Assembly (NCBI GenBank): GCA_019119265.1
Contig: DWXI01000070.1
Span: 1 to 42,373, forward strand
DNA length: 42,373 nucleotides
Direction of reading: 5' to 3'
Source of the DNA: Candidatus Mediterraneibacter intestinigallinarum
Lineage (GTDB): Bacteria > Bacillota > Clostridia > Lachnospirales > Lachnospiraceae
Numbering within the stretch: position 1 is the first letter of the stretch; each line of letters begins with the position of its first letter. Both the position numbers and the translations under genes were made by a program. The notes below the pieces were generated by a model that was not told the origin of the DNA, did no database searches, and saw nothing but the letters and a program-made list of their open reading frames with translations. Below are positions 1-42,373 of this stretch, in pieces.

Positions 1-78
1 AGTTCTATTACATTCAGGAAAATCTCGATGCTTTCCATTCCCTATTAACAGCAGAGAGATCTTGGATGCAAAAGAACT

Positions 79-387
79 GTGGAGCAGGAAATGGACGCAG
101 TAGAACGGGCGATCCGGGAGTGTATCGCAGAAGATGTGCTGAAGGACTTTCTGGAGAGACACAGAGCGGAGACGAAAGAAATGAGTATATTTGAATATGA
201 CCAGGAAAAACATATGAGACAGGAACGGGAAGATGCCTGGGCAGATGGCCATAGCGCCGGACTGGAAGAGGCTCGCTTGTCTATGATCATACAGATGCTC
301 AAGAACGGAATGAGCGAGGAAGATGTATCCCGTATGGCGGGAGCATCGGAGGAAGAAATCAAGAAAGCGAAGGATTTATCTTTGTAA
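79..387 (+). pseudogene. C-terminal fragment of Rpn/PD-(D/E)XK-type transposase/nuclease family protein
   Basis: Translation VEQEMDAVERAIRECIAEDVLKDFLERHRAETKEMSIFEYDQEKHMRQEREDAWADGHSAG resembles the C-terminal tail of the abundant Rpn-like family; the frame has a stop (TAA) at 46-48 just upstream and no nuclease domain is visible. Confidence 0.6.
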
Positions 388-419
388 AGGATGCGGGCTG
401 GTGCCCTATGATAAGCCAA

Positions 420-463
420 AAAGAGCTCGCGGAAGAATGCTGTCACTCTTCCGCGAGCTCTTT
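420..463. terminator. Bidirectional intrinsic terminator
   Basis: Perfect 17-bp inverted repeat aaagagctcgcggaaga / tcttccgcgagctcttt with a 10-nt loop, between convergent ends of the + strand fragment and the - strand ABC operon. Confidence 0.8.
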
Positions 464-500
464 ACTGTCTTGTCGCACGGCTTATAGCCATCACGTACAA

Positions 501-2432
501 TTATGACAATTCGAGTTTTCCTGTATACAACTGATAATATGTTCCCTTCAATTTAAGAAGTTCTTCATGTGTTCCTCTCTCGATAATACGTCCATGCTCA
601 AGCACCATGATCGCATCGCTGTTGCGGATGGTGGAGAGTCTGTGGGCGATCACGAATACAGTACGTCCTTTCATCAGGTTATCCATACCTTTCTGAACGA
701 TCTGCTCGGTTCTTGTATCGATGGATGACGTTGCCTCATCCAGAATCAGTACCGGCGGATCAGCAATGGCTGCTCTGGCGATTGCGAGGAGCTGCCTCTG
801 GCCCTGGGAGAGTTCTTCTCCGTCACCGCTCAGATGGGTATCATATCCATTTGGCAGCATACGGATAAACCCGTCAGCATGAGCGAGTTTTGCTGCATTT
901 ACTACTTCTTCATCCGTTGCATCCAGTTTGCCGTAACGGATATTTTCCTTAATCGTACCTGTGAACAGATGTGTATCCTGGAGCACGATTCCCAGCGACC
1001 GTCTCAGGTCTGCTTTCTTGATCTTATTGATGTTGATATCATCGTAACGGATCTTGCCGTCCGCCACGTCATAGAACCGATTGATCAGGTTGGTAATCGT
1101 CGTCTTGCCCGCACCTGTAGATCCTACGAACGCCAGTTTCTGTCCCGGCTTCGCATAAAGAGTCAGGTCGTGAAGCACCATATGTTCCGGCGTGTAACCG
1201 AATGTCATATCATAGAAACGCACATCGCCTTTCAGCTCCTGATAAGTAACTGTTCCGTCAGCCTGATGAGGATGTTTCCACGCCCATATACCTGTACGTT
1301 CTTTGCACTCTGTAAGTGTTCCGTCCGGGTTTCGCTTTGCGTTTACGAGAGTAACATATCCATCGTCAACCTCCGGTTCCTCATCCATCATATTGAAAAT
1401 ACGCTCTGCTCCGGCAAGCGCCATGATAATAGAGTTAAACTGCTGCGCAACCTGCATAAACGGCTGTGTAAAACTCTTTGTAAACTGCAGGTACGAAGCC
1501 ATGACTCCGAGTGTTATATTTCCGATACCGACCACCGACAGAAATCCTCCCAGCACCGCTGTAAGTACAAACTGCAGGTTTCCAAGATTTCCGATGATAG
1601 GCCCCATCATACTTGCAAATGTATGGGCGTTTGAAGCGCTTGTAAACAGCCTTTCGTTCAGTTCGTCAAACTCCTGCTCCGATATTTTCTCATGGTTAAA
1701 CACTTTGATGACTCTCTGTCCGTTCATACGTTCTTCCACAAATCCTGTAATATCGGCCAGATCTATCTGCTGACGGATAAAGTATTTTCCGCTGTTTCCC
1801 GTAACCACTCTTGATACCAGCAGCATCACAATGATCATGATCACTGCAAGTACTGTCAGGATCGGACTGAGCACCAGCATAGAAATGAATGTTACTACAA
1901 TAGTAAACGCTGACATGAGTACCTGTGGTATCGACTGATTGATCATCTGTCTCAGCGTATCCGTATCATTTGTATACAGACTCATAATGGAACCGTTTGT
2001 ATGCTGGTCAAAATAACGGATCGGCAATGTCTGCATATGTTCAAACATCTCGTCTCTGACACGCTTGAGCACGCCCTGACCGATCACAACCATCATTCTG
2101 CTATATACAAATGTAGCGATAACGCCGAACAGAAAGATTGTTCCCAGCACCGCCAGCGCCGTATACAGTTCTGTGTAATCAGGATTCTGCTGACCGATCA
2201 GCGGAATGATAAAGTCGTCCAGCAGAAACTTCAGCGACAATGACACGGAGATGGAAGCTATGGAACTGATCAGGATACAGATCAGGACAACAATAAACTG
2301 TATTTTATATGTTCCGATCACATAGCCAAGCAGACGTTTTGCCGTCTTGATCGTTCCTTTCGTAACAGCCGGTCCGCCTCCCGCTCTCTGCTGAACATTG
2401 TTATTGTTCATCTGATCACTCATCTTCGGCAC
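501..2432 (-). CDS. ABC transporter ATP-binding/permease protein (heterodimeric multidrug exporter subunit)
   Basis: 643 aa; N-terminal TM domain; Walker A GSTGAGKTT, signature LSQGQRQ, Walker B VLILDEATSSID. Confidence 0.93.
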   Translation of the reverse strand: MPKMSDQMNNNNVQQRAGGGPAVTKGTIKTAKRLLGYVIGTYKIQFIVVLICILISSIASISVSLSLKFLLDDFIIPLIGQQNPDYTELYTALAVLGTIFLFGVIATFVYSRMMVVIGQGVLKRVRDEMFEHMQTLPIRYFDQHTNGSIMSLYTNDTDTLRQMINQSIPQVLMSAFTIVVTFISMLVLSPILTVLAVIMIIVMLLVSRVVTGNSGKYFIRQQIDLADITGFVEERMNGQRVIKVFNHEKISEQEFDELNERLFTSASNAHTFASMMGPIIGNLGNLQFVLTAVLGGFLSVVGIGNITLGVMASYLQFTKSFTQPFMQVAQQFNSIIMALAGAERIFNMMDEEPEVDDGYVTLVNAKRNPDGTLTECKERTGIWAWKHPHQADGTVTYQELKGDVRFYDMTFGYTPEHMVLHDLTLYAKPGQKLAFVGSTGAGKTTITNLINRFYDVADGKIRYDDININKIKKADLRRSLGIVLQDTHLFTGTIKENIRYGKLDATDEEVVNAAKLAHADGFIRMLPNGYDTHLSGDGEELSQGQRQLLAIARAAIADPPVLILDEATSSIDTRTEQIVQKGMDNLMKGRTVFVIAHRLSTIRNSDAIMVLEHGRIIERGTHEELLKLKGTYYQLYTGKLELS

Positions 2433-4149
2433 CTCCTTTTATCTGTGATTCATATACTTCTCGGTATATCGCATTCGTCTTAAGGAGTTCCTCCGAGGTT
2501 CCGATTCCGTTAATCTCACCGTTATCCATGACAATGATCATATCCGCGTCTTCCACAGAAGAGATCCTCTGTGCGATTATGATCTTTGTTGTATCCGGTA
2601 TCTCTTCACGGAACGCCTGACGGATCAGCGCATCTGTCCTTGTGTCCACCGCGCTGGTAGAATCGTCAAGGATAAGAATCTTCGGTTTCTTAAGCAGAGC
2701 CCTCGCAATACACAGTCTCTGTTTCTGACCGCCGGACACATTGTTACCGCCTTCCACGATCATCGTATTATAACCGGCCGGAAACTCGCGGATAAATCCG
2801 TCTGCCTGAGCCAGCCTGCAGACCCTCTGCACTTCTTCATCGCTGGCATTCTCATCTCCCCAGCGAATATTGTCATAAATGCTCCCTGTAAAGAGGACAT
2901 TTTTCTGGAGCACCATGGATACCTGGTCTCGAAGCGCTTCCAGTCCGTACTTACGCACATCCACGCCGCCGACTTTCACACAGCCGCCCGTCACATCATA
3001 GAGTCTTGGAATCAGCTGCACAAGCGTTGATTTTGCACTTCCGGTTCCTCCGATGATACCGATAATCTGACCGCTTTTAATATGGAGATTCACGTCTTTT
3101 AAAGAAAGATTTCCGCCCTCTCCCGCATAACTGAAATCTACATGCTCGAAGTCGATATCGCCATCCACCACTTCTGTCACTGCATCAGCCGAATCTTCCA
3201 TCTCCGGAACTTCATCGAGAACTTCGGTGATACGATCGGTAGACGCCTCGGCGATCATAATCATGGTAAATACAAACGTAACCATCATCAACGACATCAG
3301 AATCTGGAGGGCATACACGATGACGCTGGTCAGTTCTCCCGTCTGCATCGCTCCGGTAATAATGCTTTCGCCGCCGATCAGTACCATGACGATAACTACC
3401 GCATAAACCGTAAACTGCATGATCGGGGAGTTCCACGCTACGATCTTCTCTGCTTTTGTAAAAAGCCTGAAAACAAGCATTGATACTTTTCCGAATTTTT
3501 CCACTTCGTGGTCTGCACGGACATAGGCTTTTACTACTCTTGCCGCATTGACATTTTCCTGAACCGTATTGTTGAGCACATCGTATTCGTCGAATACCTG
3601 AACAAAATGAGGATGAGCTTTCTTTGCAATAAAGATAAGCGCTCCCCCCAGAATCGGCACAGTGATCAACATGATCACCGCGATCTTGACGCTGATCGTC
3701 AGAGTCATGATCAGCGACAGAACTATCATGATCGGCGCTCTGGCCAGAAGGCGGATCGTAAACATATATGCCATCTGGACATTTGTAATATCCGTCGTCA
3801 TTCGCGTCACAAGACTGGACGTTGAGAAATGATCGATATTTCCAAATGAGAAATCCTGTATTTTATAAAAAATATCATGGCGAAGATTCTTCGCATATCC
3901 TGACGAAGCAATTGCACCCATCTGCCCCGCCTTAGCGCCGAACGCCAGAGCCAGCATTGCCATAACAACGAGAAGTAAGCCTGTCCTTACAATATATCCC
4001 ATATCTCCATTTGCAATGCCGATATCAATTATATTCGCCATCAGAAGTGGGATCAGTACTTCCATAAGCACCTCAAGACATACAAGCACAGGGGTCAGAA
4101 ATGATTCGCGCTTATATTCTCTGACAGAACGAAGTAATTTTCTATTCAT
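2416..4149 (-). CDS. ABC transporter ATP-binding/permease protein (partner subunit)
   Basis: 577 aa; Walker A GGTGSAKST, signature VSGGQKQR, Walker B ILILDDSTSAVD; overlaps the following ABC gene. The D after the Walker B Asp in place of E suggests a degenerate site typical of heterodimeric exporters. Confidence 0.93.
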   Translation of the reverse strand: MNRKLLRSVREYKRESFLTPVLVCLEVLMEVLIPLLMANIIDIGIANGDMGYIVRTGLLLVVMAMLALAFGAKAGQMGAIASSGYAKNLRHDIFYKIQDFSFGNIDHFSTSSLVTRMTTDITNVQMAYMFTIRLLARAPIMIVLSLIMTLTISVKIAVIMLITVPILGGALIFIAKKAHPHFVQVFDEYDVLNNTVQENVNAARVVKAYVRADHEVEKFGKVSMLVFRLFTKAEKIVAWNSPIMQFTVYAVVIVMVLIGGESIITGAMQTGELTSVIVYALQILMSLMMVTFVFTMIMIAEASTDRITEVLDEVPEMEDSADAVTEVVDGDIDFEHVDFSYAGEGGNLSLKDVNLHIKSGQIIGIIGGTGSAKSTLVQLIPRLYDVTGGCVKVGGVDVRKYGLEALRDQVSMVLQKNVLFTGSIYDNIRWGDENASDEEVQRVCRLAQADGFIREFPAGYNTMIVEGGNNVSGGQKQRLCIARALLKKPKILILDDSTSAVDTRTDALIRQAFREEIPDTTKIIIAQRISSVEDADMIIVMDNGEINGIGTSEELLKTNAIYREVYESQIKGGAEDE

Positions 4150-4651
4150 GGTCTGTTATCTCCTCTCTCCTTTTTTCGTCTACCGACAAATTAACGGACA
4201 TCTGCCCCAATACCTCCAGACATATATCCAGCTTCTCTTCATCAATGCCTTTTCTCAGCAGGTCCTCAATATAATGGATATTTCCGAGGATATGCTTCCT
4301 TACGCTCTTCGCTTTTTCAGTAGGCACCAGTTTTTTCAACCGCGCGTCCTGCTTGACCGGTTCCCTGGTAATAAACCCGTTCTTCTCCAGGATCTGCAGA
4401 ATGCCTGTGGCTGTAGACCGACGGATCTGAAATTCTTTCTCTATGTCTTTCTGATATATATCCCGCTGCAGTGACTGAAACAGAATATAGTGAAGCACCA
4501 GCCTCTGCATATTTGTCTTCAGACTGTCTTCTGACTCATGCATACACATCTGCCGCTTCAGCTGATGAGAAAGCGTATTGATCATCCTTCCCACATCGTG
4601 ACCAGGGGCCCGGCCACTTCGGATATTCGTATCGCACATCTTCCGCCGCAC
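4142..4651 (-). CDS. MarR family transcriptional regulator
   Basis: 169 aa with winged-helix pattern (IEKEFQIRRSTATGILQILEKNGFITREPVKQDARLKKLVPTEKA); overlaps the start of the ABC operon it probably controls. Confidence 0.88.
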   Translation of the reverse strand: MRRKMCDTNIRSGRAPGHDVGRMINTLSHQLKRQMCMHESEDSLKTNMQRLVLHYILFQSLQRDIYQKDIEKEFQIRRSTATGILQILEKNGFITREPVKQDARLKKLVPTEKAKSVRKHILGNIHYIEDLLRKGIDEEKLDICLEVLGQMSVNLSVDEKRREEITDHE

Positions 4652-4897
4652 ATCCTTCCAAAATAATTTGTTCGGTAACTAACAATAAAGTATATGCGGA
4701 TATTTTTTTATTGTCAATCCTTAAAATGTTTCCTTATTGTATCAAATTTTCGTCGGATAAATTACAGATTTTACATATTATTATCAATGTGTATGATATT
4801 TTAACGAAATTATTTCATTTTATAGGCAAGAAGTATAGAAAAGTAACAAAAAAGTATGTATAATAAAGGACAGTAAGAATGAAAGAGAGGGCTTATT

Positions 4898-6037
4898 ATG
4901 AAGCAAAATAACATGTTAGCTATGATCTTAGCCGGCGGCCGCGGATCACGTCTTCATGATCTGACGAAAAAAGTAGCAAAGCCGGCTGTTTCATATGGCG
5001 GAAAATACCGTATCATCGATTTTCCCCTCAGCAACTGTGCAAATAGCGGTATCGATGTTGTCGGCGTACTCACGCAGTATGAATCTGTTCTCCTTAACAG
5101 CTATGTAGCCGCAGGACGGCGCTGGGGCCTGGATGCAAAAGACAGCGGCGTTTATGTTCTGCCGCCGCGTGAGAAATCCGATGCGGATCTTGACGTATAC
5201 AGAGGAACTGCGGATGCGATCTCACAGAATATCGACTTTATCGACACATATTCGCCGGAATACCTGCTGATCCTTTCCGGTGATCATATCTATAAAATGA
5301 ACTATGCCAAGATGCTCGCATATCATAAAGAGTGTCAGTCAGACGCTACGATCGCGGTAATCGAAGTTCCTATGAAAGAGGCAAGCCGTTTCGGCATCAT
5401 GAATACAAACGAGACAGGCCGTATCATTGAGTTTGAGGAAAAACCTGAACACCCCAAGAGCAATCTGGCATCTATGGGTATTTATATTTTTAACTGGAAA
5501 ACGCTCCGCAAAATGCTTCAGGCTGACATGAAAGATCCTGATTCTTCTCACGATTTCGGAAAAGATATCATCCCCACACTTTTAAAAGAAGGGAAAAATG
5601 TCTTTGCCTATAAATATAAAGGCTACTGGAAAGACGTAGGAACAATCGATTCCCTCTGGGAAGCAAACATGGATCTCCTCAGCAAAAACAATGAACTTGA
5701 CTTAAACGATCCTTCATGGAAGATCTACACAGAAGATGTAACCGCACTTCCGCAATACATAGGAGCTGACGCGGTGATCGACCGGGCGTTTATCACACAG
5801 GGATGTGTTGTAGACGGCGAGGTAAAGAATTCTGTTCTGTTTACCAACGCGAAAGTTGCAGCCGGCGCCAAAGTTATCGACAGCGTACTCATGCCAGGGG
5901 CTGAAGTAGCGGAGGGAGCCGTTGTTACACGCGCCCTCGTAGCCGATGGAATCAAGATAGGCAAAAATGCCGTTGTCGGCAGCGCGGACAGTGAGAATAT
6001 CGAACTTGTTGCAAAACGTGTAAAGGGGGACGAATAA
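4898..6037 (+). CDS. glgC: Glucose-1-phosphate adenylyltransferase
   Basis: 379 aa; [40 protein letters not shown] nucleotidyltransferase motif; left-handed beta-helix C-terminus; RBS gagagggc upstream and TATAAT-like -10 near 4858. Confidence 0.96.
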
Positions 6038-6038
6038 T

Positions 6039-7154
6039 ATGAATAAGGCATTTGGAATCGTTAATTTTGCCGGAAATCACATTCAGGTAGACGGCCTTCA
6101 GCAATACCGCCCTGTAGGAGCATTCTCCTTCCTCGGCAGATACCGCATTATTGATTTCCCGATTTCTAATATGAGCAACAGCGGAATTGATAATATTCAG
6201 GTCTATGTACGCAGAAAACCCCGCTCCCTGACAGAACATCTCGGCACCGGGCGTCACTATAACATCAACTCCAAGCGGGGCAATCTGAGTATAATGTATG
6301 CAGAAGACGGACAGGTCGGCAACATCTACAGCACAGACATCGCAGCTTACATCGAAAACATGGATTGCATCGAGCGTATGTCTCAGCCGTATGTAGTCAT
6401 TGCTCCAAGCTATATGATCTATACGGCGGACTACAGTGAGTTTATTGATGCTCACATAGAGTCCGGCGCTGACATTTCTATGATGTATCATTCTGTAGAT
6501 AATGCAAAAGAGGCATTCTTAAGCTGTGACACACTTAATATCAACAAGCAGAAAGGAGTACTCTCTATCGAGCCTAACCGCGGGAATGCAAAAAACAGAA
6601 ACATTTCCATGGATACATATGTAATGACAAAAGAGCTCTTCATTGACCTTGTCAATAAAGCTCATAAGACTTCTTCCATGTATACACTTGCCGACATTAT
6701 CGACGAGGAGTGTGAGAATCTTGATATCCGGGCGGTAGGACACAGAGGATATTTCGCTGCGATCACAGACTTCAAGAGCTACTATGACGCTAATATGGCT
6801 CTGATCAATCTGAAAAACGCCATGAACCTGTTCGACGACGAGTGGCCGATATATACCCGTACAAATGACTCCTGTCCGACACAATATTTTGAGGACAGCA
6901 AGGTAATTTCCTCTGTTGTATCCAACGGCTGTCTGATCGACGGAACCGTAGAAAATTCTATCATCGGCAGAGGATGCATCATCAAACCGGGAGCTATTGT
7001 AAAGAACTGCGTCGTCTCCGCTGATGTTGTCATCGGAAAAGGCGTTCATGTAGAGAATATGATGGTTGACAAGCACGCAAAACTCATTCGCGGCAAGAGG
7101 ATCATCGCTTCACCGGAGAAACCGGGATATATCAAGAGAGGAGATATGCTGTAA
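6039..7154 (+). CDS. glgD: Glucose-1-phosphate adenylyltransferase subunit GlgD
   Basis: 371 aa; GlgC paralog lacking the canonical GGxGxRL loop, immediately downstream of glgC. Confidence 0.93.
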   Translation: MNKAFGIVNFAGNHIQVDGLQQYRPVGAFSFLGRYRIIDFPISNMSNSGIDNIQVYVRRKPRSLTEHLGTGRHYNINSKRGNLSIMYAEDGQVGNIYSTDIAAYIENMDCIERMSQPYVVIAPSYMIYTADYSEFIDAHIESGADISMMYHSVDNAKEAFLSCDTLNINKQKGVLSIEPNRGNAKNRNISMDTYVMTKELFIDLVNKAHKTSSMYTLADIIDEECENLDIRAVGHRGYFAAITDFKSYYDANMALINLKNAMNLFDDEWPIYTRTNDSCPTQYFEDSKVISSVVSNGCLIDGTVENSIIGRGCIIKPGAIVKNCVVSADVVIGKGVHVENMMVDKHAKLIRGKRIIASPEKPGYIKRGDML

Positions 7155-7210
7155 GGTATAATTCGTGTTTGTTGTATAGATTATTCTGTAGAAAGCAGAA
7201 AAGGGGCTGA

Positions 7211-7421
7211 TCTGAATTGCGGACGCTGAGAGGAGCGGATACTGTAACGCCATGCCGGCCCGCTTCTCCTCATCCCCTGGAATCCCTGTTAAAAAACGGA
7301 AATGCTCGTTCATTGGAACTTGCATTTCCGTTTTTTAACAGGGAGAACCAGGTGTATTCGGAACGCTCCTGCCTTAATGCATGGCTTATACAGTATCCGC
7401 TCCTCGCAGCTGGCGCATCAG
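7211..7421. repeat. Large nested palindromic intergenic element
   Basis: Outer 22-bp arms 7225-7246 / 7389-7410 (1 mismatch), middle gccatgc 7249-7255 / gcatggc 7379-7385, inner perfect 22-bp arms 7284-7305 / 7322-7343. Confidence 0.8.
7284..7343. terminator. Bidirectional intrinsic terminator-like hairpin (core of the larger palindrome)
   Basis: ccctgttaaaaaacggaaatgc / gcatttccgttttttaacaggg, with an A-tract and T-tract flanking the acggaaatgc stem. Confidence 0.6.
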
Positions 7422-7505
7422 ATGGCGTCTTTTTGTATCTGCACCATATTCTATAAACAAACATTCCTAAAACGGGAAGTAAGAGCACTCATGGAGCATT
7501 GAGCG

Positions 7506-8714
7506 TTATTTATCTGTCAGGCCGAGAAGCCAGTCTCTGGCATTGATCCGGCGTATCCCGTCATACTGTGTTTCCGGGTCATCATCAAGCGTCAGGATCA
7601 TTTTGGGATAGTGATCCCGGATTGCCATAAGCGGTCTCAGTTCCCGTTCCAGCGTCTTTTCATCCCGCACAGAAAGGGCAACCTGATAATACCGTATTCC
7701 TTTGCTGTTCTGTGCGACAAAATCGACTTCGAAAGAATCAATTTTACCCACATATACGTCATATCCTCTGCGGAGCAGCTCCAGATACACCACATTTTCC
7801 AGGATATGCCCCGCATCCATCTGCCTTGAGCCCAGCAGCATATAGCGAAGTCCTATATCAACAACATAATACTTTTCTAAGGTCTTCAAATATTGCTTCC
7901 CTTTTATGTTATACCGTTTTGCCTGGTAAATAATATAGCTTTCTGTCAAAGCCCCCAGATATTTCTCTACCGTTTTCGTGTCAATTTTCCGTCCATCGGA
8001 AGTCATCGTATCCGCAATCTTCTTAGAAGAAAGAGGATTCCCGATGTTATCAAACACAAACCGCAGGACACTTTTGAGCATCATGGTATCTGTAATTTTC
8101 TTCCGGCTTACAATATCCTTGACAACAATTGTATTGTACAGACCTTCCAGATAATCTTTGATTTCATCGGGCTGTCCTTTCAGTTCCAAGGTATAGGGGA
8201 ACGAACTGTTTTCCAGATATTCTGTGTATTTCACACCTCTGTCTGTCATGCTGCCCGTGCTCTCCATATATTCTTTAAAGGACAATGGAAGCATTTCAAT
8301 CTGCACATACCGCCCGGAAAGCAGGGTCGCGATCTCACTGGAAAGCATATAGGCATTGGAGCCGGTGATATAAATATCCACATTTTTCTTAATATGCAGG
8401 CTGTCCACCACTTTTGGGAAATCCTCAACATGCTGGATTTCATCCAGGAAAATATAAGTCATTTTCCCCAGAACCAGCCGTTCTTTTAAATATGCATATA
8501 GTTTCCGGTAATCTGTCAGTTCTTCAAAATCGATATCCTCAAAATTTATTGAAATAATCTGTTCCTCTTCTGTTCCTTGTTCCAGCAGCCAGTTCTGATA
8601 AATCTCCAACAGGGTAGATTTCCCGCATCTGCGGATGCCTGTAACAACCTTAATGAGCTGTTTATCTTTGAAAGCAATCAGTTTATCCAGATATTCTTTC
8701 CGTTGAAGCACCAT
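7506..8714 (-). CDS. ATP-binding protein, AAA + DUF4143 family
   Basis: MVLQRKEYLDKLIAFKDKQLIKVVTGIRRCGKSTLLEIYQ (Walker A) and FLDEIQHVEDF (Walker B), DUF4143-like C-terminus; the ORF track extends to 8774 but MVLQRKEYL is the typical start of the family. Confidence 0.9.
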   Translation of the reverse strand: MVLQRKEYLDKLIAFKDKQLIKVVTGIRRCGKSTLLEIYQNWLLEQGTEEEQIISINFEDIDFEELTDYRKLYAYLKERLVLGKMTYIFLDEIQHVEDFPKVVDSLHIKKNVDIYITGSNAYMLSSEIATLLSGRYVQIEMLPLSFKEYMESTGSMTDRGVKYTEYLENSSFPYTLELKGQPDEIKDYLEGLYNTIVVKDIVSRKKITDTMMLKSVLRFVFDNIGNPLSSKKIADTMTSDGRKIDTKTVEKYLGALTESYIIYQAKRYNIKGKQYLKTLEKYYVVDIGLRYMLLGSRQMDAGHILENVVYLELLRRGYDVYVGKIDSFEVDFVAQNSKGIRYYQVALSVRDEKTLERELRPLMAIRDHYPKMILTLDDDPETQYDGIRRINARDWLLGLTDK

Positions 8715-8765
8715 GAGCATACCACCCTTCTCATTTTTTAAGGTTAGTATATCCCAAATCAAAAA

Positions 8766-8811
8766 AAAAATCAAAAGTTTTTGGAGCGCAATCCAAAAAC
8801 TTTTGATTTTT
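8766..8811. terminator. Bidirectional intrinsic terminator
   Basis: aaaaatcaaaagtttttgga / tccaaaaacttttgattttt, a 20-bp perfect stem with a 6-nt loop, downstream of the aconitase-family gene. Confidence 0.8.
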
Positions 8812-8871
8812 CGTCATTTTTAGGAATATATCTCTAATTTAGTCCAAAATCAGATCTGATATATACGAAAT

Positions 8872-11145
8872 TTACATCTCTGCCTTATAGTAATTGATCA
8901 GGCATCCGTCCAGTATGATCTGTCTCTCTGCGTCTGTCAGGTCGCCCAGTCTCAGATCAATCTCTTTGAGATCATCGCCGACTACATAAGCCTTGATGAC
9001 ATCTGCTTTTTCTTCAACCGCCTTTCTCACGTCCGGCACGAAGATGTAGTCGCCGTTCTTGAACGGCAGATGCTCGTGATCTGCGTCTGTAAGGAACGGA
9101 AGCATTCCCCAGTTGATCAGATTAGAGCGGTAACGTTTTGTTGCATACTCGATAGCGATGTTTGCCCATCCACCAAGAACTTTCTGACAGGATGCAGCCT
9201 GTTCACGTGCAGATCCGTCTCCCGGCTTTACAGCGAAGATCGTGCTTCCGACGCCGATATTGCCTTTGCCGACTTCCGGATATGTCTTCTGGATCGTCGC
9301 CATTACCGGTTTCAGTTCTTCCAGTGCATCGAGAGGACATGCGCCTGCTTCGATCGCTTTCTGTGCTTTCTGCACTTCTTTCGCACGTCCTACATATGCC
9401 GGATCTTTTCTTGAGAGCGCGAACTCTGCAAGCCCCAGCGGATTGGAACGGTAAGAGGAAGTCTCGCCTGACGGGATGAGCTCGTCTGTTGTAGTAACCG
9501 GATCGTGGATCTCGGATACAACTTTCACGATCAGGTTCTCCGGCAGTGCGGACATCTCCGGCCAATCTTTGATGTTCGGTCCGAACTGGATCTCTACGCT
9601 CGGATCTGCCACGCCGTGGCTGTCAAATACACGGTTTGCATAAATATTGCTGTCAAAGTGATACTTCTGTCCTTTGTATTCCACATCCATAGCTGTTGCA
9701 GGTGTAAGATATCCTTTGTTTGCCGCCGTAGCTGCGATGGAACGTGCATCCATAAGAGCCACAGAAGAAATCTGACCGCTCTGGAGCTTGCTTCCCTCAC
9801 GGTTCGGGAAGTTTCTCGTTGTATGACGGATAGAAAATGCGTTATTCGCCGGGGTGTCTCCTGCGCCAAAGCACGGTCCGCAGAATGCAGTCTTAACAAC
9901 TGTTCCTGCTTCCATAAGATCAGCCACTGCTCCGTTCTTCACCAGTTCCATATAAATCGGCATACTTGCCGGATATACACTGAATGTAAATGCATCGGAT
10001 CCGATATTATGTCCTTTGATAATATCTGCTGCCGCGCAGATATTTTCAAATCCGCCTCCGGCGCATCCTGCTATAATGCCCTGCTCTACATAAAGCTTTC
10101 CATCGCGGATCTTGTCCTGAAGTGAATACTCCACCGCGCCGTCAAGGCTTACGAGCGCCTTCTGCTCTACGTCGTGAAGGATGTCTTTCAAGTTCGCATT
10201 TACTTCGTCAATCGTATAAACATTGCTCGGATGGAACGGCATTGCGATCATCGGTTTGATCTCGCTCAGATTCACATAGACGCACCCGTCATAATATGCA
10301 CATGCGCCCGGATTCAGTTCTTTGTAGTCTTCGCTTCTTCCGTGGATCTCATAGAACTCTTCGATCTTCTCGTCTGTCGTCCAGATAGAGGACAGGCACG
10401 TCGTCTCTGTCGTCATAACATCAACGCCGATACGGAAGTCTGCGCTCAGCTTTTTCACGCCTGGTCCGACAAACTCCATTACTTTATTGTTTACATAGCC
10501 ATTTTTAAATACCGCCCCGATAATAGCGAGGGCTACGTCCTGCGGTCCGACGCCCTTCATCGGCTCACCATCAAGGTAGATCGCAATCACGCCCGGCATC
10601 TTGATATCATATGTCTTATTAAGAAGTTGTTTCACAAGCTCCGGTCCGCCCTCGCCCATAGCCATGGTTCCAAGAGCTCCGTAACGTGTATGACTGTCTG
10701 ATCCGAGGATCATCTTGCCTCCGCCGGCAAGCATCTCACGGGCGAACTGATGGATGACTGCCTGATGAGGCGGAACATAGACCCCGCCGTATTTCTTTGC
10801 GCAGGTCAGGCCAAACATGTGGTCGTCTTCATTAATCGTACCGCCTACCGCACAGAGGCTGTTGTGGCAGTTCGTCAGAACATACGGAATCGGAAATTTC
10901 TTAAGTCCTGACGCACGCGCTGTCTGGATAATACCGACAAATGTGATGTCATGAGACGTCAGCTTGTCGAATTTAATCTGCAGGTTCTTCATATTTCCGG
11001 AAGTGTTGTGCGCGTTTAAGATGCCGTATGCCATCGTATTCTGCGCAGCCTCTTCCTTTGAAATCGAAACCTGTACATTTCCTGTATCTTCCACAATCTC
11101 GGTGCCGTTTAAGAGATAGACACCGTTGTCATATAATTTGATCAT
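8872..11145 (-). CDS. Aconitase-family hydratase
   Basis: 757 aa; Fe-S cluster motifs ([49 protein letters not shown]) typical of aconitase/hydratase. Confidence 0.92.
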
Positions 11146-11260
11146 GTAATCCTCCTTCTTGAATCAGAATCGTATACTTCATGCGGTATAAGCGCGTTAT
11201 GTACTGTAACTGCATGCGCTCAACATGGCTATTTTATCACATTTCGTGAAAGGAGTAAAT

Positions 11261-11824
11261 CTAGTTTACAAACAAGTCTTTTCTCTTTATAAAGTAAACA
11301 TAATTCAAAGGGGTATGAAAACATACTGCTGCGATCACAAACACCGCATAACGCATCAGCTCCGCCAGTTTTATCTCCAGGTATCCTTCCGATGCAAAGG
11401 TGACTGCCAGATAAACAGCCGTCGAACTTATCAGGCCAAGGATCAGCGTTACTACAATGAAGCTAATATACCATACCGGAGCGTTCTTTTTATAATGAGC
11501 CAGTTTCTGCCGGACCAGAATCGCTCCCACAGCACACGCAATACAGATGAGCCCGTATATCATATCTATTGCTTTTAACGGGGCACAGACTTCATAATAT
11601 AATCCGGCGGATTCCCCGTAATGCAGTCCTGTAATCCACATGAATGCAATGATCAGATTGCCCGCGGCATTGGCAAATAACTGGAAATAAATGATAAATT
11701 TGAACCACGCCATAGGTCTCCTGCGCACAGACTGCTGAAGCGGTATGACATCTACGATCCTGCCGCAGTTGTTACAGAACCTTGCTCCCTCGGGAAGTTC
11801 TTTTCCACAAAATCTGCAAAACAT
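11261..11824 (-). CDS. Zinc-ribbon domain-containing membrane protein
   Basis: N-terminal MFCRFCGKELPEGARFCNNCGR zinc ribbon followed by hydrophobic segments. Confidence 0.8.
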   Translation of the reverse strand: MFCRFCGKELPEGARFCNNCGRIVDVIPLQQSVRRRPMAWFKFIIYFQLFANAAGNLIIAFMWITGLHYGESAGLYYEVCAPLKAIDMIYGLICIACAVGAILVRQKLAHYKKNAPVWYISFIVVTLILGLISSTAVYLAVTFASEGYLEIKLAELMRYAVFVIAAVCFHTPLNYVYFIKRKDLFVN

Positions 11825-11997
11825 AAAATCCCCTCTCCCTCATCTTTTACGGACGAAATATTCTTTCATCACACATCTTTTTATCGTACTTCTATTTCAT
11901 CTTCCGGCGTATATTCTGTGTCAATTTCCAGACAGGCTCCCTCCAGCCGGTCTGCACTGCACGGAAGCGCGATCACGGTCTCATTCACCTCACTGCT

Positions 11998-12855
11998 CTA
12001 CAGACTGCTGCCATCATCGGACAGGCCGGAGCCGCCGTCTGTATTATCTACATCTACGGCCTCTGACAGCGCTTCTTCCGGAACCGTAATTTCATCGACA
12101 GTGTCATATTCCATAAAGGTTATGTCCATGTAACACTCTGATATGCTTATACCGGCGTCTTCCATCAGCGACGCAAATGTGTCTGTCATATCAACATACA
12201 CCCTGGCCGGAAGTATGCTGTCCTGATATATGGCGATCGTACAGGGGAATACCATATTGGAGAACACACTCTCGTCGATATCATATCCCGAAAATTCATC
12301 CATCATATCCGTCTGCATCATGTCGCCGATGAGATCGCCGTCAAGCTCCCCCGTCAGTTCATAACAGTCCTGGTCATTTACAGTGACAAGAGACTCTGAG
12401 AGTTCGAACCGGTCTGCATACTCTGCCATATTTTCCGTTATGCTGCCTACCTCGTCCGCAAGTTCTTCTGCATCTGATACCTCCCTGGTCCACTGATCCT
12501 CCATCAACGTATATGTCACATATTCTTCCCCTTCTACTACAGAATATGTCTCGAGCTCCACGTCAAAGTTCATACCGGCCATACCGACGGATACGCTTCC
12601 AATGGCATATGACGCTTCCGGCTCTGTTGTCGATTCCATATCCATATCTATTCCCATGCTTATCTCTTCGGAATCAGCCGTCATCCCCATGTTCATTTTC
12701 ACATTCACCATAGCAGACTTTGTTTCTTCCGCGTTTTTCTCCATGTCGCGGAGCAGATTCTCCGGTGTTGCTTTTGTTGCGCATCCTGAGAACAGCGCCA
12801 TCGTCATAACGCATACGATTCCTGTTGAAATTGCTCTTTTCATTGCTTTTTTCAT
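11998..12855 (-). CDS. Putative lipoprotein
   Basis: MKKAMKRAISTGIVCVMTMALFSGCATKATPEN: signal peptide with lipobox FSGC; acidic exported body. Confidence 0.75.
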   Translation of the reverse strand: MKKAMKRAISTGIVCVMTMALFSGCATKATPENLLRDMEKNAEETKSAMVNVKMNMGMTADSEEISMGIDMDMESTTEPEASYAIGSVSVGMAGMNFDVELETYSVVEGEEYVTYTLMEDQWTREVSDAEELADEVGSITENMAEYADRFELSESLVTVNDQDCYELTGELDGDLIGDMMQTDMMDEFSGYDIDESVFSNMVFPCTIAIYQDSILPARVYVDMTDTFASLMEDAGISISECYMDITFMEYDTVDEITVPEEALSEAVDVDNTDGGSGLSDDGSSL

Positions 12856-12877
12856 ACTTTTTCCTCCATTTTCCCTC

Positions 12878-14023
12878 TTACTGTTCCCCGAAATACGCCA
12901 CGATCAGATCTACCATCCTGTCATATCTCTCCACTCCGTCCGCCTGCCCGTTAACTTTCAAATACGTATCATTGATCCGCTCGGCCGTCTCGGATACGGG
13001 TCCTTCATACCGATCCCAGAATGCATTGTTGGCCTCCAGATCCGGCTCCACCGCCTCGTCAAGCCGCACCCGCACTTCCTGCCAGGTCTCATAATCCGCC
13101 CGGTACAGCGCGTTCATGCAGTACACCCAGCCCGACAGATAACCACTGTACTGGAAATCTGCCCGCTCTGATCCGACACATGCGAGAAATGCAATGAAGT
13201 TCGCCTCCTGTTCCTGCATGAAACCGCGCAGATGCGACAGTTCATGGCATGCTGTAAAAGGCTTGTTATAATCTGTCATATCCCCGTTATAGTTTGCCTC
13301 CACTGTAAAAGGCAGATAGATGCCGCTCAGGCTCTGATAAGACAGTATCTCCGATATCAAAAGTTTCTTAGGCTGCGGATAATATCCACGGACTGACGGG
13401 AACTCTTCCCCGAGACGGTTCATTGATTCAACCGCCCCGCTGCCTTCCGGGGCGTCGAGTTCCATCACGCCTTCTGCATTCCGCGTCACTTCATCCGCCC
13501 TGGAATTGACTTCTTCCGTAAGCCAGACACAGATGTCTCTGAGCTGTTCCAGGCGATACTCATATGTAACGATCCCTTCCTCCTCGGAAAATGATTTCCG
13601 ATGGTAGTTGATCCCGCAGCAGGCGGTATAGAGAAACGCCAGTATTCCCGCTGTGAGCAGCACTCCCGAAATCCATGAAACTGCTGCCCGAGTTCTGCGC
13701 GTCAGCACGGTCTTTACGATCATCCGCACCATCGTCACGACAAGAGTCAGCAGAAGTATGTAAATAAGGATTTCCGACACAGAGAACGGGAACCAGCCCC
13801 ACACTCTTCCGATAGTCGTCACCAGAACAGGATAAATATGTACGGCATACCACTGGGCAAAGTCAGGTACATACGCTGAGAGCAGCATACCCGCGCCGCT
13901 GAAAAGGAGCAGGAGGACCGCTGCTGCCAGTCGTCCTCCTGTATTAACTTTTCCTGTATTGTTTCTTCCGGTACTATTTTTGTCCGTACCGTTTCTTTGC
14001 TCCTCTGTATTATTTGTCAGCAT
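12878..14023 (-). CDS. DUF3810-like membrane protein with HExxH motif
   Basis: N-terminal TM segments; FTACHELSHLRGFMQEQEANFIAFLACVG zincin-like motif. Confidence 0.8.
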   Translation of the reverse strand: MLTNNTEEQRNGTDKNSTGRNNTGKVNTGGRLAAAVLLLLFSGAGMLLSAYVPDFAQWYAVHIYPVLVTTIGRVWGWFPFSVSEILIYILLLTLVVTMVRMIVKTVLTRRTRAAVSWISGVLLTAGILAFLYTACCGINYHRKSFSEEEGIVTYEYRLEQLRDICVWLTEEVNSRADEVTRNAEGVMELDAPEGSGAVESMNRLGEEFPSVRGYYPQPKKLLISEILSYQSLSGIYLPFTVEANYNGDMTDYNKPFTACHELSHLRGFMQEQEANFIAFLACVGSERADFQYSGYLSGWVYCMNALYRADYETWQEVRVRLDEAVEPDLEANNAFWDRYEGPVSETAERINDTYLKVNGQADGVERYDRMVDLIVAYFGEQ

Positions 14024-16502
14024 ACATTCTCCGATAGGCCTGATAGATCCTTGATCCTGTAATTCCGCGGATCACATTGGCCGCGCATCTCTTAAGCGCG
14101 TCTTTATCCAGTTCTCCCGTCCTGACCTTTCTCTTCAGCTCGGCTGCGGCGCGGTTTCCTCCCGGCATGATCAGATCGTTTCCCGCCTCGATGGCTTCGC
14201 TGTGGCTTCCGACGTCTTTACCTGTAGCGAACCAGTCCGTCATCACAAGTCCGTCAAATCCCCACTCATTTCTCAACACTTTTGTGAGAAGGTCATAGCT
14301 GTTGTTTACATATCTTCCGTTTACCATATTGTAGCTTGACATAACTGCCCGGGCATTTCCTTCCTGTATGGCGATCCGGAAGCCTTTCAGATAGATTTCC
14401 CTGAGCGCCCGCTCGTTTACGTTTGCATTTGTATGATTCCTGTTGTCCTCCTGATTATTACAGCAGAAATGTTTGATCGTCACGTAACAGCCTCTCCTGG
14501 ACTGAACGCCCCGGCTCATGGCCGCCGCCATCTTGCCTGAAAGCATCGGATCTTCCGAATAATACTCGAAGTTACGGCCGCACAGAGGATTCCTGTGGAT
14601 GTTCATGCCCGGCGCCAGCCAGTATGTCACTCCGTATCGCTCCATCTCTTTGCCCACGGCAGTTCCCACATGCTCCACCAGATCCGTGTTCCACGACTGG
14701 GCCAGAGCAAGACCGGTAGGAAATGAAGTGGCAAACTGATACACGCAGGGATGTTTCTCCGGATTACCAAGCATGATCTTCTTTACAATACCCGGCACAT
14801 AATTCATAAAGGAGAGCATAGGCTCTACTCCTTTTAACTTTCCGCTTCTTGTAACAACGGACGTCCTCTGAAGCCGCAGCCCTGCAGGGCCATCTGCCAG
14901 ACAGACATTAGGCAGCCCTTTTTCTGTCAGTTTAACTGTAGTATATCCGGCTGAACCGGGAGCGTCAAAGAATTTCGGACCGTTTCCGGACGCGCCGGCC
15001 CCTACAACCACATCGCACATCTCCTCCTCGGACAGAACGTCAAGAACTGCATCTGTCACAGGTGAAGAGTAGCTTTCCGGCGTTTTATACTCATGCACCG
15101 CAGGCCTGAGATCGGATAAGTTTACACAAATCCGCTCCAGATCTTCATCCTGCTCCTCTGCGGTATCCGCCAGCATAGGAGGATCCATCTCACGTACTTC
15201 GTGGATCACCGGACAGATTCTCTCACACTGCTCTGTCACAGCATCTTCATCCAGCACGAGCACCCCGACAGCTGTCGTATCCCTGCTTGAGGCGCCGAGC
15301 CGCAAGATATAATCGCCTTTTTCTAATATATAAGCCGCATCCTCTTCCCGATAGGAGGCCAGATCCTTCAAATCAAACACCAGGGATACCGTCTCGCTCT
15401 CACCTGGTTTCAGTTCCCTTGTCTTGACAAATGCTGCCAGCTGTTGGTACTCTTTTGCCATCTTTGTCCGCGGGCAGCTTACATAGAGTTGAACGACCTC
15501 TTTTCCGGCATGAACGCTTCCTGTATTTTTCACCTTTACATCTATGGTAATCTTCGGACCGTTTGCCTGTATCCCGCCCTTTTCAAGAGAAAATGTAGTA
15601 TATGACAGACCGTATCCAAAAGGATAGCGGGGTTCCGCATCATAACTGTCAAAGTAGCGGTAACCCACGTATATTCCTTCCCGGTAATACTCCTCGTCCG
15701 TGTTTCCGTTCAGATAACTGTATTCCATGGCAAACGGGATATCTTCATATTTTTTCGGCCATGTGTCCACAGTCTTCGCAGAGGGCGAAACCTTTCCGCA
15801 GATCAGGTCTGCAAATGCCTTTCCACCCATCATACCCTGCTGCGCGTAGTATACGACCGCGCCGATCCCTGTGATCTCATCGAGAAAGCTCATATCAAAT
15901 ACGGATCCCACATTGATAACCACGATCAGCTTTTCATAATTTGCAGCGCACATGGCAAGATTTGACTTCTCTTCATCTGACAGAGAATACTCATGGTTAT
16001 CCAGCTTGCGATCCGCACTTTCACCGGCCTGTCTTGCGATCACATAAATACAGGTGTCCGTGTCAGAGCCGTTGACGTCTTCAATCGTAACCGGTTGTCC
16101 GAACGGATACTGATAGGGCGTTCCCATCATATTAACGGCGTCAGGCTTCATCAGCCTGCGTCTCAGGTCAGCAGCGTAAGTTTCCTCCCCTTTTCTGTAT
16201 TCTTCCGCATATGCGCTGATCCACGGCTTTGTCGTAACAGTGAAACCGACTTTCTCCAGACCTTCCATAATAGAGATCACGTGACGCTCTTTCACCTCTC
16301 CTGAGCCTGTGCCGCCTTTTATCGTCATGTCCGCACCAGCTCCGTAAAGCGCCACTTTTTCCGGGGTAAGCGGAAGTGTTCCGTCATTTTCCAGAAGAAC
16401 GATTCCCTCAAGCGCCGCTTCATAAGAGACTTTTGCATTCTCCTCCTCAAGAGGCGTCACCGCATCTGTAAATTCCGCCTTATTCCTGATCTTCATTCTC
16501 AT
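14010..16502 (-). CDS. Glycoside hydrolase family 3 protein (beta-glucosidase-like), permuted domain order
   Basis: 830 aa; C-terminal-type GH3 domain (EGIVLLENDGTLPL) at the N-terminus, Fn3-like middle, catalytic TIM barrel with nucleophile motif GLVMTDWFA at the C-terminus. Confidence 0.9.
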   Translation of the reverse strand: MRMKIRNKAEFTDAVTPLEEENAKVSYEAALEGIVLLENDGTLPLTPEKVALYGAGADMTIKGGTGSGEVKERHVISIMEGLEKVGFTVTTKPWISAYAEEYRKGEETYAADLRRRLMKPDAVNMMGTPYQYPFGQPVTIEDVNGSDTDTCIYVIARQAGESADRKLDNHEYSLSDEEKSNLAMCAANYEKLIVVINVGSVFDMSFLDEITGIGAVVYYAQQGMMGGKAFADLICGKVSPSAKTVDTWPKKYEDIPFAMEYSYLNGNTDEEYYREGIYVGYRYFDSYDAEPRYPFGYGLSYTTFSLEKGGIQANGPKITIDVKVKNTGSVHAGKEVVQLYVSCPRTKMAKEYQQLAAFVKTRELKPGESETVSLVFDLKDLASYREEDAAYILEKGDYILRLGASSRDTTAVGVLVLDEDAVTEQCERICPVIHEVREMDPPMLADTAEEQDEDLERICVNLSDLRPAVHEYKTPESYSSPVTDAVLDVLSEEEMCDVVVGAGASGNGPKFFDAPGSAGYTTVKLTEKGLPNVCLADGPAGLRLQRTSVVTRSGKLKGVEPMLSFMNYVPGIVKKIMLGNPEKHPCVYQFATSFPTGLALAQSWNTDLVEHVGTAVGKEMERYGVTYWLAPGMNIHRNPLCGRNFEYYSEDPMLSGKMAAAMSRGVQSRRGCYVTIKHFCCNNQEDNRNHTNANVNERALREIYLKGFRIAIQEGNARAVMSSYNMVNGRYVNNSYDLLTKVLRNEWGFDGLVMTDWFATGKDVGSHSEAIEAGNDLIMPGGNRAAAELKRKVRTGELDKDALKRCAANVIRGITGSRIYQAYRRMYADK

Positions 16503-18399
16503 TGTCGTTTCCTCCTTTTTTTAACAGCAGACGTCCTTCGCTTCTCCGGTCGTGAGAAGCCTGCTGATAGTATTCCCTCTTTTCCGCATACATTTTCTTT
16601 TCTGCAGCTCTGACAAGTTCTTCCATGGATTCAACCTTCTCTCTCCACTCTATCCCTACTGATATATGTATTCCCTGCCCTTCCAGTTTCTCTGCCAGTT
16701 CTCTGCCCTGACAAACGACTTCGTCTTCCTCCCGGTCTATGGCAAAGGCAAGGAATTCATCACCGCCGATCCGATAAGAGCTTGCGTCACCGAAGTACGC
16801 GCTTATGTACCCCGCAACCGTCTTGAGCATACGATCGCCGGCGTCATGCCCCTGACTGTTGTTCAGCTCATGAAGTCCGTTCACGTCCATATAAATACAT
16901 GCAAGAGACTCCCGATATTGTTCGCGGTATCGGGAAATATCCATCTCAAACCGGTTTCGGTTGTAAAGTCCGGAAAGCAGATCTCTTTCTCCCTGTTCAC
17001 GGATTGTAAGATAAGACTGCCGGTTATGGCAGAACATACTGAAACTGAAGTCTACATTTCTCAGCAGCTCCGGCGTCACATGTCTGTCGTCCAGCCCCGA
17101 GCATGCAAGTATTCCGCATATCTTTCCCTCCATGTCCGTGATCGGCACCGCGATCAGGCCATATCCGTCGTAGTCTGCGAACTCAGTGTTTCCTTCTGAA
17201 AAATGTTCCAGAAGCTTTTGAAGCATTCTCTGATCCGTTTCGCCTGCAGTCAGTCCGCCGCTGTTTCCGCACCACTTGAAATATTCGTCCGGAACAGAAG
17301 CATCAGATACCCACAGATACACGCATTCCGCCCTGGTGATCCCTGCTACTTTCTCCAATGCTTTTATCACATTTTCATTCTGTTCGTGTGCATTAAACAG
17401 CAGCTTCTCTACATCATATATATAGTTGATCGTGTCAAGCTGGCGTTCCTTTGTACTGGTCTCCCGCTTCACATAATAGATCATCCAGAAGAAATACAGT
17501 GCAAAGCACACCGCCTCAACTGTCAGGAACACATTCATCATATGTTCGATCGTTTCTGCAGTTTCAAATACAATGTCTTCCGGCACAGACAGCGCCAGCT
17601 GCCATCTGTTGATACCGACCGGTTCGTAATAGAAATAAAGATATTCGCCGATCCGATCCGACACAAAAACGACGTATCCGGTCTCTCCGTCTATCAGGCC
17701 CTGCTTAAGCTGCTCATGGTCATATCCCGGAGCCATCTCCCGCTTTCCCAGCTCCCATATGTTCCCGTCCGGATCATTATGCCATGTATCAACCAAAAAA
17801 TCTCCGGTGGCCGCATCGATTATATAGAGAGCCGCTTCCCCATACGAAGTCACAGCGAGTTCTTCAGGAAGGCTCCCCAGTTCGATCACTCCGTACAGCA
17901 TGGCAACCGTATTTCCATCGCGTACTACAGGCACATAGTTTCTCACTACATACTGGTCTTTGTTCCTGACATCCGTTTCACGGTTCGTGACATGCGCTCC
18001 CTGAGCTGCTTCTTTCTCATAGGACAACGCTCCTCCCGAGCTGATTTCTTTTCCTCCGTCTGTGATAACTATATCCCCCGGCAGAAGAAGTTCAAGCCGT
18101 GAGATCACACCCCACGTATTATAAGAATCTATAATCTTCCAGAGCTCATCTGAAGTCATATCGTCGTATTTAGAAACCACCGTGGCAAGCAGTTCCAGCT
18201 GCCGACAGTCGTCGACCATTTCCCGCCTGATATCGTTGACGAGATTCCCCGCCTGTTCCTCAAGCCTGTCGAAGCTCCTCTCTTCTTCCATATTATTAAT
18301 GCGGTCGGTCATGATAAGGGATATGGCGACAATCAAAAAAATCAGCAGGATCGTAACAACAAGCGAACTCTGCCAGTGAGTTTTCATTTTTCTTTCCAT
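16480..18399 (-). CDS. Sensor diguanylate cyclase (GGDEF domain)
   Basis: TM segment, extracytoplasmic sensor, second TM, GAF-like region, GGDEF motif in SYRIGGDEFLAFAID. Confidence 0.9.
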   Translation of the reverse strand: MERKMKTHWQSSLVVTILLIFLIVAISLIMTDRINNMEEERSFDRLEEQAGNLVNDIRREMVDDCRQLELLATVVSKYDDMTSDELWKIIDSYNTWGVISRLELLLPGDIVITDGGKEISSGGALSYEKEAAQGAHVTNRETDVRNKDQYVVRNYVPVVRDGNTVAMLYGVIELGSLPEELAVTSYGEAALYIIDAATGDFLVDTWHNDPDGNIWELGKREMAPGYDHEQLKQGLIDGETGYVVFVSDRIGEYLYFYYEPVGINRWQLALSVPEDIVFETAETIEHMMNVFLTVEAVCFALYFFWMIYYVKRETSTKERQLDTINYIYDVEKLLFNAHEQNENVIKALEKVAGITRAECVYLWVSDASVPDEYFKWCGNSGGLTAGETDQRMLQKLLEHFSEGNTEFADYDGYGLIAVPITDMEGKICGILACSGLDDRHVTPELLRNVDFSFSMFCHNRQSYLTIREQGERDLLSGLYNRNRFEMDISRYREQYRESLACIYMDVNGLHELNNSQGHDAGDRMLKTVAGYISAYFGDASSYRIGGDEFLAFAIDREEDEVVCQGRELAEKLEGQGIHISVGIEWREKVESMEELVRAAEKKMYAEKREYYQQASHDRRSEGRLLLKKGGNDNENEDQE

Positions 18400-18488
18400 A
18401 TGAAAAGTATAGTCGATTTCCTTTGTTTTCTCAACCGGATTGTTTTATAATGGGGATATCATTTTTTGGCAGAAAGGGGAAATACACT

Positions 18489-19424
18489 ATGGGCAGAGGC
18501 GGCGGTTCACACGGAGGAGGCGGACACTCCGGAGGCAGATCATTCGGCGGACGAGGCGGCGGATTCGGCGGCAGCCCCGGAAGAGGACGAGGACCGGGCT
18601 TCGGAGGACCTCCTCCGGGCGGGCCCGGATGGGGCGGGCCCCGCAGAAGATGGGGCGGACCTGTATTTTCCGGAGGCGGTTTTGGCTGGCCGGGTCCGGG
18701 AAGGAGAGGAGGATTCGGCTGCTCGGCAGCAATTATTGTCATCATCTTTATCCTTGCTTTTGTTCCCCTTTTCCTAAACAACGGTTCTGTACAGGAAAGC
18801 TCGGAAATAACAGTATCCTTCACCGAACGTACAGCCGTGACGGGAACGGATACATACAGTGAATGGTATCTTGACGAACTGAATTTCATTGATCACGATA
18901 CCGATCTGACGGACGGGCTGAAATATTTCTATTCCCAGACCGGTATACAGCCCTACGTCATGCTGCTTGACTATAACGATTCCATATGGCTCGATGGGAA
19001 ATGGAGTGAGGATGCGGCTGAAAAATATCTGGCACAGGTCTATGAAAATACTTTTTCTGATAACGGGCATATGATATTTGCCTATTTTGCATGTGAAAAT
19101 GATTCTGAAGATATGGACGGAATGTTCTATATCTATTACGGCTCCGCCGCCTATTCCATCATGGACGCCGAAGCCGAAACAATATTCTGGAGCTATTTTG
19201 ACATGAATTACAATAATCTGGATCTGAGCATTGCGGAATTTATCGGACAAACATTTGAAGAAACTGCAGATAATATCATGCATGTCGGGAGCAGCAAGAA
19301 TAACACGCTTATAAAAGCGGCTGTGGTCTTTGCAGTGATCTGTGCCGTCGTGCTCATTGCCGGAATCGTCATTGCCAGGAGAGCGAGCCGGAAAGATGCT
19401 GAGGATTTTAACTCACATATGTAG
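18489..19424 (+). CDS. Gly-rich membrane protein with TPM-like domain
   Basis: MGRGGGSHGGGGHSGGRSFGGRGGG... then TM (IIVIIFILAFVPLFL), soluble domain, second TM near the C-terminus; RBS agaaaggggaa before ATG at 18489. Confidence 0.65.
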   Translation: MGRGGGSHGGGGHSGGRSFGGRGGGFGGSPGRGRGPGFGGPPPGGPGWGGPRRRWGGPVFSGGGFGWPGPGRRGGFGCSAAIIVIIFILAFVPLFLNNGSVQESSEITVSFTERTAVTGTDTYSEWYLDELNFIDHDTDLTDGLKYFYSQTGIQPYVMLLDYNDSIWLDGKWSEDAAEKYLAQVYENTFSDNGHMIFAYFACENDSEDMDGMFYIYYGSAAYSIMDAEAETIFWSYFDMNYNNLDLSIAEFIGQTFEETADNIMHVGSSKNNTLIKAAVVFAVICAVVLIAGIVIARRASRKDAEDFNSHM

Positions 19425-19433
19425 GAAGTTCTT

Positions 19434-19997
19434 TCATTTCTTAAAAATAAATACAGGCAACGGGGGATGATTCCTGCGATTGTAGTACTCGTTTACTATG
19501 ACCGTATACATCGCGGAAGGCAGTTCTTTTATATACTGCAATATGTGGTCTTTTTCTTCAAAGCCCGTATCGCCTCCGCTGTAGATACAGAGACTCATCA
19601 TCCCGCCGCTTTTCAGTATTGTCAGACCTTTCTCAATTGCAGTCACACTGGTCCGTGCGTGTGTTGCAATGCTGTGGTCTCCGCCGGGAAGATATCCGAA
19701 GTTAAAGCATATAACGTCCGCTGTCTGTTCCTGTAGATAACGATCCATATTTTCATGTCCGTCTTTTATCAGATGTATATTTTTATCATATCCGTTCCGG
19801 AACAGTAAATTTCCCGTCGACTCTAACGCCTGATCCTGGATATCAAATGCCCATACACTTCCATTTTCTCCCGCCATTTCACACAAGAACAGCGTGTCAT
19901 GACCATTTCCCATTGTCGCATCGACATACACTCCGCCTTCAGGTATCTGGGATCTTATGATAGAATGACACCAATATGTGATCTGAGACTGTTTCAT
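19434..19997 (-). CDS. mnmM: Class I SAM-dependent methyltransferase, MnmM/YtqB-like
   Basis: 187 aa; VDATMGNGHDTLFLCEMAGENGSVWAFDIQ SAM-binding motif, FNFGYLPGGDHSIATHARTSVTAIEKGL typical of the YtqB family. Confidence 0.75.
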   Translation of the reverse strand: MKQSQITYWCHSIIRSQIPEGGVYVDATMGNGHDTLFLCEMAGENGSVWAFDIQDQALESTGNLLFRNGYDKNIHLIKDGHENMDRYLQEQTADVICFNFGYLPGGDHSIATHARTSVTAIEKGLTILKSGGMMSLCIYSGGDTGFEEKDHILQYIKELPSAMYTVIVNEYYNRRNHPPLPVFIFKK

Positions 19998-20084
19998 CGA
20001 TAATCTCCTTCCTACATATTTATTGATTTATTATACCCGCTTTTCAGGCAGACTGCACCGAAAAATGCAGCGCATATACACCTT

Positions 20085-20246
20085 TCATGCCGCCGCTTCC
20101 TCTTTGATAATAGTCGTAACCCTCGCTTCGTCCAGCCGGCAGAAGCTCTCAAAGACTTTGATCGTTGTCAACGGCGTGCGCAGATCATGAGAAATACTGG
20201 AAATCAGTCCTTTTCTGTAATCCTTTCCGATTTCGGTGTCTCTCAT
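20085..20246 (-). pseudogene. Histidine kinase remnant with internal deletion (DHp H-box joined to F-box)
   Basis: 53-aa frame MRDTEIGKDYRKGLISSISHDLRTPLTTIKVFESFCRLDEARVTTIIKEEAAA*: H-box SISHDLRTPLTTIK directly followed by a sequence like the kinase F-box (VFERFYRxDEAR). Confidence 0.65.
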
Positions 20247-20449
20247 CCGAATTTTCCTTCAGTATATATACCGGACGCCGTTTTACTTCCGTCTATGATC
20301 AGTGCCGATCTGGAACCGAACGGGAATACGCCTGTCGCTGCAAAGCCGATACAGCAGACCAGGACAGGAAAGAAAAAGGCGGCCAACAGACTGTAATTAT
20401 GCTTTTGTGTGCTGCCTGCCGGACTTTTAAGCTTAACGATTCCTGACAT
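20243..20449 (-). pseudogene. N-terminal remnant of YfhO-family membrane protein
   Basis: SLLAAFFFPVLVCCIGFAATGVFPFGSRSALIID matches the family N-terminus pattern (LLAFFIPxxxxxxxFxxxGIYPFGDRSxLxxD); truncated at 68 aa. Confidence 0.5.
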
Positions 20450-20672
20450 TTTTCCGGGCTCTCCTCAGCTTTGTTTCTGGTTTTCTCAAATAGATTTCAC
20501 ATACTCCGAGGAATACAGAAGCAATGCACAAAGCATATAAAAGGAACATCGAATGCCCCATAAAGTCCATAAGCGGATTAAACCAGTCCAGAATCTGGAC
20601 AACCACTAATGAAATACTGCAGATAATGCAAATATGACCTGCTATGATTTTAATAATGTCTAAAACTTTCAC
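20433..20672 (-). CDS. Small membrane protein
   Basis: 79 aa with hydrophobic segments (IIAGHICIICSISLVVVQIL; MFLLYALCIASVFLGVCEIYL) and a basic C-terminus; overlaps the YfhO-like fragment start. Confidence 0.55.
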   Translation of the reverse strand: MKVLDIIKIIAGHICIICSISLVVVQILDWFNPLMDFMGHSMFLLYALCIASVFLGVCEIYLRKPETKLRRARKNVRNR

Positions 20673-20824
20673 TATAATCCCTCCGTAATAAAAATTCCGT
20701 CTTCTATTCTATGTTCCGGTTTATATGGATTATTTGCCACCTGGTTCTGCAGTGTCATAAAGGAACAGTGCCCGCCGTCCAGATTGTACGCCGCTTTGCA
20801 GTCGAGCTACTCAATTTTCATTAT

Positions 20825-20910
20825 GGTGAAGAACAATGCATTTCTCTCCACAAGATTACGAAGTCCTTCATCCGGATTCAATGCCGGTATAATAACGATC
20901 CGCTCCATCT
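20825..20910 (-). pseudogene. N-terminal remnant of a glycosyltransferase family 2-like protein
   Basis: Reverse-strand reading MERIVIIPALNPDEGLRNLVERNALF... resembles a GT2 N-terminus (xxIIPxLNPDExL); interrupted after about 30 aa. Confidence 0.45.
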
Positions 20911-21079
20911 AATCCCTTCTTTCATCTTTTTCTGCTTATGTAGTCTAAGGGATATATCTAATAACTTCGTATGGATTTGTTAAACAAGTTTTAAACAATT
21001 TATAATTTCTGTAAAAAAGATATCTGGGGCGTTGTCATGCGAAAGGACAGCTCTCTTCCCGGTAAAAAATGCAAAAAAA

Positions 21080-21098
21080 GAAGACCTCTTAGGTCTTC
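21080..21098. terminator. Intrinsic terminator-like hairpin
   Basis: gaagacct ctt aggtcttc, preceded by an A-tract (aaaaaaag); for - strand transcription this is a U-tract. Confidence 0.6.
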
Positions 21099-21177
21099 CT
21101 TTGATCTGCTTCCGTCCTCTGGAACCGAAATTGGAGTCCGGGCTGAATATTAACTGAAAGGGAAAGATTTGATACCA

Positions 21178-21990
21178 TTAAGATCGGAAGTTGAGGAAAT
21201 ATCCGGCTATTTCTTTCATTCTTTCTGCCTGTTCAACCTGGAACGGACATCTCATGTCGCAGTGACCGCAGGATATGCAGTCGGATGCCTTTTTCTCCAG
21301 TTTCCCGTAGTGATCCGCCGCAAGCGTATCACCGATCACCGCCAGATCATAGTATTTGTTGATCAGTCCCACATTCAGTCCTGCAGGACATGGCTGACAA
21401 TGATTGCAGTACACACATGTTCCTGTCACATCCCGCGGCGTAAATGTTCCGATAAGAGAATAATCCCGTTCTTCTTCGGAGGCGTCCAGAAAACCAAGTA
21501 TCTCCTTTACATCTTCCAGATTCCGGATACCCGGCAGCACGGTAAGCACTCCCGGCTTATCCAGAGCATACTGGATACACTGATACGTCGTCAGTGCCTG
21601 CCCAAACGGAGACGTCTGTGCACTGAGGAGTTGCCCGCCGGAATATGGTTTCATAACTGAGATTCCAACCCCCTCCGCCTCGCAGCGGCGGTAAAGCTCC
21701 ATCCGTTCACTGGCGCTGCCTCTCGCAAAGTCGCCGTGCTGGTAATCATAGGCAGGATTGATCGAAAACATCAACTGATCCGCAATCCCCGTATCCAGCA
21801 CTTGTACGGCAAGCGCCGGAGTATGGGAAGACAACCCGATATGCCTTACAACACCGGTCTTTTTCATTCCCTGCAGATAATCAAGAATTCCGTTTTCCTG
21901 ATAGTCTCTCCAGTCCGAAGACGCGTCCAGACAGTGAATAAAACCATAATTAATATAGTCTGTTTTCAGTTCTTTCAGCTGCCAGTCCAC
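21178..21990 (-). pseudogene. Aldo/keto reductase with C-terminal 4Fe-4S motifs, N-terminally truncated
   Basis: Begins at QLKELKTDYINYGFIHCLD, normally about 100 aa into the family; C-terminus has CVYCNHCQPCPAGLN and CISCGHCDMRCPF cluster motifs. Confidence 0.75.
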
Positions 21991-22221
21991 CTGCCAAAAG
22001 AACCAATATAAGATTGCCGGAAATGCCTATGAAGAACGGCTGATCGATGAAGTCGGCAGTTCCGATAAAAACGGTCAGGTCATCCGTATCAGAATCAAGG
22101 TTGAACCCCCGGAGGTAACCCGTGAATTTTAATGCCATACCGGAAAACGTATCGGTCGTTTATCGCCTCGAATAATCCTGTTGCGTATGGTGGAGAACCG
22201 ATACACTGTATCACTCTTTCT

Positions 22222-23604
22222 TTATTTTACAATAGTGTAGTTCGTTCTTCTCGCTTTTCCATTCTGCTTTAGCAGACTATTTTTCACCATTTTTCTGAGA
22301 GTTCTGGAAGCTGTCGACGCACTCACTTCAAGTAAACTGATCACATCATTTTTCGTAATAACACCATGCTCCCGGACATATTCCAAAATTTTTTCTTCTG
22401 CTTCACTTAATGAGGCTTCTGTCTCCATGATAGAATTTGTATCTGTTTTTGTCATCCACACAGAAGAATTTTCTAACGTATATTTTGCATTAACATTTGG
22501 AAGTATGATCTTAAAAGCATTTTTCGTAGTTTGAATCTCTGGCTTTTCCTTCATGCCTTCATATGCTTTCATAATTTTTTCCATTCCTGTACCATAAGCT
22601 TCTATCAGATGAAGCCGATAAAATACATTTGCAAGATCCTGGTTTCTGCAGACAGAAATCCCCTCCATTATATCTTCCAGTTCAATTCCCGGCATCAGCC
22701 CGCCAATAGAAACAAACTCGATCCTATCTTCATAAATTCTGATAAACGCACTGGCACTGAACGAGTAATCACGATGGACAAGAAGATTTAGAAGGGATTC
22801 CCTCACCGCAATTTCCGGGTAATCTCTGACATCAATTCTTTGCAGCTTCTCTATCGTCGCACGGGTCTGATTGCGGAAATCGATAAAATCATACACTTCA
22901 TTCATCTGCTTCATTAATGATCCGCTGAACTCCCGGCGATCTTTAAAAATCATCTGATCCTTTCCCTGAAAGACAGCCACCTTAATCGTATGCACGCACT
23001 GATCCGATAGAAGCAATGCTAAATTGCTGTAAAGATTGTCCTGATCGATCAGTTTTAAAGTACGCATTTGCTGTGGACCGAATTCTACTTTGCGAAGCTC
23101 AAATTCCTTTTTCACAGCTTCAAATGTAAGTTCCTGGTTTAAACTCCGCATCACCTCAAATCGATCTCCATCCGTTTCCTTAATCATACGGCGTATAGCC
23201 GTATCTGTGGCAGGCACAGAAGAATATCCCTGTCTGACATATACTCCTTCCGGGCGCATCCCTTTTTTAGCGAGATAATACGGCCGATCTGTTCCGCGCT
23301 GAATATCCACAACAACGATTTTCTTCCCCGCTTCCTCTATTGTTTCATAATGAAGGAACATCGTCACATCCGGCTTGATTGCATCTCTTACCATATTGCT
23401 GATCTGTAGAGATACTTTGTCAGGATCATCAAGTCCAACCACTTCCCCATCATCCCGAACACCTATATACAATCTGCCGCCGTTGCAGTTGGCAAAAGCA
23501 ATGATTTCTTTTTTGATTTCATCTACAACAATTTCTTTTAGCTCTACAGTTTCACTTTCTCGAAAAAGCATACTGCCATCTCCTTTATTTTGTTCAATGG
23601 ACAT
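22222..23604 (-). CDS. ATP-binding transcriptional regulator-like protein with AlbA_2/Schlafen-type domain and C-terminal winged helix
   Basis: ESETVELKE...ANCNGGRLYIGVRDDGEVVGLDD (AlbA_2), middle NLLVHRDY, C-terminal helix-turn-helix EYVREHGVITKNDVISLLEVSASTASRTLRKMV; start could instead be at 23571. Confidence 0.88.
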   Translation of the reverse strand: MSIEQNKGDGSMLFRESETVELKEIVVDEIKKEIIAFANCNGGRLYIGVRDDGEVVGLDDPDKVSLQISNMVRDAIKPDVTMFLHYETIEEAGKKIVVVDIQRGTDRPYYLAKKGMRPEGVYVRQGYSSVPATDTAIRRMIKETDGDRFEVMRSLNQELTFEAVKKEFELRKVEFGPQQMRTLKLIDQDNLYSNLALLLSDQCVHTIKVAVFQGKDQMIFKDRREFSGSLMKQMNEVYDFIDFRNQTRATIEKLQRIDVRDYPEIAVRESLLNLLVHRDYSFSASAFIRIYEDRIEFVSIGGLMPGIELEDIMEGISVCRNQDLANVFYRLHLIEAYGTGMEKIMKAYEGMKEKPEIQTTKNAFKIILPNVNAKYTLENSSVWMTKTDTNSIMETEASLSEAEEKILEYVREHGVITKNDVISLLEVSASTASRTLRKMVKNSLLKQNGKARRTNYTIVK

Positions 23605-23803
23605 ATTATAATAAATCGCGCCAATCGTGTCAATGTGTTTGACTCGATCATGACGCGATTTGACCTGATACTGCTATTATTCTCAAAAGCCACATAAAAT
23701 ATAAGCTTTCTATTCTAACCATATCTAACCATGTCATGACAGGATTGACACGATAACTAACACTATCCGACAACCTCCGCAAAAGTTTCGAAGTAATATA
23801 AAA

Positions 23804-23826
23804 CCCGTAAACAACATGTTTACGGG
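23804..23826. terminator. Intrinsic terminator downstream of the tRNA pair
   Basis: cccgtaaaca aca tgtttacggg, a 10-bp perfect stem, followed by TTT on the - strand. Confidence 0.65.
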
Positions 23827-23835
23827 CTTTGTGAG

Positions 23836-23908
23836 CTCCCCCTGTTGGACTTGAACCAACGACACTTCGGTTAACAGCCGAATGCTCTACCGACTGAGCT
23901 AAGGAGGA
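23836..23908 (-). tRNA. tRNA-Asn (GTT)
   Basis: Reverse complement TCCTCCTTAGCTCAGTCGGTAGAGCATTCGGCTGTTAACCGAAGTGTCGTTGGTTCAAGTCCAACAGGGGGAG folds as a cloverleaf with anticodon GTT. Confidence 0.96.
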
Positions 23909-23929
23909 ATATTATTTAATTTTTCTGAA

Positions 23930-24002
23930 TGGAGAATACGAGAGTCGAACTCGTGACCTCCTGCTTGCAAGGCAGGCGCTCTCCCAACTGAGCTAATCCC
24001 CC
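23930..24002 (-). tRNA. tRNA-Ala (TGC)
   Basis: Reverse complement GGGGGATTAGCTCAGTTGGGAGAGCGCCTGCCTTGCAAGCAGGAGGTCACGAGTTCGACTCTCGTATTCTCCA, anticodon TGC. Confidence 0.96.
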
Positions 24003-24075
24003 GGGAAAATGTGTTCTTATAAGAACTTTTATAAAATACCATATTTCCCGGGGTATGTCAACATTTTTCTGGAAT

Positions 24076-24894
24076 TTAAAACCCCAATAATCTGATCAGA
24101 AGCGGATTTGTATCATACAGGAACTTAAGGATCTGGCTCTGCTCCACCATCTTGAAGCATGTGCTGCCGATTTCCGTGGAGTACGCCAGCGTCATGATCA
24201 GGAATCCGATCCAGATGATCACAACAGCCAGCGCCAAGCCGAGGACTCCTCCCGCTATATGATTCACAAGACCGAGCACCGGCAGTTCTCCGATAATATT
24301 TACCGCAAACATCAGTGCTTTCACGATAATGATCGCCAGCAGGAATGTAACGAGGAAGGACAGCAGATTCAGCACAAGCCTTGATATATAGGCCGCCACA
24401 TATCGCGGGAAACTGTCTACTCCCAGTTCCCCGTATATTGTACTGTTATTATTCTCAATCAGCTCATCTTTCAGGAACTGGGGCAACGGCGCATCTTCTA
24501 TCTCCTGGATCTGCACATCTTTTGGTATTTCACCGAGCAGATTCATGATATCGTCGCTTGTGATGCCAAGCAGATCCCAGTCCAGTTCGTTCAGGCTGGA
24601 GAGCTGTTCTGCCGACAGATCCTCCAACGGGGTGCCGCTCAGATCCGCTTTTGAAAGATCTTCTTCCGTGATTTCCGGTATAAACGCCTCAACAATGCCG
24701 TTTTCTATATAGTCGTCCACCGGCGTATATTTTTCCAGCGCGTCCGCAACAAAAGGCGACAGAAACAGCACAAGAACCAGGGTAAGGATTGTAGAGAGAA
24801 GAGAAATTCCTAATTTCAGGAATCCCCTGACATACCCGACTACAATACAGATGATAAATATTACTGCAACAATAATTAAAAGCCAGTTATCCAT
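24076..24894 (-). CDS. CvpA family membrane protein
   Basis: N-terminal MDNWLLIIVAVIFIICIVVGYVRGFLKLGISLLSTILTLVLVLFLSPFVA typical of the CvpA family; further TM segments at the C-terminus. Confidence 0.88.
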   Translation of the reverse strand: MDNWLLIIVAVIFIICIVVGYVRGFLKLGISLLSTILTLVLVLFLSPFVADALEKYTPVDDYIENGIVEAFIPEITEEDLSKADLSGTPLEDLSAEQLSSLNELDWDLLGITSDDIMNLLGEIPKDVQIQEIEDAPLPQFLKDELIENNNSTIYGELGVDSFPRYVAAYISRLVLNLLSFLVTFLLAIIIVKALMFAVNIIGELPVLGLVNHIAGGVLGLALAVVIIWIGFLIMTLAYSTEIGSTCFKMVEQSQILKFLYDTNPLLIRLLGF

Positions 24895-24902
24895 AATGTC
24901 TC

Positions 24903-26099
24903 CTATTTCGTCAGATAAATTACCCTTAATTCATCGACGCTCATCACATAGTATCTATTTACTCCGAAAGCCCTGAATATCTCCAAAGCGTCCACATCGA
25001 GATTTCCATCATATTTTATAATGCCTGTAGCCGTGACAATACAACATCTGGAGCCATCAAACATAATAATCTCGTCTCCGTCCATCTTCACGTTACTGTA
25101 ATTTCCAGGAATTTCCCGACTGATCAGCTGCTCTCCGATCCGGTTATACAGGCGTACCTCATATCCGGATTTTTCCTGATTCAGCAGGATAAATCCTATA
25201 TACTGATCCGAATGGAATACACTCTGTATCTCCTGGTCAATAACTATCGTCTTCTCCGGTTGAGGCGTATCTGTTCCCCGGTAGATAACAAAAGAATTGT
25301 CACCGACCGCTACAGAACGTCCGCCTCCCATAAAAAATATATCTGCCATTACAGTGTTGTCATACTCTTCCGAAGAAACGATATTATCTGCATTTTCCTG
25401 ACCTGCTTCTCCAAAATTATAATAAATGACCCTTGACTTTATATTCACCCCGTCAAGATACAGATATGAAACCGCCAGTGTATTTCCGTCATCGGACATT
25501 TCCATGGCTGTCGGATATCCCATCGTTCCCTGAGTGATCTGTATCTCTGCAAGAATATTTCCGGCGGCGTCATATGTAATAATGGACGGTGTGCTTCCGT
25601 TTCTCATAAGGACACTGACGATTCCCTGATCTGAGATAGAAATTTTTTCAATCGGAAGCGTCGTTTCTATTTCCCCTCTCAGACCTTCTTCCGAGAATAC
25701 CAGGATATTATTTCCGCCGTTATCCGCCACTGCAAACGACTCTTCTTTCACCGTGATGACCGGGTTCTGAAGCTGAGTAGGCTGTATCCACTGCTCCTCA
25801 TTTTTATTATTAAGGAATGCTACTCCGTCCCGATTATATCTCACGATACCATTTGCAAATTGTGCGTAATTACTGGTATCTGATATATCACTGGAATACT
25901 CCGCCGCCGTCCGGGCATGTCCATACGACTGGTTTTTCAGAAGAAGATAAGTGCCGCATACCGCAAGGATAATCAATACTATGAGCACAAGTATTCTCCG
26001 CACTTTAGCGCGACGAAACTTGTGGACCTTTTTCATGATCTCACTCAGATCATCCGGGGGCGTCAGGATCTTTAGATGGGTTTTTTTCTTTTGCGTCAT
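24903..26099 (-). CDS. DUF5711 family protein (single-pass membrane, beta-propeller-like ectodomain)
   Basis: 398 aa; one N-terminal TM then repeats of short beta-strand segments (SISDQGIVSVLM, EMSDDGNTLAVSYLYLDG); adjacent to cvpA as often seen for this family. Confidence 0.75.
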   Translation of the reverse strand: MTQKKKTHLKILTPPDDLSEIMKKVHKFRRAKVRRILVLIVLIILAVCGTYLLLKNQSYGHARTAAEYSSDISDTSNYAQFANGIVRYNRDGVAFLNNKNEEQWIQPTQLQNPVITVKEESFAVADNGGNNILVFSEEGLRGEIETTLPIEKISISDQGIVSVLMRNGSTPSIITYDAAGNILAEIQITQGTMGYPTAMEMSDDGNTLAVSYLYLDGVNIKSRVIYYNFGEAGQENADNIVSSEEYDNTVMADIFFMGGGRSVAVGDNSFVIYRGTDTPQPEKTIVIDQEIQSVFHSDQYIGFILLNQEKSGYEVRLYNRIGEQLISREIPGNYSNVKMDGDEIIMFDGSRCCIVTATGIIKYDGNLDVDALEIFRAFGVNRYYVMSVDELRVIYLTK

Positions 26100-26134
26100 A
26101 AGACTCCCCTGTTTCTGATTTTAAAGTACATTTA

Positions 26135-26283
26135 GCGCGGTCATTATACCACATGCGCAGAAAAGAAAGCGCCGCTTTAGCGTCATTTACTTTTCAAGCC
26201 GTAGACCGCCGGTATAAGCCCTGCGCAGCAGGGTGAAGCGATGTGATTGCTTCAGATCGCGCTTTGCGCGATCATTATACCAC
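26135..26283 (-). promoter_or_regulatory. Two near-identical extended -10 promoter elements flanking a hairpin cluster
   Basis: On the - strand GTGGTATAATGATCGCGC (26266-26283) and GTGGTATAATGACCGCGC (26135-26152); the first has -35 TTGCTA at 26297-26302 with 17-bp spacing. Hairpins at 26255-26273, 26234-26254 and 26219-26233. Confidence 0.6.
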
Positions 26284-26287
26284 GATT

Positions 26288-27499
26288 TCAGGGTAATAGC
26301 AATTTTTGTCCGACATAAATCAGATTGCCGTCTGTAATGCCGTTCATTCTGCAGATAGCATCCACATGGGCCACATCTCCGTACATTTTTCTGCTGATGA
26401 TTGCAAGAGTATCTCCCTCTTCCACAATATATACGCCATTGCTTCCGTTTGTATCCCCTGCTGTATCCTGCTGATCCAGAGCTTCATCCGCAGAACCTGT
26501 TCCGTTGCTGTCCGTTGTTGTCTCCGTTTCCACTCCGGCTTCCTGACCTGTATCCGCACTGTTTTCTTCCTCCTGCGCCGCCTGGGCATTCTCCGCTTGG
26601 GCAGCGTCGTCTGCAGTCTGATCATCACTGCTCTGTTCTTCAGTATCCTGGCCGCTGTCCGTCTGTTCTTCCGCTGTCACGGCTGTCACGGATCCGCTGA
26701 CCTCACGGGTTTCCACGGTATCATTTCTGTCTGCAAGCGTTTCCAGAGTACTTTGCACGGACTTCATCCGGTCAAAGCTGTTAACCATGGAAACTCCCAT
26801 GATGATAATAATAAGCACGAGGCATGCGCTCGCCGCGTACATCAGACCTCCTGCCCTTTTTTGTTTGCGGTATTTCCCCCGCTTTCTAACCAGATTACGA
26901 AAGTCCTGTGCAGCTCTGTCCTCCACAGTCTCCGTGGAAAACGCCCCATTTTTTTTTCGACTGGAGATCATATAGTTCTGCATACACGGATTTTTCTCAT
27001 AATACGTATAATGCCCTCCGATCTCCATCAGATCATTCATTTTATGCACATAATATGTCTCGTCCTTCTCCACGGGATCTTTCATAATAAACACTGTGTT
27101 CTTCTTCGGAAATGATTTCTTATGCAACTTCACAGTAGACGACTCCGGTGTAAGGGGTACTCCAGGGTGAGCAACGAACCATCCCAGCATTTCCCCGTCC
27201 TCAAAGAACTGCTTGCAGTCTTCGTATGCATGCTTCCATGTACTCTCGTCGATCACATACTCATTCCCGTTCATCTTCAGCTCATGCATCTGGATCGCTC
27301 CGTATATGTAAACAAACTCTCCGTCGTCTCCGGACTGGATATCGCCTACAAGGAACGCTCCCACCGGTCCGTTTCCTGCTTTTTCACATTTCTCACACAG
27401 CTGCGTAAAGAATGTATCTACATAATCCTCCACATAAATCTTGGGGCTGTCACTCACATTGCCAATCTGCCGAACATTTTTTGGTATCTGTCTTTCCAT
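26288..27499 (-). CDS. Membrane protein with N-terminal MPN/JAB-like domain and C-terminal LysM domain
   Basis: GPVGAFLVGDIQ...EMLGWFVAHPGVPLTPESSTVKLHKKSF (MPN-like), TM AASACLVLIIIIMGVSMV, low-complexity acidic linker, LysM YIVEEGDTLAIISRKMYGDVAHVDAICRMNGITDGNLIYVGQKLLLP. Confidence 0.75.
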   Translation of the reverse strand: MERQIPKNVRQIGNVSDSPKIYVEDYVDTFFTQLCEKCEKAGNGPVGAFLVGDIQSGDDGEFVYIYGAIQMHELKMNGNEYVIDESTWKHAYEDCKQFFEDGEMLGWFVAHPGVPLTPESSTVKLHKKSFPKKNTVFIMKDPVEKDETYYVHKMNDLMEIGGHYTYYEKNPCMQNYMISSRKKNGAFSTETVEDRAAQDFRNLVRKRGKYRKQKRAGGLMYAASACLVLIIIIMGVSMVNSFDRMKSVQSTLETLADRNDTVETREVSGSVTAVTAEEQTDSGQDTEEQSSDDQTADDAAQAENAQAAQEEENSADTGQEAGVETETTTDSNGTGSADEALDQQDTAGDTNGSNGVYIVEEGDTLAIISRKMYGDVAHVDAICRMNGITDGNLIYVGQKLLLP

Positions 27500-27626
27500 A
27501 TATACTCCACCTTCCTGATAAATAATTTTCCCGGCGTCTCTAAGAGGATAGCACAGGAAAATAGCTGATTTTATCAGTTGATGTCATATAAGTTCGACAA
27601 ATTTAACCGGGACAGGGTAAAACGCA

Positions 27627-27667
27627 GTCGGGGACGTAGTAAAAATAGATTTTACTACGTCCCCGAC
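27627..27667. repeat. Perfect palindrome, 18-bp arms, 5-nt loop
   Basis: gtcggggacgtagtaaaa ataga ttttactacgtccccgac; directly downstream of the transketolase C-terminal subunit gene. Confidence 0.85.
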
Positions 27668-27680
27668 GACAATTTAGAAA

Positions 27681-28622
27681 CTATTTTGAAAATTCTTTTA
27701 TCTTCTTATAAATGCTCTCTGTATCAAGTCCGTACTTCACGAGCAGCTCAGCCGCCGGACCGGATTCGCCGAACACATCATTGATTCCGATCTTCAGCAC
27801 TTTCGCAGGAGCCTGTTCGGAAAGCACGTCGCATACGGCGCTTCCAAGTCCTCCGATCACGGAATGTTCCTCAACTGTAACGACTTTTCCCGTCTCTTTT
27901 GCAGCCGCAACGACAAGCTCTTCATCCAGAGGTTTGATTGTGTGGATATTGATCACCTTCGCATCAATACCATCTTCAGCCAGTTTCTCAGCTGCCTCGA
28001 GACAATTGTATACCGGAAGTCCTGTTGCGATGATCGTAAGGTCTTTTCCTTCTCTCAGGACAACGCCTTTCCCCAGTTCAAATGTATAATCCGGCCTGTC
28101 ATTGATCACCGGAACCGCCAGACGTCCGAATCTGAGGTACACAGGACCGTCATGCTCATATGCCGCCTTTACCGCCGCCTTCGCTTCCACGTCGTCAGAC
28201 GGACAGATCACTGTCATGCCGGGAATTGTGCGCATCAGCGCGATATCTTCATTGCACTGGTGGGAAGCTCCGTCCTCTCCTACGGAGATACCCGCATGTG
28301 TGGCTCCGATCTTTACGTTCAGGTGGGGATATCCGATGGAATTTCTCACCTGCTCAAATGCACGTCCTGCCGCAAACATCGCAAAGGAACTTGCAAACGG
28401 AACCATTCCCGCCGCTGCAAGGCCTGCTGCCACTCCCATCATATTAGACTCTGCAATACCGCAGTCGATGAAGCGTTCCGGATGAGCCTTTTTAAAGATG
28501 CCTGTCTTTGTCGCCTCCGCAAGATCCGCGTCCAGCACGACCACATCTTTATGCTCTGTTCCCAGCTCAGCCAATGCTTTTCCATAACTTTCTCTCGTTG
28601 CGATCTTCTTTACATCTGACAT
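27681..28622 (-). CDS. Transketolase, C-terminal (pyrimidine-binding) subunit
   Basis: 313 aa; KIATRESYGKALAELGTEHKDVVVLDADLAEATKT, AGISVGEDGASHQCNEDIALMRTIPGMTVICPSD. Confidence 0.94.
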   Translation of the reverse strand: MSDVKKIATRESYGKALAELGTEHKDVVVLDADLAEATKTGIFKKAHPERFIDCGIAESNMMGVAAGLAAAGMVPFASSFAMFAAGRAFEQVRNSIGYPHLNVKIGATHAGISVGEDGASHQCNEDIALMRTIPGMTVICPSDDVEAKAAVKAAYEHDGPVYLRFGRLAVPVINDRPDYTFELGKGVVLREGKDLTIIATGLPVYNCLEAAEKLAEDGIDAKVINIHTIKPLDEELVVAAAKETGKVVTVEEHSVIGGLGSAVCDVLSEQAPAKVLKIGINDVFGESGPAAELLVKYGLDTESIYKKIKEFSK

Positions 28623-29446
28623 AACGCTTCACCTGCCTTTTCCAGTTCTTTCATAGCGATCTCATACTCTTCATCGTTCGGCGCTTTTCCGTGCCATCCG
28701 GCCTGGTTTTCCATATAGGATACTCCTTTTCCTTTCAGCGTTTTTGCGATGATCGCCGTAGGCTGGCCCTTCACAGTCTTCGCCTCTTTGAATGCAGCGT
28801 CTATCTGGTCGAAATCATTCCCGTCGATATTGATCACATGAAAATTAAATGCCTCGAACTTCTTATCGATAGGATACGGAGAATTGACGTCTGTGATCGC
28901 GCCGTCGATCTGCAGGTTGTTGTTATCTACGATGACAACAAGATTGTCCAGTTTTCTGTGAGCCGCAAGCATGGAAGCTTCCCATACCTGCCCTTCCTGG
29001 ATTTCTCCGTCTCCAAGAAGCGTATAGACTCTGTAGTCGTCGCCTCTGAGTTTGGCTGCGATCGCCATCCCCACCGCCGCGGAGATACCCTGACCGAGAG
29101 AACCAGAGGACATATCAACTCCGGGGATATGCTTCATATCCGGATGGCCCTGAAGATAAGATCCTGTATGACGCAGTGTCTTTAAATCCTCTTTCGGGAA
29201 ATATCCCCGCTGTGCCAGTGCCGAATACAGCCCGGGAGCCGTGTGCCCTTTAGACAGGACAAAGCGGTCTCTGTCCGGCTTCTTCGGATCCTTCGGATCG
29301 ATATTCAGCTCTTCAAAATAAAGATATGTAAAAATGTCCGCTGATGAAAGCGAACCGCCGGGATGTCCGGCTTTTGCACTGTGAACCGCCGTTACGATAC
29401 CCTTGCGGATCTCGTTTGCAGTCTGCATTAATTTGAGCTTGTCCAT
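28610..29446 (-). CDS. Transketolase, N-terminal (TPP-binding) subunit
   Basis: 278 aa; SAKAGHPGGSLSSADI, LSKGHTAPGLYSAL, GDGEIQEGQVWEASMLAAHRKLDNLVVIVDNN TPP motif. Confidence 0.94.
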   Translation of the reverse strand: MDKLKLMQTANEIRKGIVTAVHSAKAGHPGGSLSSADIFTYLYFEELNIDPKDPKKPDRDRFVLSKGHTAPGLYSALAQRGYFPKEDLKTLRHTGSYLQGHPDMKHIPGVDMSSGSLGQGISAAVGMAIAAKLRGDDYRVYTLLGDGEIQEGQVWEASMLAAHRKLDNLVVIVDNNNLQIDGAITDVNSPYPIDKKFEAFNFHVINIDGNDFDQIDAAFKEAKTVKGQPTAIIAKTLKGKGVSYMENQAGWHGKAPNDEEYEIAMKELEKAGEALCQM

Positions 29447-29512
29447 TTAATTATCCTCTTTTTCTGATTATTCTAAACTTCTCATCACAACATAGTAAAA
29501 TGTATTCGGTCC

Positions 29513-30166
29513 TTATTCGCCGAATACCGCGATGTAATCTTCCTGGAACTTCTTAATTCCCGCGTCCGTCAGCGGATGGTGCGTCATCTGTTCGATCACT
29601 TTATACGGCACTGTAGCAATATCCGCTCCAGCAAGCGCGCAGTCCGTGATGTGCATCGGATTGCGGATGCTGGCTGCGATGATCTCTGTCTCGATTCCTG
29701 CCACGTCAAAAATCTCGGATATCTCTGTGATCAAATCCACACCTCTTACCGAGATATCGTCCAGACGTCCAAGGAATGGTGACACATATGTAGCGCCTGC
29801 CCTTGCGGCGAGAAGCGCCTGATTCGCAGTGAAGATCAGGGTAACATTCGTCTTGACTCCCTCTGCCGAAAGCACTTTAACCGCCTTCAGTCCTTCCGCG
29901 GTCATAGGAATCTTAACTACCATATTAGGATGGATCTTAGCGATTTCACGACCTTCCCGGATCATACCCTCGGCGTCTGTTGTCGTCGCCTTTACCTCTC
30001 CGCTGATCGGTCCGTCCACGATGGATGCGATCTCCGCAATGACGTCCTCGAATACACGGCCTTCTTTCGCGATCAGCGACGGATTCGTAGTAACGCCGCA
30101 GATCACGCCCATATCGTTTGCTTTTCTGATATCGTCTACGTTTGCTGTGTCAATAAAAAATCTCAT
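29513..30166 (-). CDS. fsa: Fructose-6-phosphate aldolase / TalC-like transaldolase
   Basis: 217 aa; [62 protein letters not shown]. Confidence 0.93.
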
Positions 30167-30385
30167 CTGTTTATTCCTCCTTATGCCAGACCTGTTTATT
30201 ACTTCTGTTCTGATTATATCGGTAATAAAAACTCAGGTCAACCAAAGGAAAAATTATTAACGCGGCAATTCATTTAAAAAAGGAGATTATCACGGTTATT
30301 TTATTTATATTAATTAATATTTAACATATGTATTTTCAAAAACCTTCTATTTAAAACTTTCTTTTGATGATCCAAAAATATTTTT

Positions 30386-31519
30386 TCAATTTTTATTATT
30401 AATATTATTTCTCTTTTTATTAATTTTTCTTTTTTCAGATCTTGGATATGATGTAGTTCCTCTCACCACAAGTTTCGGTTCATACTCTACATGGTAGATG
30501 CTGACCGGCTCAATTTCTGTATATTTTTTCATGCGCGACGTCATCTTTTTCATAATGATGTCGCAGGCGTCCATTCCCTTATATATAACGAAATGTTCGA
30601 TCGTGGTCAATGATACTTCCTTTACTTTCGCAAAAAGCGTGTTATCACATCCCATTACGGACATATCTCCGGGAACCTTGTATTTCTCATCATAAAGGGC
30701 ATCCATGATCCCAAATGCGATCATATCGTTAAGACCAACGATCGCAGTCAGCTCCGGATGCTCTTTCAAGAGTTCTTTTGTCAGGTCGTATCCGATCCGG
30801 TATTCAGAATCAATGCCCGGCACATCCTTATCTATCTGTTCATCCGCAGCTTTTATTACCACGTGTTCTTTCAGACCCGCGTTCTGAAATTCCTTGAGAA
30901 ATCCTTCTACCCTCTTGGAACGCTGCTTCTGCCGCACGGTAAGCGGCGGAGCAATATATCCCACATCTCTGTGCCCGAGTTCAAGGAGGTGTCTCGCCAT
31001 CAAGCGGCCCAGCTTAGAATTGTCCAGTTCCACAGCGTCAACGTTAAGCGGTTCATTCTGGTTGTTAATGACAACTACCGGTATTCGTTTTGACAGTTCA
31101 TCAACCTGAGCCATAAAGCACTGGCTGGGATTGCACATATAAATGATTCCCTGTGGATTTAAGGAAGAGATCATCTTAAGGTAACGCTCCTCCAGCTTCA
31201 GATCTCTCTGTGTATTGCACACAAAAATACCGAATCCCTGATCCGCCGCTCTGGACTCGATTCCCTGGAGCAGCATGACATAATAAGGATTCGTGAGGTT
31301 CGGACTTATGACAACCAGCATATTTTCTCTTCGCTCTTCCCTGCGCTTTCTTCTCTTGGGAATTTCATACCCGAGTTCTCTGGCTGCTTCTTCTACATTC
31401 CTGATCACTTCTTTGGAAAATGAAACGTTGTATTTTTTATTTAATACCATTGAGACCGTAGCCTGCGACACACCGGCTCTTTTTGCCACATCCGATGACG
31501 TAACCTTTCTTTTTCCCAT
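30386..31519 (-). CDS. LacI family transcriptional regulator
   Basis: 377 aa; N-terminal HTH VTSSDVAKRAGVSQATVSMVLNKKYNVS and periplasmic-binding-like sensor domain. Confidence 0.93.
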   Translation of the reverse strand: MGKRKVTSSDVAKRAGVSQATVSMVLNKKYNVSFSKEVIRNVEEAARELGYEIPKRRKRREERRENMLVVISPNLTNPYYVMLLQGIESRAADQGFGIFVCNTQRDLKLEERYLKMISSLNPQGIIYMCNPSQCFMAQVDELSKRIPVVVINNQNEPLNVDAVELDNSKLGRLMARHLLELGHRDVGYIAPPLTVRQKQRSKRVEGFLKEFQNAGLKEHVVIKAADEQIDKDVPGIDSEYRIGYDLTKELLKEHPELTAIVGLNDMIAFGIMDALYDEKYKVPGDMSVMGCDNTLFAKVKEVSLTTIEHFVIYKGMDACDIIMKKMTSRMKKYTEIEPVSIYHVEYEPKLVVRGTTSYPRSEKRKINKKRNNINNKN

Positions 31520-31541
31520 AAAGTCTCCCTCACGTTACAGT

Positions 31542-32138
31542 TTACAGTTCCGTCCGCCCGTCCAGCGCGCGCAGCAACGTGACCTCATCAATATATTCCA
31601 GGTCCCCGCCCACCGGTACTCCGCTTGCGATCCTGCTCACCTTGATCCCTGCAGGCTTGATAAGTTTGCTGATATACATGGCGGTTGTCTCTCCTTCAAG
31701 ACTGGAATTCGTCGCAATGATCACTTCATCCACATCTCCCTGAAGGCGTTCCATAAGTTCTTTCAGACGGATATCCCCCGGACCGATCCCCAGCATGGGA
31801 GAGATAGCGCCATGGAGCACATGATAGACGCCGTTATACTTTCCTGTCTTTTCATAAGCCGCAAGATCCCTCGGCGTCTCCACTACCATGATCGTTTTCT
31901 TATCCCTGTCCGGATTGCTGCAGATGGGGCATACTTCTCCATCCGTAAGTGTACAGCACACCTTGCAGTACCGGACGTTCTTCCTGGCCTCCACGATCGA
32001 CTGAGCCAGGCTTTCCACCTGATCCACCGGCATGTTGATCACATGAAACGCAAGCCGCTGTGCAGACTTGCTTCCAATTCCGGGCAGACGGGAAAATTCC
32101 TCGATCAGCCGGCTGATCTGGTTACTGTAGTAATCCAT
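31542..32138 (-). CDS. recR: Recombination mediator protein RecR
   Basis: [56 protein letters not shown] zinc finger, Toprim region; start at MDYYSNQ (32138) rather than 32186. Confidence 0.95.
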
Positions 32139-32157
32139 TGTTACACCTCGTATTTTT

Positions 32158-32511
32158 TCAGAACATTCCGGGAACTCCGCCGCCAAATCCTCCCGTCAGT
32201 TTGGACATAGCCGCCCCGCTCTCTTCCTCTACTTTGCGCAGCGCCTCGTTAGTCGCAGCAGCGATCAGATCTTCGAGCATCTCGATATCATCCGGATCCA
32301 CCACTTCTTCCGTAAGTTTCACCTTCAGCACCTCGCGCTTTCCGGATACGGTCACTTCCACCGCGCCGCCGCCTGCAGACGCTGTAAATTCTTTTGATTC
32401 GAGTTCCTTCTGCTGTTCTTCCATCTGGCGCTGCATGCGCTGCGCCTGTTTCATAAGATTTGCCATGTTCCCCGGCATACCGCCGCCCGGGAATCCTCCA
32501 CGTTTTGCCAT
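32158..32511 (-). CDS. YbaB/EbfC family nucleoid-associated protein
   Basis: 117 aa; [58 protein letters not shown]; lies between dnaX and recR. Confidence 0.94.
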
Positions 32512-32513
32512 AT

Positions 32514-34130
32514 CTAATCCTCCACTGTTATAGCCATATTAATCTTCTGCTCTATATCAACGAATGTGTCCTCGAAATGACGGCCTTCTTCCACATGCCG
32601 CACTTCTACTTCCACTTTCTTTCCAATCCTTTCCTCAATCAGCTGCTCCAGCTCCTGTATGTGATCCTCTCGTCCGACCACACTGGCAGCCAGCGCATCC
32701 GGAAGTACGATCAGGAGCCTGTTGTCACCGCCGAGACTCAGCCGGGCTTTTTTCAGATATCCCCGTACCATGCCGGACGCCTCCCCGGCAATAGAACGAA
32801 AATTCTTCACAACTTCCTGTACATCCTCGGGAATTGCATCGGGAAGCACCTGACGGACTCCAGCGTTCTGACTGCCGTATCCGCCGCCGGAAGAACCTTC
32901 TCCCTGCATATATCCGGCTCCGACCGGAACGCCTTCTCCGACTCCCCGGGCCTGCAGCGCGGCGGCAGCCTCGATTCCCTTCTCTACCTTTTCCTCTACT
33001 GCACGGATACGGTCCAACAGGGAATCCTGCCCTCTTTCCATAGCAGGCGTACAGAGCTTGATCAGAGCCACCTCCAGCATTACTCTTTTCTGTGTGGCAT
33101 ATTTGAGCTGATTGGAAAGTTCAGAAAAAATACGGATGTAGCGGAACAGCATATCAGGTTCGATCATCTGCGCCTCTTCCCTGAGCTGAGCCATATTTTC
33201 CGTCGATACATCCAGAACCTCCTCTATATTATCAGAAGTTTTTACCAGAAGCAAGTTTCTGAGATACCATGTAAAATCCGCAGCCAGCTGGGGCAGTTCC
33301 CTTCCCTGCATAACAAGGTCGTCCACCACATCCAGCACACTGGCCACATCACGTTCTATGACTTTTCGGAGCAGTTTGCTGAATATATCTGTATCTACCG
33401 CTCCCAGAACTTCCAGTACATTATCATAGGTCAGCTTCTGCCCCATATAAAATGCGATGCACTGATCCAGAAGGCTCAGCGCATCACGCATGGAACCGTC
33501 CGCCGCTTTCGCGATATAACGGAGCGCCTTATCCTCTACTTCCACGTGCTCCGTATCCATAAGTTCTTTCATCCGGTCCGTGATCGTCTCGATACTGATC
33601 CGTTTGAAGTCATAGTGCTGACATCTGGACATAATCGTGATAGGGATCTTGTGGACCTCCGTCGTCGCCAGAATAAATATAACATACTCCGGCGGCTCCT
33701 CCAGCGTCTTCAGGAGCGCGTTAAATGCTCCTGGGGAAAGCATATGCGCCTCATCGATGATATAGACCTTGTACCGTCCCTCTGTAGGACGGTAGGTGAC
33801 CTCCTCACGGATCTCCCGAATGTTGTCCACACCGTTATTGGAGGCCGCGTCAATCTCGATCACATTCATGGACATGCCCGCTGCAATGGATCTGCACATC
33901 TCGCACTCTCCGCAGGGGCTTCCGTCCACCGGATGTTCACAGTTGACAGCTTTCGCAAATATTTTTGCCACCGTCGTCTTTCCGGTTCCTCTTGTTCCAC
34001 AGAAAAGATAAGCATGTCCGATACGGTCTGCCTTTATCTGATTCTGCAATGTTGTAATGATATGATCCTGCCCTTTAACGTCCGCAAACTCGGACGGGCG
34101 GAATTTTCTGTAAAGTGCCGTATACGACAT
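32514..34130 (-). CDS. dnaX: DNA polymerase III subunit gamma/tau
   Basis: 538 aa; YRPSEF-like [28 protein letters not shown], Walker [10 protein letters not shown], zinc-binding [16 protein letters not shown]. Confidence 0.95.
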
Positions 34131-34155
34131 GATCTGTACCTCGCCTGAATCTTTC

Positions 34156-35232
34156 TTACTCGTCGCCGAAACTGATTCCGACCATACGGGCCTCTTTAAT
34201 AAGGCTGCATTTCGGATCTACAGTCTTCAGTTTTCCTGCCACCTCGGCCAGTGGAACTTTCGTCGTCTCTCCGTTCTTCATAGCAACCATATATCCGTAC
34301 TTCTCTTCAAGGATCAGTTCTGCTGCCTTCGCGCCTACCCGTGTTGCAAATACTCTGTCATATGGACACGGAGAACCGCCTCTCTGGGTATGTCCCGGAA
34401 CAGTGATACGTACTTCTTTATCTGTCTCTTTCTGGATCTGTTCAGCCAGTTCGTATGCGATAGACGGATATTTTCTTTTTGCCAGTTTCTCCTTGTACTC
34501 TTTCTTGGATAACTTGGCGTCTTTCTTAGAAATCGCTCCCTCAGCCACTGCAAGGATCGTAAACGGTTTTCCGGCTTTGGAACGTCCGTCGATCACTTTT
34601 TTGATTGCTTTGATATCATACGGGATCTCCGGCAGAAGGATAATATCTGCGCCGCCCGCTATACCTGCATGGAGTGTTACATATCCTACCTTGTGGCCCA
34701 TAACCTCGATGATAAACACACGGCTGTGAGACGTAGCCGTCGTATGGATCCTGTCGATCGTATCCGTGGCGATATCCACAGCGCTCTGGAATCCGAATGT
34801 CATGTCGGTTCCCCACAGGTCATTGTCGATCGTCTTCGGCAGGGTGATAATATTGAGACCCTCCTCGCGGAGCAGGTTCGCCGTCTTGTGGGTTCCGTTT
34901 CCTCCAAGAATAACGAGACAGTTCAGGTTCAGCTTATGATATGTATGTTTCATAGCCTCTACCTTGTCAAGTCCGTCCTTGTCCGGTACTCTCATCAGTT
35001 TAAACGGCTGTCTCGACGTGCCGAGAATCGTACCGCCCCTTGTCAGGATTCCTGAAAAATCCTTGGAAGTAAGCATATTGAAATCCGCGTAGATCAGACC
35101 TTTATATCCATCTTTAAATCCATAAATTTCCACATCGTTTCTCTTGGAGCATACTCCCTTTACAACGCCTCTCATCGCCGCGTTAAGCGCCTGGCAGTCT
35201 CCTCCGCTTGTCAACATACCGATACGTAACAT
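34156..35232 (-). CDS. pfkA: ATP/PPi-type 6-phosphofructokinase
   Basis: 358 aa; RIGMLTSGGDCQALNAAMRG, LVILGGNGTHKTA, PKTIDNDLWGTDMTFGFQSAVD, GHTQRGGSPCPYDR. Confidence 0.93.
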   Translation of the reverse strand: MLRIGMLTSGGDCQALNAAMRGVVKGVCSKRNDVEIYGFKDGYKGLIYADFNMLTSKDFSGILTRGGTILGTSRQPFKLMRVPDKDGLDKVEAMKHTYHKLNLNCLVILGGNGTHKTANLLREEGLNIITLPKTIDNDLWGTDMTFGFQSAVDIATDTIDRIHTTATSHSRVFIIEVMGHKVGYVTLHAGIAGGADIILLPEIPYDIKAIKKVIDGRSKAGKPFTILAVAEGAISKKDAKLSKKEYKEKLAKRKYPSIAYELAEQIQKETDKEVRITVPGHTQRGGSPCPYDRVFATRVGAKAAELILEEKYGYMVAMKNGETTKVPLAEVAGKLKTVDPKCSLIKEARMVGISFGDE

Positions 35233-35325
35233 ATTACATTTCCTCCTTTATCACGCCGCCGCTCCTCCTGCATATCTCTGTGAAAGCAAATCCTATGCAG
35301 CTGCAAAAACTTCGGGATACAACAG

Positions 35326-35357
35326 AATAAGCAGCCGGCTTTATCCGACTGCTTATT
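35326..35357 (-). terminator. Intrinsic terminator-like hairpin between pgi and pfkA
   Basis: aataagcagccgg ctttat ccgactgcttatt, a 13-bp stem with one G:T pair. Confidence 0.65.
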
Positions 35358-35411
35358 ATTATACCCTATTTATGATTTCCATTCAACAAAAGTGAAACCT
35401 GAACTGTCACT

Positions 35412-36761
35412 TTATAATCTCTTCAGAAGCTCTTCTCTCTGCTCCTCATATCCCGGTTTTCCGAGCAGTGCGAACATGTTCTTCTTATAGCTCTCAACAC
35501 CCGGCTGATTGAACGGATTAACGCCGAGTAAATATCCGCTCACACCGCATGCGAACTCGAAGAAATAGAATAATTCGCCGAGATAGAATTCATTCTGCTC
35601 CGGGATCTTCACCATCAGGTTCGGAACATTACCGTCTGTGTGTGCGAGGATCGTACCGTTCATCGCACTCTTGTTGATAAAGTCGACATTCTTTCCTGCA
35701 AGATAGTTCAGGCCGTCCAGATCTACCGGCTCTTCATTGATAACGATCTCTTCCCTGGACTTTTCTACGTTGAGAACAGTCTCGAACAGGATTCTGTTGC
35801 CGTCCTGAATGAACTGACCCATGGAGTGCAGGTCTGTCGTAAGGTCTACAGACGCCGGGAAGATACCTTTCTGATCCTTGCCTTCACTCTCTCCATAGAG
35901 CTGTTTCCACCACTCGGACACATAGTGCAGGCTCGGCTCATAATTGGCAAGTACCTCTACTGTTTTACCCTTGCGCAGAAGAATATTTCTTACCGCCGCA
36001 TATTTCATCGCATCGTTGTCAGCGAAATCATTCTCGATCGCAGCCTTTCTTCCTGCAGCCGCGCCTTCCATCAGCTTATCGATGTCGGCTCCGCTCACAG
36101 CGATGGGAAGCAGTCCTACTGCCGTCAGTACGGAGAAACGTCCTCCTACGTCATCCGGCACTACAAAAGTCTCGTATCCTTCCTCTGTAGCCAGATTCTT
36201 AAGGGCTCCCTTCGCCCGGTCTGTCGTTGCATAGATTCTCTTTGCAGCTTCCTCTTTGCCGTATTTCTTCTCCAGGATCTCTTTAAATACGCGGAACGCG
36301 ATAGCAGGTTCTGTTGTAGTGCCGGATTTGGAGATCATATTGATAGAGAAATCTCTGTCTCCGACAACGTCGATCAGATCTTTGATATAAGTACTGCTGA
36401 TGCTGTTTCCTACATAATAGATCTCCGGAGCCTTGCGGATCTCTTTCGATACCACATTTGCAAAAGAATGTCCGAGGAACTCAATGGCCGCTCTGGCTCC
36501 CAGGTAGGATCCGCCGATGCCGATCACGAGAAGCACTTCCGAATCCTCACGAATCTTCTCTGCCGCTTTTTTGATACGTGCGAATTCCTCTTTGTCATAA
36601 TCAACCGGAAGGTCGATCCATCCCAGAAAATCATTTCCCGCACCGGTCTTTGCAAGGAGCTTGTCCTTTGCCTGTGCAGCAAGTTCACTCATATACTGCA
36701 TCTCATGCTCCTGTACAAAACTGCATGCCTTTGAATAGTCAAATGTTACTTTGCTCATCAT
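35412..36761 (-). CDS. pgi: Glucose-6-phosphate isomerase
   Basis: [75 protein letters not shown]; start at [11 protein letters not shown] (36761) preferred over 36824. Confidence 0.95.
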
Positions 36762-36922
36762 TATCCTTCCTCTCTGATATCCTTCAATATCAATGTCATC
36801 ATTTGAAGCACGACGCCGGCGCATACGGCCGCTGCCGAAACTCTATGCATATTTTACCAAATCTGTATACCGTATTCAAGTTAAAAGAAGATTTTGTAAC
36901 AGTTCTATAAACGGGCGTACTG

Positions 36923-37951
36923 TCACGCCAGGAATTCTTCCAGTATCTGACGGATCGCCTCCTCCCTCAGTGCAGGCCTGTCATCATCTGTTCCGGTCTG
37001 CGCCGCATGACGCAACGCTTCACGGGCAGTTTCCCCTTTCTCATTATTCCTTGGTTCGCCTTCGATATTGATAGACAGTCCTCCTTTCCCGTTTTCCCTG
37101 CGCCCTGACGGTTCTGAAGACTGCCTTGTCGTCCTGACTGTTCTTACATTTCTCAGACTATGTTCCCCGGTGCGGGATTCCTGACTTTCATATTCTGCAT
37201 CTCCCCCTGACGGATCCGGCCCTGCCGCTCTGGTTCCTTCTGTCTGAACAGTCTGGACAGGTGCATCAGCTCCGGCATAAACCTCCTGTCCATCGGCTCC
37301 GGCCAATACCGGATTCCCCGAAGCATTTCTGTCTGTTCCGCGGCTTCTTCCGCTTCCTGCCGTCTGGAACTTATTCTTTCCATTTCCTTCTGCAGATATA
37401 ACATCTATAAATTCCCTTTCTCTGGCGCTCTGCCTGCGCAGCCGGAATGTACAGATATTTTCGAGGTAATCTACCATATACATCTTGATCGCATTCACCT
37501 TGTACGGTTCATCGCTCAGACGCATGATCACCATGAGCAGAACTGTCTCTGCCGTTCCCGCAGCAATATATTGATAAACGGATTCCGAGAATCCGGAATA
37601 AAAGTAAAGTACTGACGCCCCGAGTGCAGCCAGTATCCCGGCAAACCAGACAGATAATATCTCAATCTGCCTCCATGTATGTATGCGGAATAAAAACCCG
37701 CGATATTCATAAATATATTTTTCCACAAACGCATCAATGTTTTCCACAGAATCCCGGATCATACATGCGTGTTCGTATTTTGCTCTTACCAGCTTTATCA
37801 GTTTGTGCGTGCTCTTCGGCATGTTTCCTGCCGCCCTCACCAGCCTGTGCAAAGTCAGATGATTGACGATCTTAGCAAAAATCCCCAATACACCGACCGC
37901 TGCCATCAGATATGTAATGACACTGGTATCCGCTGCCAATCCTTCTAACAT
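36923..37951 (-). CDS. Hypothetical membrane protein with long polar C-terminal tail
   Basis: Three or so TM segments (VITYLMAAVGVLGIFAKIV; VWFAGILAALGASVLYFYSG; YIAAGTAETVLLMVIM) followed by about 150 aa of Gly/Ser/Glu/Arg-rich sequence; start at MLEGLAADTSV. Confidence 0.65.
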   Translation of the reverse strand: MLEGLAADTSVITYLMAAVGVLGIFAKIVNHLTLHRLVRAAGNMPKSTHKLIKLVRAKYEHACMIRDSVENIDAFVEKYIYEYRGFLFRIHTWRQIEILSVWFAGILAALGASVLYFYSGFSESVYQYIAAGTAETVLLMVIMRLSDEPYKVNAIKMYMVDYLENICTFRLRRQSAREREFIDVISAEGNGKNKFQTAGSGRSRGTDRNASGNPVLAGADGQEVYAGADAPVQTVQTEGTRAAGPDPSGGDAEYESQESRTGEHSLRNVRTVRTTRQSSEPSGRRENGKGGLSINIEGEPRNNEKGETAREALRHAAQTGTDDDRPALREEAIRQILEEFLA

Positions 37952-38240
37952 AGCAAACCCTCCTGTTTTATGAATTACCCACAATGTTCTTGTGTTTGTG
38001 GTCATTATAGTCCATCACAGGCGGGTTGTCCGCAAAAACCGTTCTACATATTTCTACATCGGGCGGCTCCTTGTTCTGGATTTTCTGTCGTCTGAAATTA
38101 AGTCTTAAATACCTGAGATTTTCCCTGAAATCGTTCAGGGAGAACAGTTTTGCTTTCATAATAAAGGCCGACTTGCCCTGTTATATGCCGTTGTCACATC
38201 CGGTCATAGCAGGGCGAAAGATGGGGGATAAAAATTGGGG

Positions 38241-38402
38241 GTAACAGTTCAGCCATCAGGGATGGAGGGGAGATTTATGCTTGCATAAGAATCGGCCCGC
38301 TCCATCCCTGATGAGCTAAGCGCCTGTCCATGAGTAAAACAGTGGCGATAGCCACAATAAGCACGAAGTGCGGTTTTACGAATAGCGCGGCTGAACTGTT
38401 AC
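38241..38402. repeat. Structured, nested inverted-repeat element (MITE or ncRNA candidate)
   Basis: Arms gtaacagttcagcc 38241-38254 / ggctgaactgttac 38389-38402; catcagggatggag 38254-38267 / ctccatccctgatg 38300-38313; gtaaaac 38334-38340 / gttttac 38373-38379; gtggc-gata-gccac 38342-38355; gcac-gaa-gtgc 38361-38371. Confidence 0.8.
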
Positions 38403-38482
38403 AAGTTCACCCCTCATTGAATTTTCTTCTTTCATTTGCTATAATGGCTTCTGTTACAAAAGACAGCAGGAGGTGTCAGAAG

Positions 38483-38725
38483 ATGGATTATAAGCCAAAG
38501 GGCGTCTGTTCCCAGCAGATTCATTTTGACATAATAGATAACAAAGTAAGAAACGTTTCTTTCGTCGGCGGCTGCCACGGAAATCTGCAGGGAATCTCAC
38601 GTCTGATCGAAGGAATGGATGTAAACGAGGCAATCTCACGCATCGATGGAATCAAATGCGGTTTCAAGTCAACATCCTGCCCGGATCAGCTCGCACAGGC
38701 ATTAAAACAGGCAGTCGGTCAATAG
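38483..38725 (+). CDS. TSCPD domain-containing protein (TIGR03905-like)
   Basis: MDYKPKGVCSQQIHFDIIDNKVRNVSFVGGCHGNLQGISRLIEGMDVNEAISRIDGIKCGFKSTSCPDQLAQAL; RBS aggaggtg upstream of ATG at 38483. Confidence 0.9.
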   Translation: MDYKPKGVCSQQIHFDIIDNKVRNVSFVGGCHGNLQGISRLIEGMDVNEAISRIDGIKCGFKSTSCPDQLAQALKQAVGQ

Positions 38726-38800
38726 CCGGCTGCCTTCGTCTTTTATCGTTGAATTTTTTCCCTGAACATGGGATAATAAATATTGATCAAAATGAAAAGG

Positions 38801-38949
38801 TCCTCCATTAAGCCCTGAGAGCAGCCGCCATATGTATCGCCGTTTATTTGTGGTGTTTCCTCGGAACAGGTTCTCAAATTTATATTAATCTGATTGTTAA
38901 TAGTTTCCGTGGCGCACAGTGGCGGCTGCTCTCAGGGTTTAATGGAGGA
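38801..38949. mobile_element. MITE-like element with 30-bp terminal inverted repeats
   Basis: tcctccattaagccctgagagcagccgcca (38801-38830) vs tggcggctgctctcagggtttaatggagga (38920-38949): 29 of 30 complementary; no coding capacity. Confidence 0.7.
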
Positions 38950-38970
38950 TTAAGTTTTAATTATGAATCC

Positions 38971-39468
38971 TTATGGAAGGAGGATTCCATTTGTAACGGA
39001 TGCAGTTTCATCGTAGGGATAGTCGTCGTAGTCTCCGGCGATGTGCTGGGAACGAACACGGTAGTAATATCCTCTGTCTACTTTTACAGAATCTGCTGTG
39101 GACATATAGTCTGCGTTCTCAGCTTCTTCTGCCCATGCATATACAAATCCCCAATTTCCTGTTTCCTCATTATATCTCTCTACATAGACTAACGTGGCCA
39201 TATAATCTACTGTCTGATTTGCCGTTGTTGATGCATAGGCATAAACTCTCGTTAGTCCAGCTTTTGATATGGTAGACACACCCGTCATCAGATACTCTCC
39301 CTTCGCCATAGGCGGATGGGAGTAGCCTGTTGAGCTGTCTTCTGTCGTCAGATAAGATCCATCTACAATCTGCGGCTCTGAATCTGAGGTTTCCGCATTT
39401 ACTACAGAACCCGCCATCACAACGCAAAGAGCTATGATACTAAATAATGATAAAATACGTTTTTTCAT
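38971..39468 (-). CDS. Secreted protein, DUF6147-like
   Basis: Signal peptide MKKRILSLFSIIALCVVMAGSVVNAE; small beta-rich body with VKVDRGYYYRVRSQH. Confidence 0.6.
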   Translation of the reverse strand: MKKRILSLFSIIALCVVMAGSVVNAETSDSEPQIVDGSYLTTEDSSTGYSHPPMAKGEYLMTGVSTISKAGLTRVYAYASTTANQTVDYMATLVYVERYNEETGNWGFVYAWAEEAENADYMSTADSVKVDRGYYYRVRSQHIAGDYDDYPYDETASVTNGILLP

Positions 39469-39548
39469 TTGTTTTCCCCTGCTTATTTTTATCTAAATTA
39501 TCAGTTTCTAATAAATAAACAACTGATTGGAGAAAAACTTACGCGTTT

Positions 39549-40322
39549 TTATATAAAAATTATATTTTTTATAATTTTATTAAATTCTTCTTTTTCCATA
39601 ACTCCCATAATCTGGTATTGTGCATCTCTGTATTCTGTTTCAGCTACATATCTGATGCGTTCTGTCTCCTCCAGTAAATATCCAGTAATATGGAATATAA
39701 TACCATTATTAAGCTCAATATCATATCCATCAATTATAGTATCTACTTCTATTTGCCCAAGAGAAGAATCCGTATCATTCATATACATAGAATATTGAAT
39801 ATTTTGTCCATCATATTTATATAATAGCATTGCCCTGTTTTGAGATTCGTCTATTTCATAATCCGTTAATTCCATACCTTCTGGCAAATACATTAGCCTT
39901 AATGCTATAATTCCTAATTTATCTGTAATATCTTTATATATCTGAACCTCATCCAAATCCTTTGTCTCCTGAGAATCCATCTCTTCAACATCAATGTACG
40001 ATAAATTCTCATCCCCCATAACTCTATCCCACAACACCTTCCAATACGACTTACTCCCCGTACCGGTTATCACACTTCCGCACACAAGAACAAGCACAGC
40101 CGCAAGCGCCAGGAATAACCGGCGTTTTTTCTTGCTGCGGTGCACGACTTTTTTGATCCTTTTATCGTATTCGTACTCCTGTATTTTATTGAAGAGAGAA
40201 GTTTCCATATCGTCAGACACTTTGATATCGTCGAGATCCTCTCTGGATTCGACTTCCTTTTCTATCTCCTGTGCTTCTCTGTCTACTTCTTCTTTCAGTG
40301 ATAACTTTTTCAGTTCTTTCAT
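39549..40322 (-). CDS. DUF4367-like membrane protein, putative anti-sigma factor
   Basis: N-terminal cytoplasmic acidic region, one TM (RLFLALAAVLVLVCGSVITG), extracytoplasmic domain with IALRLMYLPEGMEL. Confidence 0.6.
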   Translation of the reverse strand: MKELKKLSLKEEVDREAQEIEKEVESREDLDDIKVSDDMETSLFNKIQEYEYDKRIKKVVHRSKKKRRLFLALAAVLVLVCGSVITGTGSKSYWKVLWDRVMGDENLSYIDVEEMDSQETKDLDEVQIYKDITDKLGIIALRLMYLPEGMELTDYEIDESQNRAMLLYKYDGQNIQYSMYMNDTDSSLGQIEVDTIIDGYDIELNNGIIFHITGYLLEETERIRYVAETEYRDAQYQIMGVMEKEEFNKIIKNIIFI

Positions 40323-40420
40323 TCTTTACACCTTTTACTGTCCTATCTTTTCCTTGACTTTTCATCAAATAAGGTTAAGATGAAATTAGTTTTAATACGA
40401 TTATTTCTGGAGGTTGTTTT

Positions 40421-41491
40421 ATGAAACGAATCATTCTGACCGGCGGAGGCACCGCCGGACATGTTACCCCTAATATCGCCCTGATTCCCAAACTCAGAGA
40501 TCTGGGATACGACATTCAATATATCGGCTCATACAATGGCATAGAGAAGGAACTCATCGAACCCTTCGGAATTCCTTATCACGGAATCTCTTCAGGCAAA
40601 CTGCGCCGCTATTTCAGTGTACAGAACTTCACAGATCCTTTCCGTGTAGTAAAAGGTTTTTCTGAAGCCCGCAAACTGATCAAAGACCTGAAACCCGACG
40701 TGATCTTCTCCAAAGGGGGATTTGTCTCTGTTCCTGTCGTCCTGGCTGGAAAGCGATGCAAAGTTCCGGTGATCATCCACGAATCGGATATGACGCCCGG
40801 ACTTGCGAACAAGATAGCGATTCCTTCAGCGGTCAAAGTCTGCTGTAACTTTCCTGAGACACTGGACAGCCTTCCGAAAGGCAAAGCAGTCCTCACAGGT
40901 TCTCCCATCCGTCAGGAACTCCTGTCAGGGAACAAGATTGCCGCCATGGATATGTGCGGGTTTACCGCTGACAAACCTGTCATCCTCGTGATCGGCGGAA
41001 GTCTCGGTTCCGTGATCGTTAACAATGCGGTTCGCAAAAGCCTGCCCCGGTTACTGGAGAAATTCCAGATCATTCATCTCTGCGGCAAAGGCAAAACAGA
41101 CGATTCCTTAAATGATACAAAAGGCTACTGTCAGTTCGAATACATCCGCGATGAGCTCCGGGATATTTTCGCCCTTGCAGATATCGTGATCTCAAGAGCC
41201 GGAGCAAACGCCATATGTGAACTGCTGGCGCTTCGGAAACCGAATCTTCTGATCCCGCTCTCCGCAAAAGCAAGCCGGGGAGATCAGATACTGAATGCAC
41301 GTTCCTTCGAACGTCAGGGATTCAGCATGGTCATCGAGGAGGAAGATCTTACGGAGGATTCTCTCGTATCATCTGTACTTGATCTCTATGAGAACCGCGG
41401 ATCTTATATCGACGCCATGAGGAACTCCGATCAGCAGGATTCCATCGATACGATCATTTCTCTGATCGAGGAATCTGCATCCGGAAAATAA
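40421..41491 (+). CDS. murG: UDP-N-acetylglucosamine--N-acetylmuramyl-(pentapeptide) pyrophosphoryl-undecaprenol N-acetylglucosamine transferase
   Basis: 356 aa; MKRIILTGGGTAGHVTPNIALIPKL, FSKGGFVSVPVVLAGK, VIGGSLGSVIVN, ISRAGANAICELLAL. Confidence 0.93.
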   Translation: MKRIILTGGGTAGHVTPNIALIPKLRDLGYDIQYIGSYNGIEKELIEPFGIPYHGISSGKLRRYFSVQNFTDPFRVVKGFSEARKLIKDLKPDVIFSKGGFVSVPVVLAGKRCKVPVIIHESDMTPGLANKIAIPSAVKVCCNFPETLDSLPKGKAVLTGSPIRQELLSGNKIAAMDMCGFTADKPVILVIGGSLGSVIVNNAVRKSLPRLLEKFQIIHLCGKGKTDDSLNDTKGYCQFEYIRDELRDIFALADIVISRAGANAICELLALRKPNLLIPLSAKASRGDQILNARSFERQGFSMVIEEEDLTEDSLVSSVLDLYENRGSYIDAMRNSDQQDSIDTIISLIEESASGK

Positions 41492-41554
41492 ACTCTTTCC
41501 TGATTCCACTTTATTGCCGGCAGGTGTCTGAAAAAGATGCCTGCCTGTTCTTTA

Positions 41555-42103
41555 TCAGTCTTTTCTGATCATTTCTTCATATTCCGCACCATAAGTTTTG
41601 GCAATCCACTTCTTTGCCCTGTGCAGAACCGCATGAAGCACGCTTAGACGTATATTCATTGTCTCCGCCACTTTTGTCTGAGGGATATCCATATAATAAG
41701 ACAGAAATATTGCCTCATACCACCTGGGATTTTTCTCCATCAGCCCTTCCATTATCTCATCATGAAGCCTGTTTTTCTCACGTTCCAGTTCATTTTCAGC
41801 ATATTCTGCTTCTGTACTCTCTCTGTATGGCTCCTCAGGATGTTCCTCGCTGTCCATGCTGAGAACCTCATGACTATATTTCTTTCTGTAATTCAAGGCT
41901 GTATTCTTTGCAGTTGTGAAAAGCCATGCAGATACATTTCCTCTTTTGAAATCGTCAAATTTCATGTACAGTTTCAGAAAAGTATCCTGAGTAATGTCTT
42001 CTGCCGCATCGTAATTGTCACCTGAATAAATGTACGCTACTTTCAGGACGAGATTCTTATATTTCTCATAAATCTCGTTAAATTCACGATTACCTGTCAA
42101 CAT
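41555..42103 (-). CDS. ECF-type RNA polymerase sigma factor
   Basis: 182 aa; AEDITQDTFLKLYMKFDDFKRGNVSAWLFTTAKNTALNYRKK (sigma region 2) and SYYMDIPQTKVAETMNIRLSVLHAVLHRAKKWI (region 4). Confidence 0.9.
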   Translation of the reverse strand: MLTGNREFNEIYEKYKNLVLKVAYIYSGDNYDAAEDITQDTFLKLYMKFDDFKRGNVSAWLFTTAKNTALNYRKKYSHEVLSMDSEEHPEEPYRESTEAEYAENELEREKNRLHDEIMEGLMEKNPRWYEAIFLSYYMDIPQTKVAETMNIRLSVLHAVLHRAKKWIAKTYGAEYEEMIRKD

Positions 42104-42115
42104 AATTACTCCGGT

Positions 42116-42373
42116 TTACTTCATTTTATCCAGTATCTCGTTCTTCACTTCTTCGGTCAACTCGCCGACCTTCCATTCCAGCCCCACCTGGTCTCCTTTA
42201 TACCTTGGAATCAGATGCATATGGAAGTGAAATACCGTCTGGCCGGCGCATTCTTCGTTGTTCTGCACAATATTGTATCCGTCACAGCCAAGCACGTCCG
42301 TCATCTTCTTTACCATCTTTTTTGCAAGCACCATTGCCTTTGCCGCCACTTCCTCGTCGATGTCATATAAGTT
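42116..42373 (-). CDS. HIT family protein (partial, N-terminus beyond window)
   Basis: Frame is open to the window edge (NLYDIDEEVAAKAMV...); HIT-type motif QTVFHFHMHLIPR. Confidence 0.9.
   Translation of the reverse strand, partial: NLYDIDEEVAAKAMVLAKKMVKKMTDVLGCDGYNIVQNNEECAGQTVFHFHMHLIPRYKGDQVGLEWKVGELTEEVKNEILDKMK

Follow-up and report, generated by a model that had tools for sequence, protein, structure and literature searches.

The sequence at positions 38241-38402 of the window (the whole 42,373-nucleotide stretch analysed here) is one copy of a MITE family of the IS66 type that is both real and new and whose folded core is strand-specific and unusually conserved. The mobility of this family is firmly established, and statistics show that its interior is a two-armed core under selection for folding of the single + strand. 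Overall, we regard it as highly probable that the MITE is moved by an IS66-family transposase and that its core is selected to fold on the + strand; action of the core as DNA is favoured by a narrower margin. The element and its surroundings comprise the following parts:

36923-38005, - strand: divergent flanking gene of no known family.
38241-38402, + strand: whole element, one copy of the MITE family (162-168 bp), as judged from copies in its own genome and the empty orthologous site in congeners.
38241-38254, + strand: left terminal inverted repeat (TIR), GTAACAGTTCAGCC, identical to one end of a congener's IS66-type transposon.
38254-38313, + strand: arm A, a long hairpin that varies between copies and is capped by a gCNNGc loop (CTTG, 38280-38283), supported by compensatory change.
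38320-38388, + strand: arm B, conserved and branched with two hairpins, with about 98% of stem cells paired and with compensatory pairs; order GCGC / AT-GA / GTAAAAC...GTTTTAC / GA-AT / GCGC, including a tandem G.A internal loop.
38342-38355, + strand: hairpin B2, GTGGC-GATA-GCCAC, with a cGNNAg loop.
38361-38371, + strand: hairpin B3, GCAC-GAA-GTGC, with a cGNAg loop.
38389-38402, - strand: right TIR, from a TIR search and comparison with the IS66-type transposon.
38417-38445, + strand: conserved host promoter-like site TTGAAT-17-TATAAT of the TSCPD gene, not part of the element.
38483-38725, + strand: flanking gene for a TIGR03905 family TSCPD-domain protein.

Most of this architecture had been described in the first-pass annotation, made from the letters alone. 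The 14-bp outer arms, the two small hairpins and the pairings of arm B (GCGC 38320-38323 with 38385-38388; GTAAAAC 38334-38340 with GTTTTAC 38373-38379) were all recovered. The arm A stem (38254-38267 with 38300-38313) stands as well, but its tip is better read as TTATG-CTTG-CATAA; moreover, the outer stem and arm A both exist, but C38254 had been counted in both and can pair in one alone. A further stem at 38175-38215, offered as a possible part of the element, does exist, yet it falls beyond the edge of the insertion, in host intergenic DNA that is also present, unpaired, in element-free congeners. The element itself ends about 14 bp upstream of the TTGAAT-17-TATAAT site, and an open reading frame starting inside it (38330-38725) was dismissed as an open-frame artefact because its start lies upstream of the TSCPD gene promoter. 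Upstream of the element, the divergent intergenic region also holds a terminator-like hairpin on the + strand (38119-38144), and the next intergenic stretch contains a 30-bp inverted repeat (38801-38830 / 38920-38949, 97%), to which sequence in G002 and G009 is related.

The layered complementarity, which had been thought too extensive for chance, exceeds it by a wide margin. Folded as RNA, positions 38160-38420 reach -110.6 kcal/mol (z = -6.9), and folded as DNA, positions 38241-38402 reach z = -8.0, with 0/200 shuffles as good in either case; compensatory change across the family adds to this. No Rfam model matched the element at its gathering threshold. Matches to miRNA families (mir-961 and others) were rejected as generic long-hairpin matches, and a hammerhead-like reading of AUGAG...CGAAU was discarded by inspection since the CUGANGA core and the cleavage site are absent.

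The homology search and covariance model that the first-pass annotation had proposed both reveal a large family. In its own genome, an assembly of 258 contigs that totals 3.11 Mb and is 88.5% complete, a DNA search finds the element at 44 places, and with a covariance model based on 27 copies the count is 46. Full copies measure 159-168 bp with sharp ends, GTAACAGTTCAGCC...GGCTGAACTGTTAC, and the 14-mer GTAACAGTTCAGCC occurs, with at most one mismatch, at 25 sites on each strand of this genome compared with 0 for the reversed control. With a length of 162-168 bp, many dispersed copies and no transposase gene of its own, the element has the properties by which MITEs are recognised, the usual size being below about 200 bp. 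Within the genus, the covariance model detects the family in 19 of 25 genomes, at 0-54 copies each, and in 0/16 genomes from other families of the same order; the genus holds several hundred copies in all. Named carriers are Mediterraneibacter species (M. catenae among them), [Ruminococcus] torques (including ATCC 27756) and Merdimonas faecis, joined by a few MAGs labelled Blautia, Dorea or Choladousia. Viral carriage was rejected, as an exact search of IMG/VR gave no match to the core pattern. The family provides ready strain markers and causes intergenic regions to vary within Mediterraneibacter.

Shortened forms retain the same ends: L064 lacks arm A, L037 lacks arm B, and in L053, L059, L060 and L061 almost the whole interior is gone. 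Additionally, units consisting of arm B by itself adjoin full elements (L035:1414-1485 and the right flanks of L012, L023, L029 and L094), as if arm B were duplicable on its own. Copies also lie beside an L10 leader, a T-box-like leader and a TPP riboswitch (L004:1686-1829, L014:1693-1947, L024:1617-1727). Another long structured sequence, at L034:1501-1678, has CCTTGCA/TGCAAGG ends and an arm capped by GTGCTTGCAC, and may represent a further repeat family.

Movement of the family is recorded in its flanks. Across 121 copies, the 8-bp flanks have a mean identity of 0.55 versus 0.32 (z = 17.2), k = 8 alone stands out among the lengths tested, and 30 of the copies match at 7 or more of the 8 positions where 0.9 would be expected. 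Recent copies show exact 8-bp target duplications, and the insertion targets are T-rich on the + strand. The window copy has no recognisable target site duplication (TSD), which marks it as an old insertion, and the case for its own transposition therefore rests on empty sites and on the family. G004 has the same insertion, agreeing with the window copy at 26/26 positions of the TIRs, 59/60 of arm A and 71/71 of arm B, and the locus is empty in G002, G009, G013, G015, G006, G012 and G007, with continuous intergenic DNA. Two further sites show the vacant target itself. At the site of a copy between gyrB and gyrA, G002 has a single GATAAAAA and no element, and at the site of L064 a lone 8-mer, TATCTGTA or a close variant, is found in G001, G009, G010, G012 and G015; single 8-mers at both empty sites are as an 8-bp duplication predicts. 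Thus, the miniature transposon suggested by the first-pass annotation is borne out by dispersed copies, terminal repeats, 8-bp TSDs, unoccupied sites in congeners and a complete transposon that has these same ends.

GTAA ends together with 8-bp duplications form an IS66 signature; IS66 elements have ends starting GTAAGCG and 8-bp repeats (PMC11946415). IS66 transposases were sought in 58 congeners. One of these alone, G017, carries an IS matching the MITE ends, and it is also the congener with most MITE copies (54). The matching IS (L277:149-1968, 1,820 bp) is bounded by the TIRs GTAACAGTTCAGCC and GTAACAGTTCACCC and by an 8-bp TSD, CGAAAAAA, and encodes one 485-aa IS66-family transposase, which scores 75.5 bits against PF03050 and 145.6 bits against NF033517, the latter under that model's cut-off. 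A fragment from another genus is 66% identical to L277 and likewise has GTAACAGTTCA upstream. From these sequence matches we infer that an IS66-family transposase moves the MITE via its 14-bp ends. The window's own genome, at 88.5% completeness, yielded neither a PF03050 transposase nor L277-like DNA; the enzyme may have been lost, may lie in unassembled sequence or may be supplied transiently. L275, L276 and L288 contain a different group of IS66-type transposons, about 2.3 kb long and bounded by GTTACTGTTCA...TGAACAGTAAC.

Compensatory substitutions, whose absence from alignments had been named as counting against such an element, are present in both arms. The arm A sequence is very different from copy to copy; because the inner arm A columns (helices 3 and 4) are partly mis-set in the structure of the covariance model, this arm was judged by an alignment-free test, in which its halves pair with a score of 15.9 within a copy versus 3.5 between copies. 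In arm B, one position is occupied by TA in 60, CG in 39 and GC in 17 copies. For the whole structure, two-sided changes are seen in 28 pairs versus 18.5 in shuffles, a figure understated by the same mis-set columns, and shifting the pairing partners along the sequence reduces the structure score.

The fold is moreover strand-specific. In the arms, G.U pairs outnumber A.C pairs by 114 to 45, compared with 48:54 in the terminal repeats (Fisher p = 8e-5, the copies being related and the counts not independent); for arm A, counted as distinct position-events, G.U exceeds A.C by 37 to 21 (p = 0.048). With the bias present in the arms and absent from the TIRs, the ends behave like sites bound in double-stranded form, and the arms like a strand under selection to fold. 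Folding of both strands, as the first-pass annotation had advised, gives the more stable structure on the + strand in 113/121 copies with RNA parameters and in 117-121/121 with DNA parameters. Compensatory changes on one strand are the mark by which non-coding RNAs are recognised, and they are present here; a folded single DNA strand is equally expected to show them. The proposed folded RNA or ssDNA substrate thus holds to the extent of a strand-specific fold, in either RNA or ssDNA. A reading of purifying selection from orthologous copies was abandoned: arm B is often above its flanks in conservation, and conversion between copies confounds the comparison.

Such conversion is also the starting point for an explanation that we consider unlikely, namely that the arms are no more than relics of nested insertions, held in pairing by gene conversion between copies and by palindrome-correcting repair, so that the core would be a passive palindrome in decay with no selected function. 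At one genomic site in three genomes (L009, L132 and L137), arm A has been exchanged in full (52% identity) beside an identical arm B and flanks of 88-99% identity, so that conversion between copies does occur and is the likely cause there; the deletion derivatives without arm A, without arm B or without both speak for this account as well. Strand-symmetric repair, however, would be expected to produce neither a G.U excess restricted to the arms, nor the conserved unpaired GA/GA and the loop rules described below, nor one strand that consistently folds better. The strand-specific G.U excess, together with the compensatory pairs and the better folding of the + strand with RNA parameters, fits a core that is transcribed, either as a small structured RNA from the + strand or as a processing site in the neighbours' transcript, and that the mobile ends merely spread, as has been proposed for ERIC and Neisseria (Correia/NEMIS) repeats. 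This account also draws on a layout resembling Rfam Clostridiales-1, classed as 'probably RNA', and on other MITEs with known RNA effects (PMC2229807); we nevertheless find it doubtful, if a little less so than the passive palindrome. The window copy has no internal promoter-like site, and the family is wholly absent from some congeners, which argues against an essential RNA. Between co-directional genes, copies lie antisense in 48 cases versus sense in 20 (by a crude ORF caller), and the + strand has a negative GC skew in 84/114 copies (p = 4e-7); antisense placement and opposition to the skew are odd for transcribed RNA genes.

The loops point in the same direction. RNA is expected to favour GNRA loops, but the tetraloops of the family are GNYA in 90 cases and GNRA in 11 (11/101 G..A tetraloops). 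The apical loops have the form C-GNA-G or C-GNNA-G in 102/120 copies for B2 and 111/120 for B3, and arm A is capped by G-CNNG-C in about 110/120; the exceptions with GTAT also fit GNAB, and CUUG is stable as an RNA loop as well. As the copies share descent, these loop counts too are not independent. Nakano et al. 2002, listed among the references of PMC2984261, gives d(cGNNAg), d(cGNABg) and d(gCNNGc) in its title as tetraloop motifs that are stable in DNA, and d(GCGAAGC) appears as an extraordinarily stable DNA mini-hairpin in the reference list of PMC10527192. Since the loops obey DNA-hairpin rules and the copies mostly oppose the inferred replication direction, we lean, by somewhat better than even chances, towards action at the DNA level, with the core as a folded single DNA strand rather than a transcribed RNA or a sequence without function. 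The orientation bias itself could stem from the T-rich, strand-asymmetric target instead of the fold; recent, TSD-bearing copies split 19:11 and old ones 45:14, both being small numbers.

The resemblance to Clostridiales-1 (RF01699) raises the question of membership, and it is very improbable that the element is a divergent member of that family. Several copies give full-length matches of 21-35 bits (E 2.5e-4 to 0.08), the two share a GCUUGC-capped arm and UGAG/CGAAU, and the Clostridiales-1 profile matches 38/121 copies, always collinearly and on the + strand, versus 23/1210 shuffles. All scores, however, fall below the gathering cut-off of 48 bits (window copy, 21.3; best of 20 loci scanned, 34.5; L035, 40.8), and miRNA hairpin models score alike. 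Arm B by itself has no Clostridiales-1 match, the MITE model finds no convincing match in true Clostridiales-1 copies, and plain alignment gives z of 1.3-2.7. Furthermore, GTAACAG...CTGTTAC ends with an 8-bp TSD stand against GATGCC...GACATC ends with a 7-bp TSD. With its sub-threshold scores, no reciprocal match and different ends and TSD length, membership was rejected.

An unexpected result is that Clostridiales-1 is mobile too and duplicates 7 bp of its target. In G052, a closed congener genome with dnaA at position 1, it has at least 40 copies (L341-L380) as a 194-bp unit extending beyond the Rfam model; exact 7-bp duplications flank 22/39 copies (z = 10.9), and 32/40 copies lie against the replication fork (p = 1.8e-4). 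Copies are also present in the window's own genome (L031-L033). Weinberg et al. 2010 listed Clostridiales-1 as 'probably' RNA, and its mobility changes how RNA candidates from comparative genomics, such as Rfam 'sRNA' families, are read. Two unrelated MITE families of one genus would share a strand-specific core with DNA-type loops that mostly opposes the fork, conceivably an ssDNA module, not an RNA, that aids spread or persistence; we put this forward as a speculation with the odds against it. If true, such a module might, for instance, tie transposition to replication.

In the mechanism that we favour, an IS66-family transposase would act on the 14-bp ends of a non-autonomous MITE and move it, with insertion duplicating 8 bp of a T-rich target. 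The two-armed core between the ends would fold as a single strand in the + orientation, and this folded form would act as DNA, in a single-stranded state that replication or transposition exposes, not as transcribed RNA. MITE interiors are usually taken as leftover spacer; here, one strand of the interior is under selection to fold. With an IS66-type partner known and culturable gut hosts at hand, the role of the folded core is open to testing.

Compared with known systems, the family resembles IS66 insertion sequences of the single-ORF type, and MITEs derived from such elements, in its ends beginning GTAA, its 8-bp target duplication and the 14-bp end shared with L277, but its ends read GTAACAG instead of GTAAGCG and it has no coding capacity. 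Unlike the L277 transposon, it has an interior unrelated in sequence and conserved as a fold. Clostridiales-1 is similar in size and in its stem-closed three-way junction with a GCUUGC-loop arm, a UGAG...CGAAU tandem-GA arm and a C-GNA-G hairpin, and is likewise dispersed and mostly against the fork; it differs in its terminal stems and in a TSD of 7 instead of 8 bp, and sequence similarity is very weak. Further, RUP, BOX and SPRITE of pneumococcus, ERIC, Correia/NEMIS and YPAL are also short, non-coding, intergenic mobile repeats with strong folds (PMC2229807, PMC3049150), and for RUP, too, mobilisation by an IS acting in trans has been proposed (PMC2229807, PMC3049150), whereas hosts, transposase families and target duplications differ. 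While BOX, RUP and SPRITE follow the coding-strand bias (PMC3049150), the MITE family described here opposes it.
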